A DNA stretch of 64,000 nt from Streptomyces halstedii. Lineage in GTDB: Bacteria; Actinomycetota; Actinomycetes; Streptomycetales; Streptomycetaceae. Below are positions 1 through 64,000 of this stretch, in pieces (the first letter of the stretch is position 1; the number at the start of each line of letters is the position of its first letter). The stretch covers positions 1 through 64,000 of the forward strand of contig JOAZ01000018.1 in NCBI GenBank assembly GCA_000720535.1, written 5' to 3'. The notes below the pieces were generated by a model. That model ran no database searches. It had not been told where the DNA came from and was given only the letters and a program-made list of their open reading frames with translations. Made by a program: the position numbers and the translations under genes.

Positions 1-1785
1 AGCCATCCGCCCCGCGAACACCCCCGACCCACCCAACAACTCCGCAGCCATCCCCACCCACTGCGAACCCTGACCCGGAAACACCAACACCGCACGACCC
101 GACGACACCCCGTCGCCCCGCACCAGCCCCGGCACCGACCGGCCCTCGGCCAGGGCTTTCACGCCGTCGATCAGCCGGTCCGGGCCGGTTCCCACGACCA
201 CGGCCCGCCGCTCGAAGGCGGTACGCGTGAGGGCGAGCGCGCGGCCGGTGTCGGCGGCCCGCAGGGGTCCGGGGCCGGCGCTCAGGTGTGCCAGCAGCCG
301 GGCCGCCTGGTCGCGCAGCGCCTCGTCGGTACGTGCCGACAGCACCCAGGGCAGCGGGTACGCATCGCCGGGGGCAGGTTCGGCCACCGGTTCGGCTTCC
401 TCCGCCGGGGCCTGTTCCAGGATCAGATGGACGTTGGTGCCGCTGACGCCGAAGGCGGACACCCCGGCCCGGCGCGGGCGCCCCGTGTCGTCCCAGGCGC
501 GGGCCTCGGAGAGGACTTCCACGGCTCCCGACGCCCAGTCCACCATGGGCGTCGGCCGGTCCGCGTGCAGGGTTCTGGGCAGTTCGCCGTGCCCGATCGC
601 CAGCACCATCTTGATGACGCCGCCGACTCCGGCCGCCGCCGAGGTGTGGCCGATGTTCGACTTCAACGAGCCCAGCCGCAAAGGCCGTTCGGTGGGCCGC
701 CCCTGGCCGTACGTGGCCAGCAGGGCCTGGGCCTCGATGGGGTCGCCGAGGGTGGTACCGGTGCCGTGCGCCTCCACCACGTCCACCTCGGACGCCGTCA
801 CCCCCGCGTCCGCGAGCGCCGCCCGGATCACCCGCTGCTGCGACGGACCGCTGGGCGCCGTCAGGCCGTTGCTCGCACCGTCCTGGTTCGTGGCCGAACC
901 GCGGACGACGGCCAGCACCGGATGTCCGTTGCGGCGGGCGTCCGACAGCCGCTCCAGCAGGAGGACGCCGGCACCCTCGGACCAGCCGGTTCCGTCCGCG
1001 TCGGCCCCGAACGCCTTGCAGCGGCCGTCGGCCGCCAGCGCGCGCTGGCGGCTGAACGCCACGAACGCGTCGGGGGTCGCCATCACCGACACCCCACCCG
1101 CCAGGGCCAGCGTGCAGTCACCCGCCCGCAGGGCCCTGATCGCCAGGTGCAGGGCCACCAGGGAGGAGGAGCAGGCGGTGTCCACGGTCACCGCGGGCCC
1201 TTCTAGGCCGAGGGTGTAGGCGATCCGGCCGGAGACCACACTGCTCGCGGTCCCGGTGTCCAGCAGGCCCTGGACGTCGGGGAGGTGGCGCGAGCCCGCG
1301 CCGTAGCCGTTGCCGATCGCCCCGAGGAAGACACCCGTTCCGGTGTGCCGCAGCGTGCGGGGGTCGATCGCGGCCCGCTCGACCGCCTCCCAGGCGGTCT
1401 CCAGCGCCAGCCGCTGCTGGGGGTCGGTCGCCAGGGCCTCGCGGGGCGAGATGCCGAAGAACTCCGCGTCGAAATCGGCCGCGTCATGGAGGAAGCCGCC
1501 GTGCCGGGTGTAGGAGGTGCCGGGGTGGTCGGGGTCCGGGTCGTAGAGGCCCTCCAGGTCCCAGCCACGGTTGACCGGCCAGGCGGAGACCGCGTCGGCT
1601 CCCCGGGAGACCAGATCCCACAGGAGCTCGGGTGTGTGGGCGCCGCCGGGATAGCGGCAGGCCATGGAGACGACGGCGATCGGTTCGTGGCGGGCCTGCT
1701 CGGCCTCGCGCAGCTGCCTCCGGGCGTCACCGAGGTCCGCGGTGGCGCGCCTGAGGTAGTCGAGCAGCTTCTTGTCGTCGGACAT
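1..1785 (-). CDS. type I modular polyketide synthase, second protein (partial)
   Basis: Second protein of a modular PKS; only its first 595 codons lie in the window and it runs off the left edge. It starts with the class 1 docking peptide [18 protein letters not shown], at ATG 1785, 16 bp after the stop of the upstream PKS gene and behind a GAGAGAG-type ribosome site. A ketosynthase domain follows (about residues 35-460) with the active-site DTACSSS, the EAHGTGT histidine and the KSNIGH histidine, all intact. After a linker the acyltransferase begins (GQGSQWVGM) and is cut off before its substrate-selecting motif. It should take the chain from the C-terminal docking region of the preceding protein. 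Extender specificity, reductive domains and chain release cannot be seen. Confidence 0.93.
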
Positions 1786-1801
1786 CAGTGCCAGCTCTCT
1801 C

Positions 1802-16225
<14,424 letters not shown>

Positions 16226-16432
16226 CGTGTCTTCGGACTCCTTCACGGCGAGCAGGACCATCAGTCACCGGACCGTGGCGGGGCGCGCCCGCTCCCACGG
16301 GTCGCGCGTCGGCCGGGACGCCTTCGTCATGCCCGGCGTGTACCGCCACCGGACCTGCGACGTCGATCTTGCCCACGTCGCATAGCGGCCCGATATCGCA
16401 GGCCGCGACACGACGCGGGTACGGGGAACGGG

Positions 16433-16469
16433 CGGGGCGCGGAGCAGCGGAAGAGCCGCGCGCGCCCCG
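16433..16469 (-). terminator. intrinsic-type hairpin after the ALAS gene
   Basis: A 9-bp perfect inverted repeat (CGGGGCGCG with CGCGCCCCG) with a 19-nt loop begins 10 bp beyond the ALAS stop codon. It probably separates ALAS transcription from the PKS promoter, which must lie in 16226-16432. No T-tract is visible, as is common in Streptomyces. Confidence 0.5.
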
Positions 16470-16478
16470 TGGGGCGGG

Positions 16479-17723
16479 TCAGCCGTCCGCGCCGGGGAGC
16501 CGGTGCGGGCCCGGAGCCCGCGCCACCCCGAGTTCCCGCCAGATCCCGTCCAGTGCCGCGACGAACTCCTCGACCTCCGCGGGCTCGTGGACGGCGCCGG
16601 GTGCGCTCCTGAGGATCTCCTGGCCCTCGCGCACGCTCGGCGCGTTGATCGCCTGTACGTAGATGCCATGGCGTGCCAGCAGCAGGGCGGAGATCCGCCG
16701 GGCGAGCGCGTCGTCCCCGACGAAGACCGAGACGATGTGGGATCCGTCGGAGACGAAGGGGATGCCGTGTTCCCTGAGCAGCCGGTGCGTCAGTCGCGCG
16801 TTCTCGCGGAGCCGGTCGCGTTCCTCGTCCGAGGTGCGCAGGTGCCGGACCGCGGCGAGCGCGCCCGCCACGACCGCCGGCGGCAGGGCGGTGGTGAAGA
16901 TGAAGGAGCGGGAGAGGCCGCGCACGGCGTCGACCAGTTCGGCGGGACCGGCGATGTATCCGCCGGTGGTGCCGAATCCCTTGGCGAGCGTTCCCATGAT
17001 GACGGTGAACTCGTCCGCGATGCCCAGGCTCGCGGCGATACCGGCTCCCTCCGGCCCGTACATCCCGACCGCGTGAACCTCGTCGAGGAACGTCATCGCA
17101 CCGTGCTCGCGGGCGATCCGGGCAATTTCGGCGAGCGGGGCGACATCACCCGCCATCGAGTAGACCGACTCCATGACGATCATCTTCGGACGGTCAGGAT
17201 CGGTGGCGGATATCAGCTCTTCCAGATGCACCATGTCGTTGTGGCGGAAAATGCGTTTCTCGGCGCCGCTGTGGCGGAGTCCGTCGATGATCGAGGCGTG
17301 GTTCATCTCGTCGGAGAAGACGACGCAGTTCCCCAGCCGGCCGGCGAGGACCGTGAGGGCTCCGTCGTTGGCGGTGTATCCGGAGGTGAAGAGAAGGGCG
17401 TCCGCCTTGCCGTGCAGATCCGCCAGTTCCTTTTCCAGCAGCACGTGGTAGTGGTTGGTCCCGCCGATGTTCCGGGAGCCGCCCGAGCCCGCGCCGTACT
17501 CGTCGAGGGCTTCGCGGGTCGCCGCCAGAACCAGCGGGTGCTGACCCATTCCCAGGTAGTCGTTGCTGCACCACACGCTGATCTCGGAGGTGACCCCGTC
17601 CCGCAGGCTCCGGGCCGCCGGAAATTTCCCGGCGAGCCGGCCGATCTCAAGAAACTCCCGTTTCGCCTCCGGTGACCCACCTTTCCCCATATGCCGCGAG
17701 AAGAGCTCCAGGTAATGGTTCAT
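16479..17723 (-). CDS. 5-aminolevulinate synthase (C5N-pathway type)
   Basis: PLP-dependent alpha-oxoamine synthase of 414 aa that condenses glycine with succinyl-CoA to 5-aminolevulinate. Seen: the N-terminus MNHYLELFSRHMGK typical of ALAS, the substrate-site SRNIGGTNHYH, DEVHAVGMYG, and the PLP lysine in GTLAKGFGTTGG. Streptomycetes make haem ALA by the C5 glutamyl-tRNA route, so an ALAS in this phylum usually belongs to secondary metabolism, where ALA is cyclised to 2-amino-3-hydroxycyclopentenone (C5N). The adjacent PKS and two divergent ligases support that role. ATG 17723 has AAGGG six bases upstream; the in-frame extension to 17873 lacks family similarity. A haem-only role is unlikely. 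Confidence 0.9.
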   Translation of the reverse strand: MNHYLELFSRHMGKGGSPEAKREFLEIGRLAGKFPAARSLRDGVTSEISVWCSNDYLGMGQHPLVLAATREALDEYGAGSGGSRNIGGTNHYHVLLEKELADLHGKADALLFTSGYTANDGALTVLAGRLGNCVVFSDEMNHASIIDGLRHSGAEKRIFRHNDMVHLEELISATDPDRPKMIVMESVYSMAGDVAPLAEIARIAREHGAMTFLDEVHAVGMYGPEGAGIAASLGIADEFTVIMGTLAKGFGTTGGYIAGPAELVDAVRGLSRSFIFTTALPPAVVAGALAAVRHLRTSDEERDRLRENARLTHRLLREHGIPFVSDGSHIVSVFVGDDALARRISALLLARHGIYVQAINAPSVREGQEILRSAPGAVHEPAEVEEFVAALDGIWRELGVARAPGPHRLPGADG

Positions 17724-17933
17724 GACGACCCTTTTCTCCGAAGACCAAGCCGATGCGGGGGCCGAACCGGTAGACGGCATTGTCTCAGAGCGGAATATCA
17801 CTTCGATGGCGCGGCCTGCGACAATTCGATGTCTCCCGCGCATCCGTTTCTTCAATTCAGAATCCTGGTACACCTGATTTGCGTGTTGTAGGCTCTGCGG
17901 AAATTCCTCGACACGGCACCACTGGAGTTTCCT
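17724..17933. promoter_or_regulatory. divergent promoter region, ALAS / ligases
   Basis: This 210-bp non-coding, comparatively AT-rich gap separates divergent ALAS (minus) and ligase (plus) genes, so it must hold both promoters. I could not pick a convincing -35/-10 pair. The 7-bp SARP repeats found at the oxy promoters were not seen here. Confidence 0.5.
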
Positions 17934-19478
17934 ATGCCGTCGAACGAAACGTATGTCAGCCAGATCCTTCAGGTGATCGCCGCGGAACCGGAGAAAGTTC
18001 TCCTGTCCTGGCGCGACGAGACGCTCACCGCGGCGGAGCTGACCACCCTGGTCCGGTCAGCCGCGCAGGCCCTGCACCAGCACGCCGGCGGGGTCGACGG
18101 CGGGGCCGTGGTCGCCGTCCTGACCGTCACCAACACCGGCCCGACCCTGGTCCTGCGGTACGCCGCGAATCTGGCCGGGGCCACGGTGGTCCATCTGCAC
18201 ACCACCAACGCGGTCGATCCGGCGGACCACCTGGCCGCCGGCGCCAAGCTCAAGATCCTCCGGGAGACCGGTGCGACGTACCTGGCCGTCGACGCGGAGA
18301 ACGTCACGGCCGCCCGTGAGCTGCGCGAGCGGCTGGGCACTCCGCTCACCCTCGTCGCCCTCGGCGACCTGGGCCCCGATGTCCTGGACCTGACGGCCGG
18401 GGACCCGGACGCGCTGGACCCGGCCGCCATAGAGATCGGACCCGACCGGCCCGCGGTGGTGACCTACACGAGCGGGACGACCGGTGAGCCGAAGGGCATC
18501 GCCTTCGACTTCCGGGCCCGCAACGGTTTCATATCCGCCGGACTCCAGATGGGCTGGCGGTCGGTCTACCTGGCCTGCCTTCCGCTGAGCCACTCCAGCG
18601 GCGCCACGGCCGACGACTCACTCGCGTCCGGCGGCTCGGTGGTCCTGCGGGACGGCTTCGACCCGGGTGACGTGCTGCGCTGCGTAGAACGGCACGGGAT
18701 CACGCGGATGCTGCTCTCCCCTCCCCAGCTGTACCTGCTCATGGACCATCCGGAGGTGGGCTCGACCGACCTGTCCCGCCTCCAGATGGTCACGTACGTG
18801 GGCTCCCCCGCGTCCCCCGAGCGCCTGGGCGAGGCGGTCAAGGTCTTCGGCGAGGTGCTGATCCAGGTGTACGCCACCAGTGAGGCGGGCTTCGTCAGCA
18901 TGCTCTCGCCCGCCGAGCACCACGAACCCCGGCTGCGGGCCACGGTCGGCCGGCCGATGCCCGGCTGGGTGCGGATCACCGATCCGGACGACCACCGCGA
19001 CCTGCCGCCCGGCGAGACCGGCGAGGTCTGCGTACGGTCGCCGTTCACGATGAGTGAGTACGTGGCCGAGCCCGAACTCACCGCTCGGACCGTGCGGGAC
19101 GGCTGGGTGCACACCGGTGACCTCGGCTTCGTCGACGACGACGGCTACCTTCACCTGCGCGGCCGGATCGGCGAGGTCATCAAGACCAATGGCATCAAGA
19201 TCCATCCGGTGACCGTGGAGAACGCCTTCCTCGCCCATCCCGACGTCGTGCAGGCCGCCGTCTTCTGCGTCCGGGACCGGGACAGGATCGAGCACCTGCA
19301 CGCCGCCGTGGTGCCGCGGGAGGCGGGCACGGCCGACCCCGGCGGACTGGCCGAACACATCCGGGCCGCCCTCTCGCCCAAGCACGTCCCCGCGCGGATC
19401 CACGTCCGCCGCGCTCTGCCCCTCACCGGCGTCGGCAAACCGGACAAGGCGCGGCTGGCCGCGGAAGCGAGCGGGTGA
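17934..19478 (+). CDS. class I adenylate-forming ligase (candidate C5N amide synthetase)
   Basis: A 514-aa AMP-binding enzyme. Visible motifs are the P-loop YTSGTTGEPKG (about residue 180), YATSEAG in place of the usual YGxTE, VHTGDLGFVDDDGYL, and the C-terminal lysine region GVGKPDKARL. It is shorter and more divergent than the ligase encoded next, suggesting a specialised substrate. In characterised C5N pathways one ligase makes the CoA ester of 5-ALA, which cyclises, and a second joins the amine of C5N to the polyketide acid. By divergence this one better fits the amide-forming role, but the assignment between the two is inference. GGAG six bases upstream fixes the start. The stop is 6 bp before the next gene. 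Confidence 0.82.
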   Translation: MPSNETYVSQILQVIAAEPEKVLLSWRDETLTAAELTTLVRSAAQALHQHAGGVDGGAVVAVLTVTNTGPTLVLRYAANLAGATVVHLHTTNAVDPADHLAAGAKLKILRETGATYLAVDAENVTAARELRERLGTPLTLVALGDLGPDVLDLTAGDPDALDPAAIEIGPDRPAVVTYTSGTTGEPKGIAFDFRARNGFISAGLQMGWRSVYLACLPLSHSSGATADDSLASGGSVVLRDGFDPGDVLRCVERHGITRMLLSPPQLYLLMDHPEVGSTDLSRLQMVTYVGSPASPERLGEAVKVFGEVLIQVYATSEAGFVSMLSPAEHHEPRLRATVGRPMPGWVRITDPDDHRDLPPGETGEVCVRSPFTMSEYVAEPELTARTVRDGWVHTGDLGFVDDDGYLHLRGRIGEVIKTNGIKIHPVTVENAFLAHPDVVQAAVFCVRDRDRIEHLHAAVVPREAGTADPGGLAEHIRAALSPKHVPARIHVRRALPLTGVGKPDKARLAAEASG

Positions 19479-19484
19479 ACCCCC

Positions 19485-21080
19485 ATGGCCCTCTCCGTGG
19501 CGTCCATACTGGCCGAATCCGCGCTACGGCGACCGGAGCACCCGGCGGTCGTGTCCGGTACGCGGAAGATCACCTACCGCGAACTGTGGGACGAGGCGCG
19601 GAGGTACGCGGCGGCGCTCCGCGCGCGGGGCATCGGTCCCGACGACAAGGTGGCGCTGCTGCTGCCCAGCACACCGCACTTCCCGGCGGCCTACTTCGGT
19701 GTGCTCGCGCTCGGCGCGATCGCGGTGCCGGTCCACGCCCTGCTCCGGGCGGACGAGATCGCGTACGTCCTGAAGGACTCCGGGGCGGCGGCGCTGATCT
19801 GCGCCGCCCCGCTCCTGGCCGAGGGCGGCAGGGCGGCGGAGACGGCCGGCACGCCCGTGCTCACCGTCATGGAAGAAGAAGGGGACGAGGAGGAGTGGCG
19901 CACCCACGCGCCACGGCTGGACGTGCTCGCGGCGCGGAGCACCCCGATCGACCGTCAGGTGCCGCGCGCCCCCGAGGACATCGCGGTGATCCTCTACACC
20001 TCCGGCACCACCGGCCGGCCCAAGGGCGCCCTGCTCACCCATCTCAACGTGGTGATGAACGTCGACACGACCATGCTGTCGCCGTTCGACTTCACCGCGG
20101 ACGACGTCCTGCTCGGCTGTCTGCCCCTGTTCCACAGCTTCGGTCAGATCTGCGGCATGAACACCTGCTTCCGGGCGGGGGCGACCCTGGTGCTGATGCC
20201 CCGGTTCGACGGGCCGGGCGCGCTGGACCTCATGGTGCGGGAGGGCTGCACGCTGTTCATGGGGGTCCCGACGATGTACACGGCACTCCTCGACGCGGCC
20301 CGCGCCGACCCGCGCAGGCCCGCGCTCGACCGCGCGTTCTCCGGCGGCGCCGCGCTGCCGGTGGCGGTCCTGGACGCGTTCCGGGAGACGTTCGGCTGCC
20401 CGGTCCTCGAAGGGTACGGGCTGACCGAGACGTCTCCGGTGGTGGCGTACAACCAGAAGGCGTGGCCGCTCAGACCCGGCACAGTGGGCCGGCCGATCTG
20501 GGGCGTCGAGGTCGAGATCGCCAGAGCCGACGTGGAGGGCAGGATCGAGCTGGTGCCCGTCGGCGAGACGGGGGAGATCGTCATCCGGGGGCACAACGTG
20601 ATGGCCGGCTACCTGAACCGGCCGGAGGCGACCGCCGAGGCCGTCGTGGACGGCTGGTTCCGCTCGGGTGACCTCGGCGTCAAGGACGACGAGGGCTATC
20701 TGTCCGTCGTCGACCGCAAGAAGGACGTGGTGCTGCGCGCCGGGTACAACGTCTACCCGCGCGAGGTGGAGGACGTCCTGGCCCGCCACCCGGCGATCGC
20801 CCAGGCAGCCGTCGTCGGGCTCCCCCACCCCGTGCACGGCGAGGAGGTGTGCGCGGTGGTGAGGGCCCGCCCGGGCACGGCGCCGGGCCCGCCCCTCGGC
20901 GCCGAGATCGTCGCCTGGAGCAGGGAACGGATGGCGCCGTACAAGTACCCGCGCCGGGTGGAGTTCGTGGACGCCTTCCCCCTCGGCCCCAGCGGCAAGG
21001 TACTCAAACGGGAGCTGGTCGCCCGGCTGAGCGCCGCGGATCCGGACCGGCCGCGGGACGGCGCGCCGCGCCCGCGCTGA
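19485..21080 (+). CDS. acyl-CoA ligase (candidate 5-ALA:CoA ligase)
   Basis: A 531-aa canonical acyl-CoA synthetase. Seen: YTSGTTGRPKGALLTH, GYGLTETSPV, GWFRSGDLGVKDDEGYL, the hinge region DRKKDVVLRAGYNVYPREVE and the catalytic lysine PSGKVLKREL. It is translationally coupled to the preceding ligase (6-bp gap). In a C5N set this would activate 5-aminolevulinate as its CoA thioester so that it cyclises to the five-membered ring. The alternative is activation of a PKS starter acid for the AT-ACP loading module, which motifs alone cannot exclude. Confidence 0.85.
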   Translation: MALSVASILAESALRRPEHPAVVSGTRKITYRELWDEARRYAAALRARGIGPDDKVALLLPSTPHFPAAYFGVLALGAIAVPVHALLRADEIAYVLKDSGAAALICAAPLLAEGGRAAETAGTPVLTVMEEEGDEEEWRTHAPRLDVLAARSTPIDRQVPRAPEDIAVILYTSGTTGRPKGALLTHLNVVMNVDTTMLSPFDFTADDVLLGCLPLFHSFGQICGMNTCFRAGATLVLMPRFDGPGALDLMVREGCTLFMGVPTMYTALLDAARADPRRPALDRAFSGGAALPVAVLDAFRETFGCPVLEGYGLTETSPVVAYNQKAWPLRPGTVGRPIWGVEVEIARADVEGRIELVPVGETGEIVIRGHNVMAGYLNRPEATAEAVVDGWFRSGDLGVKDDEGYLSVVDRKKDVVLRAGYNVYPREVEDVLARHPAIAQAAVVGLPHPVHGEEVCAVVRARPGTAPGPPLGAEIVAWSRERMAPYKYPRRVEFVDAFPLGPSGKVLKRELVARLSAADPDRPRDGAPRPR

Positions 21081-21085
21081 GCGCG

Positions 21086-21102
21086 GTCCGGAGCGGCCGG
21101 AC
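21086..21102 (+). terminator. weak hairpin after the ligase operon
   Basis: GTCCGG and CCGGAC separated by five bases, starting 5 bp after the ligase stop codon. The 6-bp stem is short, so the call is tentative. Confidence 0.3.
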
Positions 21103-21340
21103 TCCCCGGCGGGGACGGGCATCGGCGCACGACAGCTCGTACGGGGCCACGTGCGGCCTGCCGTTCCGTGCCGAGGCGCAGGTCGAAGCCGAACCTCCAT
21201 GTCAGGTCAGGCCGGACCCGAAGCCGAAGCACGGACCGGCTGGGCGGCACGATCTACCGACACCTGATGGGCCTTGAGCCCTGATGTTGGACACAGGAGA
21301 CACGGGATCCCGAGGATCTGAGAACGGACATCTCGTGGTC

Positions 21341-22199
21341 ATGAAGCACTGCCCGCAGGTGTTCAGGGCGGACGCGGTCGCGCTGTATCAGTCGCGGCCC
21401 GAGGCGACGGCCCGGCAGGTCGCTGCCGATCTGGGCATCAACCCGGAAACCCTGCGGAACTGGGTCCGGGCGGCCGGCGCGAGCCGGCCACGGGGACGCC
21501 GTGCTGAGACACCCGCCGAGCCGCCCACGCCGCTGGGAGGCGGAGAACGCCGCGCTGCGCGAGAAGGTCCGTGAGCTGGAGGAAGAACGCGAGATCCTGC
21601 GGAAGGCCACGAAGTGTTTCGCCGGGGAGACGCGCTGGTGAACCGCTTCCAGTTCGTGGCCGACCACCAGCGCCGACACGGCGTGAAGCGGCTGTGCGCC
21701 ATCCCTGGCATCGCCGATCGAGCTTCTACTGCCGGCGCAAGACAGCAGCCGTGAGAGCGGCCCGCCAGGCAGCCCACGCGAAGCTCGCTGCCGGATACGC
21801 ACGCGTCATCGGGCCTCGGACGGCACTTACGGCGTTCCCAGGATCACCGCCGAACTCCGGGAGACCGGCGAGGTGGTGAACCACAAGCGCGTCGCCCGGA
21901 TCATGCAGACGATCGGGCCGGCCGGGCTCCGCCTGCGCCGCAGACACCGCACCACTGTCCCCGACCCGGCCGCGGCGAAGGCCCCGGACCTGATCGGCTG
22001 CGACCTCTCCACGGGGCCGAATCAGCTGTGGGCGGCCGACATGTCCTACGTCCGCACCTGGACGCACCTGGACGCACCCTGGACGCACCTGGAGATGGCA
22101 CTGTGGCGGCGCCGGATCAAGCTGGATTCCGGCCTCATTCATCGCAACGACCGCAGGGCGCAATACCTATCCATTCGGTATACCGCCGGCTCGCCCTGA
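21341..22199 (+). pseudogene. decayed IS3-family transposase (OrfA/OrfB)
   Basis: Remnants of both IS3 reading frames. OrfA begins MKHCPQVFRADAVALY with a HTH segment (ATARQVAADLGINPETLRNW), then continues only in another frame as a leucine-zipper-like piece ending near 21640 (ELEEEREILRKATK). OrfB starts at GTG 21638 (VNRFQFVADHQRRHGVKRL), changes frame near 21720, and resumes as VNHKRVARIMQTIG to WAADMSYV, where the first catalytic Asp of the DDE set lies. Directly after it a 10-bp unit is repeated three times (22058-22088) and the rest of the catalytic core is missing. The tail (LIHRNDRRAQYLSIRYT) is recognisable. It cannot encode an active transposase. It marks the seam between the PKS/C5N and OTC clusters. 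Confidence 0.8.
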
Positions 22200-23256
22200 C
22201 CGCGCAGGGATGAGCAGCTCGCCGGGTTTCAGGTGCCTCAGCGGCTGGAGCGCCGGTCCGCTCCTTCGAAGACGACGAGGTAGTCAATCCCGGCCTCTCC
22301 CAGGCGCCCCGGTGTGAATGTGCTCACCGCTTTCAACAGGGACCGATCGACCCCTTACATTTTATTGAATGGACAACTTGGAGCCGCGAGATGGCCCCTA
22401 CCGCGATCAGCCATTGAGGGACAATCTCAGGCCAATGCCTCACAAGGTGCTTCACGGCGGTCTCCGGCCTGCGTTAGCTTCGCTGTGAACCGTGATCAAA
22501 CAGCCTGAGAGGCTTCGCAGGGAAGGATAACGGTGTACTGCAAGAAACCAATCCACCGCCTGATCGCAGTGTCATCGACGGGTGGCCGAGGGCAGGGGGC
22601 CGCAAGAATGCCGCCTGCAACAAGCCGGGCCGGAAGCCCGTACTGTGCATTAATAACAGTCAGCTGACCTTCGAAACCGGACACCGGCGGCGTGGACTTC
22701 CACTCCGCCGCCGGACCGGTGATACCGGAAACCGCCTCCAGGTGGTGGCCTGCGGGTAGAGGCTTGTTCCGCCAGTTCCTGGCTCGTGAACGTCCATGAG
22801 CGCCAGATCAGCGAGTGGGTCGGTCAGCCGGAGTACCCTGAGGAGGTCTCACTCAGCGGTATCGGGAGCCGTTCTGATACACGCACCGTCGAGGACACCG
22901 ACCTTCCCGAGCGGGCCGTCAAGGCGGACATTCCCCTTTCGACCACGTCGTCGCGGGCACCCCGTTTCCGCAGGTGAGCACAAAAGGACGGGCAAAACAA
23001 CCGTCACCACCGAGTCCGCCGATCCGAAGAGATCCGACTCCCTGCCCCTTCCACGTACTCCACCGAGGAAACCCGGTGCGGCGACGCGACGCCAGCCTTC
23101 CAGGCTCGTCATTCTGGTGCCGATGCCCGCATCGGCCTGCGGCTCGCCAACTACTCGACACTTCCCTCTCCACCTGACCTGCCAGCAGGCCTCAGATGTT
23201 TTTCGCGATTCAACCAGAGAACACAGCACTTCTTCTTCCGCGCGCTGGAGGGGCCA
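22200..23256. other. 1.06-kb intergenic stretch with no convincing gene
   Basis: Locally AT-richer than the rest (for example around 22350-22380) with only short open frames lacking Streptomyces codon pattern. A short minus-strand frame near 22250-22320 (GRLGEAGIDYLVVFEGAD) could be the tail of a lost flavin oxidoreductase, but this is weak. The promoter of the downstream regulator must be in the right-hand part. Nothing else was recognised. Confidence 0.5.
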
Positions 23257-23937
23257 ATGGATGACAAAGTGATCACCGTCCTCGTCGTCGACGACCAGAC
23301 GCTGCTCAGGGAGGCGCTGTGCGACGTGCTCGCCGCCCAGTCGGACATCAAGGTGGTCGGCGGCTTCGCCAATGGGGAGGCGGCCGTGCACATGGCCGGC
23401 GAGCTGCGCCCCCAGGTGATCCTTCTGGACGGGGCGGAGCCGTACGGAGTCGTCTCCGGTGTCGAGGCCATGCACCGTGTGTCGCCGCGTTCCCAGTGCA
23501 TCGTCCTGACCTCGTTCCAGGATCCGACGCTCATCCAACAGGTGCTGCACATGCGCGCGAGCGGGTTCCTGACCAAGAATTTACGACGTGCTGAGGTGCT
23601 CGCCGCGATCCGCAGTGTGACCAGTCATCCGGGGCAAATATTCATGTCCGTGCCGAAGGAAAGCGTGCCGGCCCTGCTGAATACCTCCACGGTACAACTC
23701 TCCGCCCGCGAGCTGCAGGTGATGGAGAACGTGGCGCGCGGGCTGAGTAACAGTCAGATTGCCACTCGGCTCACCATCACCGAAGCCACCGTGAAACGCC
23801 ATTTGAGCAATGTCTTCGAAAAACTGGGCGCGGTTTCCCGGATCGATGCCGTGAACAAGGCGAAATCCATGCTGATCCTCAGATTCTCCCGGAAAACCGG
23901 TCCGTACCTACGGCCGGAGGTCCGTCTTGAGATGTAG
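23257..23937 (+). CDS. otcG: LuxR/NarL-type response regulator, probable OTC cluster regulator OtcG
   Basis: A 226-aa protein with an N-terminal receiver domain (acidic pair D12-D13, phosphoacceptor D58 in ILLDG, Thr in IVLTS, Lys in GFLTK) and a C-terminal LuxR HTH (LSARELQVMENVARGLSNSQIATRL, EATVKRHLSNVFEKLGA). Its position beside otrA matches the LuxR-family regulator otcG reported as a positive regulator of oxytetracycline production. No histidine kinase is nearby, so it is an orphan regulator here. All receiver residues look intact, so phosphorylation remains possible. GGAGG five bases before ATG 23257 supports the start. It is convergent with otrA across a strong hairpin. Confidence 0.85.
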   Translation: MDDKVITVLVVDDQTLLREALCDVLAAQSDIKVVGGFANGEAAVHMAGELRPQVILLDGAEPYGVVSGVEAMHRVSPRSQCIVLTSFQDPTLIQQVLHMRASGFLTKNLRRAEVLAAIRSVTSHPGQIFMSVPKESVPALLNTSTVQLSARELQVMENVARGLSNSQIATRLTITEATVKRHLSNVFEKLGAVSRIDAVNKAKSMLILRFSRKTGPYLRPEVRLEM

Positions 23938-23951
23938 GCCGGGATCTCAAG

Positions 23952-24000
23952 CCGCCGGATCGCGCCCCGTGACAGCCCCCGCCGGGGCGCGATCCGGCGG
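23952..24000. terminator. bidirectional terminator between otcG and otrA
   Basis: An 18-bp perfect inverted repeat (23952-23969 with 23983-24000) and 13-nt loop lies between convergent otcG and otrA and reaches to 3 bp from the otrA stop codon. This is the strongest hairpin in the cluster. Confidence 0.8.
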
Positions 24001-24002
24001 TC

Positions 24003-25988
24003 TCAGACACGTTTGAGCATGTGAAGGATGTACTCGTCCCGGTTGAGCGGGTTGGGGCCCTCGGGTCGCGGTCGCACGGGCGGTTGTCCGGCAGCGGGCC
24101 GGTAGCCCCGGTGCTCGGCCAGGAACACCCCCTCTCCCCCGGTCAGTCCGGGAACCCGCTGGTGGAAGTCGTGCACGAGCCTGGTCGGCATCGTGCCCTC
24201 CAGCCGGAAGATGTCCCTTTCGGCCGTGGGCACGCCGGGAGTCGCGCCCGACTCCGCGAGTTTCGCCAGCACCAGGCTGAGCCGGGCGGCGGGAACCTCC
24301 AGTTCGAAGGAGCTGACCGGCTCGTGCACCTGGGTTCCGGCCTGTCGGAGCGCGTCCATCAGGACCAGCGGTGTGGCCTCGCGGAAGTCGTCGGCCGCGC
24401 TGACCGGACTGGCGAAACCGGTACGGGTCAGGGTGACGGCGCAGTCGGTCACCTGCCAGCCGAACAGACCGTGCCGCAGTGTGGTGTGCACCGTCTCCTC
24501 GATGGCCTTGTGGAAGGCCAGGGGCAGCGAGCCCAGTTCCACCGCCAGACGGAATGTGATGCCCGCGTCCGGCTCGGCCGGTCCGACGTGCAGACCCACG
24601 GTCGCCCAGAAGTAGTTGTGCATGCGCGTGTCCAACTCGATCAACGCCTCGCCCGTCCCCACGGGCTTCTCGATGCAGACCGTGCGGGTGGGGTCGAAGC
24701 GGACCCGTACGCCGAAGGACTCCGCGAGCGTGCTGACGAGGATCTCCTTCTGCACCTCTCCGTACAGGCGTACCACGGCGCCGGCCGCGTTCTCCTCGTC
24801 CCGCCGCAGGTCGATCGAGGGGTCCTGCTCGTCCAGCATGCGCAGCGCGGCGTGCAGCCGCCCGGCGTCCGCCGGACGCTCCGGTCGGATGACGGTCTCC
24901 AGGCTGGGCGGTGCGAAGAAGTTCCGCGGCGGAGGTCCGTCGAGGTGCCCGGCCCGGTCACCGACCCGTACGTCCTTCAGCCCCCGGGCCTGCGCGATGT
25001 CCCCGGCGGTCGCCCGGGTATCGCTGGTGGCCGACCCGCGCTCGAAGACCCGCAGGGCGGTGATCCGCCCTGCGTGCTCGGTGACCCGGCCGGTGTGGTC
25101 GACGCGGTGCAGCGTCACCGAGTCGCGGGTTCCCAGCGTGCCGGAGATCAGCCGCAGGTACGCGACGGTCTCGCCGCGCACTCCGCGGTCCACCTTGAAC
25201 ACGGTGGCTCGCAGCGGGGCGTCCTGCGAGCCGTGCACGGATGGCAGCAACTCCCGGATACCGCACACCAGGTGGTCCAGGCCCTCGCCGGTCAGCGCTG
25301 ACCCGAGAAACACCGGGTGCACCAGGCCACGGGCGGTCTGGGAGGCCAGTTCCTCCGCGTAGTCCCTCTCGGTCAGTACGCGCTCCTCGTCCAGGTAGGC
25401 GGTGAGGAAGGCGTCGTTGCGGTCTGCCAGCAGCTCACCGACCCGGACGGCGAACTCCGGGTCCGTGTCCGGGCCGAGCGCGGTCGCGCGGGCCTGTGGC
25501 GTGCCGGCGTCCGCCGCGGCGGACAGCGCCACCGCGGCGGGGGTCAGCCGGTCGCGGATCTCCCGCAGCACACCGTCGGGGCGCGCGCCGTTCCTGTCGA
25601 TCTTGTTGACGAAGACCAGCGTGGGGATGTCCAGCCTGCGCAGGGTCCGCATCAGGATGCGGGTCTGCGGCTGGACACCCTCGACGGCCGAAACCACCAG
25701 AACGGCACCGTCGAGTACCCTGAGCGCCCGCTCGACCTCGGAGATGAAGTCGGCGTGACCCGGGGTGTCGATGAGGTTCACCTTGAGATCGTCCAGGACG
25801 AACGTGGCCACGGCGGACCGGATGGTGATGCCACGCTGCCGCTCAAGCCCCATCGAGTCGGTCTGCGTGGTGCCGGCGTCCACACTGCCGACCTCGTCGA
25901 TCACTCCGGTGCGGTGCAGCAGGCGCTCGGTGAGGCTGGTCTTGCCGGCGTCAACGTGGGCCAGGATGCCCAGATTCAGCTTGTTCAT
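24003..25988 (-). CDS. otrA: tetracycline resistance ribosomal protection protein OtrA
   Basis: EF-G-like GTPase of 661 aa that displaces tetracyclines from the ribosomal A site and so protects the producer. GTPase motifs are complete: AHVDAGKTSLTERLL (G1), RGITIRSAV (G2), DTPGHADF (G3) and NKID (G4), followed by domain II and EF-G domain III-V-like segments. The length fits the TetM/OtrA family (about 640-665 aa). Position at the edge of the oxy genes matches S. rimosus otrA. It is the last gene of the minus-strand oxyS-oxyT-otrA run, with a 160-bp leader after oxyT that may hold its own promoter. No good ribosome site is within 12 bp of the ATG. Confidence 0.96.
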   Translation of the reverse strand: MNKLNLGILAHVDAGKTSLTERLLHRTGVIDEVGSVDAGTTQTDSMGLERQRGITIRSAVATFVLDDLKVNLIDTPGHADFISEVERALRVLDGAVLVVSAVEGVQPQTRILMRTLRRLDIPTLVFVNKIDRNGARPDGVLREIRDRLTPAAVALSAAADAGTPQARATALGPDTDPEFAVRVGELLADRNDAFLTAYLDEERVLTERDYAEELASQTARGLVHPVFLGSALTGEGLDHLVCGIRELLPSVHGSQDAPLRATVFKVDRGVRGETVAYLRLISGTLGTRDSVTLHRVDHTGRVTEHAGRITALRVFERGSATSDTRATAGDIAQARGLKDVRVGDRAGHLDGPPPRNFFAPPSLETVIRPERPADAGRLHAALRMLDEQDPSIDLRRDEENAAGAVVRLYGEVQKEILVSTLAESFGVRVRFDPTRTVCIEKPVGTGEALIELDTRMHNYFWATVGLHVGPAEPDAGITFRLAVELGSLPLAFHKAIEETVHTTLRHGLFGWQVTDCAVTLTRTGFASPVSAADDFREATPLVLMDALRQAGTQVHEPVSSFELEVPAARLSLVLAKLAESGATPGVPTAERDIFRLEGTMPTRLVHDFHQRVPGLTGGEGVFLAEHRGYRPAAGQPPVRPRPEGPNPLNRDEYILHMLKRV

Positions 25989-26148
25989 GGAGGGGGTTCG
26001 GATTCCTCTGCGTCACGATACGGACCTTTCCTGTGGGACTCGTGGTCGCCTGCCGCATGGTTCCGCCCTCTCCGACGTCGCTCTGATCCAACCCAATGGG
26101 GGCATACCCCAGGGGCTTGATCACGGTAGCAAAGGCCGCCGTAGCGAG

Positions 26149-27183
26149 TCAGAACTTGGCGGCGACTATCAGCCAGTCGCCGAGGAGGCTGTCGATGCGC
26201 TCCGCCTGCCGGACCCGGAAGCCGGCCTCCTCGATCTCCGCGCGGTACTCCTCGACGCCGCTGGACGAGCTGTCGCCGCGGATCAGACCGTGGTTGAGCC
26301 GTTGGAGCACGTCGTGCACAGTCGTGGTGGCTGAATCCGTCATCAGGTCGTAGACCACCAGCGCGCCGCCGGAGGGCAGCGCCTCGTGAATGCGCGCGAG
26401 GAGCTCGCACCGCTGCGGTGCGGGCCAGTCGGGCAGGACGTGCCCAGTGACCACGGCGTCCGCGGACGGCAGCGGGTCGGTCAGGAAGTCGCCGCCGTGG
26501 AAGCGGACGCGGCTTTCCAGACCGCGCTCACGGATCAACTGGTCGGCCAGCGGGGCCAGCGTGGGAAGGTCGAACACGGTCCCGCGCAAGTGCGGATGGG
26601 CAAGGGCCACCCGCGTCGCCAGATTGCCCCGGGCACCGCCGATGTCGACGAAGGACTCGTACCCGCTCCAGTCGACGCGGCGCGCCAGTTCCTCGGCCGT
26701 GAAGGAGCTGAAAGTGTCGAAGTGCGCCATGACCTGACGGGCCCGGTCCGGGTCCTCGTAGTGCTTGGGGTACGCCTCGGGTCCGTGCGCCTCGGCGCCG
26801 GAACCCGCGTTGCCTTCCTGGAGCGCCGTCGTCAGCCCGGCCCACACATGGTAGTGCTTGCGGGCGTGCTGGAGGATGGTGCCGCCCAGGTATTCGGAGG
26901 CGTTGGACACCAGGAACGACTGGGCTGCCGGGGAGTTGCGGTAGCGGTCGCCGTCTGTCTCCAGCAACTCCAGCGCGACGAGCGCGTCGAGGAACTCCTT
27001 GGCCAGCGGATGGACGATCCGCAGCCGGTCCTTCACCTCCCCAGCAGTCGCGGGCCCGTCGGCGAGCAGGTCGAAAACACCCAGCTCCACGGCGCTGTGC
27101 AAGGCCTTCGCTTGGTGATACGCGGTGGTCAGGTGCAGCAGTGCGCGGGCCTGGGTCACAGGTGCGAGCGGTGCGGTGGTCAT
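26149..27183 (-). CDS. oxyT: SAM-dependent N,N-dimethyltransferase OxyT
   Basis: A 344-aa class I methyltransferase of the O-methyltransferase-2 fold: N-terminal winged-helix dimerisation part (AVELGVFDLLADGPATAGEVKDRL), SAM site VDIGGARGNLATRVA, then GTVFDLP, GDFLTDPLP and GHVLPDW. In the OTC pathway OxyT methylates the C4 amine of 4-amino-anhydrotetracycline twice. AGGAG five bases before ATG 27183 fixes the start; the longer in-frame ORF to 27462 has no family similarity. It lies 95 bp downstream of oxyS. A C-methyltransferase role is less likely because the cluster has a better C6 candidate (oxyF). Confidence 0.88.
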   Translation of the reverse strand: MTTAPLAPVTQARALLHLTTAYHQAKALHSAVELGVFDLLADGPATAGEVKDRLRIVHPLAKEFLDALVALELLETDGDRYRNSPAAQSFLVSNASEYLGGTILQHARKHYHVWAGLTTALQEGNAGSGAEAHGPEAYPKHYEDPDRARQVMAHFDTFSSFTAEELARRVDWSGYESFVDIGGARGNLATRVALAHPHLRGTVFDLPTLAPLADQLIRERGLESRVRFHGGDFLTDPLPSADAVVTGHVLPDWPAPQRCELLARIHEALPSGGALVVYDLMTDSATTTVHDVLQRLNHGLIRGDSSSSGVEEYRAEIEEAGFRVRQAERIDSLLGDWLIVAAKF

Positions 27184-27278
27184 GGAACTCCTAGGACGGT
27201 GAGGGTGCTGGGGCAGTGAAGAGAAAGCCGGTCGCCGCACAAGGAGGGCCGAACACCTCACGTGGCGGGCCGGGCGCC

Positions 27279-28790
27279 TCACACGGCGGGCGGCCCGAAC
27301 CAGGTGCGCAGGGCGTTGGTGAGCCCGTCCGTACCCGTCTTCGGGGTTCCGGCCCAGCAGATGTAGCCGTCGGGCCGGATGAGCAGTGCGGCCAGCCCGT
27401 CGACCGCGGAGCCGGGCTCCGCGACGCCCTCGGCCGTGACCAGGTCCACCCGGTCTTTCCACGCCGCAGCTTCGTCGCCGGACACCTTGTGGGCGTCGAG
27501 CGTCAGCAGCACGCCGCGCGCAGCGTGGAAATACGTACTCAGCCGACGGGCGCCGTCCTCGGTTGCGAGCGGCAGGTCCGGAACGCGGCGTCCCAGCAGC
27601 GGGTGCTCGCCCGGCATGGGGTAACGCACATCCAGCGCCGAGATGAGGCCTGCCAGGTGGCGGTTGGTCTCCGGAACGCGCAGCAGCTCGATCATCAGCT
27701 CCCGCAGCCCTTCGAAACGCGGGTCCGGGTCGATCAGCACCGCCTGCGCGCGGGTGTTGCGCAGCACGCTCGCGGCGATCGGGCGGCGCTCGGCCTCGTA
27801 GGTGTCCAGCAGCTCCGGCGGAGCCGTGTCCGCGACAGTCGCGCCCAGCTTCCAGCCCAGGTTCACCGCGTCCTGGAATCCCAGGTTGAGGCCCTGCCCG
27901 CCCGCGGGCAGGTGGATGTGGCAGGCGTCGCCCGCCAGCAGGACCCGACCGTCGCGGTACCGCTCGGCCTGGCGCGAGGTGTCGGTGAGCCGAGAGAGCC
28001 AGCGCACGTCGTGCATCCCGAAGTCGCTGCCGGCCACCTCGGTGAGCGCGGCTCGCACGTCCTCCTCGGTGACCGGCGCCCGGCGGTCGGCGTAGGGCCG
28101 GTCGAAGAAGGCAAGCGTGGCCCGGAAGACGCCCGGCTCCAGCGGGAAGGCGGCGAACCAGGCACGCAGGTCGTGCCGCATGACGCCGTACGGTCGCATC
28201 GGGCCCATGCCCTCCCCGTGCGGCAGCTCCTCGCGGAACCGGGCGTCCGCGATCACCGCGAACATGTGCGGGTCCTGCCCGGGGAAGTCGATGCCCAGCA
28301 GCTTGCGAACGGTGCTGCTGCCGCCGTCACACCCGACCAGATAGGCGCACTCGACCTCGTACGGTCCCTCGGGGCCGGAGACGGAGACGGTCACGCCGTC
28401 GGCATCCTGCTCCAGCGACGTCAGCGCGTGCCCGCGGCGCAGCTCGGCCCCCAGCTCCAAGGCCCGCCCGGTCAGCAGCTCCTCGGTGCGCACCTGTGGG
28501 ACGAACAGCGCGTACGGGTGCCGGGTGTCGATGGACGAGAAGTCCAGCGGGACTCCGAGGCTGGCGAAGTTTCCGCCGCGCAGCTTCGGCGCATCGGCCT
28601 GGAACGCCTCGCCCAGCCCGCGCATGTCCAGCAGCTCGACGGTGCGCGCGTGCACACCCAGGGCCTTGGAGAAGCCGACCGGCTCCGCCAGACGTTCCAG
28701 CACCAGGGTCCTGGCACCGGCCAGGCGCAGTTCGCAGGCGAGCATCAGTCCAGTCGGTCCGGCGCCGACCACCACCACGTCGTACCGCAT
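27279..28790 (-). CDS. oxyS: FAD monooxygenase, anhydrotetracycline hydroxylase OxyS
   Basis: Group A flavoprotein hydroxylase of 503 aa. Seen: Rossmann GAGPTGLMLACEL at residue 9, the mid-region CDGGSSTVRKLLG, and the second FAD motif GDACHIHLPAGGQGLNLGFQDAVNLGWKL, followed by a thioredoxin-like C-terminal region. OxyS hydroxylates anhydrotetracycline at C6, and in the OTC pathway also C5. The length equals that of characterised OxyS as I recall it. Divergent from oxyR over a 153-bp region carrying 7-bp repeats facing both ways. Confidence 0.93.
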   Translation of the reverse strand: MRYDVVVVGAGPTGLMLACELRLAGARTLVLERLAEPVGFSKALGVHARTVELLDMRGLGEAFQADAPKLRGGNFASLGVPLDFSSIDTRHPYALFVPQVRTEELLTGRALELGAELRRGHALTSLEQDADGVTVSVSGPEGPYEVECAYLVGCDGGSSTVRKLLGIDFPGQDPHMFAVIADARFREELPHGEGMGPMRPYGVMRHDLRAWFAAFPLEPGVFRATLAFFDRPYADRRAPVTEEDVRAALTEVAGSDFGMHDVRWLSRLTDTSRQAERYRDGRVLLAGDACHIHLPAGGQGLNLGFQDAVNLGWKLGATVADTAPPELLDTYEAERRPIAASVLRNTRAQAVLIDPDPRFEGLRELMIELLRVPETNRHLAGLISALDVRYPMPGEHPLLGRRVPDLPLATEDGARRLSTYFHAARGVLLTLDAHKVSGDEAAAWKDRVDLVTAEGVAEPGSAVDGLAALLIRPDGYICWAGTPKTGTDGLTNALRTWFGPPAV

Positions 28791-28825
28791 ACACGCTCCT
28801 TCGGATCAGTGGGTTGACGCCCGGC

Positions 28826-28857
28826 ATGCTGGCCGCGCGCCTTCAAGGCGCCGTCCA
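28826..28857 (-). promoter_or_regulatory. putative SARP-type promoter of oxyS
   Basis: On the minus strand, TGGACGG (28857-28851) and TTGAAGG (28846-28840) are 11 bp apart, then 8 bp, then a -10-like CAGCAT (28831-28826). Repeat spacing and the 8-bp offset match the other oxy promoters, but the heptads are less alike. Confidence 0.45.
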
Positions 28858-28879
28858 GCCGGAGTCCGGAGCGGGAGGC

Positions 28880-28911
28880 TCGAAGTGCGCTCGAAGCGGG
28901 CTTCGTAGCGT
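28880..28911 (+). promoter_or_regulatory. putative SARP-type promoter of oxyR-Q-P
   Basis: Two nearly identical heptads, TCGAAGT (28880-28886) and TCGAAGC (28891-28897), are spaced 11 bp apart, followed by 8 bp and TAGCGT (28906-28911) as a -10 box. No good -35 is present, as expected for promoters activated by a Streptomyces antibiotic regulatory protein such as the OtcR encoded at 49230. Confidence 0.65.
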
Positions 28912-28943
28912 GTCCGCGACCCTACGGACACCGAGGACGCTCT

Positions 28944-29372
28944 ATGCCGTTCACCCAGAAGGAAGTCACCTACCTGCGGACACAGGGCTACGGCCGTCTG
29001 GCGACGGTCGGCGCCCACGGGGAACCCCACAACGTGCCCGTCTCGTTCGAGATCGACGAAGAGCACGGCACCATCGAGATCACCGGCCGGGACATGGGCC
29101 GCAGTCGCAAGTTCCGGAACGTGGCGAAGAACGACAAGATCGCCTTCGTTGTGGACGACGTGCCGTGCCGCGATCCGGAAGTGGTCCGTGCCGTGGTCAT
29201 CCACGGCACGGCCCAGGCGCTGTCCACCGGCGGCAGAAGGCGCCGGCCGCACTGCTCCGACGAGATGATCCGCATCCATCCCCGGCGCATTGTCACCTGG
29301 GGCATCGAAGGGGACCTGTCCACCGGGGTCCACACACGCGACGTCACAGCCGGGAACGGAGGGCGGCGATGA
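28944..29372 (+). CDS. oxyR: F420-dependent dehydrotetracycline reductase OxyR
   Basis: A 142-aa split-barrel flavin/F420-binding protein of the pyridoxamine-5'-phosphate oxidase-like superfamily (LATVGAHGEPHNVPVSFEID, FRNVAKNDKIAFVVDD, VVIHGTAQAL). In OTC biosynthesis OxyR performs the last step, F420H2-dependent reduction of the C5a-C11a double bond of 5a,11a-dehydro-oxytetracycline made by OxyS. First gene of the oxyR-Q-P operon; its stop overlaps the oxyQ start (ATGA). Function beyond the fold is assigned from cluster position. Confidence 0.88.
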   Translation: MPFTQKEVTYLRTQGYGRLATVGAHGEPHNVPVSFEIDEEHGTIEITGRDMGRSRKFRNVAKNDKIAFVVDDVPCRDPEVVRAVVIHGTAQALSTGGRRRRPHCSDEMIRIHPRRIVTWGIEGDLSTGVHTRDVTAGNGGRR

Positions 29373-30448
29373 GGGAATTGCCCGACTTCCCGTGGGACGT
29401 GCTCCTGCCCTACAAGCGGCGGGCCGCAGCCCACCCCGACGGGCTGGTCAACCTGGCCCTGGGCGAACCGGTCGACGCCACGCCCGACGTGGTGCGCGAT
29501 GCCCTCGCGGCGGCGGCCGTCGCGCCCGGATACCCGCCCACAGAGGGGATGCCCGCGCTCCGCGAAGCGGCCGCCGCCTGGCTGCGCCGCAGTCTGGGCG
29601 TGACGGTGGATCCTTCGGCGATACTGCCCGCGGTCGGCAGCAAGGAGCTGATCGCCTGGCTCCCGGCGATGCTGGGCGCGGGCCCGGGCGACACGGTGGC
29701 CTTTCCCCGACTGGCGTTCCCCACCTTCGACGTCAGCGCGCGCCTGGCCGGCGCGGCGGGCCGGCCGGTGGACTCACCGCTGGAGCTCGGGCGCGAGCCG
29801 GTGAAGGTGGTCTGGCTCAACTCGCCGTCCAACCCCGAGGGCCGGGTGCTGTCCGTACCTGGGTTGCGCGAGATCGTGGCCTGGGCGCGGGACCGGGGCG
29901 TCGTCCTCGTCAACGACGAGTGCTACATCGAGTACGGGTGGGACCTGCGGCCGGTGTCGCTGCTGGACCCGGCGGTGTGCGGCGACAGCCACGAAGGGCT
30001 GCTGACGGTGCACTCGCTCTCCAAACGGTCAAACCTCGCGGGCTACCGCGCCGGCATCTGCTCCGGCGACCCGGCCCTGGTCGCCCGCCTCCTCCACGTA
30101 CGCAAACACGCCGGGCACGTGGTCCCGGCGCCCGTGCAGGCGGCCATGGTGGCCGCCCTGGAGGACGACGACCACGTGCGGCGGCAGCGAGAGCGGTACG
30201 CGTACCGGCGGCGCGTATTGCGCACCGCCCTGGAGGGATCGGGGTTCCGCGTCGAGCACTCCGAAGGCGGGCTGTTCCTGTGGGCGACCTGGGGTGAACC
30301 GTGCTGGTCCGCCGTGCAGAAGCTGGCCGATCTCGGCATCCTCGTCGCGCCCGGTGCCTTCTACGGCGAGGCCGGTGAGCAGCACGTGCGGATCGCGTTC
30401 ACGGCGACCGACGAACGCATCGCCGCGGCCACCACCCGGCTGGCATGA
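29369..30448 (+). CDS. oxyQ: PLP aminotransferase OxyQ (C4 reductive amination)
   Basis: Class I/II fold-type I aminotransferase of 359 aa. Seen: NLALGEPVDATPDVV, GYPPTEGMPALREA, NSPSNPEGRVLS, NDECYIEYG and the PLP lysine in VHSLSKRSNLAGYRAG. It transfers an amino group to the C4 keto group of 4-keto-anhydrotetracycline, the substrate that OxyT then methylates. The start overlaps the oxyR stop by 4 nt and its own stop overlaps the oxyP start in the same way, so the three are translationally coupled. Confidence 0.92.
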   Translation: MRELPDFPWDVLLPYKRRAAAHPDGLVNLALGEPVDATPDVVRDALAAAAVAPGYPPTEGMPALREAAAAWLRRSLGVTVDPSAILPAVGSKELIAWLPAMLGAGPGDTVAFPRLAFPTFDVSARLAGAAGRPVDSPLELGREPVKVVWLNSPSNPEGRVLSVPGLREIVAWARDRGVVLVNDECYIEYGWDLRPVSLLDPAVCGDSHEGLLTVHSLSKRSNLAGYRAGICSGDPALVARLLHVRKHAGHVVPAPVQAAMVAALEDDDHVRRQRERYAYRRRVLRTALEGSGFRVEHSEGGLFLWATWGEPCWSAVQKLADLGILVAPGAFYGEAGEQHVRIAFTATDERIAAATTRLA

Positions 30449-31467
30449 CGGCGCACACTACGGCTGCCGCGGCGCAGGCCACAAGGGGGCCCCGGCCGGT
30501 GGCGCTGCTGCTGCCCGGTCAGGGGGCCCAGTACCGGCGGATGGCGGCGGGGCTGTACGCGGCCGAGCCGGTCTTCGCCGAGGCGGTGGACGAAGTGCTG
30601 GGCGCGATGGGAGCGGAGGGCGACCGCATGCACGCCGACTGGCTGGACGAGCGGCCGGGCCTGCCGGTGGACCACGTACTGCGGGCCCAGCCACTGCTCT
30701 TCGCCGTGGACCACGCGTTCGGTCGGCTGGTGACGAGCTGGGGCATCCGCCCGACGGCGCTGCTGGGCCACAGCATCGGTGAGATGGCGGCAGCCACACT
30801 CGCCGGGGTGTTCTCGGTGCGCGACGCCGCGCGGGTGGTGCTGGACCGGGTGACGCGGCTGACGGCCGCGCCCCCGGGCGGCATGCTGGCGGTGGCGGAG
30901 TCCGCCGCGTCGCTGGAGCCCTTCCTGGGCGGCGGTGTGGTGGTCGCCGCCGTCAACGCACCGCGGCAGACCGTGCTCGGGGGACCGGAGGACGCACTGC
31001 GCGCCGTGGAGGAGACACTGCGGGCCTGTGGCGTCACCGCCCGGAGGGTGCCGGCGCTCAGCCCGTTCCACAGCCCGGTGATCGCCCCGTACGCCAGGGG
31101 CGCCGAGGCGGTGCTCACCGCGGTGGAACGCCGGCCGCCGCGGACCGTGGTGCACTCCTGCTACACGGCGGCGCCACTGACGGCGCAACAGGTCGCCGAT
31201 CCCGCGTACTGGGCCGCGCACCCGGTGAACCAGGTGCGCTTCTGGCCGGCTCTGGACGGGCTACTGGCACCCGGCGAGCTGGTGGTGGTCGAGGCGGGGC
31301 CCGGCCGTACGCTGTCGAGCCTGGCCCTACGGCACCCTTCCGTACGCCGCGGGGGTTCCAAGGTCGTCGCGCTGTCACCGAAACGCGTGGGCGGGCCGGA
31401 GGAGGAACGGGCGGCGCTGGCGAAAGCGCGGGACACCCTGCGGGCCGAGGGGTACGACGTTCCCTGA
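30445..31467 (+). CDS. oxyP: malonyl-CoA:ACP acyltransferase-like protein OxyP
   Basis: A 340-aa FabD-type acyltransferase with LLPGQGAQY (oxyanion region) and the nucleophile GHSIGEMAAA; the usual second-half HAFH motif is replaced by SPFH (ALSPFHSPVI). Type II PKS clusters rarely carry their own acyltransferase because fatty-acid FabD is shared, so a proofreading or priming role, such as clearing wrongly loaded acetyl units in favour of malonamyl, has been considered for OxyP. The sequence only shows an intact acyltransferase. Last gene of oxyR-Q-P, ending before a bidirectional hairpin. Confidence 0.88.
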   Translation: MTAHTTAAAAQATRGPRPVALLLPGQGAQYRRMAAGLYAAEPVFAEAVDEVLGAMGAEGDRMHADWLDERPGLPVDHVLRAQPLLFAVDHAFGRLVTSWGIRPTALLGHSIGEMAAATLAGVFSVRDAARVVLDRVTRLTAAPPGGMLAVAESAASLEPFLGGGVVVAAVNAPRQTVLGGPEDALRAVEETLRACGVTARRVPALSPFHSPVIAPYARGAEAVLTAVERRPPRTVVHSCYTAAPLTAQQVADPAYWAAHPVNQVRFWPALDGLLAPGELVVVEAGPGRTLSSLALRHPSVRRGGSKVVALSPKRVGGPEEERAALAKARDTLRAEGYDVP

Positions 31468-31507
31468 TCCGGCGGGCACGGCTGTGACCACTGCGGCATG
31501 CCGACGA

Positions 31508-31533
31508 GCGCCCCGGGACACTTCCCGGGGCGC
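31508..31533. terminator. bidirectional terminator between oxyP and oxyN
   Basis: GCGCCCCGGG and CCCGGGGCGC form a 10-bp perfect stem with a 6-nt loop, centred in the 85-bp gap between convergent oxyP and oxyN. Confidence 0.75.
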
Positions 31534-31552
31534 CCGTCTCCACTGTCCGTAC

Positions 31553-32326
31553 TCACTCCTCCACAACCGCCACCGCACGCGTCCACCCGGCTCCCGCTCC
31601 CGCGATCTTGAACGGGAGGCAGGACACCAGGAACCCGTCCGGTCCCGGCAGCGCGCCGAGATTGTTCAGCCGCTCGATCTGGCAGTACTCCCGCTCCCGC
31701 CCCACGAAGTGGGCGGGCCACAGCACACCGCGGTCGCCTGTACGCCGATATTCCTTGATCATGTGCCCGAACGGCGCGTCGAGACTGAAGGCGTCAGTCC
31801 CGATGACCCGGACTCCGAAGTCGAGCAGCAAGTGTGTCGCCGCGGCGTCCAGACCGGCGAACTCGGTGAAGTACTCCGGCTTTCCGGCCCGCTGGTCCGC
31901 ACCCGTGTGCAGCAGCACGATGTCGTACGGACGCGGGTCGCGGCCCGCCTCGTCGAGGGCCCGCCGTATCCGGTCGGCGCCGACGGCGCCCACCGGCTCG
32001 TCGGTGAGGTCGAGTTTGAGGCCCGGACGCAGGAACCAGTCCAGCGGCAGTTGGTCGATGTGCCGCGGTGTGCCGTAGCGCGCCCGGGACCCGTAGTGCG
32101 ACGGGGCGTCGACGTGGGTGCCGGTGTGGGTGGTCAGCCGCAGGGTGTCGAGGGACAGCAGCTCGCCGTCCGGGAGGTCGGCCGGGTCGAAGTCGATGCC
32201 GTAGTGGCGTCGCATCCCCTCGGCCATGTGCCGGCCGCCCTCGGCCGGGGTGAGTACTTCATGTTCGACCGGGTCGGCCTCCCACTGGCCGGCGTCCACA
32301 GTCGTCGACAGATCGATGATACGCAT
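31553..32326 (-). CDS. oxyN: polyketide cyclase OxyN (kynurenine formamidase-like)
   Basis: A 257-aa metal-dependent cyclase-like protein with the family signature HxGTHxDxPxH (THTGTHVDAPSHYG) and DIVLLHTGAD. Homologues in type II PKS pathways close the later rings; OxyN is assigned to second/third ring cyclisation leading to pretetramid. AAGGGA six bases before ATG 32326 supports the start. Last gene of the oxyJ-K-L-M-N operon. Confidence 0.9.
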   Translation of the reverse strand: MRIIDLSTTVDAGQWEADPVEHEVLTPAEGGRHMAEGMRRHYGIDFDPADLPDGELLSLDTLRLTTHTGTHVDAPSHYGSRARYGTPRHIDQLPLDWFLRPGLKLDLTDEPVGAVGADRIRRALDEAGRDPRPYDIVLLHTGADQRAGKPEYFTEFAGLDAAATHLLLDFGVRVIGTDAFSLDAPFGHMIKEYRRTGDRGVLWPAHFVGREREYCQIERLNNLGALPGPDGFLVSCLPFKIAGAGAGWTRAVAVVEE

Positions 32327-32345
32327 GTCGGTCCCTTCCGGACGT

Positions 32346-33110
32346 CTACAGCAGGCTGGCCCCGCCGTCCACGGTGAGCACCTGTCCGTGTAGACCGCCG
32401 GCCTCGGGACGGCACAGCAACGCCACCACGCCGGCCACTTCTTCGGCGGTGGCCGGCCGGCCCGCCGGGGTCCGCCGCAACAGGCCTTCCAGCGCTTGGG
32501 CGGGTACGGGATCGGATCCGCAGTCGGCCACCTTGCCCGCGGCCACCGCGTTGACGGCCACGCCCTTCCCGGCGAGTTCCACCGCCAGATACCGGACCAG
32601 GGCCTCCAGGGCCGCCTTGGCCATGCCCAGACCCGCGTAGCCGGGAACGACCGTCCGGGCGCCGATGCTGGAGACGGCGACGACGCGGCCGGTGCCCGGA
32701 GTCATCAGGGCGCCCAGGCGCGCCGCCCCGTACAGCAGCGGCCCCACCGCCACGGCACCGTCGCCCAGGTACTTGCCGATATGCGGGGACGCGGTCGGAG
32801 CCGGGTGGAAGGAGCCGGCGGCGTGCACCAGGACGTCCAGCCGGCCGTGGGTACCCCGGATCGCCTCCAGCAACCGCACCGCACCGGCGGGGCGGCCGAT
32901 GTCCGCGCGCATCAGCCGTACCGTGCCGCCTTCCTCGGACAGTCGCCGCTCGGCGGCCAGTGCGCCGTCCTCGTCGTGTGCGTAGTTGAGAAGTACCTCG
33001 CTGCCCGCCGCGCTCAGTTTGCGGGCGACGGCCAGGCCGATGCCGCGAGTGCCGCCCGTGACCAGTGCCACCGAACCGCTTGCCACCGGTGCGCCGTTGA
33101 TCGCTGTCAT
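32346..33110 (-). CDS. oxyM: short-chain dehydrogenase/reductase OxyM
   Basis: FabG-like SDR of 254 aa: cofactor motif TGGTRGIGLAVA, VLVHAAG (NNAG equivalent), SSIGARTVVPGYAGLGMAKAAL and a C-terminal VDGG. The catalytic tyrosine is in PGYAGLGMAKAAL, with Lys four residues later displaced to MAK, so the YxxxK spacing is loose and worth checking. A 4-keto reduction has been proposed for OxyM but the role is unsettled. ATG 33110 is preferred because AAGGAGG lies eight bases upstream; the ATG at 33131 overlaps the oxyL stop without its own ribosome site. Confidence 0.85.
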   Translation of the reverse strand: MTAINGAPVASGSVALVTGGTRGIGLAVARKLSAAGSEVLLNYAHDEDGALAAERRLSEEGGTVRLMRADIGRPAGAVRLLEAIRGTHGRLDVLVHAAGSFHPAPTASPHIGKYLGDGAVAVGPLLYGAARLGALMTPGTGRVVAVSSIGARTVVPGYAGLGMAKAALEALVRYLAVELAGKGVAVNAVAAGKVADCGSDPVPAQALEGLLRRTPAGRPATAEEVAGVVALLCRPEAGGLHGQVLTVDGGASLL

Positions 33111-33127
33111 ACGTGTGTCCTCCTTGG

Positions 33128-34729
33128 TCATTCGGGGTCCGGGAACAGATGCAGTGCCTCAAGCCGGGCGACCAGGGCTGCGGCGCCGAATCGTCGCTCC
33201 TTCGCGGCCAGATAGCCGTCCGGCCTGATCAGCGCCCAGCCGCCAGGAGGGACTCCGAGGGTCTGCCGCAGTGCGCCGTCGGGGTCGGCGAGGGTGGGGC
33301 CGGCCTGGCTCTCGTGGGGGACGACGGTGCGTACCTGTACGGTCCGGCCGTACCGCAGCGCCGGCACTGCGGCTCCTTCATCAGCGAACAGCAGCAGCAG
33401 CCACCGGGGATCGGTGAGCGCCTGCCGCAGCGCCCGGTGTCCGGGGTGGCGTGCTGCGTCCTGTTCCGTGCACGCGACCAGGTGTCCGGGGCGCACCCCT
33501 GCCGTGCCGTCGGCTGTGCCGTACGTCAGCGGGCTGTCTGCGTAGTGCAGGGCGAGACCGGACATTCCCGCCATGATCCGGTGCTCGACGTGCCGTTTGA
33601 GTGGTCGCGCCGCCCTGAGGACGGACAGACCCAGGGGCATGGCCACCGGCGCCACGACATTGCGCAACGCCACCAGGGCCGTGGCCGTACGGGTGGAGGA
33701 CAGCAACCTGCCGCCCACCGGTATGCGTTCGGCGGCGTAGGTGTCCAGCAACTCTTCCCGAGCGTGTCCGCGCACCACGTCCGCCAGCTTCCACGCCAGG
33801 TTGTAGGCGTCCTGCATGCCGGTGTTCATGCCCTGGCCGGAGGCCGGGCTGTGGACGTGCGCCGCGTCTCCGGCCACGAAACAGCGGCCGGAGCGCATGG
33901 CGGTGATCATGCGTTGCTGGACGCGGAAGACGGAGATCCAGGTCGGCTCCGAGACCGCCACCTGGTGCCCGAGGCCGCGCACCAGGGACCCGGCGAGCCT
34001 GCGCCGCACCGGCTCCGGGTCGGTTCCCTGACCGGCGTACCCGGTATCCACCGCGCGCCATTTGCCCGCGTCCGGGAACGGCACCAGCAGCACGGTGCCG
34101 GAACCGGTATGCACCAGGTGGTTGCTGTCGCGGGACAACTCGGCGTCCAGCACCACGTCCGCGTTGAGCCAGGTCTGCGTCGCGTCACCGACCAGCCGCA
34201 GTCCCAGCCGCTCGCGTACGGTGCTGCGTGAGCCGTCCGCACCCACCAGCCAGGGGACGGTGATCTGTTCGGAGCGGCCGTCACGGCGAAGCTCGGCGTT
34301 GACCAGGTCCCCGGCGGGCGCACAGTCGGCCAGTTCCACGCCCCACTCGATCGCGCCCCCCAGGGCGGCCAGGCGCTCGCGCAGGATCTCCTCCGTACCG
34401 ACCTGGTCGAGCATCAGGCTGAACGGGTAGGCCGTGGGCAGCTTGCCGTAGTTGGTGTCGAAGCGAATCAGTTCCCGGCCGCGCGCATGCACGGTGAAGT
34501 GGATGACCGGCCGGCCCCGGGCCACCAGGGCGTCGGCCAGTCCCATCTGGTGGCACGCCTCCAGGGTGCGCGGATGCACGGCCAGCGCCCGGCTGGTGGT
34601 CGCCGGGCCGGCCGCCCGGTCGATCACTCGTACGCGTACGCGCCGGCGGATCAGCTCGTGCGCCAGGGTCAGGCCGACAGGCCCGGCGCCGACGATCAAC
34701 ACCTCCGGGCCGTCCGCCTCAGGCGGCAT
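33128..34729 (-). CDS. oxyL: FAD/NADPH dioxygenase OxyL (C4 and C12a hydroxylation)
   Basis: A 533-aa group A flavin monooxygenase: GAGPVGLTLAHEL near the N-terminus, GADGSRSTVRERLGL, and GDAAHVHSPASGQGMNTGMQDAYNLAWKL. OxyL is the one enzyme known to add two oxygens in the A ring of 6-methylpretetramid, at C4 and C12a, giving 4-keto-anhydrotetracycline. ATG 34729 has GGAGG six bases upstream and overlaps the end of oxyK by 11 nt, so translation is coupled; the longer in-frame ORF to 34828 lies within oxyK and is not used. Confidence 0.92.
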   Translation of the reverse strand: MPPEADGPEVLIVGAGPVGLTLAHELIRRRVRVRVIDRAAGPATTSRALAVHPRTLEACHQMGLADALVARGRPVIHFTVHARGRELIRFDTNYGKLPTAYPFSLMLDQVGTEEILRERLAALGGAIEWGVELADCAPAGDLVNAELRRDGRSEQITVPWLVGADGSRSTVRERLGLRLVGDATQTWLNADVVLDAELSRDSNHLVHTGSGTVLLVPFPDAGKWRAVDTGYAGQGTDPEPVRRRLAGSLVRGLGHQVAVSEPTWISVFRVQQRMITAMRSGRCFVAGDAAHVHSPASGQGMNTGMQDAYNLAWKLADVVRGHAREELLDTYAAERIPVGGRLLSSTRTATALVALRNVVAPVAMPLGLSVLRAARPLKRHVEHRIMAGMSGLALHYADSPLTYGTADGTAGVRPGHLVACTEQDAARHPGHRALRQALTDPRWLLLLFADEGAAVPALRYGRTVQVRTVVPHESQAGPTLADPDGALRQTLGVPPGGWALIRPDGYLAAKERRFGAAALVARLEALHLFPDPE

Positions 34730-35672
34730 CCGGGGCCTCCGCGAAGCGCCTGGCGAGCGCCAGGGTGGCCGCGCTGTTGCCGCCGACAGCCGCGCGCACC
34801 CGGGCCCGCGCGTCGGCCACCGTGGCATCCGCGCCGAGGACGCCGGGGATGGCGGATTCGTTGATCCTTATCGTGTGCTGGGAGGTGACGAGCAGCCCGT
34901 CCCCGGTGTCCCGTATCGACCACTCGCCGGTGTGCAGGGTCATCAATGGCGGACAGCCGATTTGCTTGTAGACGATCCGTCGCTCGCCGGGGAAGCAGAC
35001 CCGCACCGACTCCGTCGTGTGCTCCGAGCCGTCGTTCGTGCGGGTGACCATGGTCATCACCTGAGCACCGTCGAACGGCTCGGTCAGGTCGAGCCGGGAC
35101 ACGTGCGGCAGTCGGTCGGGCCACTTTCCCGCCTCCGCGAGGAACGCGTACACCGCTTCGGCGGGACCGTGCACCGTCTCGGAGTCCTTGAACGAGAACA
35201 GCAGCTCCGTGTCGGACTCCGGGCGCTCGACCAGCGCCTTGACGTTCGCCAGTTCGGTACGGCTGTTACGGTCGGTTGCGGTGGTGATCCATTCCACGTC
35301 TTCCGGACGGTCGTCCACCGCAGCGAATGTATGGTGCAGCGTCAGCTCGCAGCGCCCGCCCGGCCGCTCCCGGAGGACCCATTCACCGCTCATCGCGGCC
35401 ACCGGAGGCGAGCACACCTCCTGCCGGAACCGGACGCGCAGCCCCCCGGAGTCCAAGGTGCGGTGCGACGTCCAGTGCTTGACCTCGCCGTTGGCGGTGG
35501 CCCAGATCCGCAGCCGCTCGCTACGGGCGTCCAGCTCCGTGCGCTCGACGTGGACGGTCGGGGTGAAGTACCGGGGCCACTCGGCGGCGTCCCGGATCAG
35601 GGAGTACACCCGGTTGGCCGGGGCGTCGATCTCCGTGCCGTGCACGGCACGGTGGGATGTGGGTGTGGGCAT
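34719..35672 (-). CDS. oxyK: didomain aromatase/cyclase OxyK
   Basis: A 317-aa protein with two START-fold polyketide cyclase domains (about residues 8-150 and 160-305; note IDAPANRVYSLIRDAAEWPRYFTP and VHGPAEAVYAFLAEAGKWPDRLPHV at equivalent places). It aromatises the first (D) ring of the C9-reduced decaketide-type chain. A second ATG seven bases upstream, closer to the GAGGA site, is out of frame, so initiation may be weaker than usual. It follows oxyJ after 92 bp. Confidence 0.92.
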   Translation of the reverse strand: MPTPTSHRAVHGTEIDAPANRVYSLIRDAAEWPRYFTPTVHVERTELDARSERLRIWATANGEVKHWTSHRTLDSGGLRVRFRQEVCSPPVAAMSGEWVLRERPGGRCELTLHHTFAAVDDRPEDVEWITTATDRNSRTELANVKALVERPESDTELLFSFKDSETVHGPAEAVYAFLAEAGKWPDRLPHVSRLDLTEPFDGAQVMTMVTRTNDGSEHTTESVRVCFPGERRIVYKQIGCPPLMTLHTGEWSIRDTGDGLLVTSQHTIRINESAIPGVLGADATVADARARVRAAVGGNSAATLALARRFAEAPDAA

Positions 35673-35764
35673 GCGTCATCGCTTCCTCTCTGTGGTTCGG
35701 GCAGATGGCTTCGGAGCAGAGGGGGACGGATGGGCCGGTGGTACGGACGCGACGGGGCGGGAGG

Positions 35765-36556
35765 TCAGTAAATGCCGAGCCCGCCACAGACGTTGACGGC
35801 CTGAGCGGTGACGGAGCCGGCGTCCTCGCCCACCAGGTGGCCGACGAGGGCGGCCACCTCCTCGGGAGTGGAGTAGCGCCCCAGCGGGATCTTGTCGTTG
35901 AAGCGGGACAGCACGTCCTCCTCCGTGGTGTCCCAGGTCGCCGCGTATGCCTGCCGTACGCGTACGGCCATCGGCGTCTCCACGTAACCCGGGCACACGG
36001 CGTTGACGGTGACCCCCGTGGGCGCCAGTTCCTTGGCCAGCGCCTTGGTGAAGCCGATCAGGCCCGCCTTCGATGCCGAGTAGGGGGCGCCCAGCGGAAC
36101 GCCCTGCTTGCCGCCGGTGGAGGCGATGCTGACGATCCGCCCGGCGGTGGCGGCCCGCTCCAGCCCGCCGGTGGTCAGGGCCTCACGGGTGACCAGAAAG
36201 GCGCCGTTGAGGTTGGTGTCGATCACGTCGTACCAGAGCTCGTCGGGGATGCGCGCGGTCACTCCGCCGCCGTTGCGCCCCGCGTTGTTCACCAGGACGC
36301 CCAGCGACCCGAACCGGTCGACCGCGGAGCGCACCACCCGCTCCACCGACTCCCGGGACCGCACGTCCCCCTCGCATCCGGCCACCTCCAGCCCCTGGTC
36401 GCGGAGTTCCTTGACCACGGCGTCGACGTTCTCGCGGCTGCGCGCGCACAGGAACACTCGCAGCCCGCGGGCGGCGAGCGTCTTCACCACGGCGAGCCCG
36501 ATGCCGCTGGTGCCGCCCGTCACCAGGGCGGTCCTGGGCGTGGCACTGGTAGTCAT
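35765..36556 (-). CDS. oxyJ: C9 ketoreductase OxyJ
   Basis: A 263-aa SDR typical of type II PKS ketoreductases: TGGTSGIGLAVVKTLA, VLVNNAGRNGGG, active-site Ser and YSASK (GAPYSASKAGLIGFTKALAKELA), PGYVETPM and C-terminal GGLGIY. It reduces the C9 keto group of the nascent chain. ATG 36556 with GGAGG eight bases upstream is preferred over the in-frame extension to 36619. First gene of oxyJ-K-L-M-N, divergent from oxyI. Confidence 0.93.
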   Translation of the reverse strand: MTTSATPRTALVTGGTSGIGLAVVKTLAARGLRVFLCARSRENVDAVVKELRDQGLEVAGCEGDVRSRESVERVVRSAVDRFGSLGVLVNNAGRNGGGVTARIPDELWYDVIDTNLNGAFLVTREALTTGGLERAATAGRIVSIASTGGKQGVPLGAPYSASKAGLIGFTKALAKELAPTGVTVNAVCPGYVETPMAVRVRQAYAATWDTTEEDVLSRFNDKIPLGRYSTPEEVAALVGHLVGEDAGSVTAQAVNVCGGLGIY

Positions 36557-36631
36557 GGCCTTGTCCTCCGGCGTTGTGGTCTGCGGTGGGCGCGCTCGCG
36601 CGGCGCCGACCGGCGGCACGGCTCGTCCGTC

Positions 36632-36663
36632 CCGTACGCCCCAGCCTGCAAGGACCCGCTAGA
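36632..36663 (-). promoter_or_regulatory. possible SARP-type promoter of oxyJ
   Basis: On the minus strand TCTAGCG (36663-36657) and CTTGCAG (36652-36646) are 11 bp apart, then 8 bp to GTACGG (36637-36632). The spacing fits the other oxy promoters but heptad and -10 similarity are the weakest of the five. Confidence 0.3.
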
Positions 36664-36731
36664 GGCTGGGCCGACCGGGGTTGGGGCCGTCTCCGTGCGG
36701 CCCGGAGGGACGATCACAGCCCAACCACGGC

Positions 36732-36763
36732 TCTAAGAACGGTCGAAGACCGGCTGCCACGCT
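36732..36763 (+). promoter_or_regulatory. putative SARP-type promoter of oxyI-H-G-F
   Basis: TCTAAGA (36732-36738) and TCGAAGA (36743-36749) repeat at 11 bp, followed by 8 bp and CACGCT (36758-36763). Exactly the same hexamer at the same distance occurs at the oxyA promoter. The first gene starts 47 bp downstream at 36810. Confidence 0.65.
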
Positions 36764-36809
36764 TACTCCGAGCGGCCACCCCAGCCCGGCCGCCGGAGAG
36801 GAGAGCCGT

Positions 36810-37262
36810 ATGACCGCCCCGGAACAGCCGCCGGGTGTCCCCGTGGACCCCGTGCTCTACCAGGAGATCCAGCACTTCTACGGACGCCAGATGCGCTACC
36901 TGGACGAGGCGCGGGTCGAGGAGTGGGCAGGCACCTTCACCGAGGACGGCGTCTTCGTCGCCAACGCCCACCCCGAGCCGTCCGTCGGGCGGGCCGCCAT
37001 CGCCGCCGGGGCCCGCAAGGCTGCGGCCCTGCTGGCCGAGCAGGGCGTCCAGCGCCGCCACTGGCTCGGCATGCTGGAGGCCGACGTCTGTGACGACGGT
37101 ACCGTCCGAGCCCATACCTATGCCTTGATCCTCAGCACGCCGCGCGGCTGCCGGGCCACGGTGCACCTGAGCACGAGCTGCGACGACGTGCTTGTACGGG
37201 AGGACGGCCGGCTCCGCGTGCGGCACCGCGAGGTACGCCGGGACGACCTGCGGGCCGAGTAG
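36810..37262 (+). CDS. oxyI: SnoaL/NTF2-like small protein OxyI
   Basis: A 150-aa NTF2-fold protein (EIQHFYGRQMRYLDEARVEEWAGTFTEDGVF, then RHWLGMLEADV and HLSTSCDDVLVREDGRLRVRHREV). The family includes polyketide cyclases and hydroxylase helper proteins, and the gene sits first in the oxyI-H-G-F operon. The symbol comes from gene order; oxyI has usually been called a cyclase, but its necessity and reaction are not clear from sequence. AGGAGAG just before ATG 36810 sets the start. Confidence 0.75.
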   Translation: MTAPEQPPGVPVDPVLYQEIQHFYGRQMRYLDEARVEEWAGTFTEDGVFVANAHPEPSVGRAAIAAGARKAAALLAEQGVQRRHWLGMLEADVCDDGTVRAHTYALILSTPRGCRATVHLSTSCDDVLVREDGRLRVRHREVRRDDLRAE

Positions 37263-37299
37263 TGCAGCCCGACCCACGAGCGAGGAAGGAGCCGTGCCC

Positions 37300-38925
37300 A
37301 TGGCTGAGCGCCACCCCGGCGGCCCGCAGGACAGTACCTTCGAGGGACCGCCGCTCGACGTACTCGCGCAGCTCACGGGCGGCCCCCGCATCGACGACTT
37401 GCTGTCCCGGGCGGCCCGGAGAGCCCCCGGACGGCTCGCGCTGAGCGGCCCCTTCGGGACCCTGACCTACGCGGCCTTGGAGGAGCGGGCGACGCGGTGC
37501 GCCGCCGCGCTGCGCGAACTGGCCCCTGAGCCTGGTGCGGTGGTGGGCATCGCCGCCGTACTGGACACGTCGTTCGCCGTGGCATACTTCGGCGCCTCCC
37601 GGGCCCAGCACGTCAGCGCGATGTTCAACCCGTTGCTGCGCGAGGAGCGCCTGACGCACGTGCTGCGCTCCGCCGAAGCCCAGACCGTGATCGTCCCGCC
37701 GGAGATGTACGGGCGGATCCAGGCCGTACGGGGGGACCTGCCGGCGCTGCGGACCGTGGTGCTCACCCATCGCGAGGCGGGGTTCCGGGAGGCCACGGCG
37801 GACGTGCCCGTGCTGGACGAACTGATCGACGCCGCCCGCGTCACGGCACCGTGCGCCGACCGCGACCGCGACCGCGACTCCGAGACCGTGGCCAACCTCC
37901 AGTTCACCAGCGGCACCACAGGGGCCCCAAAGACCGTCATGCTCACCCACCGCAACCTGACGGTGAACGCGGCCCAGACCGCGTACGCCCACCGTCTCAG
38001 CCCCGAGTCAGTGCTGCTCAACACCCTGCCGTCGTTCCATCTGATGCACCTGAACATCGCGGTGACCGTCGGCGCCACCCACCTGCTGCGGCCCGGGGAC
38101 GACACCGTGCTCGCGCTGCGTGAGGGAGCCCGCCACGGCACGACACACTTCTACAGTCTGCCGGTACGACTGGCCCGGCTCGCGGCGGACGACCGGCTGC
38201 CGGAGCTGTCCGTGCCCACCCTGCAGGCCGTGCTCTCCGGAGGATCGGCCCTGACCGCCCGGATCGCCGCCTTCCTGGGAGGGCACTTCGGCGTCCCGGT
38301 CGTCCAGGGGTACGGGCTGGCCGAGACCGCACCGTCCACGCACTTCGACGACCTGGGCAACCCGGCGGCCGGTTCCTCGGGCAGGCCCGTGCCCGGCACC
38401 GCCTGCCGGATCGTGGACCCTCGGACCCAGGCGGTCCTCCCGGTAGGCGTCCGCGGCGAGATCCAGGTCAAGGGACCCCAACTGATGAAGGGGTACCTCG
38501 GCGGGCCGCAGGAGGAGCCAGTGGGTCCGGACGGCTGGTTCTCCACCGGCGACATCGGCGAGACGGACGCGGAGGGACGGCTGTTCGTGATCGACCGGGT
38601 CAAGGATGTCTTCAAGTGCGACAACTGGCTGGTCTCGCCCCTGGAGATCGAAAACGTGCTGGCCCGCTGCCCCGGGGTGACGGACTGCGCGGTCTTCGAG
38701 CACCCGGACGAGTACAGCGGCGCCGTCGCACACGCCCTGGTGGTCCTGGCGGACGAGGGCGCGGACCGCGATGCGGTCACCCGCTTCGTCAACGATCAAC
38801 TCCCCTACTACCAGCACATCAAGTACCTCGACGTCGTACCGCACATTCCGCGCTCACCCACCGGGAAGATCCAGCGTCGGGACCTGCGGGAGCAGACCCT
38901 CGGCGCATCCACCAGCACACCCTGA
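37300..38925 (+). CDS. oxyH: acyl-CoA ligase OxyH
   Basis: A 541-aa adenylate-forming ligase: FTSGTTGAPKTVMLTH, GYGLAETAPS, GWFSTGDIGETDAEGRLFV, hinge DRVKDVFKCDNWLVSPLEIE and catalytic lysine SPTGKIQRRDL. Its OTC role is not established: the malonamyl starter does not obviously need a ligase other than for making malonyl- or malonamyl-type thioesters. GGAG eight bases before ATG 37300 supports the start. The two ligases at 17934 and 19485 are separate paralogues of another cluster. Confidence 0.88.
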   Translation: MAERHPGGPQDSTFEGPPLDVLAQLTGGPRIDDLLSRAARRAPGRLALSGPFGTLTYAALEERATRCAAALRELAPEPGAVVGIAAVLDTSFAVAYFGASRAQHVSAMFNPLLREERLTHVLRSAEAQTVIVPPEMYGRIQAVRGDLPALRTVVLTHREAGFREATADVPVLDELIDAARVTAPCADRDRDRDSETVANLQFTSGTTGAPKTVMLTHRNLTVNAAQTAYAHRLSPESVLLNTLPSFHLMHLNIAVTVGATHLLRPGDDTVLALREGARHGTTHFYSLPVRLARLAADDRLPELSVPTLQAVLSGGSALTARIAAFLGGHFGVPVVQGYGLAETAPSTHFDDLGNPAAGSSGRPVPGTACRIVDPRTQAVLPVGVRGEIQVKGPQLMKGYLGGPQEEPVGPDGWFSTGDIGETDAEGRLFVIDRVKDVFKCDNWLVSPLEIENVLARCPGVTDCAVFEHPDEYSGAVAHALVVLADEGADRDAVTRFVNDQLPYYQHIKYLDVVPHIPRSPTGKIQRRDLREQTLGASTSTP

Positions 38926-38957
38926 GCGCGACCTACCACACGAAGGGCACCTCCACC

Positions 38958-39245
38958 ATGTTCACCTTCATCAACCGGTTCACGGTCCGGGGCGACACCA
39001 CCGAGTTCGAGAAGCGGATCGGGCAGATCACCGGCCATATGTCGCGGCAGCCCGGCTTCCACTCGCACCGCCTGCTCCGTTCCGCCAAGGACTCCCAGGT
39101 CTACGTCGAGATCGCCGAGTGGGACGACGCCGAGTCGCACGGCCGCGCGCTGCGCACCGAGGGGTTCCAGCGGGCCGTGCGCGAGGTCCAGGAGCTCGCG
39201 AGCGCCGATCCGGCTCCCTTCGTCCCGGTCACCGAGGCCGGCTGA
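38958..39245 (+). CDS. oxyG: quinone-forming monooxygenase OxyG (ABM family)
   Basis: A 95-aa antibiotic biosynthesis monooxygenase-fold protein (MFTFINRFTVRG, ITGHMSRQPGFHSHRLL, YVEIAEWDDAESHGRAL), the cofactor-free dimeric ferredoxin-like barrel seen in anthrone oxygenases. OxyG is thought to act on the aromatic B/C rings. It is in the middle of the plus-strand operon, 32 bp after oxyH. Confidence 0.85.
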   Translation: MFTFINRFTVRGDTTEFEKRIGQITGHMSRQPGFHSHRLLRSAKDSQVYVEIAEWDDAESHGRALRTEGFQRAVREVQELASADPAPFVPVTEAG

Positions 39246-39297
39246 CGGCACGACCGACGGACCGACCTCGCCAACAGACGCAGAAAGGCAGTCAACC

Positions 39298-40335
39298 GTG
39301 ATCAGCACCTCTCCCACGGCGCTTCCGCCGGCCGTCATGCGGCTGCGTGAACTCGCCCTGAGCGCCGCCTGCGCTGCGGCCGTTCGCGCTGCGGCGAGTC
39401 TGGGCGTCGCGGACGCCCTCGGGGACGAACCCACGGACGCCGGCACGCTCGCGAAGGCGGTGGGGGCCGACCCCGGCGCGCTGGAGCGCCTGCTGCGTGC
39501 CCTGGCCTCGTACGGCGTCTTCACCGAACTCCCGGACGGCCGTTTCTCGCACACCGATGCCTCCCGGTTATTGCGCGAGGACGCCCCGCGCGGCCTGCGC
39601 TACTCGGCGCTGTGGGCGACCGAGCCCTGGACCTGGGCGCTGTGGCCGTACCTGGCGGACGCGGTGCGCGGCGGCCGGGAGAAGTTCACCGGGCTGTACG
39701 GCAACGAGTTCTTCGACTGGCTGCATACCGCCGGGGCCCGCGAGTCGGCCCAGGTGTTCGACAAAGCCATGACCCAGTCCAGCGTGCTGTCCGCCCGTGC
39801 CATCACCGAGGTGCTCGATCTGAGCGGCGTCGGCGCCATGGTGGACATCGCCGGGGGCCAGGGCATGGTGCTCGCCAGCCTGATGGAGAAGTACCCGGCG
39901 CTGCGCGGCACCCTCTTCGACCTGCCGAAGGTCGTCGCCGACGCCGACCCGCGGCTGCGCGAGGGCGGCGTACTCGCCGAACGGGCCACGCTGGTGGCCG
40001 GTGACTGCCGTCAGTCGGTACCGGAGGGCGCCGACCTGTACCTGCTGAAGAACATCCTGGAGTGGGACGACGAGAGCACGGTGCGGACCCTGCGCAACGT
40101 CGCCAGGGCGGCCCCCGCCGGGGCGCGCGTCGTGGTGGTGGAGAACCTGGTCGACGGCAGTCCCGAAACCCGGTTCACCACCGCCATGGACCTTATGCTG
40201 CTGCTCAACGTCGGCGGCAAGAAGCACACCGAGGCGGGGCTGAGAGCGCTGGTGGAGCAGGCGGGACTCCGGCTCGAAGAGGTCCGCCCCGTCAACTCCT
40301 ACCTGCACATGTTTGTGAGCAAGGTCCCCGAGTAA
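39298..40335 (+). CDS. oxyF: C6 C-methyltransferase OxyF
   Basis: A 345-aa SAM methyltransferase of the O-methyltransferase-2 family, same fold as OxyT: N-terminal dimerisation helix bundle, MVDIAGGQGMVLASLMEKYP (SAM site), GTLFDLPKVV, AGDCRQSVPEGADLYLLKNILEWDD. OxyF methylates C6 of pretetramid to 6-methylpretetramid. GTG start at 39298 with AAAGG nine bases upstream. Last gene before a convergent terminator. Confidence 0.9.
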   Translation: MISTSPTALPPAVMRLRELALSAACAAAVRAAASLGVADALGDEPTDAGTLAKAVGADPGALERLLRALASYGVFTELPDGRFSHTDASRLLREDAPRGLRYSALWATEPWTWALWPYLADAVRGGREKFTGLYGNEFFDWLHTAGARESAQVFDKAMTQSSVLSARAITEVLDLSGVGAMVDIAGGQGMVLASLMEKYPALRGTLFDLPKVVADADPRLREGGVLAERATLVAGDCRQSVPEGADLYLLKNILEWDDESTVRTLRNVARAAPAGARVVVVENLVDGSPETRFTTAMDLMLLLNVGGKKHTEAGLRALVEQAGLRLEEVRPVNSYLHMFVSKVPE

Positions 40336-40352
40336 GCGCCGTCGGCGCGATG

Positions 40353-40386
40353 AGACCCCCGGCCCTGAACACTCGGCCGGGGGTCT
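40353..40386. terminator. bidirectional terminator between oxyF and oxyE
   Basis: A 12-bp perfect stem (AGACCCCCGGCC with GGCCGGGGGTCT) and 10-nt loop occupies the gap between convergent oxyF and oxyE. Confidence 0.78.
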
Positions 40387-40399
40387 TCTGGTCTGGGTG

Positions 40400-41656
40400 T
40401 CAGAGGGTCTCGGGCTCCCCTTCCTGGAACAGGTCGGCGCGGATCCGCAGGGCCTGGTCGCCGTACGCGATGCGCCGCAGGAGGGAGCGGTAGACCGGGG
40501 TGCGCGAGACCAGCATCGCCGCTTTCGGGCGAACGACCGCCGAAACGCGTCCGGTCGACAGCATCATCCGGCTCTGCATCACCTGGACACGGGTCGCCAG
40601 CTCGGTCTCCGGGCGGCGCCGTGCCGCGACCCCGCTCAGGGTGCGCCCGCTCAGATCCCGGCGCCGCAGACCCTCGCACAGGACCGGGTGCGCGGCGACC
40701 GCGTCCTGGACGGCGAGGTTGATGCCCTGGGCACCGATCGGGCTATGGGTGTGCGCGCTGTCGCCGATGAGGAGCAGCCCATCGCCCGCCCACCGCCGGG
40801 CGGAGCCGGCGAACACGTCCAGCAAGGACACGTCCTTGAAGCTTCGCACCTGTTGGCCCACTGCGTCCGCGTACTCGGGCACGGCCGCCTGGATGCTCGC
40901 CTTGACATGCCCGAACCCTCGCTCGGCCAGCGTCTGGTAGCCCTTGTGCGGCAGCGTCCAGCCGAGCTGTACACAGTCGGGGAAGGAGGTGTAGGCCAGT
41001 ACCGGGTTCCCGCCGGCCCGGAAGATGCGTACCGTGCGCGTGGCGGGCGCGGTAAGCCTGCACCACAGCACGTCCTGGTCGAACAGGTCGATCCGGTCGT
41101 ACGGAATGCCGGCCAGCCTTCGGACCGCCGAGTACCGCCCGTCCGCGCCGACGACGCAGTCCGCGCGCACCACGAGCCCGTCCGACCCGCCGCCGCACAC
41201 CACACCTCGCACCACGCCGCCCTCCACCACCAGTCCGTTGACTTTGGTGCCGGTCAGGCAGGTGAAGCGCGAGTGGGCCCGGCAGCGCTCCAGCAGGTCG
41301 GTCAGCAGGTGCTGCTGCGGCAGGCTGAGCAGGCAGTTGTACGGGCCGGGCAGCCGCCGGTAGTCCCCGTTGATCAGGACCCTGCCGCGTTCCTCCAGTC
41401 GGAAGCCGTCGTGGTCGTGGCAGCCGCGATGCCGGGCACCCTTCAGGACGCCGAGCGCGTCGAGCAGCGCTTGCCCACCGGGCTGGAGGATCTCCCCCCG
41501 GTAGGCGCGCTCCAGTGAGCGGCTGCGCTCGACCAGCGTCACCCGCGCCCCCGAGCGCAGCATCAGCAGCGCCAGGGTCAGCCCGGCCGGGCCGCCTCCG
41601 ACGACGCACACATCCGAGTGCGCGTCGTCGGCCGTCGGCCGGGCGCGGCCGGTCAC
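40400..41656 (-). CDS. oxyE: FAD-dependent hydroxylase OxyE
   Basis: A 418-aa flavin monooxygenase: GGGPAGLTLALLMLRSG, GADGRYSAVRRLAGIP and LIGDSAHTHSPIGAQGINLAVQDAV. OxyE is described as an ancillary C4 hydroxylase that assists OxyL. It is last in oxyA-B-C-D-E. GTG 41656 overlaps the oxyD stop (GTGA), but GGAG is only two bases away; an in-frame ATG at 41701 inside oxyD is the alternative, without a ribosome site. Confidence 0.87.
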   Translation of the reverse strand: MTGRARPTADDAHSDVCVVGGGPAGLTLALLMLRSGARVTLVERSRSLERAYRGEILQPGGQALLDALGVLKGARHRGCHDHDGFRLEERGRVLINGDYRRLPGPYNCLLSLPQQHLLTDLLERCRAHSRFTCLTGTKVNGLVVEGGVVRGVVCGGGSDGLVVRADCVVGADGRYSAVRRLAGIPYDRIDLFDQDVLWCRLTAPATRTVRIFRAGGNPVLAYTSFPDCVQLGWTLPHKGYQTLAERGFGHVKASIQAAVPEYADAVGQQVRSFKDVSLLDVFAGSARRWAGDGLLLIGDSAHTHSPIGAQGINLAVQDAVAAHPVLCEGLRRRDLSGRTLSGVAARRRPETELATRVQVMQSRMMLSTGRVSAVVRPKAAMLVSRTPVYRSLLRRIAYGDQALRIRADLFQEGEPETL

Positions 41657-43491
41657 AGCTCCAGGCTGACGCCGTACTCGGCCAGCCAGGTGTTCATCCA
41701 CAGCACCAGCTCCAGACTCCCCCGGTCGTACGGTTGGCTGACGGCGCCGACCGGGCGTCGCAGCAGGTCGCGCGCCCGCTCAAGATCCAGCAGTTCGCGG
41801 ACCGGCGCACTGTTGTCGGCGAGCAGCGCGGCCAGTTCGTCGCGCAGCAGCTGCTCGTAGACCGGGTCCTGCGTGGCGGGGTAGGGCGTCTTGACCCGGC
41901 TGAGCACCGACTCGGGCAGCAGGTCGCGCACCGCGGCCCGCAGGAGGCTCTTCTCCCGCCCGTCGAAGGACTTCATGGCCCACGGCACGTTGAAGACATA
42001 GTCGACCAGCCGGTGATCGCAGAACGGCACCCGCACCTCCAGACCGGTCGCCATGCTCATCCGGTCCTTGCGGTCCAGCAGGGTCTGCACGAAGCGGGTG
42101 AGGTTGAGGTAGGTCACCAGGCGCAGCTCCGCCTCCCGCCCGTCCTCGCCGGGCAGTGCGGGGACCTCTTTGCGTGCCTCCGCGTACCGGTCGCTCCGGT
42201 AGCCCGGCAGATCGAGCTTGTTCAGCAGCTTGCGGTCGAACAGGCCCCGGCCGCCGAAGTACCGGGCCGAGCCGGGGGTCAGCCATGGAAACGTACCGGC
42301 GTCGACGGCCGCCGACCGGTGGAACCACCGGTAGCCGCCGAAGAGTTCGTCCGCCGCCTCGCCCGACAGCGCCACTGTGCAGTGCTGCCGCACCTGCCGG
42401 AAGAACAGGTACAGCGACGGCCACATGTCGCCCCAGAAGGCCGGGGGCGTGTCGGTGGCTCCCAGAACGGCGGCGCGCACTGCGGGAGCCGCGAGATCAG
42501 CGCTGTCCAGCAGGACTTCTGTGTGGTCCGCCGCCACGTGCCGGACCATCTCCTGGACGTACGGCGCGTCCGTGTTGCCCCGTACGGCATCCGGCTGGAA
42601 CCGGCTGCCCGCGCCGGAGAAGTCCACCGAGAACGTACGGACCGGACCACCGCCCGCTCGCGCGGCCAGCGCTGTCACCGCCGACGAGTCCAGCCCGCCC
42701 GAGAGCAGGGTGCACAGCGGCACGTCGGAGACCAGTTGCCTGCGCACCGTGTCCGTCAGCAGGCCGCGCACCGTGGTGATGGTGGTCTCCAAGTCGTCGG
42801 TGTGCTCCCGTGCCTGGAGCGTCCAGTACCGTCGGCGGGTGACGCCGACGTGCCCGACGGTGACCACCTCACCGGGCAGCACCTCGCGCATTCCCGAGAA
42901 GACGGCTTGGCCGGGGGTCTTCACCATGTCCAGCACCTCGCACAGCCCCTCGGCCGTCACCCGGCGCCGCAGTGACGGGTGCGCGAGTACGGCTTTCGGC
43001 TCGGAGCCGAACAGCACACCGGTCGGGGTGGGGTGGTAGTAGAGCGGTTTGACACCCATCCGGTCACGGACCAGCAGCAGTTCCTGCCGGCCCTGGTCCC
43101 AAACGGCGAAGGCGTACATGCCGTTGATCCGGTCCACGAGGTCCCGGCCCCACCGGGCATAGCCGTGCAGCACCACCTCGGTGTCGCACCGGGTACGGAA
43201 GCGGTGCCCGCTGGACTCCAGCTCCGCCCGCAACTCACGGAAGTTGTAGATCTCCCCGCTGAACGTGATGACCTGGCTCGTGCCGTCCGGCATCGTGCTG
43301 TACATCGGCTGCCGCCCGTGCGCCGGGTCGATGACCGCCAGCCTGCGGTGGCCGAGCGCCGCGTGGCCGCCGGCCCACAGGCCCGCGTCGTCCGGTCCCC
43401 GGCAGGCCATGGTGTCCGTCATGGCCCAGGCCGTCGTCCGCTCCTGCGCCAGATCGCGTTCGAAGTCGATCCAGCCGGCGATTCCGCACAT
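41653..43491 (-). CDS. oxyD: asparagine synthase-like amidotransferase OxyD
   Basis: A 612-aa class B asparagine synthase homologue. The N-terminal glutaminase domain begins MCGIAGW with the Cys2 nucleophile and has GEIYNFREL; the synthetase domain carries the PP-loop LLSGGLDSSAVTALAA. OxyD makes the malonamyl starter unit that gives tetracyclines their C2 carboxamide and is a hallmark of OTC/CTC-type clusters. It is 10 bp from oxyC and overlaps oxyE. Confidence 0.95.
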   Translation of the reverse strand: MCGIAGWIDFERDLAQERTTAWAMTDTMACRGPDDAGLWAGGHAALGHRRLAVIDPAHGRQPMYSTMPDGTSQVITFSGEIYNFRELRAELESSGHRFRTRCDTEVVLHGYARWGRDLVDRINGMYAFAVWDQGRQELLLVRDRMGVKPLYYHPTPTGVLFGSEPKAVLAHPSLRRRVTAEGLCEVLDMVKTPGQAVFSGMREVLPGEVVTVGHVGVTRRRYWTLQAREHTDDLETTITTVRGLLTDTVRRQLVSDVPLCTLLSGGLDSSAVTALAARAGGGPVRTFSVDFSGAGSRFQPDAVRGNTDAPYVQEMVRHVAADHTEVLLDSADLAAPAVRAAVLGATDTPPAFWGDMWPSLYLFFRQVRQHCTVALSGEAADELFGGYRWFHRSAAVDAGTFPWLTPGSARYFGGRGLFDRKLLNKLDLPGYRSDRYAEARKEVPALPGEDGREAELRLVTYLNLTRFVQTLLDRKDRMSMATGLEVRVPFCDHRLVDYVFNVPWAMKSFDGREKSLLRAAVRDLLPESVLSRVKTPYPATQDPVYEQLLRDELAALLADNSAPVRELLDLERARDLLRRPVGAVSQPYDRGSLELVLWMNTWLAEYGVSLEL

Positions 43492-43501
43492 CGGCCGATC
43501 C

Positions 43502-43792
43502 TCACTTGTCCCGCGCGGCGCCGCCGCCCGCAGACGCGGACGCGCCGGTGAGAGCCGCGTTGGTCATCTCGAGCAGAGCACGTGGCGTGGTGGCCTTCTC
43601 CACCGCGCCGTCCCCGAGCCGGATCCCGTGGTCCCGCTCGATGCGCCCCACGGTGTTCAGCAGCGCCAGCGAGTCGTAGCCGAGAGCATCGAAGGGGACG
43701 TCCTCGACGTCCCCTCCCAGGTCGACCGATTCCTCCTCGCCCGCGCACTCACGCAGCAGGACGAGCAGGTCGGAAAGTGTGAGCAGGGTCAT
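43502..43792 (-). CDS. oxyC: acyl carrier protein OxyC
   Basis: A 96-aa type II ACP with the phosphopantetheine serine in LGYDSLALLNTVGRIE (about residue 40). It carries the growing chain for OxyA/OxyB. AAGGA six bases upstream of ATG 43792. It lies 87 bp after oxyB in the minimal PKS operon. Confidence 0.95.
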   Translation of the reverse strand: MTLLTLSDLLVLLRECAGEEESVDLGGDVEDVPFDALGYDSLALLNTVGRIERDHGIRLGDGAVEKATTPRALLEMTNAALTGASASAGGGAARDK

Positions 43793-43879
43793 GACATTCC
43801 TTTCTTTCGGGGTATCGAGGGAGCCGCAGAGGACGGGCCGGCGCGGTGTCGGCCCACCCGGGTGCGGCGGGAACGGCGC

Positions 43880-45148
43880 TCAGTCCCGGCCGCGCACCAC
43901 CATCGCGGAGTTGAACCCGCCGCGACCGCGGGCGAGGACCAGCGCGTGCCGCAGGCGTGCGGGCCGGGGACCACCGACCACCAGGTCCAACGCGTCCCGG
44001 GCATCGCCGCCGTCCACGTGCACCGTCGGGGGTATGACCTGATCACGCAGCGACAGCAGCGCCGCCGCCAGGTCCAGGGAGGCGCCGCCGGCCAACAGGC
44101 GTCCCGTCATCGTCTTCGGCGCCGTCACCGGCACCCCGCACGGGCCGAACTCGGCGGCCAGTGCCTGCGTCTCCGCCGCGTCGAGCGCCGGGATGCCCAT
44201 CGCGTCGGCAAAAACCACGTCCACGTCCGCCGGACCGATCCCAGCATCGTCCAGCGCCAGCCGTAGTGCTCTGCGCAGCCCCGGTTCCCGGCCCGATCCC
44301 GGACGGGGGTCGAAGGTGGACGCGCATCCGGCAATTTGCCCGTAGATCCGCGGGGCAGCGCGCTCCGCGGCGGCCCGGGGATCCTCCAGGACCAGCAGCG
44401 CCCCGCCCTCGCCCGGCACGTATCCGGAGGCGTCTGGGGAGAAGGGCAGGTACGCGCGGCGCGGATCGGTCCGGGTGGTCAGCCCGCCGGAGCGCGTCAT
44501 GCACAGCCAGCCCCAAGGGCACAGTGAACCGTCCACACCGCCGGTGAGCATCAGCGGCGTCCCGTCCCGTATGTGGCGCCGCGCCTTGGCCACCGCGTCC
44601 AGCCCGCCGGCCTGCTCGGCCACCAGCGCGCCGCTGGGGCCCCGCATGCCATGCCGGATCGAAATCTGACCGGAGTTGACCGGATAGAACCAGGCGAAGG
44701 ACTGGTACGCGCTGACGTGGGCGCCGCCCTTGCTCCACAGGGCTTCCAGCTCCCGCTGGCCGAAGTCGAAGCCGCCCGCCGACGCGGCGGTGACCACCCC
44801 GGCCGCGAAGTCGGGCATCGTCCGCGGATCCGTGCCCGCGTCGTCCAGCGCCTCCTGTGCCGCGGCCAGGGCGAGCCTGGTCATCAGGTCGGTCTGCGGC
44901 AGGAGCCGGTTCGGCAGCCGCGCCGGGTCGAAGTCCGTGATCTCCCCGGCCAGCGAGGAGGTGTAACCGGACGGGTCGAACCGGGTGATCCGGCCGATCC
45001 CGCTGTCGCCGCGCAGCGTCGCGGCCCAATATCTTTCGGTTCCCAGTCCGATGGGCGTCACCACGCCGAGGCCGGTGACCACCGGCCGGAGGCTTCCGCC
45101 GGGACGGCCGGTGCCGGTCTCGGGGGTGCGGCCTAGCTCGGCGGTCAC
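43880..45148 (-). CDS. oxyB: ketosynthase beta / chain length factor OxyB
   Basis: A 422-aa KS-fold protein in which the active-site cysteine is replaced by glutamine (GALVAEQAGGLDAVAKARRH), the signature of a chain length factor. It pairs with OxyA to set the chain length. GTG start at 45148 overlaps the oxyA stop (GTGA), so the two subunits are translationally coupled. Confidence 0.95.
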   Translation of the reverse strand: MTAELGRTPETGTGRPGGSLRPVVTGLGVVTPIGLGTERYWAATLRGDSGIGRITRFDPSGYTSSLAGEITDFDPARLPNRLLPQTDLMTRLALAAAQEALDDAGTDPRTMPDFAAGVVTAASAGGFDFGQRELEALWSKGGAHVSAYQSFAWFYPVNSGQISIRHGMRGPSGALVAEQAGGLDAVAKARRHIRDGTPLMLTGGVDGSLCPWGWLCMTRSGGLTTRTDPRRAYLPFSPDASGYVPGEGGALLVLEDPRAAAERAAPRIYGQIAGCASTFDPRPGSGREPGLRRALRLALDDAGIGPADVDVVFADAMGIPALDAAETQALAAEFGPCGVPVTAPKTMTGRLLAGGASLDLAAALLSLRDQVIPPTVHVDGGDARDALDLVVGGPRPARLRHALVLARGRGGFNSAMVVRGRD

Positions 45149-46422
45149 TGCCGCCTTCCCGGTTCGGTGAGTACGACCGCGCTCTGGAAGCCGCCGAACC
45201 CGCTGGCAACCGAGACCACGGTGGACACCGCCGCCTCCCTGGCGACCAGCGGCACATAGTCCAGATCGCAGTCCGGGTCCGGCTGCCGCAGGTTGGCGGT
45301 GGGCGGGATCACCCCGTGCTCGATGGCCAGGGCGCTGGCCGCGACCTCCAGCGCGCAGATGGCCCCCAGTGAGTGGCCGATCATCGATTTGACGGAGCTG
45401 ATCGGAACGGAGTACGCGTGCGGTCCCAGGCTCCGCTTGAACGCCGCCGTCTCATGAAGGTCGTTCTGCTTGGTCGCCGAGCCGTGGGCGTTGACGTAGT
45501 CCACCTCCGACGGGTCCAGCCGCGCGGTGTCGAGCGCACGGCTCACCGCCTCGGCCAGCTCCCGCCCGTCAGGTCGGAGCCCGGTCATGCTGTAGGCGTT
45601 GCACCGTCCGGCGTACCCGGCGACCTCCGCGTACGCGCGGGCCCCCCGGCGCCTGGCGTGGGCGTACTCCTCCAGGACGAAGAACGCCGCCCCCTCGCCC
45701 AGCACGAAGCCGTCGCGGGTGCGGTCGAACGGTCGGGACGCGGTCTCCGGCTCGTCGTTGCGCGGCGTGGTGGCCTTGATCGCGTCGAAGCACGCCACCG
45801 TGATGGGGGAAATGGCGGCGTCGGACGCCCCGGCCACCATCACGTCGGCCGCGCCGTCGCGGACCAGGTCCGCCGCGTGGGTGAGCACGTCGATGCCCGA
45901 GGTGCAGCCGGCCGAAACCACCCCGGCCGGACCCTCCGCCTTGGCCAGCCAGGCTATCTCGGCCGCCATCGACGAGGGCACGAAGTAGTCGTACAGGTAC
46001 GGCACCCCATGGGCGTCGTCCACCTGCCACAGCCGGCCCTCGTCGCTGACCACCGCGTACTCGCGGTCCAGACTCCTCGTCATGCCGCAAGCGGTGCCCG
46101 CCATGACGCCGGTTCGCAGCGGGTCGGCCTCGCCCGTCACACCGCTGTCCGCCAGCGCCTCCTTCGCGGCCACGTACGCGAACTGCGTGGTGCGGTCCCA
46201 CGCGCGGACCTGCCGCTGGCTCAGCCCCTCCGCGGCCGGATCGAAGTCGCATTCGGCCGCCACCCGGGAGCGGAAGGGGGAAGCGTCGAAGGACGAGATC
46301 AGGCGGGTGGCGGTACGTCCGGCGGTGAGCATCTCCCAGAACGGTTTGGTGCCTACGTCTCCCGGAGCCACCACCCCGATCCCGGTGATGACGACGCGTC
46401 GCGCGTCATGAAATTTGGACAC
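45145..46422 (-). CDS. oxyA: ketosynthase alpha OxyA
   Basis: A 425-aa type II KS: catalytic Cys in VVSAGCTSGIDVLTHAADL, with the later histidines in NAHGSATKQND and SMIGHSLGAICALE. It extends the malonamyl starter with malonyl units. GTG 46422 (VSKFHDARRVVITGIG) has GGAG five bases upstream; the ATG at 46461 lacks one. First gene of oxyA-B-C-D-E, downstream of three SARP-type heptads. Confidence 0.96.
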   Translation of the reverse strand: MSKFHDARRVVITGIGVVAPGDVGTKPFWEMLTAGRTATRLISSFDASPFRSRVAAECDFDPAAEGLSQRQVRAWDRTTQFAYVAAKEALADSGVTGEADPLRTGVMAGTACGMTRSLDREYAVVSDEGRLWQVDDAHGVPYLYDYFVPSSMAAEIAWLAKAEGPAGVVSAGCTSGIDVLTHAADLVRDGAADVMVAGASDAAISPITVACFDAIKATTPRNDEPETASRPFDRTRDGFVLGEGAAFFVLEEYAHARRRGARAYAEVAGYAGRCNAYSMTGLRPDGRELAEAVSRALDTARLDPSEVDYVNAHGSATKQNDLHETAAFKRSLGPHAYSVPISSVKSMIGHSLGAICALEVAASALAIEHGVIPPTANLRQPDPDCDLDYVPLVAREAAVSTVVSVASGFGGFQSAVVLTEPGRRQ

Positions 46423-46477
46423 TGAGTCTCCTCTGCCGTCGTCGCGCCACGGGGGCGGCACGAACGCGTCGAGACAC

Positions 46478-46520
46478 AGCGTGACCGTCGGAGTTCAAGG
46501 TTGTTTGGAGGCGGATTCGA
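46478..46520 (-). promoter_or_regulatory. putative SARP-activated promoter of oxyA
   Basis: On the minus strand three heptads occur at exact 11-bp steps: TCGAATC (46520-46514), TCCAAAC (46509-46503) and TTGAACT (46498-46492). Eight bases later is CACGCT (46483-46478), the same hexamer at the same distance as upstream of oxyI. This is the arrangement expected for SARP binding overlapping a missing -35. Confidence 0.65.
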
Positions 46521-46656
46521 CGCCCGGCCACTTCCGCTGCGAGGCCCGGACCGCTCCCGGGGACGAGCCGGGCGCGCGCGGGCAGCGTCGCGCCGCCGGG
46601 TCCGGCAGCTGGGCAAGGGTCGCCGGACGCACCGCCGAGGGCTTGGCGGCAGTTGC

Positions 46657-47136
46657 TCAGGCGTGATGCCGTCCGGTCCTGAACTCCGTCGCCGGATGGG
46701 CGTCCAGTCTCTCCCGCAGCCGGCGCAGCACCGCGATCGCGACGTGCATGTCTTCGACCGGGATGTCCTCGGCCAGGTACCCCAGCCACTGCCGCTCCAA
46801 GGGCCGGAGGTCGTCCAGCGCCTGTCGGCCGCGTGCGGTGAGCTCGACCAGCGGGCTGCGCTGGTCATGCGGGTTGGGCCGGGTCGTGACAATGCCTTCG
46901 GCCTTCAGCCGCTCGACGGTCTGCTGGACCGCCTGCCGCCGTAGCCCCCGTTCCCGGGCCAGGCGGGCGACCGTTGAGGGACCGCTGAGCAGCAGCCCGG
47001 CCACCTGCCAGCGTGCCGAGGTCAGTCCCACGTGGGCGGTGAGGCTGTCGCCTTCGCGGAGGAGGCGGCCGTTGACCGCGAACACCTCGACGGTCACCTC
47101 GATCAAGGCATCCAGGTCAGGCGCTGAGGAATCCAT
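46657..47136 (-). CDS. otrR: MarR-family repressor OtrR
   Basis: A 159-aa winged-helix MarR protein: LTSARWQVAGLLLSGPSTVARLARERGLRRQAVQQTVERLKAEGIVTTRPNPHDQRSPLVELTARG, with the DNA-contacting wing and the flanking dimerisation helices. Divergent from the exporter otrB. OtrR is known as an OTC-responsive repressor of otrB. ATG 47136 begins the recognisable protein, although its ribosome site is poor; an ATG at 47181 would add 15 residues. Confidence 0.87.
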   Translation of the reverse strand: MDSSAPDLDALIEVTVEVFAVNGRLLREGDSLTAHVGLTSARWQVAGLLLSGPSTVARLARERGLRRQAVQQTVERLKAEGIVTTRPNPHDQRSPLVELTARGRQALDDLRPLERQWLGYLAEDIPVEDMHVAIAVLRRLRERLDAHPATEFRTGRHHA

Positions 47137-47165
47137 GGCCACAGCGTATGTCCTCGGTCCGGAAC

Positions 47166-47203
47166 GACAAGAGCTTGTCAAATATTGGGTCGGTGATTAC
47201 GCT
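47166..47203 (+). promoter_or_regulatory. otrB promoter with overlapping inverted repeat (candidate OtrR operator)
   Basis: TTGTCA (47175-47180), 17 bp, then TACGCT (47198-47203) gives a good -35/-10 pair toward otrB. The inverted repeat GACAAG-AG-CTTGTC (47166-47179) covers the -35, well placed for repression by OtrR. GTCCGTAC also occurs twice further down toward the start codon. Confidence 0.6.
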
Positions 47204-47281
47204 CGGCACCCAACGTCCGTACAGATGGTGAACGGCGTGTCCGTACGGGGCCGGAACCGCCGGCCTGGGAAGTGAGGAACC

Positions 47282-48973
47282 GTGTCATCCGCACATCCGG
47301 GCCCGACTGGCGCGGCGGAGCCGACAGGCGGGGCATTCACGCATCGGCAGATCCTGACGGCCATGTCCGGGCTGCTGCTGGCGGTGTTCCTCGCGGCGCT
47401 GGACCAGACGGTCATCGCCACCGCGATGCGTACCATCGCGGACGACCTCCAGGGCCAGACCGAGCAGGCATGGGCGACGACGGGCTATCTCATCGCCTCC
47501 GTCCTGGCGATGCCGTTCTACGGCAAGCTGTCCGACGTCCACGGGCGCAAGCCGATGTACCTGATCTCCATCGTGGTGTTCATCGCCGGCTCGGTGCTGT
47601 GCGGAACAGCCGGTTCGATGGGGGAACTGGCCCTCTTCCGGGCGCTCCAGGGGCTGGGCGGCGGCGGGCTGATGTCCCTGCCCACCGCGGTGGTCGCCGA
47701 CCTGGCCCCGGTGCGTGAGCGCGGCCGTTACTTTGCCTTCCTTCAGATGGCGTGGGTGGTGGCCAGCATCGTCGGCCCGCTGGCGGGCGGCTTCTTCGCG
47801 GAGGCGGGCGAGGTGTTCGGCGTCGACGGCTGGCGCTGGGTGTTCCTGCTCAACGTGCCACTGGGCCTGCTGGCCCTGGTCACCGTGCGCAAGGCCCTGA
47901 ACCTGCCACACGAACGGCGCGAGAACCGCTTGGACGTGCTGGGCGCGGCGGCACTGGCGCTGTTCCTGGTGCCCCTGCTGATCGTGGCCGAGCAGGGCCG
48001 AGTCTGGGGCTGGGACTCGCCGTCCTCCCTCCTCCTCTTCGCGCTGGGCGCTGCCGGGCTGGCGATCTTCATCCCCGTCGAGATGCGGCGTGGCCACGAG
48101 GCCATCCTGCCGCTGGGGCTTTTCCGACGCGGTGGCATCGCGTTGACCTCGGCGATCAACTTCACGATCGGCGTCGGCATCTTCGGTACGGTCACCACCC
48201 TGCCGCTGTTCCTCCAGATGGTGCAGGGGCGGACCCCGACCCAGGCCGGGCTGGTGGTCATTCCGTTCATGCTGGGCACCATCGCCTCCCAGGTGGTCTC
48301 CGGCAAGCTCATCGCGTCTTCAGGGCGGTTCAAGAAGCTGGCCGTCGTCGGCCTGGGCTCAATGGGCGGAGCGTTGCTGACCATGGCCGGCGCCGACACG
48401 GCGACCCCGATGTGGGTCATCGTCCTCATCGTCCTCTGGCTCGGCGTTGGCATCGGCCTGTCCCAGACCGTGATCACCCTGGCCATGCAAAACGCGGCCC
48501 CCAAAAGCCAGTTGGGCGTGGCGAACGGTGCCTCCGGCCTGTGCCGGCAGATCGGCGGCTCCACCGGCATCGCGGTCCTGTTCTCCATCATGTTCGCGGT
48601 GGCGCTAGGCCGCCTCGCCGACCTGCTCCACACCCCGCGCTTCGAGCGCCTCATGACAGACCCCGCGATCACTGGCAACCCCGCCAACCACCGCTTCCTG
48701 AACATGGCCGAGTCGGGCCAGGGCGCGGGGATCAACCTCGATGACACGTCCTTGCTGAACGGCCTCGACGCCCGGCTGCTACAGCCGGTGACGGAGTCCT
48801 TCGCCCATGGCTTCCACGTGATGTTCATCGCCGGCGGCACGGTACTGCTGGCGGGATTCGTGATGACCTGGTTCCTGCGCGAACTCCAGGAGGAGGCGGC
48901 ACCGGAGGAGGGGCGGCAGGCGGAGGGCGGTGTCGCGGCGAAGAACGGGCCGCTGCCCGCGTCGGACGCCTGA
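47282..48973 (+). CDS. otrB: MFS tetracycline exporter OtrB
   Basis: A 563-aa DHA2-type major facilitator with about 14 predicted membrane spans. Family motifs: LDQTVIATAMRTIADDL in the first helix, GKLSDVHGRKPMY (motif A loop) and GPLAGGFF (motif C region). It exports OTC, giving self-resistance together with OtrA. GTG start at 47282 with GAGGA just upstream. Transcription is expected to be controlled by the divergent otrR product. It ends at a hairpin. Confidence 0.94.
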   Translation: MSSAHPGPTGAAEPTGGAFTHRQILTAMSGLLLAVFLAALDQTVIATAMRTIADDLQGQTEQAWATTGYLIASVLAMPFYGKLSDVHGRKPMYLISIVVFIAGSVLCGTAGSMGELALFRALQGLGGGGLMSLPTAVVADLAPVRERGRYFAFLQMAWVVASIVGPLAGGFFAEAGEVFGVDGWRWVFLLNVPLGLLALVTVRKALNLPHERRENRLDVLGAAALALFLVPLLIVAEQGRVWGWDSPSSLLLFALGAAGLAIFIPVEMRRGHEAILPLGLFRRGGIALTSAINFTIGVGIFGTVTTLPLFLQMVQGRTPTQAGLVVIPFMLGTIASQVVSGKLIASSGRFKKLAVVGLGSMGGALLTMAGADTATPMWVIVLIVLWLGVGIGLSQTVITLAMQNAAPKSQLGVANGASGLCRQIGGSTGIAVLFSIMFAVALGRLADLLHTPRFERLMTDPAITGNPANHRFLNMAESGQGAGINLDDTSLLNGLDARLLQPVTESFAHGFHVMFIAGGTVLLAGFVMTWFLRELQEEAAPEEGRQAEGGVAAKNGPLPASDA

Positions 48974-49006
48974 CCGTACGGGAGAGGGGCTATGCGGCCC
49001 GTACGG
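48974..49006 (+). terminator. terminator after otrB
   Basis: CCGTACGGG and CCCGTACGG form a 9-bp perfect stem with a 15-nt loop immediately after the otrB TGA. Confidence 0.6.
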
Positions 49007-49229
49007 CACGTTTCGGTGCACCCGACTACCGCAGCGGAACTGCCACTTCCCGCGACTCGGCCGCCCCTGACAGGGTGGCCTGCCACCAAGGTTGTAGTTT
49101 GCCCTTCCGGTTTCCGCTGCCGGGCTTCACTTCCGTTGCCTTCGCTTGGCCCCCGGTTCCACCGCCGTTAGCGTCTGGACCCGTTCGGCCGGCCGTGCAA
49201 CCACAGATTCAGCGGAGGCGGAAAAGACC

Positions 49230-49985
49230 ATGGACTTCAAGGCACTTGGCCCCATACAGGTCGTCAACGACCGACTGGCCTACACCCCCAGCGCTCCGAA
49301 AGTGAAGCAGGTGCTCGCCCTGCTCGTGATGCGGGCCAACCAGATCGTCAGTCTGGAGTCCATTCTCGACGAACTATGGGGCGAGGCCCTGCCACGCACC
49401 GCGGTCACCACGGCGCAGACCTACATCTACCAGCTGCGCAAGGACTTCATAGAGAAGATGGGAGTGGATCCGAAGGAGCGCCTCATTGTCACCGCGCCGC
49501 CCGGCTACCTGCTGCACACTCCCGAGGCCTCGCTCGACACCCACCACTTCGTACGCCTGGCCGACCAGGTCCAGGCCTGCCACGCCGCTCACGACGCCGA
49601 TGGCACGATCCGCTGGGCCGAGGAGGCACTGGCCCTGTGGCGTGGCATCCCCCTCGCCGACGTACCCTGCGGCCGGACGCTGCGGGACTACGTCAGCAAC
49701 CTCGGCGAACGACGCGTCTGCATCCACAAACTCCGCATCCAGGCCGCCATGGACCTCGGCAGGTACGGGGAGCTGATCACTGACCTGCGCTCCCTGGTAA
49801 TGGAGCACCCGTACGACGAGTGGTTCCACGCCCAACTCATGCTGGCCCTCGGCAAGGCCGGCCGCCGCGGCGAGGCCCTCCACGTCTATCACAAGGTCCG
49901 CCGCCTCCTCCGCGAAGAACTGGGCCTCGACCCGTCGCAGGACCTGCAACGCGTCCAGGAGGAGGTGCTCAAGTCGGCGTCTTGA
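49230..49985 (+). CDS. otcR: SARP-family activator OtcR
   Basis: A 251-aa Streptomyces antibiotic regulatory protein: N-terminal OmpR-type winged helix (MDFKALGPIQVV to VTAPPGYLLH, about residues 1-95) and the bacterial transcriptional activation domain (LDTHHFVRLADQ to the C-terminus). OtcR is the pathway-specific activator of OTC biosynthesis. Its expected targets are the 7-bp repeats at 11-bp spacing upstream of oxyA, oxyI, oxyR, oxyS and possibly oxyJ. ATG 49230 has GGAGG 11 bases upstream. Confidence 0.92.
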   Translation: MDFKALGPIQVVNDRLAYTPSAPKVKQVLALLVMRANQIVSLESILDELWGEALPRTAVTTAQTYIYQLRKDFIEKMGVDPKERLIVTAPPGYLLHTPEASLDTHHFVRLADQVQACHAAHDADGTIRWAEEALALWRGIPLADVPCGRTLRDYVSNLGERRVCIHKLRIQAAMDLGRYGELITDLRSLVMEHPYDEWFHAQLMLALGKAGRRGEALHVYHKVRRLLREELGLDPSQDLQRVQEEVLKSAS

Positions 49986-50059
49986 GGGTGCCACGGCCGA
50001 AGCCGCCCGTCCGCCTGGCTGCCCTGCCACACCCTGTCGTCCCTCCGCCGGGCCCCGGG

Positions 50060-50198
50060 CGTGCCGCGCCCGCAGCCTTCGAGGCGGGGAATTCGGCTTG
50101 GCCGCGCTCTCGTCGGTGCGGGATAACGAGGCGGTGCCCCGGTAGCCGCCGTCCGCGATGACGGTGGTGTTGCCGACGGCATCCTTGGCGCCGGACAA
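50060..50198 (-). pseudogene. transposase fragment
   Basis: A short minus-strand piece reads AVGNTTVIADGGYRGT, resembling the segment around a catalytic Asp in IS5-like DDE transposases, then loses similarity. Too small to be functional. It lies in the 305-bp gap after otcR. Confidence 0.4.
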
Positions 50199-50290
50199 TT
50201 CCCCGCTTCCGGCCTCATCTCAGCCGAAGCGACGAGGCTAGAATCGTGCCGCGACAAGGAGTACCCCAGGGCCATCCGTATCAACGCAGG

Positions 50291-50459
50291 TCAGCGCACC
50301 CGTCCTCGTGGCTTCAGCGCCACCGGCGGGAGTTGGGGAGCGGACAGCCGGCCTCCGTCATAGCCCTCCACCTCACCGAACCGGGCGCTGGTCATCCAGT
50401 CCGCGCGCGCCTGCGCGATCTCCTCGTGGGACCGCCCGACGAAGTTCCACCACATCTCA
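50291..50459 (-). pseudogene. pirin-family gene, 3' remnant
   Basis: A 55-codon minus-strand frame starting EMWWNFVGRSHEEIAQARADWM and ending LPPVALKPRGRVR-stop matches the C-terminal end of pirin family proteins. The rest of the gene is absent upstream, close to the insertion element that begins at 50497. Non-functional. Confidence 0.7.
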
Positions 50460-50531
50460 CACAGCTTCGACGATTTCGCGGGTCAGACGCATCTAAGAGG
50501 TCATCTCATTTGGCCCGGTTAGGGTGTCCTC

Positions 50532-50568
50532 CGGGTCGACTCACACGGCATCGCTGCAAGTCGACCCG
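50532..50568. repeat. hairpin upstream of the SUKH gene
   Basis: CGGGTCGACT and AGTCGACCCG form a 10-bp perfect inverted repeat with a 17-nt loop, ending 20 bp before the SUKH start codon. It may be a terminator for incoming transcription or an operator. Confidence 0.4.
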
Positions 50569-50588
50569 TGAAGGGACGGAGTAGGGAC

Positions 50589-51125
50589 ATGATTGACAGT
50601 GATGGCCTCGCTGGCCTGATCCGCTTGTTGCCGCCCCCGGCCAGAGCAGGGGCAACGGTGCACTGGGAGGCTGTGCAAACGGCCTGGAGACTCGTGTTCC
50701 CGCCAGACTTCAAGGCGTTCCTCGCGCAGTACGGGGATGGCCTGTCGGATCTGGATCTCAGTGTGTTGGTTCCTTCGACCGTCACTCCGGACACCTGTGA
50801 CGAACCGGGAGCTCCGAAAGGCGGCATGGGGTTCATCACCGCAGACGCTCGAGCTACGTGGATGGACACCAATCCCAACGACAACGATGCAGCAGTCGGG
50901 GACCTGGTGGTCTGGGGAGCGGATGGTAGCGGTGACCTGTACTGCTGGCTTACCCAAGGTGCACCGGAGGACTGGCCAGTGGTCCTCTTCAGCCACGGCG
51001 ACGACACCTGGACGCGCTTCGACTGCGGCATGACGCAGTTCCTTTACAGGATGTTGAGCGCAGACGGCGGGGCCAAGGCCATGCAAGACTCTGCTCTGTG
51101 GGGCGCGGGCTTGCACGGGCGCTGA
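50589..51125 (+). CDS. SMI1/KNR4 (SUKH) family protein
   Basis: A 178-aa protein of the SUKH superfamily: VHWEAVQTAWRLVFPPDFKAFLAQYGDGL (the typical entry motif), GFITADARATWMD, DLVVWGADGSGDLYCWLT and WPVVLFSHGDDTWTRFDCGMTQFLY. Members are best known as immunity proteins against contact-dependent or polymorphic toxins. No toxin gene accompanies it, so it may be an orphan immunity gene moved by the surrounding element. The GGAGTAGGG run precedes ATG 50589. Intact frame. Confidence 0.82.
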   Translation: MIDSDGLAGLIRLLPPPARAGATVHWEAVQTAWRLVFPPDFKAFLAQYGDGLSDLDLSVLVPSTVTPDTCDEPGAPKGGMGFITADARATWMDTNPNDNDAAVGDLVVWGADGSGDLYCWLTQGAPEDWPVVLFSHGDDTWTRFDCGMTQFLYRMLSADGGAKAMQDSALWGAGLHGR

Positions 51126-51141
51126 AGTTGCCTGGGCTGGC

Positions 51142-51950
51142 TCATCTGGTGAGTCGGCGATAGCAGATGAGGGTGCGGGCGATGCGGGTGAAGGCGAGGA
51201 AGTGGTCGGCCTTGCGTTCGTAGCGTCGGTGGAGGCGGCGGCAGCCGCGAGCCAGGCCATGGTGCGTTCGACGGTCCAGCGGTGGCGGCCCAGCCGTTGG
51301 GAGGACTCGACTCCCTTGCGGGCGATGCGGTGGGTGATGCCGCGTTCGCGTAACCATCGCCGCAGGTGGGCGTAGTCGTGGCCCTTGTCTGCGTGGAGTT
51401 TGCCGGGCTTGCGTCGTCGGCGGCCGCGGTGCGAGCGGATCGGTGGGATGGCCTTCACGAGCGGCATGAGGGTCTGGCTGTCGTGCAGGTTGGCCGCGGA
51501 AATGCCGATGGATATGGGCAGACCTGATCGTTCCGTGATCAGGTGGGTTTTCGAGCCGTACTTGCCTCGGTCGCCAGGATTCGGACCTGTCCGGTCCCCC
51601 TTTTCAGGGCCCGCATGTTCACCGAGTCGATCGCGCAACGCGACCAGTCCAGCTCGCCACGGGCACCGAGTTCGTCGAGGACCAGACGGTGCGGCTTGGC
51701 CCACACCCTGGCCTTCGACCACTCCGAGAACCGGCGGTGGGCGGTCGCTCCGGACGGGCCGAACGACGCCGAAGGCAGCTGCTGCCAGGTACAACCCGAC
51801 GTGGCCACGAAGACGATCGCCGCCAGCACTTCCGGTCACCGTGCCGACGCGCCGACCACCACCCTGCGGCCGCGACGGCGCCTCCGGCACCACCCGCTGG
51901 AACAACTCCCACAACTCGTCCGGCACCACCCGCTCAACGATCCCCGCCAT
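51142..51950 (-). pseudogene. IS5-family transposase, frameshifted
   Basis: The protein is spread over several frames: start MAGIVERVVPDELWELFQRVVPEAP in one, LAAIVFVATSGCTWQQLPSASFGPSGATAHRRF and WSRCAIDSVNMRALKRG in another, then RGKYGSKTHLITERSGLPISIGISAANLHDSQ to RWTVERTMAWL, and the C-terminus LHRRYERKADHFLAFTRIARTLICYRRL in a third. One shift in the middle could be programmed, as in related IS, but the N-terminal and C-terminal ones look like decay. Probably inactive. Confidence 0.8.
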
Positions 51951-51992
51951 GACTCACAGAGTACCGAGTCGCCCAAATGAGATGGATTCTAA

Positions 51993-52103
51993 AGCAGTAC
52001 CGGGCCATAGCCACCCGCTACGACAAAACCCGCGAATCATACGAAGCGGCACTCACCATCGCGTCACTCCTGATGTGGATATGCCCCTATGAAGACACGC
52101 CCT
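51993..52103 (+). pseudogene. C-terminal remnant of a second IS5-type transposase
   Basis: KQYRAIATRYDKTRESYEAALTIASLLMWI followed by a stop is the usual C-terminus of another IS5-family transposase. The preceding element ends exactly at its truncated 5' side, so the younger element probably inserted into this one. Confidence 0.7.
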
Positions 52104-52104
52104 A

Positions 52105-52706
52105 ATGGTCCGGCCGCGCTGGGACCATGTCTTGGCGTGTGACGGCGTCATGGAGAAGCCGGTTCGTCCTCGAAGAACCAGCCAGGCTCCACGAGCCGCC
52201 GCTGGTCTTCCGCGCGGGGCCACCTCCTTGACCCACCCGGCCACCGCGTCGTCATCGCCCTCTACGGCACGACGGGCCGGAACCTGGCAGGACCAGCCGT
52301 TACGCACCAACAACTTACGTACGCCCTGGATCGTGTACGTGAGGTGAAAGCGCCGTCCGATCACCGTCTTCACACGGCTCAGAGTCCAGCGCTGGTCCTC
52401 CCAGCCATGCGCGGCCGGCCCCTTGGCCAGCTCCGCCTCCAGCTGAGCAAACTGCTTCTCGCTCAGTCTCGGCAGCGATGCAGGCCCCTGCGACCGCAGG
52501 GATCGTGGGCCGCCCTCGGCCCACGCCTGACGCCATCTCCGCACCGACCGGACGCTGCCCCGCAGATCCCTGGCGATCGCTGAACTGCCCTCGCCCAGGG
52601 CAAACCGCTGTCGGAGAAGGCACTCTGCTCGGTATAGAAGGCGGCGGTAGCCGGTGCGAGGCGAGCGGATGGCATGGGCGGGACCCCCAGAAGGCTTCGG
52701 CCACAT
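52105..52706 (-). pseudogene. IS630-family transposase, truncated
   Basis: HTH N-terminus (LRQRFALGEGSSAIARDLRGSVRSVRRWRQAW), then RWTLSRVKTVIGRRFHLTYTIQGVRKLL and VARKNGWS-type linker, and a piece with the first catalytic region shifted out of frame (VAPRGRPAAARGAW). Similarity stops near 52105 after FSMTPSHAKTWSQRGRT; the rest of the DDE core is missing. Confidence 0.72.
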
Positions 52707-52958
52707 GTTCGACTGCTGGGCCGGTGCACCTCACCGTGTCAAAATCTCCCCGTAATCGTCCAGGCGCCTTGTGCTGACGACTGGACCGGGGTACGCCACC
52801 CACGCCAGACGACTCAACTCGCTTCCCGCACTGCACCGTAGGTGACCTCACCCCGGCAATGTGAGCATGTGGTTCCGCCGGCGAAGGTCACTGTGAAGCC
52901 TGCGGCTACCGAGGATGTGCCCGGCGGGAGGAGACCGGAGGGGTGGGAGGTCCGGCAC

Positions 52959-54014
52959 ATGCTGGCCCGCGCCCTGTCGAATCTTCACCGCTTCAGCGGC
53001 CAGTCCGCCCGTGCGATCGCCCTACGTGCCGAGCTCTCGCCGTCCTACGTCTACCGGCTGACGGCGGGCGATCGGCCCCCATCCTGGAAGACGGTCCGCA
53101 ACTACGTTCTCGCGTGCGACGGCGAACCGAACGACCTGGTCGATCTATGGAACGCGGCCGACGGCCAGGAACAGATACTGCCGGACGGTGCTGGCTTCGA
53201 CGAGGTGCTCGCCCGTTTCCAGGGAGCCGTGCGCGGTCTGCACCTGGCTGAGGCGCGCCCGAATCCGGAAGCGTTTGTCCACGCGCTGCCCGACGTCGCG
53301 AAGCACGAGATCTCGATCATGAAGTCGCTTCTGTCCACGCCCCCGGCCCGCCGGTCAGGGACGCTGAGCTGGACAGCTACCAAGGCGCTGACCGTTGCGC
53401 TCCACGGAGACAGCGACCGTATCCGCCAGCACTGGAACGCCCTTCGGGCAGCAGCACCCCGATCACGCCTTCTCACCAGGCCTTTGGATAATCCGGGCCC
53501 CGGTCCAGCCCTCTACCACAGCCGGGCACCACGGAGCCCTTGCTCCCGCCGCGGCCTTCCACGCCCGTGTACAGGAGAACCCGTTGTCCATGACCAATGC
53601 GCCCGACCCCGCACCACCGTCCCCAGAGCCTCGCCCTCCGTCCTCCTTGTGGATCGTCTTCGCGCTGACCGCGGTCTCCTTGGTCCTCGTGATGGCGATC
53701 GCCGCCGCGACGATGTACCTGACCTGGCAGCACCCCGGCCTCGCGACTCCCGTCACCACCGCGGGAAGCGTGGTCGGCGGCTGCGTCGCGATCGTCGGCC
53801 TCATCGTGGCCATTGCCAGGCGATAGCCGGAAGACCCTGGGTCTCCGGCCGACTCAGCGAGGCTTACGCCTCTCCCCTCGTAGGCCATTGCCCTACGAGG
53901 GCAGGCTTCTCACTCAACCGCCGTGCCCCAGGGGGTAGGTGTGCTCGATGTACCGCAGACGCGCTGCGCCGGCTACGAGAAAGATCGGTGGTGGTGCCAG
54001 CCACCAGTAGCTGA
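52959..54014 (+). CDS. XRE-type helix-turn-helix protein (3' part doubtful)
   Basis: Residues 1-65 form a Cro/C1-like HTH (SNLHRFSGQSARAIALRAELSPSYVYRLTAGDRPPSWKTVRNYVLACDG), followed by an acidic region (DLVDLWNAADGQEQILPDGAGFDEVLARFQ). The frame stays open to 54014, but after about 53450 the composition becomes Arg/Pro-rich and another gene with better coding character overlaps in a different frame, so the real protein probably ends or was frameshifted near 53450. ATG 52959 has GGGAGG eight bases upstream; the frame opens from GTG 52842 without a ribosome site. Target unknown. Confidence 0.55.
   Translation: MLARALSNLHRFSGQSARAIALRAELSPSYVYRLTAGDRPPSWKTVRNYVLACDGEPNDLVDLWNAADGQEQILPDGAGFDEVLARFQGAVRGLHLAEARPNPEAFVHALPDVAKHEISIMKSLLSTPPARRSGTLSWTATKALTVALHGDSDRIRQHWNALRAAAPRSRLLTRPLDNPGPGPALYHSRAPRSPCSRRGLPRPCTGEPVVHDQCARPRTTVPRASPSVLLVDRLRADRGLLGPRDGDRRRDDVPDLAAPRPRDSRHHRGKRGRRLRRDRRPHRGHCQAIAGRPWVSGRLSEAYASPLVGHCPTRAGFSLNRRAPGGRCARCTADALRRLRERSVVVPATSS
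53584..53826 (+). CDS. small membrane protein
   Basis: About 80 aa: a Pro-rich N-terminus, then two hydrophobic helices (LWIVFALTAVSLVLVMAIAAATMYL and VVGGCVAIVGLIVAI). TTG 53584 sits six bases after GGAG; ATG 53590 is the alternative. No family recognised. It overlaps the doubtful tail of the HTH frame and is the likelier coding frame there. Confidence 0.5.
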   Translation: MSMTNAPDPAPPSPEPRPPSSLWIVFALTAVSLVLVMAIAAATMYLTWQHPGLATPVTTAGSVVGGCVAIVGLIVAIARR

Positions 54015-54225
54015 GGTTCCGCCGTCGTACGGGAACCAGAGTGAGCAGTGCGATGATGATGCTGAGGGTGATCACCAGTTCTGATGCGAACCCGATTCCT
54101 GTCAGGGTGTGGTCGTCCCAGGTTCCTTGGGGCTGAGTCATCAGTGCGGCGTAGGCGATGTAGGCGTTGAGCAGGTTCGCGAGGATGAGGAGCACTCCCC
54201 AGGGTCCTCGCCCCGCGCCGGTCAC
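53914..54225 (-). CDS. hypothetical membrane protein
   Basis: About 103 aa from GTG 54225 (AGGAG ten bases upstream) with three hydrophobic segments (WGVLLILANLLNAYIAYAAL, ELVITLSIIIALLTLV, WWLAPPPIFLVAGAA). No conserved family recognised. The frame is open further upstream to 54414 but that part is the shadow of the SDR remnant on the other strand. Confidence 0.5.
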   Translation of the reverse strand: MTGAGRGPWGVLLILANLLNAYIAYAALMTQPQGTWDDHTLTGIGFASELVITLSIIIALLTLVPVRRRNLSYWWLAPPPIFLVAGAARLRYIEHTYPLGHGG

Positions 54226-54257
54226 TTCAGGGCACTCCTCGCCTGGTCCAGGTTCTT

Positions 54258-54457
54258 TCGGCCCCGCCTTCATCCACACCGGCCTGGAGGCCGCCCTCGA
54301 ACCCGCCGTGCGGGCCGACCTGGACGCCCAGCACCCGGCGGGGCGCATGGGCGACCCGGAGAAGGTCGCGAGGGCGGCCGTGTTCCTCGCCGGTGACGGC
54401 GCCTCCTTCATCAACGGCGCCTACGTCCCCGTGGACGGGGGCTTCCTCACCTGGTAG
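54258..54457 (+). pseudogene. short-chain dehydrogenase, C-terminal remnant
   Basis: FIHTGLEAALEPAVRADLDAQHPAGRMGDPEKVARAAVFLAGDGASFINGAYVPVDGGFLTW-stop is the standard end of an SDR (GR.G.PE.VA..V.FL, then V.VDGG). The Rossmann fold and active site are absent upstream. Confidence 0.75.
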
Positions 54458-54925
54458 CCCCCGCGGCCCGCGCCGGTGCAGCCGGTGCGGCGCGGTGCCG
54501 GGCGCGGTCCCCGCCGGGGCACCGCGCCGTTCGGCCGGTCCGGGCGGGGCTCTCCCGCCGGCGGGGACCGCGCGGCGCGGAGCAGCGCCCCGCCCGCCGC
54601 CGGACCGCGTTCGCCCGCGAGGCCGGAGCGGAACAGCGAGGCGCCCCGGATCGGCGTCAGGAACGCCCGCGCCCAGGCCCGGCGCTCCTGCCCGGACAGG
54701 TGCGGCGGCCCGTTCGGCCGGACGGGCCGCGGGCTTCTCCCGGTATCCCGCGCGCAACGAGCGGACGGCCCACGCCACCGCCTCGTCGCGGGCGGCCGGG
54801 GCCCGGGCCGTTTCCCCGCTCCTCCGGTCAGGAATCGGGCAGCGTGACGCCGTGACACTGCGTCAACATCTACTTAACGCCAAACCCTGGCCAAAAACAC
54901 GCACCCATGTATAACCTCTGTCACA
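54458..54925. other. very GC-rich gap with no recognised gene
   Basis: Open frames on both strands here are Arg/Ala/Pro-rich and match nothing I recognise. The AT-richer end (from about 54865) probably holds the promoter of the transporter operon, with TATAAC at 54910-54915 as a -10 candidate. Confidence 0.4.
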
Positions 54926-54947
54926 CATCACTGACATGTCAGTGATG
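54926..54947. promoter_or_regulatory. perfect 22-bp palindrome, candidate operator of the transporter operon
   Basis: The two 11-bp halves (CATCACTGACA and its complement) are exactly symmetric with no spacer. It lies about 10 bp after a TATAAC -10 candidate and 80 bp before the binding-protein gene. The GntR/FCD regulator encoded at 58714 is the obvious candidate ligand. Confidence 0.6.
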
Positions 54948-55028
54948 TTCCAAGGTTCGCGCGGCAGTGCACGGCGTGGACTCGCGCTGCTCTTCGTACT
55001 CCGAAGCCATCCTCCACAGAGGTCGCAC

Positions 55029-55901
55029 ATGAAGAAGTCACCGAGAATCAGCGGCGGCGTGGCCATCGCCACTGCCCTCGTCGCGCTCACCGCCTGCTCC
55101 GGCGGGAACGGAGCGGGCGGTGAGAACCGGGCGAAGCCGTTCGGGGACTGCGAGGTCACCGAGAATCCCCCGGTCCACGAGATGAAGACGAGGAAGGACG
55201 GCGAGCTGACCGTCTCCGCCTCGCTGCCCTTCCCCGCGGGATACCGGGGCAACACGCTGGATTCCATCGACGGCGGCTACATGTACTGCCTCGACGCGGA
55301 GATAGCCAACCGGGCGGGCCTGAAGAAGATCACCCTGGTCAACGCCTCCTTCGAGGCGCTGGTGACGGCCAAGACGTCGAACTTCGACTTCGCGGTGTGG
55401 GACATCCTGGTCACCCCGGAGCGCCGCAGGGCCGTCGACTTCGCCAGCCCGTACAACACCTACGAGACCGGTGTCCTCACCAAGACCGGTTCCGGGATCT
55501 CCCGGTCCGACATCAAGAACGCGACCGTCGGCGTGCTGGCGGGGTCGCTCCAGCTGAAGTTCGCCGAGGACACCCTGAAGCCCGGGAAGGTGCGGGTGTT
55601 CAACTCCAACGACGACCTCTTCAACTCCGTGCTCTCCGGCCAGATCGACGCCGCCCTGAACGACACCGCGACGGTGATGCCGCGTGCCGCCAAGTCGGAC
55701 GGGAAGCTGGAGGTCGTCGGAAGGTACCCGGTCGGTGGCGACGTCGCGCCGCTGTTCCCGAAGGGGTCGCCGAACATGGCGGCGGTGAACGCGATCCTCG
55801 CCGACATGGAGAAGGACGGCACCCTCAAGGCGATCATGGACAAGTGGCTCAACCCGATCCTCGGCGGCGACCCGAACGCGCTCCCCGACTGGAGTGCCTG
55901 A
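55029..55901 (+). CDS. amino-acid-type ABC transporter, substrate-binding lipoprotein
   Basis: A 290-aa family 3 solute-binding protein. Signal peptide with lipobox LTAC (Cys about residue 23) for membrane anchoring; then GELTVSASLPFPAGYRG, LDAEIANRAGLKKITLVNASFEALVTAKTSNFDFAVWDILVTPERRRAVDFASPY, the classical polar amino-acid/opine binding fold. Exact ligand unknown. ATG 55029 has AGAGG eight bases upstream; an in-frame ATG at 54936 lies within the palindrome and is not used. First gene of the operon. Confidence 0.9.
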   Translation: MKKSPRISGGVAIATALVALTACSGGNGAGGENRAKPFGDCEVTENPPVHEMKTRKDGELTVSASLPFPAGYRGNTLDSIDGGYMYCLDAEIANRAGLKKITLVNASFEALVTAKTSNFDFAVWDILVTPERRRAVDFASPYNTYETGVLTKTGSGISRSDIKNATVGVLAGSLQLKFAEDTLKPGKVRVFNSNDDLFNSVLSGQIDAALNDTATVMPRAAKSDGKLEVVGRYPVGGDVAPLFPKGSPNMAAVNAILADMEKDGTLKAIMDKWLNPILGGDPNALPDWSA

Positions 55902-55903
55902 GC

Positions 55904-57004
55904 ATGAGCGCGGCAACCCTCGACGAGGGCACCGCCGACGGGTCCGCGCCCGGCGCGGAGGGCTCCGCCCCGGCCCGTCCACTGCGGACCTCGGGATACC
56001 TCGGCGCGGCCGCGGTCCTCGCCCTGCTGACCGTCGTCCTGTGCTACCAGTTCGCCGGGACCCTGCTGACCGGACCGGCGCCCAGGATCCTGGCCGGAGC
56101 CGTCCTGCCGGTGCTCGTCCTGGGCGGGCCGCTGCTGCTGGCCCACCAGCGCAACCGGCTCTCGGAGGAGGAGTGGGAGGCCGGGCGCCACACCGAGTCG
56201 CGGGTCGCGGCCGCCCGGTCCAGGAACGCCTCGGTGTCCTCCCTGGGCCTGACGGGCTTCGTCGCCGTCGTGGCGGTCGCCGGGCTGCTCGTCTTCACCA
56301 ACGACGGCGCGGTCCAGAAGACCTTCTTCAACATGTCGTTCATGACCCGGAGCCTGGGGGACGTCTTCGGGGCCCTCCTCATCAACATCCAGATCGCCGT
56401 CGGCGCCCAGCTCCTCGCCATGACCTTCGGCCTGGTCCTCGCCGTGGCGCGGCTCCTGCCCGGGAAGGGCTTCTGGCCGGTCCGGGTGCTGGCCATCGCG
56501 TACATCGACGTGTTCCGCGGCATCCCGTCGGTGGTGCTGATCTACCTGGTCTGCTTCGGACTGCCCCTGACCGAGGTGCCGGTGCTCAGCGAGGGCGACC
56601 CGGTCGTCTACGCCATCATCGCCCTGGCGCTCACCTACAGCGCGTACAACGCCGAGCTGTACCGCGCCGGCATCGAGTCCATCAACCCGGGGCAGACCTC
56701 CGCGGCGCTCTCCATGGGCCTCTCACAGCCGGACGTGCTCAGATTCGTCATCCTGCCGCAGATGTCGCGGAACATCGCCGCGCCCATGCTGAGCCAGTTC
56801 ATCGGGCTGCAGAAGGACACGGCGCTGGTCATCGTCGTCGGCATCATCGACGCCTTCAGCCAGGCGAAGATCTACTCCGCCAACGACTTCAACCTGTCCG
56901 CGGTGACCGCCGTGTGCTTCGTCTTCGTCCTCGTGACCATCCCGCAGACCCGCTTCGTCGACTACCTGCTGGCGCGCTCCGGCACAAAGCTGAAGAGAGT
57001 CTGA
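55904..57004 (+). CDS. amino-acid-type ABC transporter permease
   Basis: A 366-aa HisM/GlnP-type permease with two extra N-terminal helices (AAAVLALLTVVLCYQFAG, ILAGAVLPVLVLGGPLLL) before the transport domain. The cytoplasmic EAA loop is AALSMGLSQPDVLRFVILPQ. It starts 2 bp after the binding-protein stop and is followed by the ATPase. Confidence 0.92.
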   Translation: MSAATLDEGTADGSAPGAEGSAPARPLRTSGYLGAAAVLALLTVVLCYQFAGTLLTGPAPRILAGAVLPVLVLGGPLLLAHQRNRLSEEEWEAGRHTESRVAAARSRNASVSSLGLTGFVAVVAVAGLLVFTNDGAVQKTFFNMSFMTRSLGDVFGALLINIQIAVGAQLLAMTFGLVLAVARLLPGKGFWPVRVLAIAYIDVFRGIPSVVLIYLVCFGLPLTEVPVLSEGDPVVYAIIALALTYSAYNAELYRAGIESINPGQTSAALSMGLSQPDVLRFVILPQMSRNIAAPMLSQFIGLQKDTALVIVVGIIDAFSQAKIYSANDFNLSAVTAVCFVFVLVTIPQTRFVDYLLARSGTKLKRV

Positions 57005-57005
57005 C

Positions 57006-57758
57006 ATGACGACAACCGCACATGTGGCCCTGGAAGAGGTCACGAAGCAGTACGGCGCCACCACGGTCCTCGACCGCGTCGACCTCTCGGTGGAGCGGAA
57101 CGAGGTCGTCACCCTCATCGGCGCGTCCGGGTCCGGGAAGTCGACGCTCCTGCGCTGCGTCAACGGACTCGAACCGATCCAGGGCGGAAGGATCTCGCTC
57201 AACGGGGACGTCGTTTCCGGCGACGGGGTCGACCTGGTCAGGCTGCGCCGCCGGGTCGGCATCGTGTTCCAGAGCTTCAACCTCTTCCCGCACATAACCG
57301 TCCTGCGCAACTGCACCCTCACCCCCGTCCGCGCCAAGATCGCCACGAAGGCACGGGCCGAGGCCGACGCGCGCGTCATGCTCGAACGCGTGGGCCTCGG
57401 GGACAAGGCGGACGCCTATCCCGAGCAGCTCTCGGGCGGACAGCAGCAGCGGGTGGCGATCGCGCGGGCGATGCTGATGCGTCCGGAAGTGCTGCTGCTG
57501 GACGAGATCACCTCGGCCCTGGACCCGGAGCTGGTGATCGAGGTGCTCAACCTCGTCCGCGAACTGGCGGACGACGGCATCACGATGATGATGACTACCC
57601 ACGAACTGCCCTTCGCCCGGGAGATCTCGTCCAAGCTCTGCTTCCTGCACAAGGGGAACATCCTGGAGCAGGGCCCGCCCGAGCAGATCTTCAACGAGCC
57701 GCGCAGCCCCGAACTGAAGAACTTCCTGCGCCGCATCCACGAGGCGGGACGGAACTGA
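57006..57758 (+). CDS. amino-acid-type ABC transporter ATPase
   Basis: A 250-aa ABC ATPase of the GlnQ class: Walker A GASGSGKST, Q-loop VFQSFNLFPH, signature LSGGQQQRVAIARAM, Walker B VLLLDEITSALDPE and H-loop TTHEL. It powers the permease encoded just before it. Only one permease gene is present, so a homodimeric membrane part is likely. Confidence 0.94.
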   Translation: MTTTAHVALEEVTKQYGATTVLDRVDLSVERNEVVTLIGASGSGKSTLLRCVNGLEPIQGGRISLNGDVVSGDGVDLVRLRRRVGIVFQSFNLFPHITVLRNCTLTPVRAKIATKARAEADARVMLERVGLGDKADAYPEQLSGGQQQRVAIARAMLMRPEVLLLDEITSALDPELVIEVLNLVRELADDGITMMMTTHELPFAREISSKLCFLHKGNILEQGPPEQIFNEPRSPELKNFLRRIHEAGRN

Positions 57759-57854
57759 GGGACCGCCCACCGGCCCCTCTCGCCCGCCGCGCCGCACCCC
57801 TGCGGCCACCGGGCCTCTTTCACACGAAAACCCTATTGACAACGGGAGTTGACG

Positions 57855-58640
57855 ATGCCTCAGCCCTACGACGTGAAGAACTTCTTCAAGTACCTCGGCT
57901 ACCCCGGCGGCGACCAGCCGTACTGGTCGAAGGACCTGCGGACCCTCTCCGTCTACTGCCGGGGGGACGCCGCAAACCTCGCCGCCCTGCTGGAGCCCAC
58001 ACCATTCGAGCCGGCCGACGACCGGTTCGTCGTGCAGATAGCGGACTTCGGCAACGCCACCCCGGGCGCCTTCTACGACTCCGGGATCGTCATCCCGGTC
58101 CGCTACAAGGGCACCACGGCAGTGACCTACTTCTTCGAGTTCGAGGACCAGCCCTGGAGCGTGGCCTTCGGCCGCGAGGTGTGGGGCTACCCCAAGCAGT
58201 ACGCCGAGATCGAGCTGACCGACGACGAGGACGGCGCCCGCGGCACGGTCACCCGCGCCGGGTCCCAGATCTTCCGCATCGCCATGTCGGCCCGGGAGGG
58301 CCACTCCGCCGACGCCTGGTCGGACATGCGCCTGTACCCGCACCTCCAGGTCCACGCGCTCCCGGAGGCGAACGGGCCCGGGTTCAAGACCTTCGAGATC
58401 ATCTCCCGTGACACCTCGAAGGACTTCGTCCTGCGGCACAAGTCGTTCGGCCCGGCCGAGGTCGACCTCTCCCCGGCCCTCTCCGTCAACGGCGTCGTGC
58501 TGAAACTGGTGGAGGTCCTCGGCGGCGAGTACTCCGTCGGCGACTACGCCTGCACCGTCGAGAACGGCATCTCAACCGTCATCGACGACCTGCTCGCGGA
58601 CCCCGCGGCAGGGGACACCCGGGCCGCGGCCACCCCGTAG
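57855..58640 (+). CDS. acetoacetate decarboxylase family protein
   Basis: A 261-aa ADC-fold enzyme with the conserved VAFGREVWGYPKQYAEIEL segment, which holds the Schiff-base lysine region. ADC-like enzymes include decarboxylases and also aldolase-dehydratases, so the substrate is open. The 96-bp gap after the ATPase and the co-orientation suggest the imported compound, or a keto acid made from it, is its substrate. ATG 57855 with GGGAG six bases upstream. Confidence 0.85.
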   Translation: MPQPYDVKNFFKYLGYPGGDQPYWSKDLRTLSVYCRGDAANLAALLEPTPFEPADDRFVVQIADFGNATPGAFYDSGIVIPVRYKGTTAVTYFFEFEDQPWSVAFGREVWGYPKQYAEIELTDDEDGARGTVTRAGSQIFRIAMSAREGHSADAWSDMRLYPHLQVHALPEANGPGFKTFEIISRDTSKDFVLRHKSFGPAEVDLSPALSVNGVVLKLVEVLGGEYSVGDYACTVENGISTVIDDLLADPAAGDTRAAATP

Positions 58641-58666
58641 CCTACTCCCAGTCAACCGCCCACGGC

Positions 58667-58687
58667 GCCAACGGCCCTGCCGTTGGC
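58667..58687. terminator. hairpin followed by an 11-C tract
   Basis: GCCAACGG and CCGTTGGC with a 5-nt loop, then 11 consecutive C (58689-58699) directly upstream of the GntR gene. It could be a terminator or an operator. Confidence 0.45.
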
Positions 58688-58713
58688 TCCCCCCCCCCCA
58701 GAGAGGTCGTCCG

Positions 58714-59403
58714 GTGTGTTCCGTGAAGGTCGTCGGCGATTCAGCGGCCGACGGTGAGACGTCCCCGCCGAGCCTGCTCAGCACCTCGGCCTACAACGCC
58801 CTGTGCTCACGCCTGGTGCGCTGCGAGATCATGCCCGGGGAACGGCTCAGCGAGCCGGAGCTGCGCAGCGGGCTCGGCCTGGGGGCCTCCCCCGTCCGCG
58901 AGGCGATCAGACGGCTCGCCTTCGAACGTCTCGTGGTGGTGTACCCCCGCAGCGGCACCTACGCCACCGACATCGCCCTGAAGAACTCCCGCTCCGTGAC
59001 CGAGCTGAGGCTCGAACTCGAGTCGCTCGCCGCGGTCCTGGCCTGCCGCCGCGGATCGGACGCGGAGAAGCAGCGCCTGCTGGCACTCGCCGAACGGCAG
59101 GCGGAAACCACCAACCTCCAGGAGTGCATCGACCTGGACGCCGCGTTCCACCGCGCGATGTACGCGATGACCCGCAACGTGCATCTCGCGGCCACCGCCG
59201 AGATCCACTTCAACCTCGCGCTGCGCCAGTGGTACTTCTGCTCGAAGGTCGTCACCTCCCCCGGCGGCACCGCGGTCGACCACCGCCCGCTGGCCGGGGC
59301 CATCGTCCGGCAGGACACCGGGGCCGCCGCCGAGCACATCCGCGAACACGTCCTGCACGACTCCCAGAAGGTCGTGCGGATCCTCACCGACTACGGACTG
59401 TAG
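58714..59403 (+). CDS. GntR-family regulator, FCD subfamily
   Basis: A 229-aa regulator: winged HTH (LVRCEIMPGERLSEPELRSGLGLGASPVREAIRRLAFERLVVVYPRSGTYATDI) and a C-terminal all-helical FCD ligand domain (ELRLELESLAAVLACRR, DLDAAFHRAMYAMTRN, HRPLAGAIVRQDTGAAAEHIREHV) with metal-binding Asp/His residues. FCD regulators usually sense organic acids or sugars acids. Probably controls the transporter-ADC-SDR genes through the palindrome at 54926. GTG start with AGAGG seven bases upstream. Confidence 0.9.
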   Translation: MCSVKVVGDSAADGETSPPSLLSTSAYNALCSRLVRCEIMPGERLSEPELRSGLGLGASPVREAIRRLAFERLVVVYPRSGTYATDIALKNSRSVTELRLELESLAAVLACRRGSDAEKQRLLALAERQAETTNLQECIDLDAAFHRAMYAMTRNVHLAATAEIHFNLALRQWYFCSKVVTSPGGTAVDHRPLAGAIVRQDTGAAAEHIREHVLHDSQKVVRILTDYGL

Positions 59404-59445
59404 GCACCGCCGCCCCGCGTGGCCCCACCCGAGGAGTACCGTTCC

Positions 59446-60252
59446 ATGCTGGCCGATCACGCCGCCGCCTCGCCCGCCGGCCCGCCCGGCCTCTTCTCCC
59501 TGGCCGGCCGGACCGCCCTGGTCACCGGCGCCGGCGGCGGCCTGGGCCGTGCCCAGTGCGAGGCCCTGGGCACGGCGGGCGCCCGGATCATCGCCTCCGA
59601 CCTCGACCCGGCCGCCGCCGAGGAGACCCGCGCGTACCTCGCACGACGGTCGGTCGACTGCGCGGCCCTGGAACTCGACGCCACGAGCACGAGCGCCGTC
59701 GAGGCCGCCTTCGACGCCTTGGAGGCGTCCGGGGACCTCCCGGACGTCCTGGTGAACAACGCGGGCGTCTCCCTGCGCAACAGCGCGCTGGAGGCCACCC
59801 CCGAGGAGTTCGACACCACCCTCGCCGTCAATCTGCGGGCCACCTACTTCACCGCGCAGCGCGCGGCACGCGCCATGCGGGAACGCGGGGGCGGCCGGAT
59901 CATCAACCTCGCCTCCATCGGCGGCCTCGTGGTCGACGGCGAGCGCTCCTCGGTCTACGGCGCGTCCAAGGCCGCCGTCGTCCAGGTCACCAAGAACATG
60001 GCCTACGAATGGGGCCGATACGGCATCAGGGTCAACGCCATCGCCCCCGGCTACATGCGCACCGCCATGACCACGGACCTCCTGCCCGACCGGGCCGAGG
60101 AGGACCGGCTCGTCGCCACCCACATCCCGCTCGGGCGCATCGGCGAACCCGGCGACCTCGCGGGCGCGGTGGTCTTCCTGGCCTCGGACGCCTCCGCGTA
60201 CGTGACCGGCCACACGCTCACGGTCGACGGCGGCTGGGTGGTGTCGCTCTGA
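59446..60252 (+). CDS. short-chain dehydrogenase/reductase
   Basis: A 268-aa classical SDR: TGAGGGLGRAQCEALG, VLVNNAGVSL, catalytic Ser and YGASKAAVVQVTKNMAYEWG, PGYMRTAM, VDGGW. Resembles gluconate 5-dehydrogenase-type enzymes. Last gene of the transporter-linked set, 42 bp after the GntR gene. ATG 59446 with AGGAG nine bases upstream is preferred over GTG 59419. Together with an FCD regulator it suggests catabolism of a sugar acid or hydroxy acid. Confidence 0.88.
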   Translation: MLADHAAASPAGPPGLFSLAGRTALVTGAGGGLGRAQCEALGTAGARIIASDLDPAAAEETRAYLARRSVDCAALELDATSTSAVEAAFDALEASGDLPDVLVNNAGVSLRNSALEATPEEFDTTLAVNLRATYFTAQRAARAMRERGGGRIINLASIGGLVVDGERSSVYGASKAAVVQVTKNMAYEWGRYGIRVNAIAPGYMRTAMTTDLLPDRAEEDRLVATHIPLGRIGEPGDLAGAVVFLASDASAYVTGHTLTVDGGWVVSL

Positions 60253-60263
60253 CTTCCGCTCCA

Positions 60264-60306
60264 CCGCCCTGGAGGGCGGGGATTCCTGCCACGGTCGGCT
60301 GACCGT
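60264..60306 (+). repeat. IS200/IS605-like right-end hairpins
   Basis: Two perfect 6-bp stems, CCGCCC-TGGA-GGGCGG (60264-60279) and ACGGTC-GGCT-GACCGT (60291-60306), flank the phrase GGGATTCCTG. This is the layout I associate with the 3' ends of TnpB-carrying IS200/IS605 elements in streptomycetes. No tnpB or tnpA is present upstream, so it would be a remnant. Confidence 0.45.
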
Positions 60307-60504
60307 CTCGGTGGGTTCCTGCTTCACCGCGCTGTGCCGGGACGAGTCCCGGTCCTCACCACGCTCCGCAGACACGGCCGGTCCGGGCGCCTTCGCGACG
60401 GCAGCGGCACGCGGCCGGTGACGGCCGCTCCCCCGCCGGCCGGGTGTCCCGGCGGCGGGGGGAGGCACGCGCGGCCGCCGGGAGGCCCGGGGCGCGGATA
60501 CGCC

Positions 60505-61896
60505 TCAGCCCAGGCGGCGCGTCCTGCGGACCGCCACGGCGGCCGCCGATCCGACCGCGACCAGCAGGGCCCCGGTTGCGGCCAGCAGCCAGTTGTCCGA
60601 GCCCGCTCCGGTGCTCGCGAGCGACCCGTCGGAAGCGGTCTGGTCCGGGCCGGACCCGTCCTGACCGCCGGAGCCGTCGGAACCGCCGGAGCCGCCGGGG
60701 GCGGACGGCAGGCCCGGGGAGGCAGTGGGCTGCGGGCTCGTCGGGGTGTCCGACGGCGTCGGGGAACCGCTCGGGTCGGGCCCCTGCGACGGGTCCGGGG
60801 AACCGGTCGGCTCCGGCGTGGATCCCTCGTCGCAGCCGGGCAGGTCGCCCTCGAAGGGGTAGGCGTGCAGTTCCTGGCCGCCCGACTGGGCCTCCGACGT
60901 GTGGGTCAGTGAACCGGCCGTGTAGAAGCGGCCGTTGGTGCCGCTCATCGAGAGCGTCGTCATGCTCGACGGGTCGCCGACCAGCACGCTGCCCTGGAAC
61001 TGGGCGGCCCCCCTCAGCCGGATCTCGGTGGCGTCCGGGAAGTTCCACATCAGGCGCTCGCGCAGCCCCGTCTGAGGCAGGGCGTCCATCAGCGTGCTGA
61101 TGGCGCGGCTCGCGCCGTAGATGTTGACGAGGACCGTCGCGCCCTGCGGGATATTCTCGAACCTGATGTCCTGCGCGCCGCCCTGGGCGTTCGCCAGGTC
61201 GGCGTCCAGGGAGAAGACCTGGAGGGCGGAGGTGCCGTCGCCCGTGAAGACCCTCTCGTGGCCCGCGTCCTCCACCGTCCCGGTGGCCGGGCGCCGGTGG
61301 TCCTTTCCGTCGTCGTAGGCGTAGCACTGGCTGGCCAGGGTGAGCCGGCCGCGCAGGGCGGTGTACGGCGCCACCGCGCCGGCGTCCCGGACCGGGTCCG
61401 GGGACACCGTGCCGCTCAGGTTCCGCCCGTACTTCACCACGCCGTGGCTGGTGCCCTCCTCGGCGAGCAGCCGTTCGCCGCTCGCCACGGTCAGGTCCCG
61501 GCCCACGGTGAGGTAGTCGGAGCCGTCGGGCGGCGGCACCCGGGAGCCGACGCCCGCGACGCCGACGTTGTAGATCTGCGAGACGCCCGCGCGCTTGTCC
61601 ATGTCGAAGTCGCCAAGGACGACGGCCTTGCCCTCGGCCTCGGCGGCGGCCTCCCGTACCAGGAAGTCCCCGCCGACGAAAATGTTGACGTTGCCGTCGT
61701 GGTGGGTGACGGGGCCGTTGTTCAGGCCCGGCCAGTCGGTGGGGCAGTCGCTCCCCAGGCAGGGGCCGAGCCCTCCGGGCAGCGGAGCGGCCGCGGCCGC
61801 GGGCGCCAGCGCGCCGGTCATCGCCACCGCCGCGGTCACGGCCACCGCGACGCGCACGGTTCTTCCGCCACCGCGTCTCAGCTTATATATCCTCAT
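60505..61896 (-). CDS. choice-of-anchor-A family cell-wall protein with LAXTG signal
   Basis: A 463-aa secreted protein. N-terminal signal peptide ([23 protein letters not shown]), a beta-rich domain ([18 protein letters not shown] to LPGCDEG, with repeated VGGDF and VGRDL turns), a Pro/Ser/Thr/Gly linker, and a C-terminal sorting signal LASTG with hydrophobic helix and RRTRR tail, the class E sortase substrate form of Streptomyces. Expected to be covalently attached to peptidoglycan. Function unknown. ATG 61896 lacks a clear ribosome site; an ATG 18 bases further upstream (61914) is in frame. Confidence 0.8.
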
Positions 61897-62206
61897 ACGG
61901 GTTAATATGCAGCACATCTCACAGGAAGTCACCTCGCCGGGGTGATAGTGATGCGAAGCACCATGAAGCGGCTGAGTCCTGCCGACTCCGCGTATTCGCT
62001 TTGACCTGCACATTTTTGACGAGCCGTCGGGCGCCGCGGGTGGTGCGCGGAGTGGCACCGGCCGGGGCCTCCAACAAAGTGATGACCCGGGCGGCGGGGT
62101 CCCTCCGTTCCGTGGTGGACCCGCACGGGAGTCCCCCGCCGGGGCGGGTGGCCGTCCGGGGGCCTCCGCGGCCTGACGCACCGCCCGCGTGGGCGTGGGC
62201 GGGGCG
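61897..62206. other. intergenic stretch without a recognised gene
   Basis: The part next to 61897 is AT-rich and should contain the promoter of the cell-wall protein (minus strand). The rest shows no coding pattern I trust. Confidence 0.4.
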
Positions 62207-62700
62207 TCAGGCGGCGGCCGGTCTGTCCAAGGAGTGGACGGTGACCGGGCCGCCGAAGAGGGTGCCCTCGCGCAGGGGGGTGAAGCCGAGCCGTTCCGCC
62301 ACCCGGACCGAGGCGGTGTTCCCGGGGCGGATCATGGAGGTGAGGCGGTCCGTGTCCAGGGTCGCGAATCCCCAGTCCAGACAGGCGCGGGCCGCCTCGG
62401 TCGCGTAACCGTGGCCCCACGCCCCGGGCTCAGCGTCCAGCCGAGTTCCACCTCGTCGAAGTCCGCCCAGTGGTTCGGCCCGGTCAGTCCGATGAACTCT
62501 CCACTGGACCTCAGCTCCACGGCGCACAGCCCGTGGCCCCGCTGCGCCCACTGCCGCTACACGGCGGCCAGCCGCTCCAGCGCCCGTTCGCGCGAGTAGG
62601 CACCGACGAACCGGTTCACTCGCTCATCGGCGTGAAGCGCGACGAACGCGTCGACGTCGTCGGTCCGGAGGGGCCGCAGTGAGAGCCGTTCGGTCTCGAT
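62207..62700 (-). pseudogene. GNAT acetyltransferase (RimJ/RimL-like), disrupted
   Basis: In one minus-strand frame AIETERLSLRPLRTDDVDAFVALHADERVNRFVG to LERLAAV ends at a TAG where a Trp codon is expected (stop at about 62560-62565); the same frame continues WAQRGHGLCAVELRSSGEFIGLTGPNHWADFDEVELGWTLSPG. The protein then continues in another frame ([46 protein letters not shown]). One nonsense and one frameshift lesion; probably dead unless they are sequencing errors. Confidence 0.75.
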
Positions 62701-62706
62701 CGCCCC

Positions 62707-63294
62707 GCCAGCCTATCCGCGGGGGGCCTCCGGCCGGAGGGCGTACGGGGACGGCCGGGGTGCCGCGCGGTTCGCCGGCGGGCGGTGCCGGGCGCGGGAG
62801 CGGGGCCCGCCGCGAGCAGGGTGCCGTCCCGCCGGGAGAGGGGGCGCGCCGCCGGACACGGAGCCGACCGCGCACGAGTAGCGCGGTCCCCGCTCGCGCG
62901 ACCCGCACGAGGCGGAGGAAGGACCCGTCCAAAGAGGGGAGCCCCGGGGCCGCCCGTGCACGGGTACGGACCGAGGACGCGGGCTGCCCGTGCACCGGCG
63001 CGGACCGAGGACGGCGGCCGGTGCCGCGTTCCCGCCCCGGCAGGCCCCCCTCCGGGCGGCCCTTCCCGCCCGGGTCCTGGGCGGGAAGGGCCGCCCGGAG
63101 GGCCGGGCCCGTGCCGTCGGCCGTGCCGTCCGGTGGACGGGGTCCCGGGACGCCCCTGTCCGCCAGTCCCGGCGTGCCGCGCCCGGGCGCGCGGCAGGGG
63201 CCGGAACGAGTTGCGACGTTTGTCGAATGACTGCCCGTACGTCGCTCAATAGCATGACGACTCCCCATCAACGAGGAATACGAGGGACGTTCCC
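62707..63294. other. GC-rich non-coding stretch with repeats
   Basis: No credible gene. It contains a long perfect hairpin (63048-63102) and two copies of a 27-bp unit (62953-62979 and 62987-63013) beginning CCCGTGCAC and ending CGGACCGAGGACG. The promoter of the next gene must be near the right end. Confidence 0.5.
63048..63102. repeat. 24-bp perfect inverted repeat
   Basis: Arms 63048-63071 and 63079-63102 are exact complements with a 7-nt loop. The arm starts CCCTCCGGGCGG. It would form an exceptionally stable hairpin; probably a terminator, or the trace of a lost element. Confidence 0.65.
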
Positions 63295-64000
63295 ATGGCA
63301 GCACATTCGTCACAGGAGACGCGCGCTCTGGCCATGGGAGTCCTGGCCGAGGATCTGCAGTGCTCGGTGACCGTGGCGTGCCGTCTGCGGCAGCGGGGGC
63401 TTGAGCCGGTGATCGTCCGCGATCCCTCGACGGCGGTGGACGGTGCCGACGCCGTCGTCGTCGACCTCGACCTCCACCACGCGGGCCACGCGGCCATGGC
63501 GCTGATCGAGGAGTGGACGAACTGGCTGGATTCGCGGGGGTGTTCGCGGCTGGAGGTCAAGCTCAACGCGGAACTGCGCGGCTCCCCCGACGCCCTGGTC
63601 GCCGGGATCGAGGGGTGTCACGGCGGGAACGGCATCCTGCTGGTGGTCCCCGCCTATCCGACGGCCGGCCGGGTGTGTGTGGACGGGCGGCTGCTGGCCC
63701 CGATGCCGGCGGGCAACGGTCTCGACGTCGATGTGCGCACCGCGGTGCGGATCGAGGACGCCGAAGTCGTGGGCCTGTCGGTGCTGAACCGAGGCGCGGA
63801 GGCGGTCACCGACCACGTCCGCGCGGCCCTGGCGCGCGGTACGCGCCGGTTCGTGCTGGACGGCACGGTCGAGACGCATCTCGGGGCCGCGGCGCAGGTC
63901 GCCTCGCGGCTGCACGAGGAGGGGCACCGGGTGGCCACGGCCAGTACCGGCGGGTGGCTGCGGTTCTATCCCGACCTCGGCCGGGACGGGTTCGTCGTGG
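63295..64000 (+). CDS. DUF1537 / four-carbon acid sugar kinase-like protein (partial)
   Basis: The first 235 codons of a protein that runs off the right edge. It aligns with the N-terminal domain of the OtnK/DUF1537 family: a LAEDLQ segment where ADDLTG is usual, KLNAELRG where KxDSTLRG is usual, then the well kept VVPAYPTAGRVCVDGRLL. The usual Asp and Ser residues are therefore altered, so substrate or activity may differ. ATG 63295 with GAGGGA eight bases upstream. Confidence 0.72.
   Translation, partial: MAAHSSQETRALAMGVLAEDLQCSVTVACRLRQRGLEPVIVRDPSTAVDGADAVVVDLDLHHAGHAAMALIEEWTNWLDSRGCSRLEVKLNAELRGSPDALVAGIEGCHGGNGILLVVPAYPTAGRVCVDGRLLAPMPAGNGLDVDVRTAVRIEDAEVVGLSVLNRGAEAVTDHVRAALARGTRRFVLDGTVETHLGAAAQVASRLHEEGHRVATASTGGWLRFYPDLGRDGFVV

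What the first reader, a model, noticed from the sequence alone, without database searches (positions are those of the whole stretch)
1..21080. Modular type I PKS coupled to a complete C5N set beside the OTC cluster
An ALAS and two adenylate-forming ligases form the exact three-enzyme set known to make 2-amino-3-hydroxycyclopentenone and attach it as an amide (ECO-02301, moenomycin, asukamycin and annimycin-type pathways). Here the set neighbours a PKS whose visible modules have KR or no reduction and no DH, unlike the polyene PKSs that usually carry the cap. A hydroxy/keto polyketide with a C5N amide would be unusual.
Basis: partly seen in the sequence, partly recalled or inferred. Interest (0 to 1): 0.75.

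Follow-up and report, generated by a model that had tools for sequence, protein, structure and literature searches.

The report
Known bafilomycin antibiotic gene cluster
The genes at the left end of this window are one end of a well-studied type of gene cluster for bafilomycin, an antifungal macrolide whose B1 form is known to carry the C5N amide, so the seemingly unusual polyketide is a familiar one that happens to lie next to oxytetracycline genes.

Summary
In detail: the window's left end holds a modular type I PKS, an ALAS and two adenylate-forming ligases (to 21,080), about 3 kb from oxytetracycline-type genes. The reading as something unusual is not. This is the 5' part of a bafilomycin (plecomacrolide) cluster, cut by the contig end at base 1. 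The rest lies on contigs C40 and C33 of the same genome. The three map in order onto one 72-kb stretch of a Kitasatospora sp. CB01950 scaffold, mostly at 89-95% DNA identity. Gene order matches the bafilomycin cluster of S. griseus DSM 2608 (PMC3679948). There are a loading AT-ACP, 11 extension modules and a thioesterase; the DH and ER domains missing from the window sit in later modules. Of nine extension ATs whose motif could be read, malonyl-type ones are at modules 2 and 6, as published. Methoxymalonyl genes, TEII and the fumarate pair orf2/orf3 are present. In this pathway C5N is attached after macrolactone release, through fumarate, giving bafilomycin B1, so the thioesterase does not argue against C5N. 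Module 8's AT is incomplete in the assembly. Among 392 sampled genus genomes only this one has both marker genes of the two clusters. Ordinary; low interest.

The parts
1..1785 (-). 5' end of the second PKS gene (bafAII-like): docking domain, KS of extension module 4 and the first residues of its AT; runs off contig C18
   Evidence: Pfam; 94.1% identical to CB01950 contig C23 at 305224-307011; first 99 bases identical to the left end of contig C40
1802..16261 (-). first PKS gene (bafAI-like), 4819 aa: loading AT-ACP, module 1 KS-AT-KR-ACP, module 2 KS-AT(malonyl motif)-KR-ACP, module 3 KS-AT-ACP (keto)
   Evidence: Pfam, motifs; 88.6% identical over 4854 aligned positions to CB01950
16479..17723 (-). 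5-aminolevulinate synthase (bafZ-like), 414 aa, expected to form C5N together with the acyl-CoA ligase
   Evidence: TIGR01821; 92.8% identical to CB01950; published bafilomycin ALS primers match 19/20, 19/20 and 39/46
17724..17933 (.). 210-base divergent intergenic stretch between the ALAS and the amide synthetase (head-to-head arrangement)
   Evidence: gene coordinates; head-to-head organization of C5N genes is reported for the moenomycin/bafilomycin branch (PMC4525017 passage)
17934..19478 (+). amide synthetase (bafY-like), 514 aa
   Evidence: Pfam; 88% identical to K. griseola JCM 3339 and CB01950; published length 513 aa
19485..21080 (+). acyl-CoA (aminolevulinate) ligase (bafX-like), 531 aa
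   Evidence: Pfam; 89% (K. griseola) and 92% (CB01950) identical; published ACL-F primer matches 45/45

Best explanation
This is the 5' end of a bafilomycin biosynthetic cluster. The PKS starts from an acyl unit loaded by the AT-ACP (isobutyryl in bafilomycin). It runs 11 extensions over five PKS proteins, and the thioesterase of the last protein releases the 16-membered plecomacrolide, bafilomycin A1. Methoxymalonyl-ACP is supplied by the bafB-F-like genes. After release, Orf3 adenylates fumarate and Orf2 puts it on the C21 hydroxyl (bafilomycin C1). The ALAS and the acyl-CoA ligase make C5N, and the amide synthetase couples it to the fumarate carboxyl (bafilomycin B1). Shown here: genes, domain order, readable AT motifs, synteny and sequence identity. 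Inferred from published work on S. lohii and S. griseus: the reactions and the product. Not shown: production by this strain.
For: Colinear DNA match of C18:2-21047, C40 (right to left) and C33:658-20234 to one 72-kb stretch of a Kitasatospora sp. CB01950 scaffold. All 21 protein queries cut from the three contigs for this cluster have their best match there in the right order at 83.5-95.4% identity; two of them (3' part of PKS3, 3' part of PKS4) align only from residue 216-217 on, that is without their AT parts. Domain series: load AT-ACP; KR; KR; none; KR; KR; DH-KR; DH-KR; DH-ER-KR; KR; DH-KR; DH-KR-TE, with 4+6+1 = 11 extension KS, equal to the published one starter plus eleven extenders on five genes of 4, 3, 2, 2 and 1 modules with TE in the fifth. 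HAFH (malonyl-type) motif at extension modules 2 and 6, not in the other 7 extension ATs that could be read, equal to published AT3 and AT7 counted from the loading module. Methoxymalonyl genes, AfsR-type regulator, TEII, LuxR-like gene, Orf2 and Orf3 follow in the order of Table 1 of PMC3679948. Published oligos: ACL-F 45/45, FkbH-F 37/37, FkbH-R 40/40 (the last two degenerate), against 26, 24, 24 for one shuffle each.
Against: The three contigs are not joined in the assembly; about 0.55 kb (C18-C40) and, by extrapolation, 0.34 kb (C40-C33) are missing in AT repeats. The module 8 AT on C40 is incomplete: Pfam finds only part of it, the frame changes within it, and about 250 bases present in CB01950 are absent there; draft error or a real break is not decided, and a real break would stop the pathway. 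The first 657 bases of C33 (module 10 AT) match the module 8 AT of CB01950 best, at 82.5%. The CB01950 scaffold has 46 N within 340001-360000. Orf2 and Orf3 have only weak general-family matches; their assignment rests on synteny. No metabolite data for this strain, and CB01950 is not shown here to be a producer.
Confidence: 0.94

Rival explanations
1. A close plecomacrolide relative is made instead of bafilomycin B1, such as L-155,175 or a hygrobafilomycin.
For: L-155,175 has a closely related PKS with different AT specificities and a related C5N set (PMC4525017 passages). S. varsoviensis is reported to make hygrobafilomycins as well as bafilomycins C1 and D (PMC7385001 passage).
Against: Malonyl-type ATs at extension modules 2 and 6 and the full bafB-F set match the bafilomycin clusters; for the L-155,175 hca cluster the paper says that, unlike others, it does not carry all methoxymalonyl genes.
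Confidence: 0.08
2. A new hydroxy/keto polyketide with C5N, made without DH or ER steps.
For: Within the window alone the modules carry only KR or no reduction.
Against: The PKS continues on C40 and C33 with DH and ER domains and is colinear with a bafilomycin-type locus.
Confidence: 0.01
3. The ligases activate a PKS starter unit and the ALAS serves heme synthesis.
For: AMP-ligases near loading modules can activate starters (recalled).
Against: The genome has a glutamyl-tRNA reductase (TIGR01035, 268.2 bits over 209.55, C2) and one ALAS over the cut-off; both ligases are 88-92% identical to those beside the ALAS in two Kitasatospora loci.
Confidence: 0.02

Closest known systems
[quoted passage not shown] PMC3679948) and of S. 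lohii ATCC BAA-1276 (bafX-Z, bafAI-AV, bafB-H, orf1-3; PMC7827423)
   Same: Gene order, similar protein lengths, module series, malonyl AT positions, methoxymalonyl genes, fumarate pair, C5N triad, TE; nine published oligos match
   Different: The flank beyond bafX is an oxytetracycline-type cluster here. A full-length comparison with KC514471 or GU390405 was not possible with the collections at hand
Kitasatospora sp. CB01950 locus (NZ_LISX01000003.1)
   Same: Same 21 queries in the same order; 19 of 21 at 87.6-95.4% protein identity, two at 83.5 and 84.2%
   Different: No OtrA and no 23257-regulator match in the 95 kb examined
Kitasatospora griseola JCM 3339 locus (NZ_BMRI01000045.1)
   Same: ALAS, both ligases and the start of PKS1 in the same arrangement, 87-90% identical; a bafB-like gene at 90% elsewhere in that genome
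   Different: Only 16.6 kb examined; later modules not compared
L-155,175 (hca) cluster, S. hygroscopicus ATCC 31955
   Same: Bafilomycin-type PKS with a related ALAS (PMC4525017 passages)
   Different: Reported AT specificities differ and methoxymalonyl genes are not complete there; sequence not compared

Membership tests
Bafilomycin biosynthetic cluster | Loading AT-ACP plus 11 extension modules on five PKS genes, last with TE | tested here: met
   on three unjoined contigs, module 8 AT incomplete in the assembly
Bafilomycin biosynthetic cluster | Reduction series KR, KR, none, KR, KR, DH-KR, DH-KR, DH-ER-KR, KR, DH-KR, DH-KR | tested here: met
   the series expected from the bafilomycin structure is recalled
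Bafilomycin biosynthetic cluster | Malonyl ATs at published modules 3 and 7 (counting the loading module as 1) | tested here: met
   HAFH at extension modules 2 and 6, in 2 of 9 extension ATs read; modules 4 and 8 could not be read; published in PMC3679948
Bafilomycin biosynthetic cluster | Isobutyrate-specific loading AT | tested here: inconclusive
   AT-ACP loader present and similar PKS1 in CB01950; substrate specificity not tested
Bafilomycin biosynthetic cluster | Methoxymalonyl-ACP genes (3HCDH, ACP, acyl-CoA DH, FkbH, O-MT) | tested here: met
Bafilomycin biosynthetic cluster | Fumarate transfer and adenylation genes (orf2, orf3) | tested here: met
   present by position, 91.1% and 93.5% identical to CB01950; general-family matches weak
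Bafilomycin biosynthetic cluster | Makes bafilomycins | not testable with these tools
   needs culture and LC-MS
C5N triad (ALAS, acyl-CoA ligase, amide synthetase) | All three genes adjacent, head-to-head as in the bafilomycin/moenomycin branch | tested here: met
   arrangement named in PMC4525017
C5N triad (ALAS, acyl-CoA ligase, amide synthetase) | Enzymes form and attach C5N | not testable with these tools
   needs enzyme assays or a mutant

The most novel reading that the evidence does not exclude
The bafilomycin and oxytetracycline clusters, about 3 kb apart, form a functional pair in this strain: an antifungal and an antibacterial inherited and perhaps regulated together, with the LuxR-type regulator at 23257-23937 between them acting on both.
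Probability: 0.04. Interest if true: 0.4.

Novelty: already known. Interest (0 to 1): 0.1.

Why it matters
It removes a false lead: the apparent new C5N polyketide belongs to a characterised family of V-ATPase inhibitors. It also points to a further strain whose genome predicts bafilomycin B1 next to oxytetracycline genes, which matters when crude extracts of such a strain are tested.

Tried and rejected
Species: S. varsoviensis was considered because it has an oxytetracycline-type cluster (PMC12386333 passages) and is reported to make bafilomycins (PMC7385001 passage). The thiovarsolin cluster of that species includes a TfuA protein (PMC6511847 passages), and no TfuA match was found in this genome (0 of 1). 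Left undecided, leaning against.

New polyketide without DH or ER: rejected. ALAS for heme and ligases for a starter: rejected. C40 joined to C18 by its left end: rejected, because both contigs begin with the same 99 bases in the same direction; the synteny puts the right end of C40 next to C18.

Papers: searches gave search listings. Of PMC3679948 parts 1-3 of 4 were read. PMC7827423, PMC7385001, PMC6511847, PMC12386333 and PMC4525017 were seen as passages only. PMC5108699 is not held. Two papers held all five terms; I did not read them and make no claim that the adjacency of the two clusters is unpublished. A tree of the ligases was planned but not made; the co-occurrence count stands in its place.

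Full report
What is in the window. The window is the start of contig C18 (147,111 bases) of a 7.74-Mb genome in 105 contigs. On the minus strand lie a 4819-aa PKS (1802-16261) and the beginning of a second PKS gene (1-1785), which runs off the contig. An ALAS (16479-17723, -) and two AMP-ligases (17934-19478 and 19485-21080, +) follow. OtrA lies at 24003-25988, and seven of ten further frames tested fit a tetracycline-type cluster.

The rest of the PKS. The KS search of the genome gave 34 matches. Four type I KS lie on the left of C18, six on C40 (31,138 bases) and one near the left end of C33. C18 and C40 begin with the same 99 bases, part of an AT domain, in the same direction; this looks like a repeat at which the assembly broke. 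Pfam gives, in order: loading AT-ACP, modules 1 and 2 with KR, module 3 without reduction; module 4 KS on C18, its KR and ACP on C40, module 5 KR, module 6 DH-KR, module 7 DH-KR; module 8 DH-ER-KR with only part of its AT, module 9 KR; module 10 DH-KR and module 11 DH-KR-TE on C33.

Reference locus. The two best by identity were Kitasatospora griseola JCM 3339 and Kitasatospora sp. CB01950 (88%). In both, ALAS and both ligases are 87-92% identical and in the same arrangement. The CB01950 scaffold holds the whole locus (with 46 N within 340001-360000). C18:2-21047, then C40 from right to left, then C33:658-20234 map along it in order at 89-95% DNA identity, apart from one 147-base piece at 88% and short unaligned stretches. 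The breaks correspond to 549 bases between C18 and C40 and, by extrapolation, 343 between C40 and C33; the first 657 bases of C33 matched the module 8 AT of CB01950 best, at 82.5%. All 21 protein queries from the three contigs match there in the expected order at 83.5-95.4% identity, two of them without their AT part; OtrA and the regulator at 23257 had no hit.

Identity of the pathway. Table 1 of PMC3679948 lists for the bafilomycin cluster of S. griseus DSM 2608: acyl-CoA ligase (partial), amide synthetase (513 aa), ALAS (415), five PKS genes, 3-hydroxyacyl-CoA dehydrogenase (297), ACP (94), acyl-CoA dehydrogenase (364), FkbH-like (367), O-methyltransferase (221), AfsR-type regulator (610), thioesterase II (254), LuxR-like (118), a transferase (321) and a ligase (360). 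The same series is found here; the frames used were 514 and 414 aa for the amide synthetase and ALAS and 296, 93, 371, 367, 228, 627, 253, 122, 342 and 359 aa for the ten on C33 (starts not refined). The published distribution of modules over the five PKS genes (4, 3, 2, 2, 1, counting the loader) and the TE agree. The malonyl-type HAFH motif occurs at extension modules 2 and 6 and in none of the other seven extension ATs that could be read (1, 3, 5, 7, 9, 10, 11); modules 4 and 8 could not be read. These are the published AT3 and AT7. Nine of the twelve oligos printed in that paper were matched to the three contigs: ACL-F 45/45, FkbH-F 37/37, FkbH-R 40/40, ALS-F 19/20, ALS-R1 19/20, ALS-R2 39/46, DH12-F 36/38, DH12-R 31/39, FkbH knockout-F 36/39; one shuffle of each reached 14-27 in C18 plus C33.

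How it works. In S. lohii, Orf3 activates fumarate, Orf2 transfers it to the C21 hydroxyl of bafilomycin A1 to give C1, and BafY couples C5N, made by BafX and BafZ, to give B1 (PMC7827423 passage). The ALAS is unlikely to serve heme: the genome has a glutamyl-tRNA reductase and one ALAS over the cut-off.

Ligase grouping. Of 88 loci examined (80, 8; a few may be the same place twice, such as L015 and L106), 12 hold an ALAS hit over 350 bits, and all 12 have relatives of both ligases next to it (amide synthetase 53-90%, acyl-CoA ligase 72-94%). The other 76 have no such ALAS within the DNA held; several of those loci are short. Five of the 12 have an amide synthetase at 65.7-90.1% identity to ours; seven form a second set at 53-58%.

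The OTC neighbour. In a sample of 392 genus genomes, the amide synthetase was found in 9 at E <= 1e-150 and an OtrA relative in 17 at E <= 1e-200, own genome included in both; only the own genome is in both lists. Many of the OtrA relatives are only 53-57% identical and need not mark oxytetracycline clusters. The two clusters side by side are most simply a local coincidence of two mobile pathways (inference). [quoted passage not shown]

Limits. The contigs are not joined, the module 8 AT is incomplete in the assembly (frame change, about 250 bases fewer than CB01950), and no metabolite of this strain is known to me.

Verdict. Real, correctly seen, and already known: a bafilomycin cluster split by a draft assembly. 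Interest 0.1.

Noticed in passing
G000 contig C40, about 10.58-11.24 kb (L006): The AT of PKS module 8 is incomplete: partial Pfam match, a frame change, and about 250 bases fewer than CB01950, near a repeated AT stretch; draft error or real break not decided.
   Followed up: partly
G000 contig C33, 1-657 (L008): This AT piece of module 10 matches the module 8 AT of CB01950 best (82.5%), unlike the DNA after it, which is about 93% to module 10; AT exchange or a chimeric assembly.
   Followed up: no
L015, L016, L019, L106-L109: A second set of ALAS plus two-ligase triads (amide synthetase 53-58%, acyl-CoA ligase 72-74%, ALAS 72-74% identical); L015, L016 and L019 also show a modular PKS, an orf2-like gene (39-41%) and a TEII. 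Product not identified here.
   Followed up: partly
window 23257-23937 (+): LuxR-type response regulator between the bafilomycin end and otrA, with no match in the CB01950 stretch.
   Followed up: partly
window 50541-51950 (-): DDE transposase beyond the type II KS genes of the oxytetracycline-type cluster.
   Followed up: no
G000 contig C11, 98404-100409: A second pair of adjacent KS matches on one strand looks like another type II PKS in this genome.
   Followed up: no
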